Part shown: positions 1-46,888 of the stretch, one piece after another
Numbering within the stretch: the first letter of the stretch is position 1
Layout of the letters: each line of letters begins with the position of its first letter
Source: a bacterium
Lineage (GTDB): Bacteria > Bdellovibrionota_C > UBA2361 > RFPC01
DNA: 46,888 bases
Direction of reading: 5' to 3'
NCBI GenBank assembly: GCA_009926305.1
Contig: RFPC01000010.1
Span: 1-46,888 of the forward strand
Translations under genes and position numbers: made by a program
Notes under the pieces: generated by a model
Told to the model about the DNA's origin: nothing
The model's input: only the letters and a program-made list of their open reading frames with translations
Database searches by the model: none

Positions 1-65
1 CTACAATGGAGACAGTACAGCAGGCTGGATTCACAAACGTGGCTCTTGCGACAGAGAAAAAGTAA
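1..65 (+). CDS. C-terminal end of an ExbD/TolR-like protein (partial)
   Basis: Only the last 20 residues are in the window, read in the third frame and ending METVQQAGFTNVALATEKK before the TAA at 63-65. The pattern of a helix (METVQQAG) followed by a short strand (NVALAT) is the usual end of ExbD/TolR, the periplasmic-facing subunit of proton-driven ExbBD/TolQR motors. The 5' part is missing, so the membrane segment and its key aspartate cannot be checked. The call rests on this short tail alone and is tentative. The next gene runs in the opposite direction and the two stop codons face each other across about 95 bases. Confidence 0.45.
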   Translation, partial: TMETVQQAGFTNVALATEKK

Positions 66-160
66 GCAACTCACGCTGCCCTTAAGACTCTAACGAACCG
101 GTATTCCCAAATGAGATATCCGAGGGAATTGCCAGTATCAAAGGCGTCTTTGTATGCCTA

Positions 161-2182
161 CTAACCGATCACAGCAGAGGCAGAGAACTCAGCCTCTTTT
201 TCTCGAACCGTTATAACGAGCGGCTGCTCAGCGGTTTGATCGACATCAATAGAAACGTGTGCACCCTTTACCAAGTGGCCCTGTAGACCCTCTTCAACAA
301 GGAGATCATCTACTATCTTTTGCTCAATCATTCTCCTCAAAGGACGAGCTCCATACGCTGGATGAAACCCCTCTTCAATCAAGAAGCGCTTTGCAGCCAC
401 TGTCAACGAAAGCGAACAGTCGTACTTTTCTGCTAGTCGATCTTCAACAAGCCTTAACTCACGATCCAAAATAGGCTGAAGATCTCTTTCTGATAATCGA
501 TTGAATACAATTACGTTATCAATTCGGTTCAGAAACTCAGGGCGGAAATGTTGCCCAACGGCTTCCATATACTGGACCTGGTCGTGTTGCCGCGCTTGGT
601 CTTGGTGAGTCGAAGAAAAACCGATTCCCCCTCCACCTGAGCCGCTTGACTGTGCTCCAAGATTAGAAGTGCCAATGATAATCAGATTTCTACAGTCGAC
701 TTGGCTACCAGACCCATCTGTTAAGCGGCCCTCTTCCAAGATTTGTAAAAAAAGATTGCATACATCTGGATGCGCCTTCTCAAGCTCATCGAGAAGGAGA
801 ATAGAGTACGGTTGTCGACGAATCTTTTCGGTCAATTCGCCCCCTTCTTCATATCCTCGATAGCCAGGAGGTGCTCCGATAAGCCTTGATATGCTGTGCT
901 TTTCCATATACTCAGACATATCCAGCTGAATGATTGCTTCAGGGCTATCAAACATCGCGTTGGCAAGCGTTTTCGTAAGATGTGTTTTTCCAACGCCTGT
1001 TGTTCCAACAAAGATAAAACTCCCAATTGGACGGGCCGGATCTTTGAGTCCCGATCGAGCTCTCCTTATTGCCTTGGATATTTCACTAATCGCCTGATCT
1101 TGATTAATGACTTCAGAGCGAAGCTCCTGCTCTAAGCCCAGCAGCCGCTCCTTTTCCTCAATGCTCATGCGTGCGACAGGAATCCCTGTAATCAGCGAAG
1201 TAACCTCTCTTAGATGGTCCTGAGAGACCTCCGTACTCCCTTGTATTAAGGCTTTTGATGCTGCCTCTTCAAGCAAATCAATCGCCTTATCTGGTTGGTA
1301 TCGTTTTGGGATATAACGACTAGAAAGTTCAATGGCTAACTCCGAGGTTCCAGCTTCAAAGACTATTCCCTCATAATGCTTCTGCAGTTGTGGCTTAACG
1401 CCCTCTTCCAAAATAGCAAGAGTCTCCTCTGAAGACGGCTCGTTAATAACTACAGGTTGAAATCTTCTAGAAAGAGCCCTGTCTTTCTCTATGTAACGCT
1501 GATATTCCCGTACTGTCGTAGCTCCAATTACTTGAAGCCCCCCTCTAGCGAGCGCTGGCTTCAATATATTCGCTGCATCTAATCCTCCATTATTACTCGA
1601 ATCACCAGCCCCGATAATTGTATGTAACTCATCGATAAAGAGGATTACATCGCCTGCTTTTTGCGCCTCAGAAATTACCTTTTTAATTCGCTCTTCGAAT
1701 TCTCCTCTATACTTTGTCCCAGCGACCATTGCGGTAAGATCAAGCTCAATAAGCCGCTTTCCTATAAAGTCTCTGGGGGCATACTCTGACACAAATAGCT
1801 GGGCTAAGCCTTCAGCAATAGCGGTCTTTCCAACACCAGGCTCACCAAGCAAGACGGGATTGCTCTTGGTGCGACGAGCAAGAATCAGAAGAGTGTCTTC
1901 AATCTCCTTCTCTCGACCAATGATAGAGTCGAGCTCGCCATGCCTTGCCATTCTCGTTACATCATTTCCGTATTTGTCCAAGAATGGCGTTATTACCCGG
2001 TTTTTGGGAGTAGCTGGAAGATGTCCAAGGACTTCCTCTGATTCAGAATATGAATCATGGCGCTCTTCTTCTGGGCTATTCGATTCATCCTCGTCTGATG
2101 AAAGTGAAAAATCTTTAAGAGGATTAGTATTCTCCGAGTGCTGATTTCCCTGATTCCGTCCTCTATATTCCCCTAGATTCAT
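161..2182 (-). CDS. ClpA/ClpC-type AAA+ unfoldase lacking the N-terminal Clp-N domain
   Basis: This 673-residue protein has two AAA+ modules of the Clp/Hsp100 family, which unfold proteins and thread them into a protease or out of aggregates. Module 1 has Walker A GEPGVGKT (residues 113-120) and Walker B ILFIDELH (about 180-187). Module 2 has Walker A GTTGVGKT (393-400) and Walker B ILLLDELEKAHP (about 461-472). An IGF tripeptide at 520-522 lies where ClpA/ClpC/ClpX carry the loop that docks onto ClpP, so a protease partner is likely. The usual double-repeat Clp-N domain is absent: the first 60 residues are acidic and serine-rich and look disordered. The linker between the modules is short, so a ClpB-like long coiled coil is excluded. 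No clpP or clpS is nearby. The family is certain; its adaptor and substrates are unknown. Confidence 0.93.
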   Translation of the reverse strand: MNLGEYRGRNQGNQHSENTNPLKDFSLSSDEDESNSPEEERHDSYSESEEVLGHLPATPKNRVITPFLDKYGNDVTRMARHGELDSIIGREKEIEDTLLILARRTKSNPVLLGEPGVGKTAIAEGLAQLFVSEYAPRDFIGKRLIELDLTAMVAGTKYRGEFEERIKKVISEAQKAGDVILFIDELHTIIGAGDSSNNGGLDAANILKPALARGGLQVIGATTVREYQRYIEKDRALSRRFQPVVINEPSSEETLAILEEGVKPQLQKHYEGIVFEAGTSELAIELSSRYIPKRYQPDKAIDLLEEAASKALIQGSTEVSQDHLREVTSLITGIPVARMSIEEKERLLGLEQELRSEVINQDQAISEISKAIRRARSGLKDPARPIGSFIFVGTTGVGKTHLTKTLANAMFDSPEAIIQLDMSEYMEKHSISRLIGAPPGYRGYEEGGELTEKIRRQPYSILLLDELEKAHPDVCNLFLQILEEGRLTDGSGSQVDCRNLIIIGTSNLGAQSSGSGGGGIGFSSTHQDQARQHDQVQYMEAVGQHFRPEFLNRIDNVIVFNRLSERDLQPILDRELRLVEDRLAEKYDCSLSLTVAAKRFLIEEGFHPAYGARPLRRMIEQKIVDDLLVEEGLQGHLVKGAHVSIDVDQTAEQPLVITVREKEAEFSASAVIG

Positions 2183-2387
2183 GCTTCTTCTGTCCCCCTA
2201 TGACTGAAATACCTAATGCCATCTTTGGGTATACTAACCAAGTTAACGGACTACTCAAGTTTATATGCCCGAGTCTCGCAACACCTAGAGAGCCTCCGTC
2301 CCGCTCACCCTGCAATCTGCGAAAAGCAAGATATTACAATGATCTAGCTGACTCCCTGATGGCCGCCAGTTGCTGGGACTAAAACTA

Positions 2388-3554
2388 TCATCCGCTTTGC
2401 AGGAGCGCCGAGAGCCGATTCCCGAAATCACTACATGACAATCGCTCGCCAGTGCGCTTTAAGGAGAAGAGATCTCCTGTTACCGTATTCTCTTTGATCA
2501 ACTGCCCAAGCGCATGCTCAATTCGCGCTGCTATGTCGGCATAGCCGAGATGCTTTAAGAGCAGTGTCGCGCTCAAAATCAAGGCTGAAGGATTTGCCAC
2601 GTTCTGACCAGCTATATCAGGAGCTGTTCCATGAACGGCCTCAAATACAGCAACTTTCTCTCCAATATTAATCCCTGGTGCAAGACCAAGCCCGCCAACA
2701 AGAGCTGCTGCTGCATCACTCAGGTAATCACCATTTAAGTTAGGAGCAACAAGGATCTCATGCTCTTCAGGTCGAAGAATGAGCTCCTGAAACATCGCGT
2801 CAGCAATTCTCTCTTGCACAAGAACTCTTCCATCCGGCACACATCCACTAAACTCTGATACACACTCACCGCGATCGAGAAATCGCTCTCTCAGGATACG
2901 CTTTGCCTCATCGACGGCCCAGCTACGGAAGGCTCCTTCCGTAAATTTCATAATGTTTCCCTTATGAACTACGGTGATACGTCTCAGGCTACTATCAAGA
3001 GCAAACGCTACGGCTTTCCGCATAAGCTTCCGCGTTGCTTTTTCCGAAATTGGCTTAATCCCGAGAGCGCTTTCTTCTGAAATACTCGCTGGAAGATGCA
3101 AAAATTCGTGAAGCGCACGAGCCTCATCACTTCCTGCTGCATACTCAATCCCAGCATATACATCCTCTGTATTCTCACGAAATATCGTAAGATCAACCCG
3201 CTCAGGGTGCTTGACTGGACTTTCCACACCAGAAAACCATCGTACTGGCCGGATATTTGCGTAAAGACCAAGCGCTTGTCGGAGGGCCACATTAACACTT
3301 CGATGACCCGAGCCCACTGGCGTCTCAGTTGGTCCTTTTATGGCGACTCCAACCTCTTGAATGCGTTCAATGACATGTGGCGGAAGCATATCTTGTCCCT
3401 GCTCTAGAGCCGATACTCCAATCCGATGATCCTCCCATTTGATCTTGAGCCCTTGATTTATGGTCGCTGCATCGACTACCTGCTTCATAGCTGCAGTAAT
3501 CTCTGGACCAATTCCATCACCCTCAAGACACACAACCAGCACTTCATTCAACAT
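2388..3554 (-). CDS. icd: Isocitrate dehydrogenase, prokaryotic Icd type, predicted NAD+-specific
   Basis: This 388-residue enzyme oxidatively decarboxylates isocitrate to 2-oxoglutarate in the TCA cycle. It aligns with E. coli Icd: the substrate segment GSGHRSVNVALRQ (81-93) keeps the Ser and Asn of the isocitrate site (S86, N88), and VDLTIFRENTEDVYAGIEY and VVHKGNIMKFTEGAF follow the family closely. The cofactor segment is HGTAPDIAGQ: Asp313-Ile314 stand where NADP-dependent E. coli Icd has Lys344-Tyr345, and Asp-Ile is the pairing typical of NAD-using members. NAD+ use is therefore inferred. Isopropylmalate or homoisocitrate dehydrogenase is less likely because the RSxNxxLRQ substrate loop is of the Icd kind. 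A second, unrelated-subtype isocitrate dehydrogenase lies at 39963-41189. The gene is followed on its own strand by the Clp gene with about 200 bases between them. Confidence 0.9.
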   Translation of the reverse strand: MLNEVLVVCLEGDGIGPEITAAMKQVVDAATINQGLKIKWEDHRIGVSALEQGQDMLPPHVIERIQEVGVAIKGPTETPVGSGHRSVNVALRQALGLYANIRPVRWFSGVESPVKHPERVDLTIFRENTEDVYAGIEYAAGSDEARALHEFLHLPASISEESALGIKPISEKATRKLMRKAVAFALDSSLRRITVVHKGNIMKFTEGAFRSWAVDEAKRILRERFLDRGECVSEFSGCVPDGRVLVQERIADAMFQELILRPEEHEILVAPNLNGDYLSDAAAALVGGLGLAPGINIGEKVAVFEAVHGTAPDIAGQNVANPSALILSATLLLKHLGYADIAARIEHALGQLIKENTVTGDLFSLKRTGERLSCSDFGNRLSALLQSG

Positions 3555-3767
3555 ATTGCTCTTCTTCCTTCCCTCGCATTAAACCGATGCCGTTACATCG
3601 TACATAAGAATCTACTCCCTCTCTCGCTTCATAACAATGAACTCTTCGGATTAATGAGATTTCTTAGTTCCCTCCGACTTTCTCGTATATTTTCCTAAAA
3701 GTCATTTTCACTATTAACCTCTGACTCTCTCGTACCGACTCCCCTTTTAACAGCAGTTATAGGTGGT

Positions 3768-4052
3768 ATGATGTTGAAACTTGTCTGTTCCTTTCTTCTC
3801 TGTATTGTCGTTGGTCGATGGGGGTATGAAGAATTAAAACTTATCTCCCCAGATTCAATCCCTCGAATTGATTCTATCCTAGAAACAATCACGCCCACTA
3901 CTCATGACAAGTGGCCGAGTATTAGCTACGAAAGAACCTCGGAGGGGCTGAAGGTAACGCTTATTCCGAATACCGCTGGCAAAACATCGGCAGAGATTCA
4001 GAAGGTGCGAGTGATAACTTTTCCAGGACCTTCTCGGATTACGGGGCTCTAG
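3768..4052 (+). CDS. Small exported protein of unknown function
   Basis: This 94-residue protein is not recognised. It starts with a short hydrophobic stretch (LVCSFLLCIVVG) that could be a signal peptide or a membrane anchor, followed by about 70 mostly polar residues. A purine-rich TAGGTGG lies just before the tandem ATGATG, so either methionine could start it. It converges on the Yip1-family gene and shares a hairpin with it beyond the stop codon. The case for its being real is the good start region, the signal-like N-terminus and the lack of any competing gene on the other strand. It has no catalytic motif that I can see. Confidence 0.55.
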   Translation: MMLKLVCSFLLCIVVGRWGYEELKLISPDSIPRIDSILETITPTTHDKWPSISYERTSEGLKVTLIPNTAGKTSAEIQKVRVITFPGPSRITGL

Positions 4053-4062
4053 CATTCCTTCA

Positions 4063-4084
4063 CGCCTCGCACTACTGCGAGGCG
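4063..4084. terminator. Hairpin between convergent genes
   Basis: CGCCTCGCA, a 4-base loop CTAC and TGCGAGGCG form a perfect 9-bp stem. It lies just past the stop of the small exported protein and covers the stop codon of the Yip1-family gene on the other strand. There is no long T-run on either side, so it is only terminator-like, possibly serving both genes. Confidence 0.5.
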
Positions 4085-4779
4085 AAAATCCCACTTTCAG
4101 AGGAGGAGGAGGAGGTGCGATAGTGCTCATCGCCACAAATGGCTCTTGTCACATAGTATGCCGCAAAAACGTAAAAAAAGTATAAGACGCTCAAGATGAT
4201 GAGCAAGAACACTTTCTGCCAACCATAAGCTCCAAAGAGAGGCGAGATCCCAGAAGATGCAATGTAAAACGTATGAAATATAATCAGTACAGCTATGATG
4301 CTTAAGGGGGGCCATGCTTGAAACATCATTGCGCAGAAAGCAGGCGCAAGCGAGAACTGGATAAATCGCCTAGCCGTCTTAATGTTCTCACTTTTCTCTT
4401 GATAACCTCCCTGAAAAGCTCTTACAAGAATACTCACAGGCTTTGCGAAAAGAAATGGCAGCATTAAATATGCGAGCATAAGTACGAACTGCTGCATGAG
4501 AAAGCCAACAGGCTCAACGGCGACATGCTTAAGAAACACCTGCTGTGTGGCATCGTCCACAAAGGGGTAATATGTGCCAGCGGAGAGCGTTCCTACTGTT
4601 GGACCAAGTGTTCCAAGTAAGAGGGCGGGGAAATAAATGGCTAAGAACTCATCTTCTCTCTTCTTCGAGCCCGCTATTTCCGTCCACATTTTTCGAGGTG
4701 AAACTATAAGCCGAAAGATGCGATTGAAAAATCCTGCTGATACTTCTTCATCCGAAGTTTTATTTGTCTCTCCCGACAT
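4072..4779 (-). CDS. Yip1-family integral membrane protein
   Basis: This 235-residue protein starts with a cytoplasmic stretch containing RLIVSPRKMWTEI, the R-x-x-x-x-P-x-x-x-W pattern that opens many bacterial Yip1-domain proteins. About five hydrophobic segments follow (near residues 50-70, 90-115, 140-160, 160-180 and 185-210), then a serine-rich tail. Bacterial members are inner-membrane proteins of unknown biochemical role. A TGAGG ribosome-binding site precedes the ATG. It lies downstream of, and on the same strand as, the TenI/ThiE-like gene, with about 140 bases between them, so a shared transcript is possible but not clear. Confidence 0.75.
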   Translation of the reverse strand: MSGETNKTSDEEVSAGFFNRIFRLIVSPRKMWTEIAGSKKREDEFLAIYFPALLLGTLGPTVGTLSAGTYYPFVDDATQQVFLKHVAVEPVGFLMQQFVLMLAYLMLPFLFAKPVSILVRAFQGGYQEKSENIKTARRFIQFSLAPAFCAMMFQAWPPLSIIAVLIIFHTFYIASSGISPLFGAYGWQKVFLLIILSVLYFFYVFAAYYVTRAICGDEHYRTSSSSSESGIFASQ

Positions 4780-4921
4780 AGAGCCTCACCAACCTTTGGC
4801 CAGAACCCTATCTCGAATGTTACAGAAAGAAAAGAGCTCTTATCTGCGCATCCTCTTTACTCGTCTTAACTGATTCTATGCTTCTCTTGTACTGAAGGAA
4901 CTCCACATCAGCCGACTTTCT

Positions 4922-5626
4922 CTAGTGAGAAGATAAAGCAAGCGAACCTTCAAACGCGCCAGAAGAAGATTGAGACGTAGAAGCAGAGGCCGCAATTATG
5001 GCCATCGTTTTCTCTAATTCTTTTATTGGATTCTTTGAATACCAGATAGCCCCAAGCATTCCAGCTCCATCAAATCCCATATCAACTATCTCTGGTATTT
5101 GCTGACTGCAAATTCCTCCCAGTGCAAACACTTTATTCCTCGCATTCGAAAGCATTTCTATTATCTCTTCTGGCGAGAATCCCGCTTTGTAATGCGGGCG
5201 CGAAATACTGTCAAACACTGGTGAGATAAAAGTATAGTCATAAATCTTCGGGGCATTCTCAAGATCCGATAACGTATGAAAAGAGCTGCTCAACCTCAGC
5301 TTCGGAAATTGTTCGAGCAAAAACTCCTGCTGATGCCGCCCTTGATCGGATGCTTGTCGTTGTCGTTCACTTGTATGAATACCACCTACTGGGAATTCGT
5401 AGACTAAATCATGAAAGGTATGGAGCGATATTCTCTCCATATATTCCGGCTTGACCAGACTCAACCAATTCTTTAACTCAGTGACTGAAAACATTGGTTT
5501 TCTCAGATGAAATAATGGCAGACCCTCTTCAAAAAGAGCGTTAACCAGAGCAACTTCCTCTTCTTGAGATCGGACAACTCCATCTTGAGTCCATTGACCG
5601 GGGGTTGATAATAAGACTAGTTCCAT
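4922..5626 (-). CDS. Thiamine-phosphate synthase/TenI-like protein
   Basis: This (beta/alpha)8-barrel protein of 234 residues belongs to the ThiE/TenI superfamily. ThiE joins the pyrimidine and thiazole halves of thiamine, and TenI isomerises the thiazole. Visible landmarks are FHLRKP near the N-terminus, SLHTFHDL, GGIHTSER, SSSFHTLSDL, DYTFISPVFDSISRPHY and FALGGI near the phosphate site. The wording resembles the divergent TenI/ThiE-like group better than classical ThiE. The ATG at 5626 is preferred to the one at 5632 because AGAGGAG sits six bases before it, whereas the upstream ATG directly abuts that site. No other thiamine gene and no TPP riboswitch could be seen nearby. Whether it makes thiamine phosphate or acts on the thiazole is undecided. 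Confidence 0.8.
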   Translation of the reverse strand: MELVLLSTPGQWTQDGVVRSQEEEVALVNALFEEGLPLFHLRKPMFSVTELKNWLSLVKPEYMERISLHTFHDLVYEFPVGGIHTSERQRQASDQGRHQQEFLLEQFPKLRLSSSFHTLSDLENAPKIYDYTFISPVFDSISRPHYKAGFSPEEIIEMLSNARNKVFALGGICSQQIPEIVDMGFDGAGMLGAIWYSKNPIKELEKTMAIIAASASTSQSSSGAFEGSLALSSH

Positions 5627-6101
5627 AAGCATCTCCTCTTAGGCTCTCCTCGTCGGACCCTTCACAGGTAGCACGATTTATCGAGGTCCCTTTTTAGCTC
5701 TCTCCTTCCCCAATACATTTCCACCATTCGTTCCATACTCCACCTGCAACAAGCTGCGGATGGAGCCATATAAGCGACACCTCATCGAGAACGGCTATTT
5801 TTCTTCGACAGGCTCACCGACATCGTTATGCTGTTTACAGAATGTACATTACCCAAAAATCCTCATTTCACTCTGACTTTGGACATACCATCATGGGAAT
5901 TCCAGTATTCCAAAAACGGAGCAAGGGAACAGCACGCCACTAAGTATCTGGAATATTTATTCCTTAAGCAAAGGGGTGATTGGCTTTTTATGAAAACAAC
6001 CGAATGATCATTCGGTCTCTACCGCGGTCACTCAGGATGAGTCACATATTCACACATTTTCTCCATAAGTATATAGAATGGTTTAGTGTGAAGGAGTTTT
6101 T
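5627..6101. other. Divergent intergenic region, 475 bases
   Basis: The region separates the TenI/ThiE-like gene (leftwards) from the exported-protein operon (rightwards). It holds no convincing coding sequence. It contains two short GGAAT/ATTCC inverted repeats (5896-5911 and 5950-5963, with spacers of 6 and 4 bases), the 18-bp palindrome at 5999-6016, and an AAGGAG ribosome-binding site at 6091-6096. Confidence 0.6.
5999..6016. promoter_or_regulatory. 18-bp perfect palindrome, probable repressor operator
   Basis: ACCGAATGATCATTCGGT reads the same on both strands. It lies about 85 bases before the GTG of the exported-protein operon. Length, symmetry and position resemble operators of TetR-family dimers, but no TetR-type gene is present in the window, so the regulator is unknown. 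A short ACCGCGGT palindrome follows within ten bases. Confidence 0.55.
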
Positions 6102-7031
6102 GTGATTAGGTTTATACCTGAATTGATCGCTGCAGGCGCACTTCGAAAACAGCAGCAAAGCTCACGAGATAGCGTTTATAACGCTCTCCGGGAGCAAAGA
6201 TTATTCAATTCGATTTTAACTTCGAGTATTTACCTGTCTCTTCTTTTTCTGCTCTCCTCTCTCACTCATCAAAGCACTGTTCATGCACAAGGCATACATC
6301 AGTTTGGGCCTTCTTCTCTTAAAAATCTGCAACAGGATCTAGAGGAAGAATACGCCTATTTGCCGATGGAAGACTTTCACATGATGTCAAAAGCGCTGGG
6401 ACTCGCTCCATCCGATCTACGTCTCCGAGCTCTTTTTCATCCTGATGCCGAAAAAGAGCTCGAACAACAACGCGCGCTTAAAGAAGAGTCCGCTGAACGC
6501 ACCTCGTCCTCTGAATCATCCAAGCGACTCTTTGCACACATAAAACAAAAAGGTGGTGGAACATCAATCATTACCCCAGAGGAGATCATGGCTCCTCACA
6601 TAAAGTACATGGAAGAAAACAAAGAAAGGATCCTTCAGCTCGCTATCGATAAGCTCACAGAGGGTCAAAAAGCTGCTCAAGAACAATTCACCATCCCTCC
6701 TCTTCCGAAATGTCTCCACTCTTACACTGATAAGACAGAGCTGCAGCCAAGAGTCAAAGGAAGAGAGAAAGAGATTATCGGTGACTTTCTCTTCGTCACT
6801 CCTAAACATGCCACAACAAGCTCAAAAGAAATCTTTGGAGATTCAGTCAAGTTGATTGTCTATGACTCCTCTAAGCCAAGTCCTTTCGGACTACTCGCTA
6901 AAAACTACGAAGTCTCATGCCTCCCCTACCGAGTTCGCTCTACGGGAACGTTTCTCTTTAAACACTACGGAGAGGATGCGCTGAAAAACTTTAACGGAGA
7001 TCCACACGGTGAAGGCGAAAAAATACTCTAG
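6102..7031 (+). CDS. Exported protein, first gene of an envelope operon
   Basis: This 309-residue protein is not recognised. It starts at a GTG with AAGGAG five bases before it. A polar N-terminal stretch of about 35 residues is followed by a hydrophobic segment (SIYLSLLFLLSSL) ending at VHAQ, which looks like a long signal peptide. The middle is charged and helical, and two cysteines occur late (PKCLHSY and VSCLPYR). The last third (GDFLFVTP, VKLIVYDSS, EVSCLPYRVRSTGTFLF) could be a thioredoxin-like fold as in TraW or TrbC of conjugation systems, but I cannot confirm this. It overlaps the next gene by 23 bases, so the two are translated together. Confidence 0.75.
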   Translation: MIRFIPELIAAGALRKQQQSSRDSVYNALREQRLFNSILTSSIYLSLLFLLSSLTHQSTVHAQGIHQFGPSSLKNLQQDLEEEYAYLPMEDFHMMSKALGLAPSDLRLRALFHPDAEKELEQQRALKEESAERTSSSESSKRLFAHIKQKGGGTSIITPEEIMAPHIKYMEENKERILQLAIDKLTEGQKAAQEQFTIPPLPKCLHSYTDKTELQPRVKGREKEIIGDFLFVTPKHATTSSKEIFGDSVKLIVYDSSKPSPFGLLAKNYEVSCLPYRVRSTGTFLFKHYGEDALKNFNGDPHGEGEKIL

Positions 7032-8760
7032 CGCTCTAAAAAGAGCTCTCTGCACCAGTGTGATTTTCATCACTCCGCTAGCGCACGCTCAGTATCTTGA
7101 CCCTCTGGTTGACTCAAATCTGATTCAAGACCTTGCAGACTCGGCTCAAGTCGTCAGTGAAATCCTTCCTCCAACCGATACTCTCGGAGTAGGACAAGCC
7201 TCGGCTCGGGTTGGTGTTATTGCCGGACAGTCAGAAGCACTTCGAATCGCTTCTGAAGGAACTCGAACAGGATTAGCAGATGAGATTATGCAAACTCCTG
7301 CTGAAATTCAGGAACTCGCTATCCGTATACCTGGATTTCCTGGAATACCTGGAACTCCTGGAATACCTGGAACACCGAGCATGTATGAACCAAGAGAAAG
7401 AGAGTTTGAAGAAGGGAGTAACGTCGCTGATATCGCTGCTCAAATGCTCTGGGACTGGGGACTGAATGTCTGGGACTTCTATGTCAACTGGGAGTCCGAA
7501 TGGGAGATCAGCGGTTTATGCAAAAGGAAGTCTTCCTTTTTTCCCCGACAAAAATACTGGTATCCCGCTGTCTGGTTTGAGCAAAGCAGTGATATGTACC
7601 GCGGAAAATATCTTGAACAGATGATTGTTCGGCCCCTCTTTAAGGAATGGATAGAAGACGGGACAATAGCTGGTGCTCAAGCCGGTCTTATTGGTCTTAG
7701 CGGACTCTTTGATGACCGATATGAGATGGCACAAGAGCTTGCGCCAAGAGAAATCAACCGAGTACGCGCTATTTCAGACCCAAAGGAAGATGGAACCCAA
7801 AAGACATACGTTGAACGAACTGAAGCTCTCATAAGCGCTCTCGGGAGCGATGGGGATATTTCTTCTCTTCACGAACCTTTGTATGCCCTCGGGAAAAGCA
7901 CCATGAAAGGTCTCTCCGGATATGGTGAAGTCAGTGCTCGTGGACGAAATGTCGAGTCCTACCGATTTGTCGGACTCTCTCAATATACAAGCATCCCGAC
8001 CGCATTTTTAGGAAACTGGCATACAAGCTATAGTGAGTCTATTCCCTTTGTCCACAGAACAGACAACCCGTTGATCTATCCCTACACAAGAAATCAAAGC
8101 ACTCTCGATCTCCTTCTCTTAATCCGAGGTCAACCACAAAATCTTAACTTAGGTGCCCTTCCGGGCAACTGCTTAGCATTTAATTATCTTGACCAGCCTT
8201 TAGGTGTCGACTTTGATGGAGAATTCGGACTTCTTTCAAAGATACATCCGGATGAGCCAAGTCTCGCTACGTTAGCACTGAACGCCAATAGTCGAAAATG
8301 TCTTCGAGGAAGCTCTATCTATCCTCTTACAAACTTCGTTGCAGGTGGTAAAAACTTTAAAAATGCTTTTTATACGAAATTTCTTCGTATGAATAAGCTC
8401 TCAGATCTCTACTCCTTTGGTCTTCCATATATGAGACTCCCCATGTTTCATCACTATAGCGGGTATGGAAGCCGATTTCGGAGTAAAATACAGATCCACG
8501 ACTCGAGCTTTGATGGCGATGACGAACCCCATCGAATCAACCTGAGTACTCTCTCTACTCCTTGGACAAATCCTGGATACAATAATGAAAGAGGAGCAGG
8601 AGGCGGCGATGGTGGCATTATTACTGGACTAGATAACGGACGAAAACTTGATATTGGAAGTGGTGTTGAATGGCATCGATATGACCTCTGCAGGCCTGGA
8701 TATAGACCTCTTTATCCAAGAAAGCGGCAGATAAAAGGCCACGAACGGTATACGGGGTAA
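7009..8760 (+). CDS. Large exported protein with a short collagen-like tract
   Basis: This 583-residue protein starts at a GTG preceded by ACGGAG and overlaps the previous gene by 23 bases. It has a clear signal peptide (basic MKAKKYSSALKR, hydrophobic core, AHA-Q cleavage site). Around residues 107-123 runs a Gly-x-Pro/Pro-Gly tract (PGFPGIPGTPGIPGTP). The rest is rich in aromatic residues, with paired cysteines (GLCKRK, GNCLAF, KCLRGS, DLCRPGY), suggesting a disulfide-bonded periplasmic or surface protein. I considered TraU of F-type conjugation systems because of the neighbours and the cysteines, but none of the TraU motifs I know is clear. Function is unknown. Confidence 0.8.
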   Translation: MKAKKYSSALKRALCTSVIFITPLAHAQYLDPLVDSNLIQDLADSAQVVSEILPPTDTLGVGQASARVGVIAGQSEALRIASEGTRTGLADEIMQTPAEIQELAIRIPGFPGIPGTPGIPGTPSMYEPREREFEEGSNVADIAAQMLWDWGLNVWDFYVNWESEWEISGLCKRKSSFFPRQKYWYPAVWFEQSSDMYRGKYLEQMIVRPLFKEWIEDGTIAGAQAGLIGLSGLFDDRYEMAQELAPREINRVRAISDPKEDGTQKTYVERTEALISALGSDGDISSLHEPLYALGKSTMKGLSGYGEVSARGRNVESYRFVGLSQYTSIPTAFLGNWHTSYSESIPFVHRTDNPLIYPYTRNQSTLDLLLLIRGQPQNLNLGALPGNCLAFNYLDQPLGVDFDGEFGLLSKIHPDEPSLATLALNANSRKCLRGSSIYPLTNFVAGGKNFKNAFYTKFLRMNKLSDLYSFGLPYMRLPMFHHYSGYGSRFRSKIQIHDSSFDGDDEPHRINLSTLSTPWTNPGYNNERGAGGGDGGIITGLDNGRKLDIGSGVEWHRYDLCRPGYRPLYPRKRQIKGHERYTG

Positions 8761-8773
8761 TACGGGAAAGAGA

Positions 8774-9664
8774 ATGATGAGATATATCGCGATAATACTG
8801 TTTTCCCCTCTCTTCCTTCTTGTATCGCAAGAAGTCTCTGCTGATCCTTCAGCACACCGTCCTGACAGATTCTTTCAGCAAGGATATGTAAAGGGCGCCA
8901 TGAAAAATAAAAGCTCGGTAAAAACACCCCGACCTTCTCATTCTTCGATGAAGCCAATCCATAAAACACCACCTCCTCAAGAAATAACGCAAGAAGAGCT
9001 CGCTCAGGAAGACACGGAACAAGACTCTCTTACTCTTATAGATAGCTCAAATGAAAAGGAAGAGAGCCTTGAGCAAGAAAAAGAAGAAAAGACTATTCCT
9101 ATTCAATCTCTCGCTCTCATTATTAACGCCTCAGAAGTAGATGAGTCCTTCTCTCTACTCGCGAATATGTCGAACATCTTAAAACAGTTCGATATACAGC
9201 CAGAAGCAGTTTATACCATGCAAATACCTCAATTCTTCGTTCGGGATGCTTCCTATGACTGGGCAAATATCATTATTCGGGGTGGAAGAATTGCCATGAA
9301 CCGTAAAATCGTAGAACAATATAATATTAAGAAGGTTCCTACATGGATCGCAAGAACCGCTGTGGGAGATGTCGTACTAGAAGGCTATCAGGATATCTCC
9401 TCATTTCTTAATCTCAAGGGAGAGCTAAGAAGAGCGCAACTTGAAAATCTTCGTGAAGATCTGGAAGTAAATCCTGACAAACAAAGCATCATCCCCGCAG
9501 GACTGCCGAATGTAATGGATCAGGAGACTGCTACTGCAATAAAAACAATGGCAACGTTTGATAAAAAAGATGTTCTTAAAAAACTTCTGGAAGTACAAAA
9601 TACGTCTTCTTCAAATCAGATCTTGCCAGAACTACAAAGAAAAGAGGCCGCCTATGAAAAATAA
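8774..9664 (+). CDS. Exported protein with a TrbC/thioredoxin-like C-terminal region
   Basis: This 296-residue protein has a signal peptide (RYIAIILFSPLFLLVSQEVSA), then about 80 disordered, glutamate-rich residues, then a compact domain. That domain (SLALIINAS, ANIIIRGGRIAM, KIVEQYNIKKVPTWIAR, GDVVLEGYQDISSFL) has the strand, cis-Pro-like VPTW and closing helix order of TrbC-type pilin-assembly proteins of F-type conjugation systems. No CxxC is present, which also fits TrbC. The assignment to TrbC is inferred from pattern only. It starts 13 bases after the previous gene and overlaps the following lipoprotein gene by 11 bases. Confidence 0.75.
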   Translation: MMRYIAIILFSPLFLLVSQEVSADPSAHRPDRFFQQGYVKGAMKNKSSVKTPRPSHSSMKPIHKTPPPQEITQEELAQEDTEQDSLTLIDSSNEKEESLEQEKEEKTIPIQSLALIINASEVDESFSLLANMSNILKQFDIQPEAVYTMQIPQFFVRDASYDWANIIIRGGRIAMNRKIVEQYNIKKVPTWIARTAVGDVVLEGYQDISSFLNLKGELRRAQLENLREDLEVNPDKQSIIPAGLPNVMDQETATAIKTMATFDKKDVLKKLLEVQNTSSSNQILPELQRKEAAYEK

Positions 9665-10157
9665 AGCCCTTTATCTACTTCCATTTCTATCCTTTCTCTT
9701 GATGACTGCCTGCTATGATGTCCCGTATCTCATTAAACCTGAGTCAGAGGGAATATTCGTTGAAGACGCTCTCGGTGAATGGAAGTCAATTAAGCAAACA
9801 GCTCAATCAAGGACTATTACTCTCTCCATAACAAGAGAAAGCGCTAAAACAAACTGGTATGCCATTAAAAAAGTTGACTATCCCACAAAAGAAGTCAGAT
9901 TCTTACGAGCTCTCGTTCACAAAGTGGGAGAACACCTCATTTTCTCTTATCAAGATAACAAATTTAAAGATTTCTCCATCTTTCGAGTCTCTCTTGATAC
10001 CTCAATCTCTCCACCACAAATTAACGCTATTGCTCTTAGTGAGGATGCACCCCGATTCAAAACAAAAGAGGAGTTCATAAACTTTCTCCTCTCTGAAGAC
10101 GCCAACTCATGGTTTAAAGATGGGTACACTTTTAAAAAAATTAGTGAAAATGGTTAA
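9654..10157 (+). CDS. Small lipoprotein, last gene of the envelope operon
   Basis: This 167-residue protein begins MKNKALYLLPFLSF with a lipobox LMTAC, so it is a predicted lipoprotein with Cys at about residue 19. The longer reading from 9558 is rejected because its extra residues lie inside the previous gene and would bury the lipoprotein signal. A segment GEWKSIKQTAQSRTITLSI and a strand-rich remainder suggest a small beta-rich domain, but no family is recognised. It overlaps the previous gene by 11 bases, so it is the fourth member of the same transcription unit and its product probably works in the envelope with the other three. Confidence 0.7.
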   Translation: MKNKALYLLPFLSFLLMTACYDVPYLIKPESEGIFVEDALGEWKSIKQTAQSRTITLSITRESAKTNWYAIKKVDYPTKEVRFLRALVHKVGEHLIFSYQDNKFKDFSIFRVSLDTSISPPQINAIALSEDAPRFKTKEEFINFLLSEDANSWFKDGYTFKKISENG

Positions 10158-10268
10158 CAATCAACCTCTCTTAAAATATTTTTAAGGACGTCAGTTCTCT
10201 TATACTCCTCTTCGTTCGGCATCTCTTACCCTTTTCGTTTTGTTCGTCACACGGTAATCTCATCTTCT

Positions 10269-11825
10269 ATGAATCGAGTCGCTCTTTTCTTGCACTTCCT
10301 CTTTGTTTGCCTTGGGATATACTTTCTTTTAGCTGTTCAAATAAATGGTTTTGCGAACGATCCTGGAATTGGCTGGCATCTCAAAACAGGAGAATTCATA
10401 AGCACAACAAGGCAAATTCCACAAAATGATCCTTTTCTTGCCACGCCCCTATCAAAAGAAAGCTTCTCGGCGCAAATGCCCTTAACACAAACCATTCTGG
10501 CAAAAAGAGAATGGATTGCAGATCAGTGGCTAGGAGACTATCTTCTCTTTAAACTCTATCAATTTGGAGGTTTTCCCTCGCTCTATTTGATGGGCGCAAT
10601 ACTCTTTCCTCTCCTCTTCTTCGGACTCCTCTTTCAAGGTGTCCGGTTACAGCCAGTCTCTCTTCTTGCCGCCTCGATTGCGTCGGCGCTTGCCTTCAAG
10701 GCAAGTCAAGTACACTTTATCCTTCGACCCGTTCTGTTCGGAATTGGACTTTTTCTTTTAACCACCATTTGGCTTTATCACCTAATAAAGCAAGATAGCC
10801 GTCAACCGCTGCACTTATGTCACTACCTGACGGGATCTGCATTGTTTTTTCTCTGGGCAAATACCCATCCAACATTTCCTCTTGGATTAATGCTCGTTTG
10901 TATCTTCATAGTGCATCGAATTGCCCATCGAGACATGAATCAGAAAAAGATGTATAGACTTTTGCTTGGCGATTTTCTGCTTTTTTCTGCCTGCCTCGGT
11001 GCAACTCTCATGAATCCATATGGAATATCTCTTCATACTTCAATCTTGACTCTCGGGAAGAGCGCCTATTTCATGCAGCTTCATGAAGAGTGGCTGCCAA
11101 TGAACTTTGCAGAACCAGAAGGGCAGTTTTTTATTGCTATGATTACCTTTGGAATTATAGGCGCTGCCTTTTTATCACGAAGAAATGGTCTTAAATCGCT
11201 ATTCTTTCTCTTTGCCTCAAGCACTCTGTTTGCTCTTCTTGCGATTCGTTCTGTAAGAATTCTACCGTATGCAGCTATTCTCTTGTCATTTCCGACGGCC
11301 ATAGGGCTTTCTTCTCTTTTTGAATTCGGAGCCTCGCGAACGAACGCCCCATTGAAAGATTTTTTTCAGATATGTACTACTAGAAATCCACGCAAGCTTT
11401 TTGTAGAAAATATCGCGCTAGGTGCATGCCTTCTCTTTCTTATTCTCTTTTATTGGAACTCCTCAACGCTTCCATTTACAAATACAACAATGGCATACGG
11501 GCCAGATACAGGACGATATCCTATTCAGGAAGTCCTTACGCTCAAGAAGGAAGCTGAGGCCTCAGGAAACGTATTCATCTTAGGTGCCCATCCGAATTAC
11601 GGCGGAATTATAACGCTCTATGGCTATCCAGAGGTTCAAGCCCTTATCGATGACCGAAACACGCTAATTGGAGAGGAGTTCCACAAGAAAACTCTTCAGG
11701 CTCTATGGGGCAGTTCTCCAGAAGGATTCTTTCTCCGTCAGGGAGCAACTCACTTACTTCGAGTGAAAAATGATTCTTCTGAGTCTACGCAATCCCCCTT
11801 TCGGATCATATCGCTCCGAGACTGA
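10269..11825 (+). CDS. Polytopic membrane protein, GT-C-like
   Basis: This 518-residue protein has about ten membrane segments. Its first periplasmic loop carries NDPGIGWHLKTGEFI and later EWIADQWLGDYLLFKLYQ, a recurring signature of a bacterial membrane family related in layout to GT-C lipid-linked sugar transferases. An acidic residue in the first loop (the D of NDPG) would be the usual catalytic or metal position in GT-C enzymes, but this family's activity is unknown to me. It ends with a soluble domain (NVFILGAHPNYGGIITLYG). It follows the lipoprotein gene after 111 bases. Confidence 0.65.
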   Translation: MNRVALFLHFLFVCLGIYFLLAVQINGFANDPGIGWHLKTGEFISTTRQIPQNDPFLATPLSKESFSAQMPLTQTILAKREWIADQWLGDYLLFKLYQFGGFPSLYLMGAILFPLLFFGLLFQGVRLQPVSLLAASIASALAFKASQVHFILRPVLFGIGLFLLTTIWLYHLIKQDSRQPLHLCHYLTGSALFFLWANTHPTFPLGLMLVCIFIVHRIAHRDMNQKKMYRLLLGDFLLFSACLGATLMNPYGISLHTSILTLGKSAYFMQLHEEWLPMNFAEPEGQFFIAMITFGIIGAAFLSRRNGLKSLFFLFASSTLFALLAIRSVRILPYAAILLSFPTAIGLSSLFEFGASRTNAPLKDFFQICTTRNPRKLFVENIALGACLLFLILFYWNSSTLPFTNTTMAYGPDTGRYPIQEVLTLKKEAEASGNVFILGAHPNYGGIITLYGYPEVQALIDDRNTLIGEEFHKKTLQALWGSSPEGFFLRQGATHLLRVKNDSSESTQSPFRIISLRD

Positions 11826-11928
11826 TCCTTCGTTAATTGCGAGTTGGACAAAAAAGAAAAGTTTGCGTTGCAAGAACGTCCATTTAGCGAGAAAATCAAG
11901 AGGTAGAAGACAAAGTGAGGTTTTACTC

Positions 11929-12156
11929 ATGGATCAAATGACAACAAAAGAGGATATCGTATCTGCACTCTCCCATCCCGAAGCATCGGATGGTCTCTAC
12001 TTAGACAATCTTCAGATTGTTCACGAAGAGGAAGAGCGGCTCCCCGTTAGAGGAACGCAGCTTGAAATTTTAGATGCTCTGAAGACACTGATCGAAGAGG
12101 GAAGGGTAAGCACGGATGAATCAGGAGAGAAAGTTATTTTCTTTCTTGTAAAGTAA
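11929..12156 (+). CDS. Small acidic protein of unknown function
   Basis: This 75-residue protein starts MDQMTTKED at the ATG at 11929, with GTGAGG eight bases before it. A reading from 11770 would overlap the preceding membrane-protein gene and has no ribosome-binding site. The protein is rich in Glu and Asp and looks helical with a C-terminal strand (KVIFFLVK). The pattern of helices followed by EGRVSTDESGEKVIFFLV resembles a small winged-helix fragment, which is only a guess. It stands alone between two membrane-protein genes on the same strand. Confidence 0.55.
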   Translation: MDQMTTKEDIVSALSHPEASDGLYLDNLQIVHEEEERLPVRGTQLEILDALKTLIEEGRVSTDESGEKVIFFLVK

Positions 12157-12315
12157 TCTGCGTGCAGATGAGCAATTACCGGCTCGTCTCTGTACGCTTT
12201 CGTTCGTGATGATTGCTCCAAAATACGCCCTCGTTCCATAGTGAGAGTGTAGTTATAAAAAGTGGCGGAAGGCTTCTCTCCCTTTCAAGATGTCATGGTT
12301 CAAATATAAAAATAC

Positions 12316-12368
12316 CTACACTATGAACTCTATCTACACTATGAACTCTACCTACATATGAACTCTAC
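12316..12368 (+). repeat. 18-bp tandem repeat over the antiporter start
   Basis: There are three units of CTACACTATGAACTCTAC: 12316-12333 (last base T), 12334-12351, and 12352-12368, which has lost one base and is 17 bp. A degraded fourth unit follows to 12385. Each good unit carries an ATG, and the third ATG is the start of the antiporter. Confidence 0.85.
12323..12361 (+). CDS. Possible 12-codon leader peptide made by the repeat
   Basis: The ATG in the first repeat unit opens MNSIYTMNSTYI and ends at TGA 12359-12361, overlapping the antiporter ATG (12358-12360) as ATGA. The one-base loss in the third unit is what puts the real start out of frame with the two upstream ATGs. No strong ribosome-binding site is visible before it, so translation is speculative. 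Confidence 0.25.
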   Translation: MNSIYTMNSTYI

Positions 12369-14049
12369 CTACGCGATCAACTCACTGTGGCCCCTTGTTC
12401 TTGATATCGTTATTCTCTTATTAAGCTGTGTTGCTGGTGGAAGCATCGCTTCCCGATTTGGACAAAGTCCTATTGTTGGTTATCTCCTCGCGGGAATGCT
12501 TTTAGGAGGACCCGCAGGAGTCTCGCTAGTCGGATCGCAACAAGAAATAGATCTTATCGCAGAGCTTGGCGTCTCGCTCCTACTCTTCAGTCTCGGATTA
12601 GAATTTTCATGGCGACAGCTGCGATCATTTGGAGGAAAAACGCTTGTTGCTGGATTGCTGCAAGTCATGCTCTCCCTCCTTGTCTTTACTGTAATTGCTC
12701 TTGTTTTTCAGTGTGATATTCGCTCTGCACTAGCCATTGGAGCAATTCTTTCTGTAAGCAGCACTGCGTGTGTTTTAAGAGTTCTCTCAGATAGAGCAGA
12801 GCTTGATAGCTCACATGCAAGAGATGCTATCTCCATACTGCTCGTACAAGATATTGCAATTGTACCACTAGCATTACTACTCCCCATACTTGGAGCTGGG
12901 GGTGAAGCGCGTGAAGTATCCATGCTGATTGGAAATGCGCTTGGAAAAACTCTTCTCCTTATTGGTAGTATTGCTCTGTTTGTTCATTTTTTTGCACTGA
13001 AAATCTTTGGCATCCTTTCCATAGAAGAGAATCGTGAACTTGCAATTCTCTTCGGGGCTGCTATCGGATTTGGTGCAACGTGGACTGCGCATGAGCTCGG
13101 TCTTTCTCCTGCAATCGGTGCTTTTCTTGCCGGAATGTTTCTTGGAAGCTCTCCGTTTGCAACTCAAGTACGAGCAGATATTACTCCCATCAAAACACTT
13201 CTTCTTGCTCTCTTCTTTGGGGCTGCTGGAATGGCAGCAAATCCAGTGTGGATCGTGAAACACTTTCCGCTTGTATTGGTAGCAACCGTTTTCTTAATTG
13301 CAATTAAGGCCTCCCTTGTTGCTGGAATTCTCTCTTTCCTTGGTCGCCACCTTTCACTTAGCCTTGCAACTGGTCTTATCATATCACAGGCAGGCGAGTT
13401 TGCATTTGTTCTCGGAACTCTTGCAATGCAATACGATCTTATTAACGGCGAGATCTATCTTCTCATTATTTCTGCAACAATTATATCTCTACTCGTCTCT
13501 CCTTTTCTCATCTCTCATGCATCTTCACTTGGAGGACGAGTTGCGCAAATACTCGGGATGAGTATTTCAGCAATGAACAGAACAAAACAGACAAGCGAAA
13601 AGATTGAAGTCGTAATTATTGGTTTTGGTCCTGCGGGAATTCTTGCCTCAGAAGCATTTGCCGAGTATGGCAAGAGACTCCTTGTTATAGATTTAAATAA
13701 AGAAGCGATGGCTCGTGCCACAAAATTAGGATTCTCGAGCCTTATTGGGGATGCCTCTGTTCTTGATGTGCTCGCACATGCGGAAATACATTCAGCAAAA
13801 ATCTTTATCCTGACTTTGCCTCATCATGCTGCATCCAAGAAAGCGATACGCCATATCCGTGTCCTTGCTCCTGAATCACTGATTATCGTCCGGGCTCGAC
13901 ATCAATTTGAATTCGAAGCATTGAAAAATAGTGGTGCTCACGGTGTTGTTGGAGATGAGGAGCAGGTAGGGAGGGCGCTGAGAGAAATGGCTCAGGAGTT
14001 CAGTCAGCAGGTTCCCGAAGAACGAGAGATCGCACCTGAAGTCAAATAA
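12358..14049 (+). CDS. CPA2-family cation/proton antiporter with RCK domain (KefB-like)
   Basis: This 563-residue inner-membrane protein has about twelve to thirteen membrane segments (residues 10-385), then a cytoplasmic RCK/TrkA-N domain. Landmarks are GQSPIVGYLLAGMLLGG near the start, LLLFSLGLEFSW, SVSSTACVLRVL, LLVQDIAIVPLALLL (the Asp of the ion site) and SPAIGAFLAGMFLGSSPF. The RCK domain begins VVIIGFGPAGILASEAF (nucleotide-binding glycine motif), followed by LVIDLNKEAM. Such proteins exchange K+ or Na+ for H+. Whether this one is glutathione-gated like KefB/KefC cannot be said. The start lies in the tandem repeat at 12316-12368. Confidence 0.9.
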   Translation: MNSTYAINSLWPLVLDIVILLLSCVAGGSIASRFGQSPIVGYLLAGMLLGGPAGVSLVGSQQEIDLIAELGVSLLLFSLGLEFSWRQLRSFGGKTLVAGLLQVMLSLLVFTVIALVFQCDIRSALAIGAILSVSSTACVLRVLSDRAELDSSHARDAISILLVQDIAIVPLALLLPILGAGGEAREVSMLIGNALGKTLLLIGSIALFVHFFALKIFGILSIEENRELAILFGAAIGFGATWTAHELGLSPAIGAFLAGMFLGSSPFATQVRADITPIKTLLLALFFGAAGMAANPVWIVKHFPLVLVATVFLIAIKASLVAGILSFLGRHLSLSLATGLIISQAGEFAFVLGTLAMQYDLINGEIYLLIISATIISLLVSPFLISHASSLGGRVAQILGMSISAMNRTKQTSEKIEVVIIGFGPAGILASEAFAEYGKRLLVIDLNKEAMARATKLGFSSLIGDASVLDVLAHAEIHSAKIFILTLPHHAASKKAIRHIRVLAPESLIIVRARHQFEFEALKNSGAHGVVGDEEQVGRALREMAQEFSQQVPEEREIAPEVK

Positions 14050-14134
14050 AAGAGGGGCTGGGGGGCTCTTCTCATCCAAAGAGAGCCGTAATAACAGCAC
14101 CTTATCCCTGAAGGTTGTCCCCCACCCTCAATCC

Positions 14135-14166
14135 TTGTTATATTCTATATAGAATTATACTAGAAT
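14135..14166 (+). promoter_or_regulatory. Promoter region with a 14-bp palindrome before imuA
   Basis: ATTCTATATAGAAT at 14142-14155 is a perfect palindrome. It sits between a possible -35 (TTGTTA, 14135-14140) and possible -10 hexamers (TATACT at 14156 or TAGAAT at 14161). A repressor bound there would cover the promoter of the mutagenesis cassette, which elsewhere is under LexA control. It does not match any LexA box I know, so the identity of the repressor is inferred only. Confidence 0.4.
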
Positions 14167-14195
14167 CGTATGCTTTCAGGATAAAGGCCCTAGCC

Positions 14196-15335
14196 ATGGC
14201 AATCTCACCTCGACGAAATACTTCTTTTCGCCAACACCTCTCTCGATCTGGCAAGCAATCTCTTACGCTCACGTCCTTTCTTCAAAGAGGACTCCTCTGG
14301 CCTGCTGAAGAGCCTGTTACTTCTTTACAAAAAAATCAGACAAAGAGAGGCCGAAGGCCGTATCCGTCGCGATCGTTCCCCTATGCTTCAGATTTTATTA
14401 CGCCCTTCGGAGTTGATGCCATCGACTCCCATCTTCCTTATGGGGGTCTCTTATCAGGAGTTATACATGAATGGTTTCTAGCACAGAGAAAAGATGTGCC
14501 GGACAATCCACTTACAAATCAAATACTCACCCCTCTTTCTCTACTCACATTTCTTGTTGGAAATGCTATTTCCGAGCTTATAAAAGACAGAGGTGTTTAC
14601 TTCGACTCTCAACATGATGCTCTCCTGAATCAAGAGGCTTATTCTATAAAAAACAAATGTCAAAGCCTCCTGAAGTGGAATCGATATATTTTCTGGATTG
14701 GGAAAGAGTGTTGGCCATCGCCATATGCACTCTGTAAAAACTTACCTCTCGCCTCACTTATGAATAGCTGTATATTTATTGACGCAAGAGATGATGCAGA
14801 GAAACTCTCTTTTCTTGATATCATTCTACGCTCTCCGGCAACATTTGCTGTCGTCGCATATCTTAAGAATCTCTCAATCGCTGAAAGTAAACGACTGACT
14901 ATTGCTGCGGCCTCTCATGACGCCTCAAATGGACGAATTGCCTTCATCTGTCGTCCTGTAAGTGCAGTGAGAACACTATCAACATCTCAAACTCGATGGA
15001 GACTTACACCCATCGCAGCAGATTCTCTCATTACAGGTACCGCTCCTAACCTACCGCCACTTGCCTGGAAATTAGAGCTCATTAAGCAAAAAGGACTTCA
15101 AGCAAAAATACGGAATTGGAAACTCTTACTACGCGAAAATATTTCCACTCAACAAAAACCCCTATTAACGGCCTTCCCCTTAATAAAGACAGATACTTCT
15201 ACTGAGCCTTATGACACAGCAGACACATCAGCAACAGATACATCAGCAACAGATACATCAGCAACAGATACATCAGCAACAGGCAAAGCGACCTCCTTCA
15301 TATCTTTGCCTTCACCTTCCCGAATGGTCAGTTGA
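14196..15335 (+). CDS. imuA: ImuA-like RecA-related protein of the mutagenesis cassette
   Basis: This 379-residue protein starts MAISPRRN at 14196, after an AGGATAAAGG site. A further ATG at 14115 lacks a ribosome-binding site. The core segment GVDAIDSHLPYGGLLSGVIHEWF matches the G-x-x-x-LD-x-x-LP-x-GGL-x-G-x-x-HE opening of ImuA/SulA-like proteins. As in that family, the RecA Walker A lysine is missing. ImuA helps ImuB and DnaE2 copy damaged DNA, giving SOS mutagenesis. The C-terminus has four DTSAT repeats encoded by the 15-bp repeat at 15225-15284, inside the 125-base overlap with imuB. Sequence similarity to textbook ImuA is modest, and the genetic context makes the call. Confidence 0.8.
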   Translation: MAISPRRNTSFRQHLSRSGKQSLTLTSFLQRGLLWPAEEPVTSLQKNQTKRGRRPYPSRSFPYASDFITPFGVDAIDSHLPYGGLLSGVIHEWFLAQRKDVPDNPLTNQILTPLSLLTFLVGNAISELIKDRGVYFDSQHDALLNQEAYSIKNKCQSLLKWNRYIFWIGKECWPSPYALCKNLPLASLMNSCIFIDARDDAEKLSFLDIILRSPATFAVVAYLKNLSIAESKRLTIAAASHDASNGRIAFICRPVSAVRTLSTSQTRWRLTPIAADSLITGTAPNLPPLAWKLELIKQKGLQAKIRNWKLLLRENISTQQKPLLTAFPLIKTDTSTEPYDTADTSATDTSATDTSATDTSATGKATSFISLPSPSRMVS

Positions 15336-16932
15336 GCGCAAAGCGAGAGTTCTTGGTAATAAAACTCGAGACCATCTCATTCTTACCAGAGAGGTTCATG
15401 GAATAAAGAGAGTGCAGCGAGCTTCATGCGCTCTTCGTGAACAAGGGATTTTTTTGGGTATTCCTGTTGAGATGGCACGAACACTATCACATAACATCAT
15501 TGAACATGCATTTGAACCAGAAGAAGACTTTGAGAAGCTACTTCTTCTCGCCGAAAGCGCAATTCGCTACACCCCGCGAGTTGGCATTGATCGCGAACTG
15601 ATCAATGCTCATCGAAAGGGAACGCTTGCTACTCTCTCGCCAGAAAACACTGGGATTATACTTAATATTACCGGAACTGAGCGGCTCTACGGAAAAGATT
15701 CGCCAGAAAAATCAGCTGAAATCCTCGCATCTCGTCTTAAGCAACACCTCAAGAAACTCAAGATTACTGCTCATATCGGTATCGGACCAACTATTGGCGC
15801 CGCATGGGCACTATCACGATTTCAAGACATGGAGCCCTGCCCAGAGAGGATTCCTATGCAAATCTGCTCATATTCAGAGCTACAAGAAATATCAGCAGTG
15901 CTTCCCATTCATGCTCTTCGACTATCACCTGATAACTGCCTGGGGCTAAGAGAGCTCGGCATTCATACTATTAAGCACCTTAGGCAATTATCCCGAAAAG
16001 ATCTCGGCATACGATTCGGCATCTCACTCCTTCGTGCCATTGATGAGTTTTTTGGAGCAGTTCCTGAGCCAATCATCTCTATACACGAATCTGAATCAAT
16101 TATTGCTGAAAGAGAGTTTGATCCTCCTATCGTAAAGCACTCAGATATAACTCAAGGCATTATCCTTGTTTTTGAAGAACTTCTTTCTTCTGCTAAAAAG
16201 AAAGGCCTTTCTGGCGCACGCTTTGAACTTACGCTTATCGGCTCAGATATCAACTATTCCCCATTTACTATTCGACGTATTCTCTCTCTTCATACTGCTA
16301 CATCCCAAACAAAGGAAATCCGTGAAATTCTTACTCCCATAATTGAGAGAGTGCATTTTCAAGGCGCAATCTCTCTCATCCGATTACACATTCAAGATGC
16401 AGCGCTTGCTACTGCTCATCAGAAAGAAATCACCTCTTCTGTTCCTATCCCCAAAAAGCACTCTGAACAACTACTCAATAAGCTTGTCAGCATCTCAAAA
16501 AGAAGTTGTTTACAAATGATAGAATCTCATAAAACCCATCTTCCCGAGAAGCGCTTCTCGTATAGACCAATTCGTCCATATGAACTTCCTGCTCCATCAC
16601 AGAAACAAGAGGCTGCTTTAGATATCATCCGAGATTTTTACGCATTCTACCCAACCCATATTTTTTCTAATCCCGAAGAGATCCTAATCCTTTCGACTTA
16701 TCCTAATAGGCTCCCCTCTGCTATGAGATGGCGCCACGTGCTCTATAGAGCTCAATTCATTCTTGGTCCTGAAAAAATCTCTCCCGAATGGTGGCAGGAG
16801 TCTCTCGAAACGAGCGCTCTGATCGAAGAAGATCGAGACTACTTCACCTTTATCTCTAATGCTGGTGAATGGTTTTGGATTTATCACCTTCATTGTTCAC
16901 AAAAATGGTATCTTCAAGGAATCTGGAGATGA
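15211..16932 (+). CDS. imuB: ImuB, catalytically dead Y-family polymerase
   Basis: This 573-residue Y-family protein acts as the hub of the ImuA-ImuB-DnaE2 mutasome. The first 24 residues are MTQQT followed by HQQQI repeats. The domain proper starts at YLCLHLPEWSVER, where active DinB enzymes have the metal-binding D-x-D. The second catalytic site (S-x-DE) is replaced in ILNITGTERLYG. So it should not polymerise, as expected for ImuB. HIGIGPTIGAAWALSRF and the helix-hairpin-helix region LRELGIHTIKHLRQLS follow. No other in-frame start codon exists between 15211 and the conserved core, so the repeat must be translated. It ends ATGA, overlapping the dnaE2 start. Confidence 0.92.
   Translation: MTQQTHQQQIHQQQIHQQQIHQQQAKRPPSYLCLHLPEWSVERKARVLGNKTRDHLILTREVHGIKRVQRASCALREQGIFLGIPVEMARTLSHNIIEHAFEPEEDFEKLLLLAESAIRYTPRVGIDRELINAHRKGTLATLSPENTGIILNITGTERLYGKDSPEKSAEILASRLKQHLKKLKITAHIGIGPTIGAAWALSRFQDMEPCPERIPMQICSYSELQEISAVLPIHALRLSPDNCLGLRELGIHTIKHLRQLSRKDLGIRFGISLLRAIDEFFGAVPEPIISIHESESIIAEREFDPPIVKHSDITQGIILVFEELLSSAKKKGLSGARFELTLIGSDINYSPFTIRRILSLHTATSQTKEIREILTPIIERVHFQGAISLIRLHIQDAALATAHQKEITSSVPIPKKHSEQLLNKLVSISKRSCLQMIESHKTHLPEKRFSYRPIRPYELPAPSQKQEAALDIIRDFYAFYPTHIFSNPEEILILSTYPNRLPSAMRWRHVLYRAQFILGPEKISPEWWQESLETSALIEEDRDYFTFISNAGEWFWIYHLHCSQKWYLQGIWR
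15225..15284 (+). repeat. 15-bp tandem repeat coding in two frames
   Basis: There are four units of ACATCAGCAACAGAT; the last ends GC instead of AT. One frame gives TSATD for the ImuA C-terminus and another gives HQQQI for the ImuB N-terminus. The unit length is a multiple of three, so copy-number changes keep both genes in frame. Confidence 0.95.
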
Positions 16933-19900
16933 CAGGCTATCAAGTCGCTTCTTATACAGAGATTGCAGCTCAGTCTCACTTTAGCTTTTTAGAAGGAGCA
17001 AGCTCTCCTGAAGAAATCATACACACTGCTCATGCGCTTGGATATCGTGGCATATCCATTTCGGACAGAGACTCGCTCTCTGGAATTGTAAGAGCATATG
17101 GCGCTATCCGTGAGATAGAAGAGAGTGAGCGGTGTTTGCTGAAGTTGCTTATCGGAGCAACGATCAATCTGATTCCCTCTGAATCATCATCCTATACTGA
17201 AAACGAGGCTCTGCCACTTTGCTCTCTGATTATTCATCCCACTAGCGTTGAGTCATATGGCAATCTTTCAGAGCTGCTTACTCTAGGAAAGTCTCGTTCT
17301 CAAAATGGAAGTACCTGTCTTATTATAGAAGATCTAGAGAATTTTCAGGAAGGACTTTGCCTAACAGCACTTCCTCTTTGGCCATTACCAAAGCGTGATA
17401 CTTCAATAGAACAGCTCTTTGTAAAGCTTCGAAAAGAAATTGGAGCTCTCTATGAAGCAACTCGTCATCGCTCAGTCCTTTTTTCCCTTGGGCTGTTTCG
17501 TTCATTTACCCATCTTGCTGATTCCTTTGAAAAAAATGTGATACGGCTCGCCAGAGAGCTTTCTATTCCTCTTGTTGCCACAAATATTCCCCTCTCTCAC
17601 TCACAAGAGCGAAAGCCTCTTCAAGACATTCTCACATGTATTCGTTGTGGAATCTCAATTCAAAAAGCTGGTTATCTTCTTAATTCGAACCGCGAGCGAT
17701 ACCTCAAATCTTCGGACGAAATGTGCCATCTTTTTTCAGATCTCCCAATGGCAATCACTCGAACAAATGAAATTCTCGAAGCCGCCTCGCAGTTCTCTCT
17801 CGATCAACTTACTTATGAATATCCCCATGAGGTCTGCCCTTCCCAAGAATCTCCCAAGGATTTTCTGAGAAGACTCACGGAAGAAGGCGCTGCCTTGCGA
17901 TTTCCTAATGGAACTCCCAAACGAATACAGAATCTCATTAATCACGAGCTTGCACTCATTCATGAACTTCAATATGAGCACTATTTCCTTACTTGCTATG
18001 ATATCGTTCGATTTGCTCGCTCTCGTCGCATTCTCTGTCAAGGCAGAGGAGCTGCTGCAAACTCCGCGGTCTGCTATTGCCTGGGGATAACTTCGGTAAA
18101 TCCAGTCGAGATTGATCTTCTGTTTGCTCGCTTCATCAGCAAAGAAAGAAACGAACCTCCTGATATTGATATTGACTTTGAGCATGAACGGCGAGAGGAG
18201 GTCATACAGTATATATACGAAAAATATGGTCGAGATAGAGCAGCTCTGACCTGCGAAGTGGTTACCTATCGTTATCGTAGTGCTATTCGAGATGTAGGAA
18301 AAGCGCTTGGTCTTCCAGAAAGCATAGTAGATTCACTAGCAAAGCGTTCTCATCGATGGACTGGAAGCACCATATCAAGGAGTGATATTGAAGCGCTTGG
18401 TCTGGAGCATGACAGTATTGCGATCCGAAACACCCTTCTCCTTGCTCATCAGCTCCTTGGATTTCCACGGCACCTATCTCAACACGTAGGGGGATTTATT
18501 ATCTCTGAACAACCATTAAGTCGCATTGTTCCCATTCGACATGCAACTATGGCTGGTCGAACTATCATTGAGTGGAATAAGGATGACATAGAGGAGTTAG
18601 GAATTCTCAAAATCGACATTCTTGCCCTGGGAATGCTTTCCTGCATTCGTAAAGCATTCGAAATGATTAATCGACAACGTCTCTCACATAATGAGTCCGA
18701 GATCGCACTTCATTCTCTCCCCAGAGAAGACCGAGACGTTTACACAATGATACAACAAGCAGATACTATCGGCGTCTTTCAGATCGAGTCACGAGCACAG
18801 ATGTCCATGCTTCCTCGCCTCCGTCCTCAATGTTTTTATGATCTTGTTATTGAAGTAGCGATTGTTCGTCCCGGTCCAATCCAAGGCAATATGGTGCATC
18901 CATATCTCCGTCGGCGTCAAGGAAAAGAGAAAATCATATTTCCCGATTCAAGAGTCCGTGCCGTCCTCGGAAAAACTCTTGGCGTGCCCATATTTCAAGA
19001 ACAAGCAATGCGACTTGCCATTGAATTAGCTGATTTTACTCCTGGAGAAGCTGAGAAGTTTCGTCGTTCAATGGCTGCCTGGCGTCGTAAGGAATCGGTA
19101 GTCACGCAATTCGTTGCTCGTATCGTCCAAGGAATGCAATCCAAGGGCTATTCAAATGAATTTATTGAGCAGTGTTGTCGGCAGCTACGAGGCTTTAGCG
19201 AATATGGATTTCCTGAGTCTCATGCTGCCTCATTTGCACTACTCGTATATGCCTCTGCGTGGATTAAGCACTACTATCCAGCTGAGTTTGCTGTTGCACT
19301 TCTCAACAGCCAACCAATGGGATTTTATTCTCCTGCACAGATTATAGATGATGCAAAGCGGCATGGAATTCGCGTGCTGCCAGTTGATGTAAACTATAGC
19401 TCCTGGGACTGTACTGTTTCCGTACTGCCACAACAGGACTCCCCTATTCAACGAAATACGATTCGTCTTGGCCTTCGGATGATTAAAGGAGTGTCAGAAA
19501 GTGACGGAATTGTTTTCTCAAGAGCAGTAAACACATATGGAAAATTTACGTCGCTATCCGACCTGTGGAACAAAATTCGTCGCATAGCTCCAGCATCATC
19601 CCGACGGATGCTAAGAAAAATAGCTTCTGCGGATGGTTTTCGATCCCTCGGACTATCGCAGCGAGATGCGCTCTGGGAAATACGTTCACTACGTTCAACG
19701 GACGCCCCTCTTTTTGAAGAGATACGCGGTTCAACTTTGCAGCCATTTTTACCAGGACTCTCACGTGAAGAAGCAACTTTTCAGGACTACCTCTCTACTG
19801 GAGTGTCTCTGAGGGCACATCCAATAGAATTCCTTAGAAATATCATTACAAAAAAGGGCGGTATTTCTACAAGAGAACTGCACACCATGGCTGAGGGCGC

Positions 19901-20159
19901 TCTGGTCTGCGTTGCTGGTAGTGTTCTCTTTCGACAACGCCCTGGAACCGCAAAGGGAGTAGTATTCATAACTCTTGAAGACGAGTTCGGAATGACAAAC
20001 CTTATAATCTCTCCAGAACTCCTCCAAAATCATCAACCAATTATACTCTACTCGAATATAATGTTTGCAGAAGGGCGACTGCGAAAAATTGGTCCTATGA
20101 CCTATATTTCCGTAAAGGCTCTAGCAAGCTTAGATGATGCTAGCCCTTGTCGGTACTGA
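16929..20159 (+). CDS. dnaE2: DnaE2 (ImuC) error-prone DNA polymerase III alpha subunit
   Basis: This 1076-residue C-family polymerase inserts opposite lesions during SOS mutagenesis. The start MTGYQVASYTE at 16929 overlaps the imuB stop as ATGA. The reading from 16869 is rejected because the family begins at this point. The PHP domain opens SHFSFLEGASSPEEII. The polymerase active site shows PPDIDIDFEHERREEVI (two of the three catalytic Asp) and the third Asp in LGILKIDILALGML. The length fits DnaE2 and is shorter than replicative DnaE. An OB domain is present near the C-terminus (LVCVAGSVLFRQRPGTAKGVVFITLEDE). It stops four bases from the end of the facing ATPase gene. Confidence 0.95.
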   Translation: MTGYQVASYTEIAAQSHFSFLEGASSPEEIIHTAHALGYRGISISDRDSLSGIVRAYGAIREIEESERCLLKLLIGATINLIPSESSSYTENEALPLCSLIIHPTSVESYGNLSELLTLGKSRSQNGSTCLIIEDLENFQEGLCLTALPLWPLPKRDTSIEQLFVKLRKEIGALYEATRHRSVLFSLGLFRSFTHLADSFEKNVIRLARELSIPLVATNIPLSHSQERKPLQDILTCIRCGISIQKAGYLLNSNRERYLKSSDEMCHLFSDLPMAITRTNEILEAASQFSLDQLTYEYPHEVCPSQESPKDFLRRLTEEGAALRFPNGTPKRIQNLINHELALIHELQYEHYFLTCYDIVRFARSRRILCQGRGAAANSAVCYCLGITSVNPVEIDLLFARFISKERNEPPDIDIDFEHERREEVIQYIYEKYGRDRAALTCEVVTYRYRSAIRDVGKALGLPESIVDSLAKRSHRWTGSTISRSDIEALGLEHDSIAIRNTLLLAHQLLGFPRHLSQHVGGFIISEQPLSRIVPIRHATMAGRTIIEWNKDDIEELGILKIDILALGMLSCIRKAFEMINRQRLSHNESEIALHSLPREDRDVYTMIQQADTIGVFQIESRAQMSMLPRLRPQCFYDLVIEVAIVRPGPIQGNMVHPYLRRRQGKEKIIFPDSRVRAVLGKTLGVPIFQEQAMRLAIELADFTPGEAEKFRRSMAAWRRKESVVTQFVARIVQGMQSKGYSNEFIEQCCRQLRGFSEYGFPESHAASFALLVYASAWIKHYYPAEFAVALLNSQPMGFYSPAQIIDDAKRHGIRVLPVDVNYSSWDCTVSVLPQQDSPIQRNTIRLGLRMIKGVSESDGIVFSRAVNTYGKFTSLSDLWNKIRRIAPASSRRMLRKIASADGFRSLGLSQRDALWEIRSLRSTDAPLFEEIRGSTLQPFLPGLSREEATFQDYLSTGVSLRAHPIEFLRNIITKKGGISTRELHTMAEGALVCVAGSVLFRQRPGTAKGVVFITLEDEFGMTNLIISPELLQNHQPIILYSNIMFAEGRLRKIGPMTYISVKALASLDDASPCRY

Positions 20160-20163
20160 ATTG

Positions 20164-22404
20164 TCATCCGTGCTTGCTCCAGCCTCTAATAATCTCATGA
20201 GCCTGATCTCTTGCAACGCAATACTGATTTCGTGAATGTTGACGACACTGCTCTCGGAAGCTTTCTGTCGGGATTACAATCTCCTCAGTCTGCGCTGAAA
20301 AGACTTCTTGCGCGTACTCTCCGACCATCATTTTCATATAAAACTCACGCGCCGGGAGATTAACAAGATCGCTCTCCCAAACTCTTGGAGCCAGTTCTCT
20401 TGCAACCGCCCCTGCGTCTTCATTCCCCACCCGAAATGCGGCAAAATTTCCAATGTTTCCAAAAATAGTATTCCGAACACCTGCTGGCAGAAGAGCAAGA
20501 CTTTGCGCAGTAAGGTTTAAGTTCAACCTGTATTTCCTGGACTCGCTCAGGATCTCCTCGAAGCTCGCCGTTGCAAATTCATTAAAGTCATCGACATAAA
20601 GATAGAAATCTGGTCGCATCTCATAAGGCATATCCGCTCGAGACATTGCAGCATAGTAAATACGTGCCATCACCATGGCACCCAAAAGCGAAGCATTATC
20701 ATCCCCCAACAACTCATTAGAGATCTTCATAAGCAGAATCTTTCGCGAGTCCATGATCTGCCGAAAATTGAACTTATTGAATGGCTGTCCAAGTGAGTTT
20801 CGTATCATTTCTGCACTTACAAAATCGCTGATCATCCGCTGTACTGGCTCAATCGCTACCTCCTGCCAATCTTTTTGCCATCGAGGAAACTCATGTATCC
20901 AAAAATCACGAACCGTACGATCTCGAATATTGGGCAAAACTGATGACCGATACTTCTCATCTGCTAACATTCTCTGAATAGACAATACGGTAGTCCACTC
21001 TGTGCTGAGCAGAGCAAGTGTCGTATAGAGCAAGAGGTGCTCAATACGATCGTTCCACTGATCTTCAAATCGAATATGAAACATCTCTAGTAGACCAGTT
21101 GCTACTCGCATTCGAGATCCTTCTTGAACGATCTCGAAAGGATTAAGACTAGCGGGATAATCAATGTCACTCGGATCATAGAGCACAACATCATTGATTC
21201 GGTCTTTCGGAATGATATCCAGAATTTGATCTACTAACCCGCCCTCTGGATCGAGCACTCCCACGCCCATCCCGCTTCGCAAATCTTCCTCGATCAATAA
21301 CCGCAACATTCCTGATTTTCCCGTTCCGCTCTTGCCTAAGATCAGCAGGTGTCGCTGCCGATCCTCTCGCTGTATTCCAAACGGAATCGTCTGGCTTCGA
21401 TAAATTGTCCGCCCTACCCTACTAACGTCTACTCGGTCAGTACTCACTGGCAGGTCTCTCGGAGGGCTCGCATGTCTCGCGAGAATCATTCGAAAATTTA
21501 AGTTTCCCACACCTGGCAATTGCCACATACCGGGAATTTCACGGGTATACATGCACATAGCTGGTCTTTTTCCACGAGCAAGGCGTCTCTCACGGAGTGG
21601 CACAAATGCACGTTCACCAAACCTTACTCGGTGTAAGCCATATAAATTCCAATCGCCATGGTTTTGTAGTGCGTATCCTGCTGCGATATTTTTTATGGCC
21701 GAAACTATTTCCTGCTCAGCGGCCTTTTTTCGCTGCAGACTCTCCTCTCGCTCATCAACCACTAATATTCGAATATTTGCTGCAAGCCATTTTCCAACCG
21801 CTTTATCAAGAATCATCTCGAGTTGCTTCTCTCTCGTCTCCTTGTCACGAAACCAAAATTTCGGCCGAAAGATGTGTATCATGCGGTCAAAGACCCTTCG
21901 ACACCACATTTGACTATGAAAAATCAGATTGGATGAAATCGGTTCTAGAACAACTTGCGTCATAATCTTGTAGTGTGCTGGCTGCTCTGCAATTGCTCTT
22001 AAAATCGGATCCATAGCACCACAAAGGGTGACTTTATAATTGTTGCTTGGATTAATATCGGAACGGAGATAAGACACATCACCCACCCCGATAAGGGCAT
22101 TCTGAGACACGGAATCCAGTGGGTCGGGGACTTGTATAATATCAGCGGTTGGGTGATTTAAGTACATCATTCCAGCCATGGCTTCTGCATCTGCCGAGCG
22201 CGCGCCAAAGAGAAATGAGATTGTCTGATTTTCCTGATAGAGCTCGAGAGAAAAACGGCCAATCTTTGCTGCATGCCACCCTAATAATAACTCATGAAAC
22301 TTATGCGATTGAGTCATTGACCACGTCGCATCATAAAGAATATCCGCCACTGAGGTGTCTTCATGTGCAAATCGATAGCAGTAGATGCCAAAATCTGGAT
22401 CCAT
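20164..22404 (-). CDS. VirD4/TraD/HerA-like ATPase, second of a tandem pair
   Basis: This protein has about 746 residues. An N-terminal region of about 340 residues of unknown fold is followed by a RecA-like motor with Walker A LGKSGTGKSGML (about residue 358) and VLDPEGGLVDQILDIIPKDRI, the layout of type IV secretion coupling ATPases. The Walker B is YLYVDDFNEFA (about residue 595), with Asp where the partner has the catalytic Glu (IDEFQNFA). The ATG at 22404 is preferred because GGGAGGA is five bases before it. A GTG at 22407 also fits. Start and upstream stop overlap as TGATG (1 base), so translation is coupled. It has no membrane segments, so it would need another anchor. Confidence 0.8.
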   Translation of the reverse strand: MDPDFGIYCYRFAHEDTSVADILYDATWSMTQSHKFHELLLGWHAAKIGRFSLELYQENQTISFLFGARSADAEAMAGMMYLNHPTADIIQVPDPLDSVSQNALIGVGDVSYLRSDINPSNNYKVTLCGAMDPILRAIAEQPAHYKIMTQVVLEPISSNLIFHSQMWCRRVFDRMIHIFRPKFWFRDKETREKQLEMILDKAVGKWLAANIRILVVDEREESLQRKKAAEQEIVSAIKNIAAGYALQNHGDWNLYGLHRVRFGERAFVPLRERRLARGKRPAMCMYTREIPGMWQLPGVGNLNFRMILARHASPPRDLPVSTDRVDVSRVGRTIYRSQTIPFGIQREDRQRHLLILGKSGTGKSGMLRLLIEEDLRSGMGVGVLDPEGGLVDQILDIIPKDRINDVVLYDPSDIDYPASLNPFEIVQEGSRMRVATGLLEMFHIRFEDQWNDRIEHLLLYTTLALLSTEWTTVLSIQRMLADEKYRSSVLPNIRDRTVRDFWIHEFPRWQKDWQEVAIEPVQRMISDFVSAEMIRNSLGQPFNKFNFRQIMDSRKILLMKISNELLGDDNASLLGAMVMARIYYAAMSRADMPYEMRPDFYLYVDDFNEFATASFEEILSESRKYRLNLNLTAQSLALLPAGVRNTIFGNIGNFAAFRVGNEDAGAVARELAPRVWESDLVNLPAREFYMKMMVGEYAQEVFSAQTEEIVIPTESFREQCRQHSRNQYCVARDQAHEIIRGWSKHG

Positions 22405-24686
22405 CACGATCCTCCCTCTAGGACGCTCGCGACTTGCCTGTCACTGCTTCTTTTTTGATTTTGCTGCTCAAAATCAGCAAGGATTTCTACTCGATCCTTG
22501 GAATACTGTCGTCTTGATTGCTCAATACATTCGGTCACAAAGTTTTCCTTTGGCATCGCGATATCGATAGTTCTGCCCGAAAAAGCATCTTGAGGCGCAC
22601 CGTCAAGCATCATCCGAATGTAAAAGTTCCTTAAGTTCAAATTCATCAACCCAAGATGATCAAACGGTGGAGAAAATCGTGACTCAATAGCATGTGCATC
22701 CTCACTTCCAATTTGAAATGAGATGACGTTACCCACCTTAGACATCAAAACGTCTTTGACACCTTCTGGAAGCTGCTTGAGCATTTGGTGGGCAATCGTG
22801 TAGCTCACTCCTTGTTTTGCCGCATCAGTAAGAGATTTGGCAAAGCTATCAGTCGCGAAGTTCTGAAATTCATCAATATAAATATAGAAAGGCAACATGT
22901 TCCCATCTCGATGTGCTCGCGTTGCTGCCGCTAACCGTAACGAAGTAAGCAGAAGAGTGCCTAAAAGAACAGTATTCTGTCTTCCTAAGTTCTTCTTGGG
23001 AACTTTCATGAGTATAATTTTTCGCTCATCCATCATACGCACGAGATCAAACTTATTCTCCTGTTGAGCAAGAATGCAGCCAACGAGATTCGTAGATAAT
23101 AAGCGAGACAAAATCTTCTTTACACGAAAAATATCCGCGTGTTCAAGCAGCTCGTCAATAAGCGCCTCTTGTTTCGACCAATATTCAAGGAGTGGCCCAG
23201 CTGGAAGCTGCTCCACGAATGCGTTTCGTATTGTCCGATCCCCTAACATTTCAAATAGAGAATAGAGTGTCGTCTTGGGAGTTTCCAACAACGTCAGGAC
23301 ACAATTCTGTAACAGACGCTCTGCAGCTTCAGACAGCGAGAGAGCCTCCACCTTCTTAAACATATCAACCAGCTCTCTTGCAACAAATTGTCGCTCTGAG
23401 GTGTAAACATTCTCAAATGGATTAAAACAGGGAGGAAATTGATAATCAGAAACATCAAAAATAGCTATATCTTTTATCCGATGCTCGGGAACAATCTGTA
23501 AGACGTCATCTACAAGATCCCCGTGACAATCCAGTAGTGCTAATCCGGATCCATGCTGCATATCAGACTGAACAAGCAGCTCGATAAGTTTTGATTTGCC
23601 CGCACCAGACTTGCCGAGAATATGGAGATGGCTCTTTCGATCCTCACGTCGGATACCAAAGATTTCCTGCCCCTGTCTGAAGTTCGTTCTACCAAAGAGA
23701 GAAATCTCGGATAGCTGGCGATTGCCTGCAAAAAGCGCAGCTGGTGGATTTCCCCTACTCGCAAGCACCTGCGCTATGTTCATATGCTTATCTACAAAGA
23801 CGGGATGCCAAAGAGTAGCAAGTTCTTGGCTCGTCATAAGGAAGGGCTTTAAAAGCTGTCTTTTTATAACGGGCGATAGCGCTTCCTTGCCGAACTTTCT
23901 GGAGCGAACCTTCAAGCGACCCATGTCTGAATAATTTATAAACTTTAGCCCAGTGGAAACACTGTTAAGGCAAGCCTTCGCTTTTGATTCAAGTGCTTTT
24001 CGTTCTTCGGATGATATATCGTGGGAAGCAGAAACAACGACTGAAGTCCTGATGCTCATCTGAAACATCAGACTAATTATTTTCCCTGGATATTTCGTCT
24101 TGAACTTTTTTGCAACTCCCGGCTTAAACCAGTAAAGCGGCCTAAAGGGATAGCTTGAGAGCCACGACCATGCTTGCCACTTATATCTCATAGCCTGCAT
24201 AGAGGTCTCAGGTAATGAACGCGCGACAAATTGAACAATGACTTTGTAGCCCGGGGGAAGCACTGATAATATATTCAGATATGGTCCAGCTGCATCATGC
24301 TGATTGTCGTCGTAGGTAATAAAAGGGAGTATCGGATATCGCGGCTCAACGATGCCGTATTCCTCTGTAACCACAATATCATGCTCCATAACTCCGTTAA
24401 GAAAATCATCGCGTTCAACAATAGATGCTGTTGGAATCATGGTATAGAGAGCAGAACTAATGGCTGAGATCTGCTCCTCTGAGGCCGTGAAGCAGAGCTC
24501 AATATGCTGATTATGGGAGTAGACCTCTAAAGCAAATCCTCCGAGTAGCTGCTCCCAGAGCATCGCAAGGGTTTCGTTCATCTGCGAAGACTTTCGAACC
24601 TTCCCTACTGCCATCCAATGCCCCTCGCCGTCAGAGATCACCTCTCGAGCAAGAAATATCGAACAGGTCTTTAGATTTGATGCCAT
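22404..24686 (-). CDS. VirD4/TraD/HerA-like ATPase, first of a tandem pair
   Basis: This 760-residue paralogue of its downstream neighbour has the same overall plan: an N-terminal domain of about 340 residues, Walker A LGKSGAGKSKLIEL, LLDCHGDLVDDVLQIVPEHRI, Walker B FYIYIDEFQNFA, a sensor-like region AHQMLKQLPEGVKDVL, then SKVGNVISFQIGSEDA. These hallmarks match HerA/VirD4-like pumps that move DNA or protein. Residues near Walker A and in the C-terminal third are conserved between the two, while the N-terminal halves have drifted. It is the upstream gene of the pair. No relaxase, VirB4 or pilin gene is in the window. The substrate is unknown. Confidence 0.8.
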   Translation of the reverse strand: MASNLKTCSIFLAREVISDGEGHWMAVGKVRKSSQMNETLAMLWEQLLGGFALEVYSHNQHIELCFTASEEQISAISSALYTMIPTASIVERDDFLNGVMEHDIVVTEEYGIVEPRYPILPFITYDDNQHDAAGPYLNILSVLPPGYKVIVQFVARSLPETSMQAMRYKWQAWSWLSSYPFRPLYWFKPGVAKKFKTKYPGKIISLMFQMSIRTSVVVSASHDISSEERKALESKAKACLNSVSTGLKFINYSDMGRLKVRSRKFGKEALSPVIKRQLLKPFLMTSQELATLWHPVFVDKHMNIAQVLASRGNPPAALFAGNRQLSEISLFGRTNFRQGQEIFGIRREDRKSHLHILGKSGAGKSKLIELLVQSDMQHGSGLALLDCHGDLVDDVLQIVPEHRIKDIAIFDVSDYQFPPCFNPFENVYTSERQFVARELVDMFKKVEALSLSEAAERLLQNCVLTLLETPKTTLYSLFEMLGDRTIRNAFVEQLPAGPLLEYWSKQEALIDELLEHADIFRVKKILSRLLSTNLVGCILAQQENKFDLVRMMDERKIILMKVPKKNLGRQNTVLLGTLLLTSLRLAAATRAHRDGNMLPFYIYIDEFQNFATDSFAKSLTDAAKQGVSYTIAHQMLKQLPEGVKDVLMSKVGNVISFQIGSEDAHAIESRFSPPFDHLGLMNLNLRNFYIRMMLDGAPQDAFSGRTIDIAMPKENFVTECIEQSRRQYSKDRVEILADFEQQNQKRSSDRQVASVLEGGS

Positions 24687-24996
24687 CTTTTGTGTTGCTC
24701 CAGCGGAGGCTTTTTAACGTAGGGACTCCCCTCCTAAAAACGCCAGTTTAGACGCTCCCCTTAATAGGTATGCTCTCAATTCTAGCAAAATCCTCTACAT
24801 TTGTTGGGATTACCCATTTTTTATGCTCTGGGGCCCTTCTCCGTAATAACCCTTGCCGTTCTTGTGCGGGATAGTCATACTGGGACCTGCTAGAAAAAAC
24901 AACACTATTTCAGATAGTTAGTCTTGTCGCTGGTCTTTTGATCATAGGGCTCACGAGAACAGACTTCTGAAATTCGAGATTTGGAGGAATGCACAC
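24687..24996. other. Divergent intergenic region, 310 bases
   Basis: The region separates the ATPase pair (leftwards) from the CADD-like gene (rightwards). No coding sequence, repeat or clear promoter could be picked out. A TTGGAGGAATG ribosome-binding site lies just before the CADD-like start. The ATPase ATG has only a weak GGAG-like site more than ten bases before it. Confidence 0.5.
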
Positions 24997-25686
24997 ATGT
25001 CACTGTCACTAAGCCAAGAAATCCTAGAGGCAACCAAGCAGAATAGGCTCCTCTCCCATCCCTTTTATCAGGCTTGGGAAGCTGGAGAACTCGATCGCGA
25101 TATTCTCAAAGTTTATGCGAAGCAGTACTTTCATCACGTGAACGCCTTTCCTCGATATATCAGCGCAACTCACTCACTCTGCGAAGAACTCCCATCACGA
25201 CAAGTGCTCATGGAGAACTTACACGATGAAGAGTACGGAGAGAATAATCATCCAAAGCTATGGATGGACTTCGCTCAAGGAATGGGAGCAGATATTGATG
25301 AAACCCTTGCAGAAGAACTCAATCCAGAGACTCGAAATCTTATCGAGACTTTTTTCGATCTTGCCCGCTCTTCATATATCGAAGGATTGGTAGCTCTTTA
25401 TGTCTATGAACAACAGATACCTGAAATTTGTGAAACGAAGATTAAAGGGTTGAATGAGTTCTATGGAGTAAAAGACACTGAGACCATTGAGTATTTCCGA
25501 CTCCATGGAGAGGTTGATATTCTTCATAGCGAGGCGACTCGAGCGCTTGTTGATCAACTCTCGGAAGAGGACAGAGAAAAAGCACTTCGCGCAGCAGAAA
25601 AAGCGACAAAGGCTCTCTGGGGCTTTCTTGACGGAATGGATCGCTTAAGAGGGATTGATTCCTCAGCGGCATGTGCCTGCCACTAA
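24997..25686 (+). CDS. CADD-type protein, predicted self-sacrificing p-aminobenzoate synthase
   Basis: This 229-residue all-helical protein of the PqqC/TenA superfamily closely matches Chlamydia CADD (LLSHPFYQAWEAGEL, YAKQYFHHVNAFPRYISATHS, LYVYEQQIPEI, TKIKGLNEFYG). CADD makes p-aminobenzoate for folate by consuming its own tyrosine, with a lysine as nitrogen donor at a di-metal site. The counterparts of the chlamydial Tyr27 and Lys152 are Tyr24 and Lys148. The counterparts of the metal ligands are Glu78, His85, Glu138, His170, Asp174 and His177. All are present. The C-terminus ends in a Cys-rich CACH. The strong ribosome-binding site (TTGGAGGAATG) fixes the start. It is a lone gene, and no folate gene is next to it. 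PABA synthesis is inferred by homology. Confidence 0.87.
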   Translation: MSLSLSQEILEATKQNRLLSHPFYQAWEAGELDRDILKVYAKQYFHHVNAFPRYISATHSLCEELPSRQVLMENLHDEEYGENNHPKLWMDFAQGMGADIDETLAEELNPETRNLIETFFDLARSSYIEGLVALYVYEQQIPEICETKIKGLNEFYGVKDTETIEYFRLHGEVDILHSEATRALVDQLSEEDREKALRAAEKATKALWGFLDGMDRLRGIDSSAACACH

Positions 25687-25704
25687 AAGGTAAAAAGCAC
25701 CCAT

Positions 25705-25742
25705 AAAAAGGGCGGGCGGCATCCTGGCTGCTCGCCCTTTTT
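25705..25742. terminator. Bidirectional intrinsic terminator
   Basis: AAAAAGGGCGGGCGG, a short loop and CTGCTCGCCCTTTTT form a long GC-rich stem (with two G-U pairs) flanked by A and T runs. It ends the CADD-like gene on the plus strand. In the other direction it would end the glycogen-debranching/cytochrome oxidase transcript. Confidence 0.85.
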
Positions 25743-25749
25743 GTTCGTC

Positions 25750-27786
25750 TTAATTTCTCTGACTCTTTTTTAGTATCGTTAGCGCACTAAGCAGCTCTGA
25801 TACAGACCAAAGTTGCGATATGCATCCTCTAGGACGATGCGGAGAGTCTCCATCAAAAATCTCACCAATCGTTCCGATACCATATTTTTTTACCTGCTCT
25901 TCAAATCCAAAGACTACGGCAATCGCTCTTTGAATCATGTCATCCGTTCCGTATCGCACAACGGCACGTGCGTATGCTCCTAGGAGCCATGGCCAGACAG
26001 TGCCCTGGTGATACGCATGATCGCGGCTCGGCACGTCTCCTTCATACCGCCCGCAGTAGTCCAGCCCACTTCTTGAAAGAGTCCTTAATCCAACTGGCGT
26101 AACAAGCTCTCGTTCAACGAGTCGAAGTACACTCTTCGCTTTATCATCAGGCAAAAGAGGAAGCGGTAGTGCAATGGAGAAGATTTGATTTGGCCGAATT
26201 GCTAAATCCTGCTCGCCCTCCTCAGAGACAACGTCAAAGAGTCCGCCTTCATCTTCATTCCAGAATACCGATTGATAAACACTTACAAGATGAAACGCCC
26301 TCTCTCTTAGTGCATCCGCTTCCTCTCCTTGACCTAGCTTTCTCAGCACTTCAGAGAAACACCACAATGCATTGATCCATAAAGCATTAATCTCAACTGG
26401 CTTCCCATGACGAGGAGTAATGGCACGGCCATCTACACGAGCATCCATCCAGGTGACTTGCTCCTCTCCAGCTCCAGCTGCAATAAGACCATCTACACAC
26501 GCATGTATATGGAAATGTGTTCCTCTACTGAACGCCTCTATAATCTTTCTTGCAGTCGGTAGAAAGACTTCGGTAATGAATGCTTGTTCTTTCTCAAAGA
26601 CCTGCTCCAAGAGATAAAAGCCATTCACGACAAACCACAGGGAAGCATCAACGGAGTTATACTCAGCTTCGCCATCACTGTCGGAGAACCGATTCGGCAC
26701 TAGCCCCTCTTTTACGTAGACTGAAAAGGTATGAAGGATCTCTTTTATAACTTCGAAAGATTCCGTGGCAAGAAGAACACCGGGAAGGGAGATAAGCGCG
26801 TCTCTTCCCCAGTCTCCAAACCAGTGATATCCCGCTATAAGCGAATATTGACTTTCAGGATGCTCATGGGACTCACGGCGTCTGATGAGAAAGCTTTGTG
26901 CCGCTTTAGACAAATAAAACTCTAAGGAAGAACTGCTCCGCACGGCAAGAGCCGTAGAGCGATCTCTTCGCCTTGCCTCCTCATCTGCCCAAAGCTGCAT
27001 AATTTCATCTCTACCGATCTCACGGCATCCAGGTTCTGCTGATACGGCAAGAAAGATCGTCTCATTCTCCCGAACTGGAAGCGCAAAGACACCAGGACGA
27101 AAGAGATCCTCCTCAGCCTCATGTCCACGTTTATCTTCTTGCTCATAGTATAGGCGGTAAAACCAGTCAGGCTCTGATCGAAAAGCTGCACCTGGTACTG
27201 ATAACGCAAATGTGTGCACGCCCGTATCATCGGAGATAAACACGGACTCACCTTCCCTGCGATACGTAGGACGAGATACTGCCGAGCTGTTGATTGTCTC
27301 ATGAAAAAAGCGATTTGCTACAAATGGCTCAAGAAGAAGCTCTCCCGGAAACACGAGACCTTTTAGGCGATATCGAATTAAAAGAGTATTTTCACCCTCT
27401 AACATCATGAGTGATTTTTCTACTCGTCCTATGCGAGCTGAGGATTTATTGCTTAGACTCCACTCAATTTGAGGACAGAGCCCTTGCGAAAAGCTCTCTA
27501 GATATCGACTTCCATCAGGCAGTATCACATCTCGATACCTTCGAACTCCGAGCTCAATTCGTTCGCCATCTTCGAAAACAAACGTCTCATCTAGCCGACT
27601 CAAGAGCACATGGCGTGCAAGCGAATCCGTGCTCGAAGCGACGAAGAGTCCGTGGTACCGTCTCGTGTTTTCTCCCGATACGGTGCTACTTGCATATCCA
27701 CCAAGTCCATTAACGTCAATCCACTCCGAGCTTTCAGAATCTCGCAAATGCTCATGAGAAAGGGTAAGCACCGGTGGTTCGCGCAT
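25750..27786 (-). CDS. Glycogen-debranching enzyme (amylo-alpha-1,6-glucosidase type)
   Basis: This 678-residue cytoplasmic enzyme removes branch points from glycogen or starch-like glucans. An N-terminal beta-sandwich domain (SEWIDVNGLGGYASSTVSG, RRYHGLFVAS) is followed by an (alpha/alpha)6 barrel with WFGDWGRDALISLPG, NSVDASLWFVVNGFY, VTWMDARVDG, GKPVEINALWINALW and AYHQGTVWPWLLGAY, all typical of archaeal/bacterial GDE proteins. The acidic residues in WGRDA and TWMDAR are the likely catalytic region. The length is normal for this type. It overlaps the YpdA-like gene by one base (TAATG), so it is translated with it at the end of the oxidase operon. No glycogen synthase or branching enzyme is nearby. 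Confidence 0.9.
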   Translation of the reverse strand: MREPPVLTLSHEHLRDSESSEWIDVNGLGGYASSTVSGENTRRYHGLFVASSTDSLARHVLLSRLDETFVFEDGERIELGVRRYRDVILPDGSRYLESFSQGLCPQIEWSLSNKSSARIGRVEKSLMMLEGENTLLIRYRLKGLVFPGELLLEPFVANRFFHETINSSAVSRPTYRREGESVFISDDTGVHTFALSVPGAAFRSEPDWFYRLYYEQEDKRGHEAEEDLFRPGVFALPVRENETIFLAVSAEPGCREIGRDEIMQLWADEEARRRDRSTALAVRSSSSLEFYLSKAAQSFLIRRRESHEHPESQYSLIAGYHWFGDWGRDALISLPGVLLATESFEVIKEILHTFSVYVKEGLVPNRFSDSDGEAEYNSVDASLWFVVNGFYLLEQVFEKEQAFITEVFLPTARKIIEAFSRGTHFHIHACVDGLIAAGAGEEQVTWMDARVDGRAITPRHGKPVEINALWINALWCFSEVLRKLGQGEEADALRERAFHLVSVYQSVFWNEDEGGLFDVVSEEGEQDLAIRPNQIFSIALPLPLLPDDKAKSVLRLVERELVTPVGLRTLSRSGLDYCGRYEGDVPSRDHAYHQGTVWPWLLGAYARAVVRYGTDDMIQRAIAVVFGFEEQVKKYGIGTIGEIFDGDSPHRPRGCISQLWSVSELLSALTILKKSQRN

Positions 27787-28865
27787 TAATTCTCCAGAAA
27801 CTCTGGATCGATATCCCGCCCAGAATACAGCGGCTTTTGACCACTGATTGCTTGTACTACTCGCTCAACATGAACATGACTTGTCTCGATAAACTCCTTA
27901 ACACCTCCGGTCTGTGTCCCAGCAATAGCGGTTCCAATTACAAACACATCGGCAATAGATGACTCCATGGTTTTCTGATTGAGCACTGGTCTTTTCTCTT
28001 CTCCTTCCACGGTCAACCCTAAGGATTCAAACAGACCTTTCTCCTGCTCATATCCCGTTAATAAAAGCACTCGCTCCGCCCTCTGGCGAAAGACCTCACC
28101 TTGTCCTTCTCGGGCTACAGACGAATGAAGCACAACGTCTTCTGGGTAAATCTCTTGGAGATGAGTCTCGAGATAGACTGTAATCTTCTTCTGTCGAATC
28201 AAATATAACAGCTCGGGATAGAGCCAATACTTAATTCGCTTTTGATCAAACTCTTTTCCTCGATATACGAGAGTCACATGCGCACCAACTCGCTCAAGGC
28301 GAATGGCTGCTTCAATGGCGCTATTCTTCCCTCCAACGATCACAACCTCTTGGTGGAAGTACGAATGCGGCTCCTCCAGATAGTGACTCACATGCGGCAG
28401 TACCTCCCCTGGAACATTCAGGAGTCGAGGATGGTGCATGTCTCCAATTGCTAAGATTATTTTCTTTGCCTTAACTATGCGCTCTACTCCTGCCGATCGG
28501 ACTAGTGCCTCAAAGAAGCTACCACTTCTTTCAACCCTAAGAACTTCCGTCTGAAGATTGATCCTCAGTTGAAACTGCGTCACGAGTGATCGCAAGTAGA
28601 GTAGGTACTCCTCGCGAGTTGCTTTTGCCTGATTTGCCGTATACAGGGGAACGCCGGCCAGAGCGATCCGATCCGAGGAAGAAAAGAATGTCGTCCCTGG
28701 TGCATACCATTCGATAGTTGCAGCTAGACTGCCCCTTTCTACATGATAAAAGTCTACAGCAGCTTCCTTAAGCGCAATTGCACATTCAATTCCGATAGGC
28801 CCCGCACCAACTAACAACACGTCGCACTGTATCGGCATGTTATGCGACGACGGGCCTCCAGTCAT
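27786..28865 (-). CDS. YpdA-like FAD-dependent pyridine nucleotide-disulfide oxidoreductase
   Basis: This 359-residue flavoprotein of the thioredoxin-reductase fold has a first dinucleotide motif VLLVGAGPIGIECAIALKEA (FAD) near residue 16, a second VVIVGGKNSAIEAAIRL (NADPH) near residue 174, and ADVFVIGTAIAG near the end. The pattern FFSSSDRIALAGVPL is typical of the YpdA group, whose Firmicutes members reduce bacillithiol disulfide. The cysteine of the first motif in those enzymes (GPCG) is Ile here (GPIG), so bacillithiol reduction is unlikely and the substrate is unknown. AGGAGAG precedes the ATG. It starts eight bases after the cytochrome oxidase subunit IV gene and so belongs to that operon. 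Confidence 0.8.
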   Translation of the reverse strand: MTGGPSSHNMPIQCDVLLVGAGPIGIECAIALKEAAVDFYHVERGSLAATIEWYAPGTTFFSSSDRIALAGVPLYTANQAKATREEYLLYLRSLVTQFQLRINLQTEVLRVERSGSFFEALVRSAGVERIVKAKKIILAIGDMHHPRLLNVPGEVLPHVSHYLEEPHSYFHQEVVIVGGKNSAIEAAIRLERVGAHVTLVYRGKEFDQKRIKYWLYPELLYLIRQKKITVYLETHLQEIYPEDVVLHSSVAREGQGEVFRQRAERVLLLTGYEQEKGLFESLGLTVEGEEKRPVLNQKTMESSIADVFVIGTAIAGTQTGGVKEFIETSHVHVERVVQAISGQKPLYSGRDIDPEFLEN

Positions 28866-28872
28866 GACTCTC

Positions 28873-29247
28873 CTAAATTTGCTGGAGCTGCTCGGCCAAC
28901 GGATCGTTCACTTCTACTGGTTGATCCGCTCGACGAAATGGATTGTCGAGGAAAATTAGCCCCATCATCAGGACAAGAAGCATGATGGGGAAAAAGGCAT
29001 AGAGCCAAGTTGTCTTGTCTTCAAACTTCAGGTGCATAAAATAAAGCGCAACGATTGAAGCTTTTACGGATGCTATCACCATCGCTATTGCTATGTTCAG
29101 GTTCCCAAAGTCCATACTCGGAGCTTTAGCAACCCAGACGGTTATTACCGTTAGAACAAGAAGTCCAATTAAAACATTGCGGTAAATAGCAAACGGGACA
29201 ATGTGTCCGAGCTCGCCGTGGTGATCTTCGTGGGAATGACTACTCAT
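28873..29247 (-). CDS. coxD: Cytochrome c oxidase subunit IV family protein
   Basis: This 124-residue protein has three hydrophobic segments (residues about 22-42, 52-73, 80-101), the layout of the small CoxD/CyoD-type subunit that helps assemble the oxidase. The central helix carries IAIAMVIASVKASIVALYFMHLKFE, a hallmark of this family (the K-A-x-x-V-x-x-x-FMHL motif). Its N-terminus is His-rich (SSHSHEDHHGE), which may bind metal. It sits after subunit III with about 30 bases between and has an AGGAGTTTAGAG site. The assignment is secure by position and motif. Confidence 0.88.
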   Translation of the reverse strand: MSSHSHEDHHGELGHIVPFAIYRNVLIGLLVLTVITVWVAKAPSMDFGNLNIAIAMVIASVKASIVALYFMHLKFEDKTTWLYAFFPIMLLVLMMGLIFLDNPFRRADQPVEVNDPLAEQLQQI

Positions 29248-29277
29248 AACTCTAAACTCCTCTTATCAACGGGCTTC

Positions 29278-30054
29278 TTAGTCAACGAGATATAGAAGCG
29301 GAAACAGATAAATCCAGATGAGGTCAACGAGGTGCCAGTACAAGGCTCCCAGCTCGACCGGGGTATAGTATTTTTCAGAGAATCGATTTCTGCTGGCATG
29401 GAAGCATACCCATGACAGGAGTAGCATACCAATAATAACGTGAAGCGCATGAAGACCTGTCATGCAGTAGTAGAGTCCAAAATACATTTTATATTTCGAG
29501 CTCACCAACATCTCCCGCTGTCCCTCCGAGAGTCCAGAAGTATCTTTTGGCCAACAGTATTCAAGGTGATGTCCCCCTTCCGCAACATCTGCTCCGCCGC
29601 CGTGACCTTCACTGCCATGTAAAGCTCCAGCTTCGACTACTGGACACTCAACTCCAGGAAAAAGCCCAATGTGATACTTGTGGCTATATTCAAAATACTT
29701 CACAACAAGAAAAATCCCTCCACACATAACGGTGAAGAGTAAGAGATGCTTTACACGCTTGTTATTCCCTCGCTGAGCAGCGTCTACAGCAAGTGCGGCC
29801 GTGAAGCTGCTGAGGATCAGTACCGCCGTATTGAGCGCGCCAAGCTTCCAATCAAGATTCAGACTCGCATCATGAAACTCGCCCAAATAGGCCCATCGAT
29901 ACAGGGCAAACGCGGTAAATAAAACACTAAAAAGCAATATCTCGGTTGCAAGGAACAGCCACATTCCGAGCTTTGCCCCGTGATACGCATTTGTTGGCGT
30001 CCAGTGATGGGGATGTGGCGGTTCCCCTGGAATTGTTTGTGCTACTGATGTCAT
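29278..30054 (-). CDS. coxC: Cytochrome c oxidase subunit III
   Basis: This 258-residue membrane protein has about seven helices, with HHWTPTNAYHGAKLGMWLFLATEILLF near the start, YKMYFGLYYCMTGLHALHVIIGM in the middle and GALYWHLVDLIWIYLFPLLYL at the end. These are standard CoxC/CtaE features, including the Glu of LATEI. A 30-residue Gly- and His-rich loop (GSEGHGGGADVAEGGHHLEY) is inserted between helices, longer than usual. It is part of the run coxB-coxA-coxC-coxD. An AGGAGACC-type site precedes the ATG. Subunit III stabilises the core and the proton uptake path. Confidence 0.93.
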   Translation of the reverse strand: MTSVAQTIPGEPPHPHHWTPTNAYHGAKLGMWLFLATEILLFSVLFTAFALYRWAYLGEFHDASLNLDWKLGALNTAVLILSSFTAALAVDAAQRGNNKRVKHLLLFTVMCGGIFLVVKYFEYSHKYHIGLFPGVECPVVEAGALHGSEGHGGGADVAEGGHHLEYCWPKDTSGLSEGQREMLVSSKYKMYFGLYYCMTGLHALHVIIGMLLLSWVCFHASRNRFSEKYYTPVELGALYWHLVDLIWIYLFPLLYLVD

Positions 30055-30110
30055 GGTCTCCTATCCCTTCATTCTGAAATTTTCGTCAGAGCATTCGCTC
30101 AACTCTTATC

Positions 30111-31733
30111 TTAATGCCCCCCACCCTCTACTGGCGTTCCGTAAGCGTAAGGATAATCTGTGACGGAAGGCGTCTCTTCAAAGTTTTCATGAATCGGTGG
30201 CGACTGAGTGTTCCACTCAAGCGAGAGCGAATTGTATGGATTAGCAGGGGCTTGCTTCTTACTAAATATCCAAGCACCTAACAGGTTTAAAAGAGCGAAT
30301 GTATATCCAAACCCATTTACAACAGCACCATAGGAAGAGAGTCGGTGAAGACCTTCAAATTCGGGAAGGTAATCGAAGTATCTGCGTGGCATCCCTTCCA
30401 TCCCAAGAACAAATTGAGGAAGAAAGGTGAGGTTAAAACCAACGAACACGAGAACAAAAGCGATCTTCGCTAGTGGCTCATTATACATCTTCCCTGTCAT
30501 TTTCGGGAACCAGAAGTGAAGCGCTGCAATGAGTCCAATTACAGCTCCACCCTGTATCGTATAGTGAAAGTGCGCGACAACAAAATAAGTATCGTGATAG
30601 AACACATCAACGGCGAGAGTGGCGAGGTAGATTCCTGTTGTCCCTGCTATCATGAACAAGAAGACAAACCCCATCGCATATAACATCGGGGTATCAAAAG
30701 AGATGGATCCCTTATACATCGTGCTCACCCAGTTAAAGACCTTAATCGCCGTAGGTATTGCCACACCGAAGGTAATTACTGAGAAGTAAATAGCGGAAGT
30801 GTCAGAAATCCCAGCAACGAGCATGTGGTGCGCCCAAACGAGGAAGCCAACAAGCGCAATTGCAACAGATGCATAGCAGACCATTTTGTAACCAAATAGC
30901 GGCTTTCTCGAAAAAACAGGGATAATTTCTCCAACCACACCAAAAGCAGGTAGCACCATAATGTAAACAACCGGATGGGAGTAGAACCAGAAGAGGTGCT
31001 CAAACAATACAGGATCTCCCCCCATTGCAGGATTAAAAATTCCCACTCCGAGCCACCGCTCCACTATGAGAAGAAGTAGAGTCATCCCAATAACTGGCGT
31101 AGCTAATGTTTGAATCACGGCAGTTGCGTACAGTCCCCAAACAAAAACGGGCAAACGGTCCCATGTCATCCCAGGGCATCGCAACCGGTGAACCGTTACA
31201 ACAAAATTTAACCCAGTGAGAATCGAAGAGAACCCGAGGACAAAAGCCGCCCCGGTCATGAGTATTACAGCTGACTGAGTCTGCATGCTGTAAGGGGCAT
31301 AAAAAGTCCATCCTGTATCAATCGGGTTCAAGAGCGCATAGAGCGCCATGAATGCACCAACCACATAGATGTAGAAGCTAAGGAGATTGAGCCGCGGAAA
31401 TGCAACGTCCTTCGCTCCAATCATAAGAGGCAATAGAAAGTTCCCCATGGTGGCAGGAATTCCTGGAACGATAAAAAGGAAAATCATGATTGCCCCGTGC
31501 AGGGTAAAGAGCACATTGTACTGTTCAGGGCTTAAGAAGTCGGCGCCAGAGCTCGCAAGCTCCATCCGCATCGTTAGTGCGGCAAGACCTCCTACAATAA
31601 AGAACCCCGTAATCGTAAAGAGGTACATGAGCCCTATTCGCTTGTGATCGACCGTGCTCAACCACGACCATAGGGTAGTCTCATGGTTCAAGTAGTTTTT
31701 GTTGTTGTGCGCTACATCACTATGAACAGTCAT
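30111..31733 (-). CDS. coxA: Cytochrome c oxidase subunit I (caa3-type, A2-like proton channel)
   Basis: This 540-residue, twelve-helix subunit reduces oxygen at the heme a3-CuB centre and pumps protons. Heme ligands are H79 (FTLHGAIMIF) and the two His of YFVVAHFHYT. The CuB His and cross-linked Tyr are in YSHPVVYIMVLP (251-262). The usual HPEVY Glu is replaced: Tyr251-Ser252 before HPVVY is the A2-type signature, as in Rhodothermus caa3. The K-channel Lys is present in PTAIKVFNW. It is preceded by AAGGAGTAACTACGA and sits between subunits II and III. The electron donor is probably the cytochrome c domains of subunit II or a soluble cytochrome c. Confidence 0.95.
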   Translation of the reverse strand: MTVHSDVAHNNKNYLNHETTLWSWLSTVDHKRIGLMYLFTITGFFIVGGLAALTMRMELASSGADFLSPEQYNVLFTLHGAIMIFLFIVPGIPATMGNFLLPLMIGAKDVAFPRLNLLSFYIYVVGAFMALYALLNPIDTGWTFYAPYSMQTQSAVILMTGAAFVLGFSSILTGLNFVVTVHRLRCPGMTWDRLPVFVWGLYATAVIQTLATPVIGMTLLLLIVERWLGVGIFNPAMGGDPVLFEHLFWFYSHPVVYIMVLPAFGVVGEIIPVFSRKPLFGYKMVCYASVAIALVGFLVWAHHMLVAGISDTSAIYFSVITFGVAIPTAIKVFNWVSTMYKGSISFDTPMLYAMGFVFLFMIAGTTGIYLATLAVDVFYHDTYFVVAHFHYTIQGGAVIGLIAALHFWFPKMTGKMYNEPLAKIAFVLVFVGFNLTFLPQFVLGMEGMPRRYFDYLPEFEGLHRLSSYGAVVNGFGYTFALLNLLGAWIFSKKQAPANPYNSLSLEWNTQSPPIHENFEETPSVTDYPYAYGTPVEGGGH

Positions 31734-31760
31734 TCGTAGTTACTCCTTACAATCTCTCAA

Positions 31761-33089
31761 CTAGTTCTGCTTTGAGCGAATAAACTCGACTATTGCCTCA
31801 AGATCCTCATCCGAGAGTTGATCTCGATAATTTTGTGGCATCAGATTCGGTTGATAGCCCGCGACAATATTTCCATTCGGATTCAATATAGAGCTCTTTA
31901 TGTACTCCGCATCCGCTGCTCCTGAGGTTCCATCGACGAACTCCCGATTTTTTCCATACAGCCCCTTAAAGGTCGGTCCAACAAGATTAGAACCATCCAG
32001 ACTGTGACAGCCTATACACGCTTTCGTCTGATAGTGATATTCGCCGCGCTCAACAGGAGACATCTTTGCCAACTTTGCCTGCAAGTCCTCTCCTGAATCT
32101 CCCGTTGCCTCTTCGCTTTGTGCAGCACTCCCATCTTGCTTCCGGATGAATGCAATCAGGGCCTTAATCTCGCCATCCGATAACTGTCCTTCAAACGCCG
32201 GCATCAACCCAGCGGGATAGCCTGCTACTACTTTCTTATTGGGATAAAGAATAGATTCTCGAATATAATCCTCGATCGAAAACTCTCCTCCAAAGGACAT
32301 AGCGCTATCATCAGCAAACTTTCTCTCCTCTGATTCATACAACTTAAGAAAACTCGGCCCGACGAGTCGAGAGCCATTTAAACTATGGCAAGCGTTACAT
32401 CCCTTCTCTTCATATAGCTTACTCCCCAAAGTTGCGGGATCCATGGTCAGCTTGGCGAGATCCGCTGAACGGTCGTTCACCCATCGACCATATTCAGCCT
32501 CAGACACAACCCGTAGCTCAGCCAACATGCCAGAATGACTCGTTCCACAATACTCGGTACAAAATGTGTTATAACTGCCCGTTTTTACCGGAGTGAAGAC
32601 TACCGACGTATAGCGCCCGGGAATTGCATCTTTTTTCACCCGCATTGCCGGGACGAAAAAACTGTGCAGCACATCTTTTGCCGTGATTACAACCTTAACG
32701 GGTCGATTCACAGGCACGACCAATTCGCCAACCGTCGACTTTCCGTTCTCGTACTGGAATTCCCACTTCCACTGACTCGCGGTTGCGTTCACAACAAGAG
32801 CTTCGCCCTCGCCTTCCCGCATATCTTGGAAGATCACAATTCCGTAGTAAGCCACCCAAATACAGATCAAGGTTGGAACAACTGTCCATATCACCTCGAG
32901 AAAGTTATTCCCTTCAATTCGAGGTGTCTCATGGTCTTTCCCGTCTCGCTTTCGATAACGAACCGCGAAATAGAGCATTGCTCCACAGACAGCGACGGTA
33001 AAAAGCACAGAAAGATCTGTAATCCAGTGATGCAGCCAATCAACTCTTGGTGCTATCTTTGACCCTTGCTCAGGCAAATATCGAAACAT
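31761..33089 (-). CDS. coxB: Cytochrome c oxidase subunit II with two fused cytochrome c domains
   Basis: This 442-residue protein has two N-terminal membrane helices (about 22-43 and 64-87), then a cupredoxin domain with the CuA ligands H142, C177, E179 (backbone), C181, H185 and M188 (FCTEYCGTSHSGM). Two CXXCH cytochrome c domains follow, with hemes at C231-H235 and C358-H362 and likely Met ligands in GLMPAFE and NLMPQNY. The usual caa3 subunit II has one cytochrome domain. A second makes it a built-in two-heme electron wire, seen in some Deltaproteobacteria. The two domains are similar to each other, so a duplication is likely. It is the first oxidase subunit gene after SCO. Confidence 0.95.
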   Translation of the reverse strand: MFRYLPEQGSKIAPRVDWLHHWITDLSVLFTVAVCGAMLYFAVRYRKRDGKDHETPRIEGNNFLEVIWTVVPTLICIWVAYYGIVIFQDMREGEGEALVVNATASQWKWEFQYENGKSTVGELVVPVNRPVKVVITAKDVLHSFFVPAMRVKKDAIPGRYTSVVFTPVKTGSYNTFCTEYCGTSHSGMLAELRVVSEAEYGRWVNDRSADLAKLTMDPATLGSKLYEEKGCNACHSLNGSRLVGPSFLKLYESEERKFADDSAMSFGGEFSIEDYIRESILYPNKKVVAGYPAGLMPAFEGQLSDGEIKALIAFIRKQDGSAAQSEEATGDSGEDLQAKLAKMSPVERGEYHYQTKACIGCHSLDGSNLVGPTFKGLYGKNREFVDGTSGAADAEYIKSSILNPNGNIVAGYQPNLMPQNYRDQLSDEDLEAIVEFIRSKQN

Positions 33090-33196
33090 AGTGATTCCTG
33101 TATTTGTTCCCTAATTCAATTCTTCCTAAAATCTTATTCTTCTCCCTTGAAGCGCCGCGCTAAGCCGGCATCTCAAGTCGTTCTTCACTCCCCAGA

Positions 33197-34186
33197 CTAC
33201 TTGCTTGGAGGGCTCTCTCGTTTTCGCAAAAACCCGAAAAATAGTACTAAGGCCAACAGCGTCATGCCAGCCCCCGTTCTTACGAATCCAAATGCCGCCC
33301 AGGTATACTTCCCTTGTAAATCATCAAACCGATAACAAAAAAGGAGCGCTCGATCGAGGAGAGTGCCAATCTTTCCCTGACTCGCTTCTACTAGGGCCAA
33401 CCTCACATCTCGGTATGGAAAGTTTATACCAGCCAAATGCTGAGAAATCATTCCCTGGGGTGATAAAAGAAAGATTGCGGCTACGTGCGCAAACTCACCC
33501 TCATCCTCCTTGTAATGAAAGCCTAAAGACTTCATGAGAGGAACAATGTTTTCTTCATCTCCAGACAGAAACCTCCATTCACCCTCATTCGCCTTTGTCG
33601 CATCAAAGACGAGCTTCCCTCGAAACTCAGAGGCTATTCGCTTAGCGGACTCTGGACCATCTTGAGGATTGAAACTCACCGTAACCACCCGATAATCCTC
33701 ACCAAGTGTAAGCGTTAGCGTGTTGAGTAGCTCGGTAACCCCGGTAAGCAGTAGTCCGCATAGCCGCGGGCAGTCATAGTATGCTGGAATGAGGATGTTT
33801 GGCTTTTCCGAGCTGAGAAACTCCCGAAGCGGAGCCCTGATACCATCCTCATCTACAAACTCCAGGGTGAGGTCTAATTCAGTGCCGTTGACAGTCGAAA
33901 GTCCTACCTCCTTAAGCTCCTTCCCTGGATCCTCAAGGGCATAGGCTCCGGGGAGAACGAGAAGCGTAACTGCCAAGAACATAGAGAAGAGGGGCCCAGA
34001 CCCCCGTCTTCCCCAAAGGATTCCTCGAACAAAAATTTTGTAAGATATTGATAAAAATTGACTTATTGCAGTTTGTGGCCCGCTGAATACGCCTCTATTC
34101 TGTATGAATGCTGCGAGAGAAGAAGAAGAGCCCTCTCTCCGGTGCAACCCCGACAAATGATTCCTCACCTCTCCTTCTTGTATCAT
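33197..34186 (-). CDS. SCO1/SenC-family copper chaperone
   Basis: This protein has a thioredoxin-like periplasmic domain with the copper-binding pair C139-x3-C143 (YYDCPRLCG) and the later His of EFAHVAAIF. That is the layout of SCO proteins that deliver Cu to the CuA site of subunit II. A hydrophobic segment (FSMFLAVTLLVLPGAYA) acts as signal or anchor, and a C-terminal membrane helix (GAGMTLLALVLFFGFLRKRE) is present. The start is uncertain: the full reading from 34186 adds 68 residues without a good ribosome-binding site, and the ATG at 33982 gives a minimal signal peptide lacking its basic region. Its place just upstream of coxB in the operon fits its assembly role. Confidence 0.88.
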   Translation of the reverse strand: MIQEGEVRNHLSGLHRREGSSSSLAAFIQNRGVFSGPQTAISQFLSISYKIFVRGILWGRRGSGPLFSMFLAVTLLVLPGAYALEDPGKELKEVGLSTVNGTELDLTLEFVDEDGIRAPLREFLSSEKPNILIPAYYDCPRLCGLLLTGVTELLNTLTLTLGEDYRVVTVSFNPQDGPESAKRIASEFRGKLVFDATKANEGEWRFLSGDEENIVPLMKSLGFHYKEDEGEFAHVAAIFLLSPQGMISQHLAGINFPYRDVRLALVEASQGKIGTLLDRALLFCYRFDDLQGKYTWAAFGFVRTGAGMTLLALVLFFGFLRKRESPPSK

Positions 34187-34457
34187 CCGTTTCTCATCCA
34201 GATTTGCTCGGTTAAACGTAAGTCCTCTAGGAGCTTAATAAACTTCTCCTTTCGGGTACAGCGTCCTGACTCTAAATATTCCCTGAATACGTGAGCGGCC
34301 TATCATAAAAGAGGGTGTTTAGAGCATAATCCATTTACTCGACATGCCAAACTTCTTATTATCTGTAAAAGGACTTTGTTAGCGAACCGTACTTTTAGTA
34401 GGAAAAGGCAGTTAGAGCTTACAAGAAAGAAGTCCTTCTGATGGAGGAAGCCGAGCG

Positions 34458-34874
34458 ATGGAAGATGTTTGGAAACAGTTTGAGGAAAATAAAATAACCC
34501 ACAGCGCCGCACACCACCTAACCGCGGTCAAGGAACTCCGAGAGTCACGTGGATATGCTCGAGTGACGGATGTAGCTCGGCTGCTCAATATTACTACTGG
34601 TAGCGCATCAACGAATTTGAAGAATCTTAAGTCAAAGGGATTCATCATCGAAGATGAAAACAGATTCTTGGAGCTGACTGACGAAGGACTCCAACTTGCT
34701 CAAGCTGTCCTAACTCGAAAAGAAATTTTCTTCAGATTTCTGGTCGATGTACTTGATGTGAATAATGATCAAGCTGAGATTGATGCTTGTAAGACTGAGC
34801 ACCTGATCAGCGCTGAAACAGCGTCAAAGCTCGAGAGGTTTGTACAGCAATATAAGTCAAAGAATGCAGCCTAA
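34458..34874 (+). CDS. DtxR/MntR-family metal-dependent transcriptional regulator
   Basis: This 138-residue protein has an N-terminal winged helix (AAHHLTAVKELRE, YARVTDVARLLNITTGSASTNLKNLKSKGFI, RFLELTDEGLQLA) followed by the dimerisation and metal-binding part (EIDACKTEHLISAETASKLERF), with the Cys, Glu and His that bind Mn or Fe in DtxR, IdeR and MntR. No SH3-like C-terminal domain is present, as in MntR. GGAGGA lies before the ATG. It runs opposite to SCO, next to the copper-handling oxidase genes, and 32 bases upstream of yqeY. The metal sensed (Mn2+, Fe2+ or other) is not determinable. It may also autoregulate, but no operator was recognised. Confidence 0.85.
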   Translation: MEDVWKQFEENKITHSAAHHLTAVKELRESRGYARVTDVARLLNITTGSASTNLKNLKSKGFIIEDENRFLELTDEGLQLAQAVLTRKEIFFRFLVDVLDVNNDQAEIDACKTEHLISAETASKLERFVQQYKSKNAA

Positions 34875-34906
34875 AGAATGTAGGTGCAAGCAAGAGGGAT
34901 AACGGT

Positions 34907-35347
34907 ATGACAATCAAGGCAACTCTGAAGCAAGAAATGAAAAATGCGATGAAAGTCAAAGAGAAGATGAAGCTTGAAACAGTTCGTGCCCTCTTGAGTG
35001 CGCTTCAGTATGAAGAAATGAGCAAGAAAACCGAGGAGCTTTCCGAAGAACAAGCTTTAGCGGTATTAAAAGCCGAAAGAAAGAAACTCCAAGAGACACG
35101 GGAATTTGCTGAAAAGGCAGGTCGTTCAGAGTCGGTTGCCGAAACAGAGGCACAAATCTCGGTCATCGACCTCTTCCTTCCATCGCAACTCGCAAGAGAC
35201 CAGATAGAAAAAATAATCTCTGATTTCTCAAAGCAAACGCCAGAAGCGAATATGGGAACAATAATGAAGCACCTGCAACAAAAATACAGTGGGCAATACG
35301 ATGGAAAAGTTGCTTCAGAGGTTGCGCGAGAAGTACTTAGTCGATAA
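34907..35347 (+). CDS. yqeY: GatB/YqeY-domain protein
   Basis: This 146-residue protein matches YqeY throughout: LKQEMKNAMKVKEKMKLETVRALLSALQYEE, then the SVAETEAQISVIDLFLPSQL middle and the C-terminal tRNA-binding-like helices (MGTIMKHLQQKYSGQYDGKVASEVAREVL). The family resembles the GatB tail and may bind tRNA, but its role is not fixed. GAGGGATAACGGT precedes the ATG. It lies 32 bases after the DtxR-like gene on the same strand and probably shares its transcript. It stops five bases from the end of the facing DUF6502-like gene. Confidence 0.9.
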   Translation: MTIKATLKQEMKNAMKVKEKMKLETVRALLSALQYEEMSKKTEELSEEQALAVLKAERKKLQETREFAEKAGRSESVAETEAQISVIDLFLPSQLARDQIEKIISDFSKQTPEANMGTIMKHLQQKYSGQYDGKVASEVAREVLSR

Positions 35348-35352
35348 GCCTT

Positions 35353-36258
35353 CTACTTCTTTTTTTCCCCAACAGATTGCCGCGTTTTGACCTTAGGAGT
35401 TCCCTTTGCTTGCTTCCCACTTGCCTCTCCTCCATTCTCTTTCCTTGAGCGTTCTATATAGCCAAGGGCAGAAACAACGACTCGCCCTCCCCCCTCTCCC
35501 TCTTGTTCAGGATTCACATCAAGATCTCGTGCGCTGAGATATCCCCTGACTCGCTCATGAAACTTATCAACTTCTTTTTTTAGCCACTGCTTAATCTCTG
35601 GCAACTGACTCTTCACCAGATTATCGTACTCCGTTCGATAATGAGGATTTCTTGGCTCGTTTCCGAACTCGATATTGTCATGCACGGCATGAAGCAATGT
35701 ATCCATATCCATGCCGGCAAGTTGAAGCCTCCATCGATCCGAATCATCGTCCTTCGAAATTGCGCGTAGCAGCTTAAGCTTGCCTCCTCGCTCCTCGACT
35801 AATTCAAGCCGCTTCAGTTCAAAGAGCACGGTTCCTGGGTTGAGGTGTTGGCTGATTGATGCGACGAGCTGGTAAAACTCACTATTATCGGAATCATATG
35901 TTAACGGTCGAACTCTGCCACTCCCATCACGATACTGCTTGTCTTGTTCCCAACGATTGAGCACTCGAGAGACAAGATTTGCTGAACGACGCTCCGGATC
36001 GACATCTCCTGAGGTAATATTTTTTACATCCACCCGCGAGATCCCGGTAAGAATACTGATTCGACTCGTGTTTATCTTAGAGGTCGTGCGAGCTAACTCT
36101 TCTCTTGCCACTCGCACATAGGCTGCTCGCGCAAGATCCACAAAATGCTGAAAGGGCACCTGTCTTCTTAAGAAAAAACGGGCAATTCCCTCAAGCATCT
36201 TTGAGTACAGGTCGCTTTCTGAACTAGCCTCCGTTTTTTTCCCCAAACCAGCCTCCAA
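35353..36258 (-). CDS. DUF6502-like protein
   Basis: This 301-residue protein is predicted soluble. The middle has an alpha-helical, winged-helix-like region (FQHFVDLARAAYVRVAREEL, INTSRISILTGISRVDVKNI) that fits the DUF6502 pattern of a phage-like or regulatory DNA-binding domain. The C-terminus is Lys-rich (GTPKVKTRQSVGEKKK). The start is at a TTG (36258) without a good ribosome-binding site. The in-frame ATG at 36198 (MLEGIARFF) is an alternative. No enzymatic motif is seen, and the gene is not in an obvious operon. Function is unknown. Confidence 0.75.
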   Translation of the reverse strand: MEAGLGKKTEASSESDLYSKMLEGIARFFLRRQVPFQHFVDLARAAYVRVAREELARTTSKINTSRISILTGISRVDVKNITSGDVDPERRSANLVSRVLNRWEQDKQYRDGSGRVRPLTYDSDNSEFYQLVASISQHLNPGTVLFELKRLELVEERGGKLKLLRAISKDDDSDRWRLQLAGMDMDTLLHAVHDNIEFGNEPRNPHYRTEYDNLVKSQLPEIKQWLKKEVDKFHERVRGYLSARDLDVNPEQEGEGGGRVVVSALGYIERSRKENGGEASGKQAKGTPKVKTRQSVGEKKK

Positions 36259-36492
36259 TGATGCATTTTTATGGCATTTTTAAGATAACGGCAGAAACGG
36301 AATGCCACTAGAGGTCCTCTGGCTGATTTTCTCGTATCTTCGGAACATTAATCGTAGATTCAGGGAGTTAGGAAATCCTTTTTCACTTTTTTCTGCTTTT
36401 ATCACTCTTTTTAGAAGCATCATCGCTGGAACTCCCGATATGAGCTTAGGAAGGAATGGTAGTGCCTATTCGGATTTTTATTCGGGGGTTAC

Positions 36493-36732
36493 ATGAGAAA
36501 AAAGTCTTCATATTACAAATTTCATCGCTCTGCTGGAGCTTCTCTCGTAGAGTATAGCCTACTTATCGCTGTCTTGGCCTCCTTCTCAATCGCCTCAACG
36601 CAATCTCTGGGTTTATCTCTAAAAAACGCCTTCGATGGAGGCACTTCAATGGGAGGGGATTTTAATCCTGCTGCTGCTGGTGGAGTCACCTCCACAGGTA
36701 CTGTAAATGGTGACCACACCACTGGGAAATAA
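36493..36732 (+). CDS. Flp-type (class IVb) pilin, orphan
   Basis: This 79-residue protein starts MRKKSSYYKFHRSAGASLVEYSLLIAVLA: a basic leader, G-A cleavage for a prepilin peptidase, Glu at +5 and a hydrophobic helix, which are the marks of Flp/Tad pilins. The tail is Gly- and Thr-rich (GGVTSTGTVNGDHTTGK). No tad, cpa, rcp or prepilin peptidase gene is in the window. It is a single gene between DUF6502 and the aldo/keto reductase, so it must use assembly genes elsewhere or be a remnant. A pseudopilin is another possibility. Confidence 0.75.
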   Translation: MRKKSSYYKFHRSAGASLVEYSLLIAVLASFSIASTQSLGLSLKNAFDGGTSMGGDFNPAAAGGVTSTGTVNGDHTTGK

Positions 36733-36751
36733 CCCCAGCAGCTAACCAGTA

Positions 36752-37714
36752 TCAAACTGCCCCTCGAGGATGCCAGTTCCAAAGGCTTGGATACAATTGT
36801 GTTAACGGAATAAAGTGCTCACTCTGTTCGGAAAGATAGAGTTCCGTCTGTTGAGAGATCGAATCGCCACCAATCGTGCATGCCTCTAAGAGCTGAGATA
36901 AACGCGAGCAGCCTACGAGCACTGAAGTCACAGGCGGTTGTGCCAGAATCCAGCCAAGTGCAACTTGTGCCATACTAAAACCATCAGTGCCCCGCGCTGC
37001 ATCAGAGAGCGCTGAAAGAAAACTCTTCACCTCAGGGTAGAGCTTATCCTGAAGAAAAATATTCTGCCGGCGTGAGTCTCTCGGCAAATTTTCATTGCTC
37101 TTAAACTTTCCCGTCAAGACCCCCTGACACAGAGGTGAATAGGCAAAAAAAGCTACCTGCTCCGTCTTACACCAAGGAAAGATCTCCTTCTCGGCTCGCC
37201 TCCATAATAGGCTATATGCACCCTGAACAGCCATTATAGGGGAAGCATTCGAGACTTCCGAAAATTCTCTCGGCCCCCAATTGGAAACTCCTATCTCACG
37301 GATTTTCCCCTCGTCACGCAATTTGAGCAGCTCTCCAAGGGTTTCATCCACTGCGGGAGTGCGCGGTGGCCAGTGTTGTTGATAGATATCGATATAATCC
37401 GTGTTAAGATTTTTAAGCGATTGCTCTAAGGAATCTCTCAGACGTTTGGGAGTCGAATCCTTTGGGCCAAACTTCGTAGCGATTATCACGCTCTCTCTCT
37501 TTGCTCCAATTGCCTTCCCGAGTAGACGCTCCGCCTCTCCCTTTCCATATGATGGAGCAGTATCAAATAAGTTAACCCCTCGGTCTATCGCCTCATGCAC
37601 AACCTGCTCATAGGATGCTGCATGAGACGTTTCCCATCCACTCGCTTGCCATCCTCCTAATCCGATACGGCTGACGAAAATATCACTCGTACCGACTCTT
37701 CTCCGTTCAATCAT
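36752..37714 (-). CDS. Aldo/keto reductase
   Basis: This 320-residue (beta/alpha)8-barrel oxidoreductase uses NADPH to reduce aldehydes or ketones. The catalytic tetrad is visible: Asp and Tyr in NLFDTAPSYGKGEAERLLG, Lys in IIATKFGP and His in YQQHWPP. GVSNWGPREF and FAYSPLCQGVLTGKF are family segments. The start MIERRRVGTSDIF at 37714 leaves ten bases to the upstream membrane-protein gene and has a TAAGAG site. A start at 37753 would overlap that gene. The substrate cannot be inferred. It converges on the Flp pilin gene. Confidence 0.88.
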   Translation of the reverse strand: MIERRRVGTSDIFVSRIGLGGWQASGWETSHAASYEQVVHEAIDRGVNLFDTAPSYGKGEAERLLGKAIGAKRESVIIATKFGPKDSTPKRLRDSLEQSLKNLNTDYIDIYQQHWPPRTPAVDETLGELLKLRDEGKIREIGVSNWGPREFSEVSNASPIMAVQGAYSLLWRRAEKEIFPWCKTEQVAFFAYSPLCQGVLTGKFKSNENLPRDSRRQNIFLQDKLYPEVKSFLSALSDAARGTDGFSMAQVALGWILAQPPVTSVLVGCSRLSQLLEACTIGGDSISQQTELYLSEQSEHFIPLTQLYPSLWNWHPRGAV

Positions 37715-37724
37715 ACGACTCTTA

Positions 37725-39944
37725 TTAGCTTTTATTCCAATGTGCTTGCTCAATAAAAACCGAGCTTTCAGATTCAGTGGCGACTTGCACTCGATACGGC
37801 AGCCCTTTCACTCTCGCACCTGGTAAGAACATTTTAAGAGTATGCCATTTTCCATCACGCGGAACGGAAAAAACAAATTTGCCCTCTTGTCCAAAATTAT
37901 GATCAACTTCTTGTAATATAATTTTTTCCGAATCTCGCTGATTCTCAGAATTTTTGGTCAGTTTTACTTTCACTTCGAAGAGAGACACACCCTTACCCAC
38001 AAAAGATGGAACCCGAATGCTCTCTCCTCTTTGGAGCTTCGTCCTTCCCAAGAAGTGAAAAAGAGCAAAGCCCGTATCATCCGCCTCTCTATGGAAAGCA
38101 AGTAACTCGAGCCCGCTGTCTGGCCCAAGAGACTTAACACGAGCCAGCAGAGACAACAGCTCTTCTGCTTGAGAGCGAAGAATTACATATCTCAGATTTG
38201 ATATCTTAGCGAGTGCATGAAGGCTCTCGATATCGGGGAAGCCCTGAGTTCTTCCTGGGAGCTCTTTCATAATCCTTGTTTGCTGTCCACTATATCCATT
38301 AACAGTTCTGATACCTGCATCAAGCGCCCAGTTCATTGCGTTTACATTATAAATAGCAAATTGGTTTCGGCTCTCAGTCGTTGCCTTCCCTTCTTGTACT
38401 TCAGCAATAGGCAAAAAAACTGCCACATCTCCATCACCACCTTTTTCCCTGATCTCAGCTAGGGTGCTTAGAACATTGGGCATGGACTCTCTTTCTACCA
38501 CGGCATAATTCACTACGAGGTTCTCTGTAATACCAATCAAAATGATAAACGCTGCACATAGGATCGAATGTGCCCTCACCGTTCGCATTTGGAGAAAAAA
38601 TGCTACCCCACACCCCGATAGGGCAACCAGCCCAACGACTACAACCACACCTGCCCTTGAAATCGCTCGCAACGCATTCATTCCGGGTATGTAATGATAC
38701 GCTATCTCGAAGAGCCCATATCGATATGCGCCTGTTTCATCGACAGGCCCGAGGGATAAGAATCCGTAAACAAATGTACACAAGAGAAGAAAGCAAATGC
38801 CCACATTAATCAAAGGAGGTGAGGAGTCTTCTGTCGAGAAATTCCGTCTCTGTTGAAGCAAAGACACAAGTCCTACCAATCCAAAAAGGTACATTACCCA
38901 TCGAGAGAGGATTCGCTCCCCATGTGCATCAAGCACAAAAACGCTTATCCCAAAGAACAGAACAAGGAGCATATGGAACAACGCTTTTCTCTGAATAGCG
39001 AAGTAGACTGCTGCAAAGAAAGACAATCCATATACAAGAATACCAGGAAAGAAATGAGCCTCGGCATGGCTCCAAAAACGGGTTTCTCCATACAGCCACG
39101 AAAGTGGTGCTGCGCTAGCATAAGAGAGTCCACTTGCCCGAAAGACAAACATCTCTTTCATGAGTCGAGCACCAAACAGCTCTCTTGTTTCGATATATGG
39201 GAGGAGAAAGGGAATAAGAAGAAGGCCGCTTGGAATAAGTCCCGCCACAAAACGAGCACCAATACGGATAACACCACTGGTTGGCATCAGAAAAAACATC
39301 ATGAGAAAGAAAAGAATTGGGAGCAATGCCAAGAAGATTGCAAAATATACTGTTGTGAGAAAGCAGCTAAGAAGAAGAAGCCCAAAATACATACCCATAG
39401 GAGCTGGATTTCTTAGACTCCTCAATAAAAGTTCAGTACCTAGCGGAATGAAAAATAAAAATTGTAGTTGCGGATGGCCTAATGAGTGCGACAGATAGCC
39501 AAGAGATACTCCTATCATTCCCGCAGCAAGTGCTGCCAGAAACTCCTTTGTAACGAGAAGCACGAGCCGAAACAGCGTATATCCAAGTGCAAGGTGAGCA
39601 AATAAAAGTATGAGGTTATACAGAAGATTCTCAGAGACTCCGAGCTCATAAAACGGCTTTGCTATCAGCGCTGGCAGTATGAAGTTGTCGCTCCACGCTA
39701 AGGGGTGTGAGTAGGGATAGAAAGATTGCAAACCGAAAAAGGGCTCTTCAAAAAGATATCTCAGGTGATGACGAAACAAGTAAATATAGAGGCCTGCATC
39801 TCCACTTGCCCCACCAAGCCAAGAGGAGTCAATAGCTCCGATCGCTTGGGCCCGAAGAGCAAAGATAAGCGCGATAAAAAGCGTTAGAGCGATTCCTGTA
39901 GAACGAAACGGTACTCCATCCGTATATGTGGCGCCACTCCTCAA
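37725..39944 (-). CDS. Large polytopic membrane protein, YfhO/GT-C-like
   Basis: This 739-residue protein has about 11-13 membrane segments, then a C-terminal extracytoplasmic domain (about residue 480 on). The first loop has GASGDAGLYIYLFRHHLRYL and SFYPYSHPLAWSDN: an acidic residue in the first periplasmic loop is the GT-C hallmark, and the wording is typical of membrane glycosyltransferase-like proteins using lipid-linked sugars. It starts at a TTG with a GGAG seven bases before it. No ATG is in frame upstream. It follows the isocitrate dehydrogenase gene after 18 bases on the same strand. Substrate and product are unknown. Confidence 0.7.
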   Translation of the reverse strand: MRSGATYTDGVPFRSTGIALTLFIALIFALRAQAIGAIDSSWLGGASGDAGLYIYLFRHHLRYLFEEPFFGLQSFYPYSHPLAWSDNFILPALIAKPFYELGVSENLLYNLILLFAHLALGYTLFRLVLLVTKEFLAALAAGMIGVSLGYLSHSLGHPQLQFLFFIPLGTELLLRSLRNPAPMGMYFGLLLLSCFLTTVYFAIFLALLPILFFLMMFFLMPTSGVIRIGARFVAGLIPSGLLLIPFLLPYIETRELFGARLMKEMFVFRASGLSYASAAPLSWLYGETRFWSHAEAHFFPGILVYGLSFFAAVYFAIQRKALFHMLLVLFFGISVFVLDAHGERILSRWVMYLFGLVGLVSLLQQRRNFSTEDSSPPLINVGICFLLLCTFVYGFLSLGPVDETGAYRYGLFEIAYHYIPGMNALRAISRAGVVVVVGLVALSGCGVAFFLQMRTVRAHSILCAAFIILIGITENLVVNYAVVERESMPNVLSTLAEIREKGGDGDVAVFLPIAEVQEGKATTESRNQFAIYNVNAMNWALDAGIRTVNGYSGQQTRIMKELPGRTQGFPDIESLHALAKISNLRYVILRSQAEELLSLLARVKSLGPDSGLELLAFHREADDTGFALFHFLGRTKLQRGESIRVPSFVGKGVSLFEVKVKLTKNSENQRDSEKIILQEVDHNFGQEGKFVFSVPRDGKWHTLKMFLPGARVKGLPYRVQVATESESSVFIEQAHWNKS

Positions 39945-39962
39945 ATCGAATCTCCATGCAGA

Positions 39963-41189
39963 CTACTTTCTCTTTTCATGAGCTCGCTGCGCTACTTCAT
40001 CAAGAAACTCTTCTGTTGTAAGGTAACTCTCCCGAGAGGCCTCACTTCCGTGGATACAGATCGCAAGGTCCTTGGTCATTTTCCCCCCTTCTACCGCTTC
40101 GACACAGGCAGTCTCCAGATTCTCTGCAAACTGAATAACCTCGGGAGTATTATCAAACTTCCCTCGATACTTCAGTCCACGAGTCCAGGCATAAATTGAC
40201 GCTATTGAGTTCGTACTCGTCTCTTTTCCTTGTTGATGCTGCCTATAGTGGCGAGTCACGGTTCCGTGAGCCGCTTCGGACTCTACCGTTTTCCCATCTT
40301 CTGTCATGAGCACTGAGGTCATTAATCCAAGCGAGCCAAAACCTTGAGCAACGATATCTGACTGCACATCACCATCATAGTTTTTGCACGCCCATAAATA
40401 TCCACCAGAGCCCTTGATAGCAAACGCAACCATATCATCAATAAGACGATGCTCATACCAGAGTCCGTGCTCTTCAAATTCAGCGCGATAGTGCGTTTCG
40501 TAAATATCATGAAAAATATCCTTGAAGCGCCCATCATAAGCCTTGAGAATGGTATTTTTTGTAGACAAATAAACGGGAACTCCCCTTGCTTTTGCGTACT
40601 CAAAGCAGCTCTTTGCAAAGCTCACAATTGAGTCGTCCAAATTATACATGCCAAGTGCTACACCCGCTGCTGGAAAATCAAATACATTGTACTCAGTTGG
40701 CTCCCCGCCGTCGGCAGGCTCAAACTTCATCGTCAGCTTTCCAGCGCCAGGAACCAAGAAGTCGGTTGCCCTATACTGATCTCCGAATGCATGTCTGGCT
40801 ATGATAATTGGCTCAGCCCAACTCGGCACAAGCCTTGGAACATTTTTACAGACGATTGCTTCTCTAAATACGGTTCCACCGATGATATTTCGGATAGTTC
40901 CATTCGGAGATTTCCACATCTTTTTCAGTCCAAATTCTTCTACTCGAGCCTCATCTGGCGTAATGGTTGCACACTTGATCCCGACACCATGCTCCTTAAT
41001 GGCGTTTGCTGCATCGATAGTAACCTGATCTTCTGTTGCATCTCGATTTTCTATAGAGAGGTCATAATAATGCAGATCAATGTCAAGATAGGGCAGAATA
41101 AGCTTCTCTTTAATCAACGCCCAAATAATTCGGGTCATCTCATCCCCATCAATCTCAACTACCGGGCTCTTTACCGCAATTTTACTCAT
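39963..41189 (-). CDS. icd: NADP+-dependent isocitrate dehydrogenase, eukaryotic-like (IDH1/2) type
   Basis: This 408-residue enzyme belongs to the subtype shared with mitochondrial and cytosolic [25 protein letters not shown] opens it, followed by [28 protein letters not shown] (substrate loop) and [30 protein letters not shown]. The Arg-His of TVTRHYR matches the NADP-specific pair of human IDH1 (R314-H315). The start at 41189 is preferred because GGGAGGC precedes it; a reading to 41222 lacks a site. It makes 2-oxoglutarate and NADPH. With the NAD-type Icd at 2388 the cell has two isocitrate dehydrogenases of different lineages. Confidence 0.94.
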
Positions 41190-41490
41190 GAACGCCTCCC
41201 TCTCTGGCACAGGTTGGTTCAAATCCTATGAACCACGGGGACTATATCGCTTCAAAGAAATTTTGGGAATTCCCACTTCATGCTCGAAAAGGATTGCCTT
41301 TCAACGCCTGGGCTCCTTTAGGTGCAGAACTCGGGTTTTTCTCCATCTTCTCGTCTGCGGCAAACAGAAAGAGAAAAAACATGCATGAACATCATTTTAG
41401 GGCTTGTAGAAAAGTATGCGCTTCGGTCATCGTGCGAGTTCTGTTTGTATTTAGACACATGGATCGCCAGGAAATACGAAAAAGGAGAAT

Positions 41491-42405
41491 ATGAGCATTA
41501 TCACCGTCGCAAACCTAAAGGGTGGTGTTGGAAAAACTTCACTTGCAATCAATGTTGCATGTGCATTCTCCAAGCGATTCTGCGAAACCTTACTAATCGA
41601 TCTTGATGGTCAAGGAGACGCATCCTATCTTCTTGCCGGTCATCTGAACAAATCAAGCAGCGCGATACGCCCCGCGAACCCTTCACACAGCTTACTAGAA
41701 CGGTTCTCGACGCTCTGTAAGGATCAAATAGTGGAAGTTCGGCCAGGCCTTGATCTCTTACCAGTAACTGCCCTTCGTGACCTGATTCCCGATGGCTCCC
41801 TACAGACTTTGGCTGAACACGGAGAGGTTCTTCCTCGTCTGATAAGAAACCTATCTTATGACTATGACAATATTATCATCGATACTCCTCCGGCATGGAG
41901 CGCCGTTCATGGAGCAACTCTGAGTGCCTCAGACCTTGCCGTAGTACCGATTGATCCAAGTGAGATGAGTGTCCGAGCGGCCATCAGTTTTCTCAATAAA
42001 GCATCGGATACGACTACGGCCTCCGCACTCCTCGTGAGAACTCTGGTAAGTCGTCAGGCTCGTAGTATCACTCGTCAAGCAAAACAAAAACTCGAGCAAA
42101 CATTTCTCGGCCAGTCCTCTGAAGATCACCTAGGCGAAAAGATTCCTCAGCGAGTTCGTCTTAAGGGACTCGCTTCTCAAGTCGAGGACGGCATTGAGAT
42201 ATATCTGTCTCATGCTGCTATTTTTCGCTCTGAAATAGCCCACAAACTCACCTATGAAAAAAAGACCGTCTTTGAGCACAAAGCGGTGTCGCATATTGCT
42301 GAGTCATACATGCAGCTTGCGAGCAACATAGAAAAAGTCGCGGCTCTCCATCAGCCCGAGACTTTAGAGCCGCTAGAAGATATGTTGGACCTTGCATTCG
42401 CGTAG
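41491..42405 (+). CDS. ParA-family ATPase
   Basis: This 304-residue P-loop ATPase of the Walker-type partition family has the deviant Walker A KGGVGKTSLAIN (residues about 10-21) and the A-prime motif LLIDLDGQGDASYLL. The Walker B segment is IIIDTPPAWSAVHG, and AVVPIDPSEMSVRAA follows. Such proteins segregate chromosomes or plasmids or position large complexes. No ParB gene or parS-like repeat lies adjacent, so it may serve positioning of another complex. AAAAAGGAGAAT precedes the ATG. It ends one base from the facing MXAN_5187-like gene. Confidence 0.9.
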   Translation: MSIITVANLKGGVGKTSLAINVACAFSKRFCETLLIDLDGQGDASYLLAGHLNKSSSAIRPANPSHSLLERFSTLCKDQIVEVRPGLDLLPVTALRDLIPDGSLQTLAEHGEVLPRLIRNLSYDYDNIIIDTPPAWSAVHGATLSASDLAVVPIDPSEMSVRAAISFLNKASDTTTASALLVRTLVSRQARSITRQAKQKLEQTFLGQSSEDHLGEKIPQRVRLKGLASQVEDGIEIYLSHAAIFRSEIAHKLTYEKKTVFEHKAVSHIAESYMQLASNIEKVAALHQPETLEPLEDMLDLAFA

Positions 42406-42406
42406 T

Positions 42407-43003
42407 TTAGTCTTCTCGCGCTGTTGCCTTTACGCGCACTTGCCCGTCATTCACAACCACCTTGAATGAGAGTCGCTTGTTCTGATTTTGCTCGCGAAAT
42501 GCCTTTGCTTGTTGCACAATTCGCTCCTGAAACTTCTCATAGTCGAGATTCAGTCGCCTGCCCGCCTGTTGCTCCATTGCATCTTGGTAGGTATCAAATA
42601 GTGCGCGTACGTTTGCTTTTGTTTTTCCTCGTCTGGTTTTTCCTTCGGCAAGATCCTGAGCAATCTTGTCTTTTAGCTCTGCCTTAAAAACATCACGGAA
42701 GTAGGTTCCTTCTTCACGCTCTCGAAGCACTCGTTGCCAATATGTATTATACGTTTGAAACCGCTGTTCAAGCATTCGAAGCTGGTAGTTAAGTTGAGAG
42801 TTCTTAAATGGGGCATTCCGCAGCACTCGAATAGTTCGAGTCATGCTTGCATATAGCTTATCAGGTGGGCGCTTCTGAAGACCCATAAAGTATTGTTCAT
42901 AGTGCACTCGCAACTCATCAAGTTGCTGAATGGCGCGATGAACTTCGCTTCGGATTGAAGCAATTTTATTCGTTTGTTTTTGGCGATCTTGCTCATCACC
43001 CAT
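42407..43003 (-). CDS. MXAN_5187-like coiled-coil protein
   Basis: This 198-residue protein is mostly helical, with many charged residues. HYEQYFMGLQKRPPDKLY, RMLEQRFQTYNTYWQRVLREREEGTY and the C-terminal strand pattern (RLSFKVVVNDGQVRVKATARED) resemble the C-terminal domain of MXAN_5187 from Myxococcus and relatives. I recognise the pattern, but its function is not established. It faces the ParA gene with a one-base gap, so the two are not in one operon. It supports a deltaproteobacterial origin for this part of the contig. Confidence 0.65.
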   Translation of the reverse strand: MGDEQDRQKQTNKIASIRSEVHRAIQQLDELRVHYEQYFMGLQKRPPDKLYASMTRTIRVLRNAPFKNSQLNYQLRMLEQRFQTYNTYWQRVLREREEGTYFRDVFKAELKDKIAQDLAEGKTRRGKTKANVRALFDTYQDAMEQQAGRRLNLDYEKFQERIVQQAKAFREQNQNKRLSFKVVVNDGQVRVKATARED

Positions 43004-43362
43004 AGTTCATCTCGCAGATAAAGAGCATCTGTCGTAGGCGTTTGATGGTCTTGAGACTTAAGTCTCTTTGGCAAATCTCTCTAGAATATCGAACAGCTAT
43101 CGATTTTTATTAAGAAATCAGCGAAAAATTTGGGCCAAGTACGAGCAAATGGCCTCCTCTAAGCAGCAGAAGACACATAAATCAGTAGCATATCTGCTAA
43201 ACCAATAAGAAATTCTTTTAGGTGGGCTCCCCTATTAGAACACACCGTCACTCAGAGACGTCCACGAGTAGAGGCTCTCCGTTCGAGGCTTAAGTCACCA
43301 GTACTCGGAAATCTCATATAACAGAGATAGTTCAAGAAAGACGATGTTTTTGAGGGGTTGGG
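43004..43362. other. Divergent intergenic region, 359 bases
   Basis: No gene or RNA is recognised. The main structure is a perfect 14-bp palindrome, GAGACTTAAGTCTC at 43053-43066, about 50 bases before the MXAN_5187-like start and well placed to act as an operator on that gene. A GAGGGG site lies at the right end, just before the truncated secreted protein. Confidence 0.5.
43053..43066. promoter_or_regulatory. 14-bp perfect palindrome
   Basis: GAGACTTAAGTCTC is self-complementary and lies upstream of the MXAN_5187-like gene, which runs to the left. It could be a repressor operator or simply a short hairpin. No other copy was noticed in the window. Confidence 0.35.
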
Positions 43363-43602
43363 ATGTTTAAAAGTTGTTGTTTCCGCATTATATTCTTCAC
43401 TCTGGTAATTCTTCCGAATCTAGCTCTTACTGAAAGTAAGATAACTCCCACAGGTCCTGGGACGAATATGTGCCTTCGGATCATAATTGATGCAAAGACC
43501 GCCGCCCAGGTTGAGGAAGACGGAAGTACTTTTGTTACTATGCCAGGACCTGATCCGCGATTTGGTGAAACTTCCCGAGAGATGAACGGTGACATTATTG
43601 TT
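43363..43602 (+). CDS. Truncated secreted protein, cut by the junction
   Basis: The reading starts MFKSCCFRIIFFTLVILPNLALTESK with a good signal peptide and a GAGGGG site five bases before the ATG. About 55 residues of a small secreted domain follow (IIIDAKTAAQVEEDGSTFVTMPGPDPRFGETSREMNGDIIVY). The sequence then runs into the reverse complement of a Bacteroidota threonine dehydratase gene near 43600, and the reading frame beyond that is meaningless. The family is not recognised. Confidence 0.55.
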
Positions 43603-43625
43603 TACAGCTTTGATTTTCAACTCAG
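43590..43625. other. Probable chimera junction
   Basis: Two interrupted genes meet here: the plus-strand secreted protein and the minus-strand ilvA. The minus-strand ilvA reading matches threonine dehydratases down to about KIKAV and then stops resembling them. The sequence to the right is AT-richer and Bacteroidota-like; the sequence to the left is not. The exact base cannot be fixed by eye because of a few bases that fit both sides. Confidence 0.75.
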
Positions 43626-43938
43626 GTGCGGTTGCTGGCATTACTATTTCGCAAGGGATTCTCAGTCTCTTGCATGCATTTGCTACTCCTTGTGCATGAT
43701 TGCCTGCACTAGAACAAACAATTCCTTTTTGCCGTTCTTCTTTAGAAAGCCTACAGATGGTGTTGTAGGCGCCTCGTATTTTAAAAGACCGAACCTGCTG
43801 TAAATCTTCTCTTTTAAAAAAAACTTGCGCTTGACATTTTTCGGACAAACGGAGGTTTTTTTGCAAGGGAGATTCTAAGGCTACGCCATCTAAATTTTGG
43901 ACCGCCAAACGGACTCCTTCAAGCGTAGGAAGCGCCAT
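43603..43938 (-). CDS. ilvA: Threonine dehydratase, N-terminal fragment (truncated)
   Basis: About 112 N-terminal residues of biosynthetic threonine deaminase, the first step of isoleucine synthesis, are present. The PLP lysine is in SFKIRGAYN, followed by SSAGNHAQGVANACK (phosphate-binding region). The fragment stops near KIKAV, where the enzyme should continue for roughly 300 more residues. The reading frame happens to stay open to 43420, but that part is not ilvA. It starts four bases after ilvC, the usual Flavobacteriia order. Confidence 0.85.
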
Positions 43939-43941
43939 GGT

Positions 43942-45417
43942 TTAAACAATTTTTTTCATTGCGGTCATAGAGGCACGCAATTCATAACCAATCAATTCTA
44001 TAGGATGATATCGAATAATTTCGTTGATATCAATTAGTTGTTTATTATCTACGCCATTGCCAGCGTCTGAAGCATAGGCTTTTCCGATAACATCGGTATC
44101 AATTTTGGCCATAAAGTCTTTTAACATTGGCTTGGCGGCATGATCGAACAAATAACATCCATACTCTGCGGTATCAGAAATAATACGGTTCATTTCGTAT
44201 AATTTTTTACGCGCGATGGTGTTTGCAATCAGCGGGGTTTCATGAAGCGATTCATAGTAGGCAGATTCTTCTTTTATACCAGCAGCAACCATGGTGTCAA
44301 ATGCCAATTCTACTCCTGCACGAACAAAGGCTACCATCAAAACTCCATGGTCAAAATATTCTTGTTCTGAAATTTCGGCATTGGTAATCTCTGTTTTTTC
44401 AAAAGCGGTTTCACCTGTTGCTGCACGCCAGCTAAGGAGGTTGTGATCGTCATTGGCCCAGTCTTCCATCATGGTTTTAGAAAAATGTCCTGACATAATA
44501 TCGTCCATGTGTTTTTGGAAGAGCGGTTCCAAAATTGTTTTTAGTTCTTCAGAAAGTTCAAATGCTTTGATTTTAGCAGGATTAGACAGGCGATCCATCA
44601 TGTTGGTAATCCCGCCATGCTTGAGTGCTTCTGTGATGGTTTCCCAACCGTATTGAATCAATTTTGCAGCATAGGCAGGGTCGATTCCTTTTTCTACCAT
44701 TTTATCAAAACTCAAAATTGACCCGGTCTGCAGCATGCCACACAAAATGGTTTGTTCTCCCATAAGGTCGGACTTAACTTCGGCTACAAAAGAGGACTCC
44801 AACACCCCTGCACGGTCGCCTCCTGTTGCAACAGCATAGGCTTTTGCTTGGGCGAGTCCGTGTCCTTGCGGGTCGTTTTCTGGATGCACCGCAATCAATG
44901 TAGGCACCCCAAAACCTCTTTTGTATTCTTCTCGAACTTCAGATCCTGGACATTTTGGCGCTACCATAATTACGGTAAGGTCTTCGCGTATTTTCATTCC
45001 TTCTTCAACAATGTTGAAACCATGTGAATAGGAAAGTGTGGCATTTTTTTTCATCAATGGCATGATTGCTGCCACTACATCGGAGTGATTTTTATCGGGG
45101 GTTAAGTTGATAACCAAGTCCGCATCGGGAATCATTTCTTCATAAGTACCAACAGCAAAATTATTTTCGGTTGCATTGACATAGGAAGCGCGTTTGTTGT
45201 CGATGGCTCCTTGACGTAAAGTGTAGGAAACATCCAGCCCAGAATCGCGCATGTTGAGACCTTGGTTAAGCCCTTGTGCGCCACAGCCCACAATGACGAT
45301 TTTTTTGCCTTCAAGCGCGGATATACCGTCTGCAAATTCTTCTTTCTCCATAAAACGGCATTGACCGAGTTGATTTAATTTTTCGCGGAGTGCTAGTTGG
45401 TTAAAATAATTTCCCAT
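43942..45417 (-). CDS. ilvC: Ketol-acid reductoisomerase, class II
   Basis: This 491-residue enzyme is the long, E. coli-like class II form. It isomerises and reduces acetolactate and acetohydroxybutyrate with [28 protein letters not shown] is the nucleotide-binding glycine motif, and [17 protein letters not shown] and [20 protein letters not shown] follow. The metal-binding Asp/Glu residues lie in the helical part. The stop of ilvN and the start of ilvC share a base (TAATG). Codon use and composition are AT-richer than in the genes left of 43600. Confidence 0.95.
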
Positions 45418-45965
45418 TAGGATGATTTTTCTTCGTTATTTTTGGTTTTAAATGTATTCAAAATTTCTGAGATACCCATTTTTGCTTTGGATACTGAGAT
45501 GCGCCCAGAACGTACAAATTGCAATAATCCGTAGGGACGTAAATCCTCATAGAGTTTTTCGGTTTCTTCTCGAAAACCTGTTTTTTCGATCACAAAAAAC
45601 TCGGGGGATACTGTGACTATATTGGCCTGGCTTTTTTTAATGATGTTTTGGATGTGGCGTTCTTCGAAGAGTGCTTGCGACTTAATTTTGTATAATGCAG
45701 ATTCTTGAAAAATGGTTTCGGCATCGGTATGATAATAGGCGCGAATTACATCAATTTGCTTCTCAATTTGTTTGACGACTCTGGCAATATTTTCTTGTTT
45801 CATTTTGACAACAATTACAAAACGAAAAACATTTTCAATTTCTGAGGGGGAAGTGGTCAAACTTTCGACATTAATATGCCTTTTTAGAAAAATTGCAGAG
45901 ATCCGATTGAGTAACCCCACATTGTTTTCTGTATAAATTGATATGGTATAAGTTGTTGGTTCCAT
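45417..45965 (-). CDS. ilvN: Acetolactate synthase small (regulatory) subunit
   Basis: This 182-residue protein is the regulatory subunit of acetohydroxyacid synthase. An ACT domain at the start ([31 protein letters not shown]) binds valine for feedback control. A second small domain follows ([29 protein letters not shown]). It ends sharing a base with ilvC and starts one base after the stop of ilvB. Its length is typical of Bacteroidota IlvN. Confidence 0.93.
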
Positions 45966-45966
45966 A

Positions 45967-46888
45967 TTATTCTAGTCGTATATCCGAGACCGAAGCCCCA
46001 GAAGGGATCATTGGAAAAACGTTATCTTCTTTTTCTACGCATACTTCTAAGAAGTAGGGGCCTTGACAGCTGATCATCTCACCTACTGCAGTGTCGAGCT
46101 CTGTGCGATTTTGAACTTTTTTTGCAGGGATACGGTAGGCTTCGGCGATTTTAATAAAATCGGGGTTTATCATTTCAGTAGAAGCATAGCGTTTGTCAAA
46201 AAACAGTTGCTGCCACTGACGGACCATGCCTAAAAATTCGTTGTTTAGTACTACAATTTTGACGGCCAAATGTTGTTGAAAAATAGTTCCTAACTCTTGA
46301 ATCGTCATCTGATATCCTCCATCGCCAATGATGGCAACAACCTCACGATTTGGTGCTCCCATTTTGGCTCCAATTGCTGCAGGAAGCGCAAAACCCATAG
46401 TTCCTAATCCCCCAGAGGTAACATTGCTTTTGGATTGATTGAATTCTGCATAGCGACAAGCGACCATCTGATGTTGCCCTACATCGGTTACAATAATAGC
46501 ATCACCACCACTGTGTTTGTTAATGACCTTTATGGCCTCTCCCATTGTCAATCCAGGTTTGGTTGGGTACAAATCGTTGTTTATGACTTTGCTGATTTCT
46601 GTGGCTTTGAGTGCTTCAAAACGCTGATACCAGAGGCTTAAATCTTTTTTAGAAACCAAGGGCAGTAGTTGTTGAAGGCTGCTTTTGCAATTGCCCAAAA
46701 TGGCCAAATCTACAGGTACATTTTTATTAATTTCGGCAGGGTCTATTTCTAGGTGAATAATTTTAGCTTGCTTGGCATAGGTTCCCAAATCGCCAGTAAC
46801 ACGATCGTCAAAACGCATTCCTACGGCGATCAGTAAGTCACATTCGTTGGTGAGTAAGTTGGGTGCATAATTGCCATGCATTCCAACC
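45967..46888 (-). CDS. ilvB: Acetolactate synthase large subunit, C-terminal part (partial)
   Basis: The catalytic subunit of acetohydroxyacid synthase condenses pyruvate with pyruvate or 2-oxobutyrate using thiamine diphosphate. The window holds the last 306 or so residues: the end of the central domain (DLLIAVGMRFDDRVTGDL) and the ThDP-binding domain (GDGGYQMTIQELGTIFQQ ending near VVLNN, the GDG...NN motif). Residue MHGNYAP is internal, not a start, and the gene continues past the right edge. Confidence 0.93.
   Translation of the reverse strand, partial: VGMHGNYAPNLLTNECDLLIAVGMRFDDRVTGDLGTYAKQAKIIHLEIDPAEINKNVPVDLAILGNCKSSLQQLLPLVSKKDLSLWYQRFEALKATEISKVINNDLYPTKPGLTMGEAIKVINKHSGGDAIIVTDVGQHQMVACRYAEFNQSKSNVTSGGLGTMGFALPAAIGAKMGAPNREVVAIIGDGGYQMTIQELGTIFQQHLAVKIVVLNNEFLGMVRQWQQLFFDKRYASTEMINPDFIKIAEAYRIPAKKVQNRTELDTAVGEMISCQGPYFLEVCVEKEDNVFPMIPSGASVSDIRLE

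Follow-up and report, generated by a model that had tools for sequence, protein, structure and literature searches.

What are four consecutive genes, all encoding exported or lipid-anchored proteins, doing in a bacterial chromosome with no conjugation locus beside them? The question is raised by positions 6102-10157 of a 46,888-nucleotide stretch of DNA (the window, contig C10 of its genome). The original prediction described the block as an envelope operon with a TrbC-like protein and ventured that it might be a repurposed secretion system. The genes are as follows.

6102..7031, + strand: gene A, 309 aa, exported, in the TraW position; C-terminal part weakly TraW-like or thioredoxin-like
7009..8760, + strand: gene B, 583 aa, exported, with a Cys-rich C-terminus; in the TraU position and TraU-like
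8774..9664, + strand: gene C, 296 aa, exported, TrbC-like; thioredoxin fold without CXXC
9654..10157, + strand: gene D, 167 aa lipoprotein, found within the genus only; lipobox at residues 17-20

The four genes and their relatives

The predicted layout proved exact, down to the spacing: A and B overlap by 23 bases, B and C are separated by 13, and C and D overlap by 11. Inspected by eye, the N-termini of A, B, and C are hydrophobic and resemble signal peptides, and D carries the lipobox LMTAC. Where A starts is less certain (a GTG is assumed); the start of D, read from the sequence, is likely the ATG at 9654, giving 167 residues. Sites resembling promoters or terminators are no commoner at the block than in shuffled sequence, so the operon is argued solely from spacing and synteny. 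The GC fraction of the block (0.438) is close to that of the window (0.452), and the block therefore does not resemble a recent insertion. It is also more than a set of chance open reading frames, since orthologues in the same order lie near thiE in two further species of the genus. One of these loci (L009) has A-B-C-D complete, with proteins 39-46% identical to those of the window; the other (L008) has A-B-C and the first 81 residues of D at the end of a contig. D itself is a genus-level lipoprotein, for which no relative was found outside the genus.

Cut-offs of Pfam and NCBIfam are exceeded by none of the four proteins. Pfam matches nothing in A and B, the sole Pfam match of C is to Thioredoxin_2 (E = 0.09), that of D is at the level of chance, and NCBIfam offered nothing credible for any of them. 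The TraU model PF06834 matched nothing in the genome and none of 15 homologues of B, the Pfam TrbC model matched none of 14 homologues of C, and A has no Pfam or NCBIfam match to TraW. The same two collections gave no Tra family for genus- and order-wide relatives of A-B-C. A scan of named genomes with B found no relatives, and searches of plasmids and phages with B or the whole locus found no matches.

Profiles were also compared using hhalign against reference alignments that drew on F, on pNL1 and pCAR1, and on further plasmids, with 60 column shuffles serving as the control. The genus alignment of B ranked TraU first with a score of 32.4 (shuffle maximum 27.0, n = 60), and C ranked TrbC first with 25.7 (shuffle maximum 16.6, n = 60). 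With an enlarged alignment of B, the TraU score fell from 32.4 to 22.8, its rank unchanged; one alternative subset of B (Bdist) ranked TraF first, and Bf11, the large gene that adjoins C-A in family f11, was not placed with TraU. The score of A against TraW (21.3) was equalled by 1 of the 60 shuffles, and DsbC scored higher, so A is to be named for its TraW position and is possibly thioredoxin-like. Among other parts of the putative machine, the F-, G-, and TraB-like proteins ranked TraF, TraG, and TraB first; H ranked TraH first only with an enlarged alignment, at a score that is not significant. The test lacks power, as it missed TraE, which exceeds its Pfam cut-off. To the eye, B and TraU appear to have several motifs in common, in the same order: LLTEVN / YLSEIDP, then CLRHAGSIYPLTN / FWCAGSQGSMYPFNG, then a C-terminal W...CC.

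The AF2 model of C has a well defined thioredoxin domain (pLDDT > 90 across the domain) with no CXXC, and its Foldseek matches in the PDB are thioredoxin-family proteins. The model of B, with a pLDDT of 42, is unusable. The PDB holds no chain resembling TraU, TraW, or TrbC of F, which precludes a direct comparison of folds for A-C, and the thioredoxin-like fold of TrbC is itself a published prediction with no solved structure (PMC7555446). Like a type-F TrbC, C is exported, has a thioredoxin-like fold, and adjoins a TraU-like gene, as judged by AF2, Foldseek, and gene order. The TrbC-like protein that had been predicted is present, identified by profile rank, fold, and gene order rather than by a Pfam match. 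The family HMM comparison proposed as a check was divided in its outcome: no curated TraU, TraW, or TrbC model matched, profile ranking placed B with TraU and C with TrbC, and A against TraW was not significant. That B is homologous to TraU, and C to TrbC, is partly shown. What makes the trio F-like is its position, its fold, and weak profile similarity, not membership in curated families.

Other parts of a probable machine

It had been claimed that none of the genes has a clear match to a known machine. This holds for the families of A-D. The kind of machine, however, can be identified, because the remainder of an F-type-related apparatus lies on other contigs of the same genome. Similarly, the absence of a conjugation locus is real locally, but an F-type-related core, a TraG-like gene, and a putative pilin are found elsewhere in the genome, on contigs C11, C133, and C92, respectively.

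In this draft genome, assembled in 281 contigs, a TraC-family search found a homologue on C11 (45 kb), at the end of a series (L034) consisting of a TraL-position gene, TraE, TraK, TraB, TraV, a second lipoprotein, and TraC; beyond it lie genes encoding a lipoprotein, a small membrane protein, a PH-domain protein, an SH3 protein, and an M23 peptidase. The best NCBIfam model for TraC is TIGR02746 (213 bits over positions 1-786 of 800, short of the equivalog cut-off of 567), and PF11130 exceeds its cut-off. TraB/VirB10 matches PF03743 with 53.8 bits (cut-off 35) and TraE matches PF05309 with 29.4 bits (cut-off 24.8), TraK and TraV are sub-threshold, and TraL is assigned by position alone. The TraG-like gene on C133 (PF07916, TraG_N, E = 1.5e-5, under cut-off) is accompanied by frames in the TraH position; a search with PF06122 (TraH) found no match. 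The putative pilin on C92 is VirB2-like. Pilin-like proteins here are small, exported, and two-helix, with PF04956 E-values of 0.05 and 0.0003, both under cut-off. Ordinary chromosomal genes flank the T4SS pieces both on C11 and in the window, which holds one further feature that may be pertinent:

20164..24686, - strand: two adjacent VirD4/HerA-type ATPases (PF10412 and PF12696 just over cut-off)

Homologues of the VirD4-like proteins occur in 28 of 46 genomes of the phylum, often paired and with up to seven matches per genome; one lies on the A-B-C contig of genome G006 (C120) and another on a contig carrying a TrbC-like gene in G003 (C57). The pair might provide cargo-specific coupling proteins to the T4SS. 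Elsewhere in the window, positions 14115-20159 hold what we take to be an ImuA-ImuB-DnaE2 mutasome operon, with a tandem repeat (about 15211-15335) at the overlap of its first two open reading frames, and a 172 aa reading frame at 43420-43938, beside ilvC, resembles the N-terminal part of threonine dehydratase and is possibly a truncated gene.

Searches with the profiles of B and C reached homologues beyond the genus, in further genera of the order. In genome G018 (L049), A-B-C is followed directly by TraF-like, TraH-position, and TraG-position genes, the TraF-like protein having a thioredoxin C-terminus and the TraG_N-related protein a length of 1123 aa. The same six contiguous genes are found in G011 (L079). 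The order in both genomes matches that of the F plasmid, traW-traU-trbC-...-traF-...-traH-traG. In G012 (L185), the A-B-C block is divergent from the F-H-G block; F-H-G stands by itself at L203-L209, and in the genus of the window the two segments are split. The order of the trio does vary in some families, C-A lying beside another large gene in family f11 and A, B, and C being permuted in G016. Even so, a search for conserved synteny, the other check that had been proposed, found the A-B-C order kept across the order and the trio in the place of TraW-TraU-TrbC of F. A separate contig, from G001, has two facing orphan TraU-like genes (L010, 3-989 and 2756-4405) and carries neither A nor C.

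Inheritance, function, and alternatives

Distribution was assessed over 46 genomes of the phylum, 20 of them of high quality. TraC is present in 44 of the 46 and in every one of the 20 high-quality genomes; those in which it was missed are 89% and 77% complete. It is effectively single-copy, apparent second matches being fragments at contig ends. The scores of near-full-length TraC proteins fall into ranges without overlap: 1964-1978 bits within the genus or family, 1564-1757 within the order, and 1255-1468 within the class. Identity to TraC of plasmids reaches at most about 25%. The genes of the TraC operon recur across 42 named contigs, short contigs lowering the counts. GTDB assigns one of these records (JAFLCA, isolate UWPOB_DELTA1) to Bdellovibrionota_B, with UBA2361 as both class and order (PMC8103865), and the window most likely comes from the same order. 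The putative pilin is found in 43 of 46 genomes and TrbC-like C in 34 (19 of the 20 of high quality), the 12 genomes without a match being mostly incomplete. Since the machine is retained in nearly every sequenced member of the lineage, these comparisons suggest that it is probably inherited vertically, a core tool of the cell rather than a passing plasmid.

The explanation we favor, with a probability of roughly 0.72, is that A-B-C is the TraW-TraU-TrbC part of a T4SS or pilus machine that is related to the F type, resides on the chromosome, is inherited vertically, and has its genes spread over at least four loci. The observations underlying an F-like machine are gene order, co-occurrence, and conservation. 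Its loci are the core L-E-K-B-V-C, W-U-TrbC(-D), F-H-G, and the pilin.

In the F plasmid, pilus extension requires TraW, which interacts with TrbC; TraU acts in the formation or stabilization of mating pairs or in DNA transfer; and, in the complete apparatus, TraF, TraH, TraU, and TraW are associated with the outer membrane (PMC7555446). By analogy, TraB-, TraK-, and TraV-like proteins would form an envelope core, and the TraC ATPase would power assembly of the VirB2-like pilin. Exported A, B, and C, together with TraF-, TraH-, and TraG-like proteins, would form a periplasmic/outer-membrane complex that allows the pilus to extend and secures contact with a neighboring cell. D may be an accessory lipoprotein. 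Conjugation is probably not the primary role of the machine, its purpose, we infer, being contact with or delivery to neighboring cells and not the self-transfer of an element. The suggestion of a repurposed secretion system fares well here, as a non-mobile reading fits the near-universal, rank-ordered conservation of TraC.

One might suppose instead that the genes belong to a mobile conjugative element (an ICE or plasmid), resident or remnant, that transfers its own DNA or others in trans. F-type T4SSs are usually conjugative, and VirD4-like ATPases are indeed present. Such an element would have to be reconciled, however, with a TraC that is nearly universal and diverges by taxonomic rank, with genes at separate loci that differ in their chromosomal neighbors, with unaberrant local GC, and with the lack of any plasmid relative, all of which make it unlikely. 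More unlikely still is an independent envelope complex in which A-B-C(-D) is a thioredoxin-like trio unrelated to F-type machines: the lack of curated family matches, the preference of A for DsbC over TraW, and the separation of A-B-C from other T4SS loci within the genus would suit it, but not the physical linkage with TraF-H-G-like genes in other genera, the hhalign ranks, or the co-occurrence with TraC across the phylum.

Tempo of change and comparison with known systems

Parts of the F-type-related machine differ in tempo. Between the window's genome and G002, TraC is 81% identical, TraK 71%, TraE 67%, and TraB 59%, while A, B, C, and D are 39-46% identical, below even the neighboring ThiE (57%). 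They differ also in copy number. Where TraC and TraG are single genes, G003 has four C genes, three in complete A-B-C sets (L071, L072, L073), and G004 and G006 carry two C genes each; G001, one of the two further species of the genus, has four additional TraU-like (B) genes or fragments elsewhere in the genome; and some members of the class have up to ten pilin-like genes. On one contig (G033:C215), four pilin-like paralogues lie in tandem (L187, 8465-10444), and the same contig carries a TrbC-like gene. The faster divergence of A-D, the orphan TraU-like paralogues, and the extra copies of C, A-B-C, and pilin-like genes beside single TraC and TraG genes raise a tentative idea, which we think possible but doubtful: that a lineage-wide, non-conjugative F-type contact machine has one conserved engine (TraC/TraB/TraG-like) serving interchangeable, fast-evolving tip or periplasmic cassettes, suited to different prey, hosts, or neighbors.

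Most of what is known of F-type T4SSs concerns plasmids and integrative elements. No published description of the present system was found in the open-licence literature, where most subscription journals are missing; a 2026 paper on magnetotactic Bdellovibrionota mentions UBA2361, and neither 'secretion' nor 'conjug' occurs in its text (PMC13200544). If the favored reading is true, a chromosomal F-type machine retained by almost all genomes of an uncultured class, its pieces largely missed by per-locus detectors and curated models, would join that of Patescibacteria as a second T4SS domesticated across a whole lineage. It would also be a candidate for how Bdellovibrio-related bacteria interact with other cells.

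Protochlamydia UWE25 likewise has chromosomal F-like tra genes, but there they make up a genomic island, bounded by direct repeats, in just one genome (PMC548262), as opposed to a near-universal, scattered set. The nearest biological parallel is the T4SS of Patescibacteria, also chromosomal and widespread in an uncultured lineage, and thought to have been co-opted for another function (PMC12102498). That system, however, comes from the monoderm MPF_FATA class, whereas the machine considered here is related to the F type and belongs to a diderm lineage; the absence of a relaxase has been shown for the Patescibacteria system only (PMC12102498). Among the open reading frames read at the loci covered here, no relaxase was noted.

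The closest comparison in its parts is with the Tra system of the F plasmid (MPF_F). The two are alike in the W-U-trbC...F-H-G order seen in some relatives of the window's genome, in homologues of TraC, TraB, and TraE, in a putative VirB2-like pilin and an exported trio, and in the thioredoxin fold of the TrbC-like protein. They are unlike in that the lineage's machine is chromosomal, spread over several loci, and near-universal; in that it is extremely divergent, with A, B, C, and H falling below curated models; in the extra A-B-C cassettes and pilin paralogues of some genomes; and in D, which has no counterpart in F. The core, then, is related to F-type T4SSs, and the trio, which fails curated membership, resembles its F counterpart in gene order and, in part, in fold.
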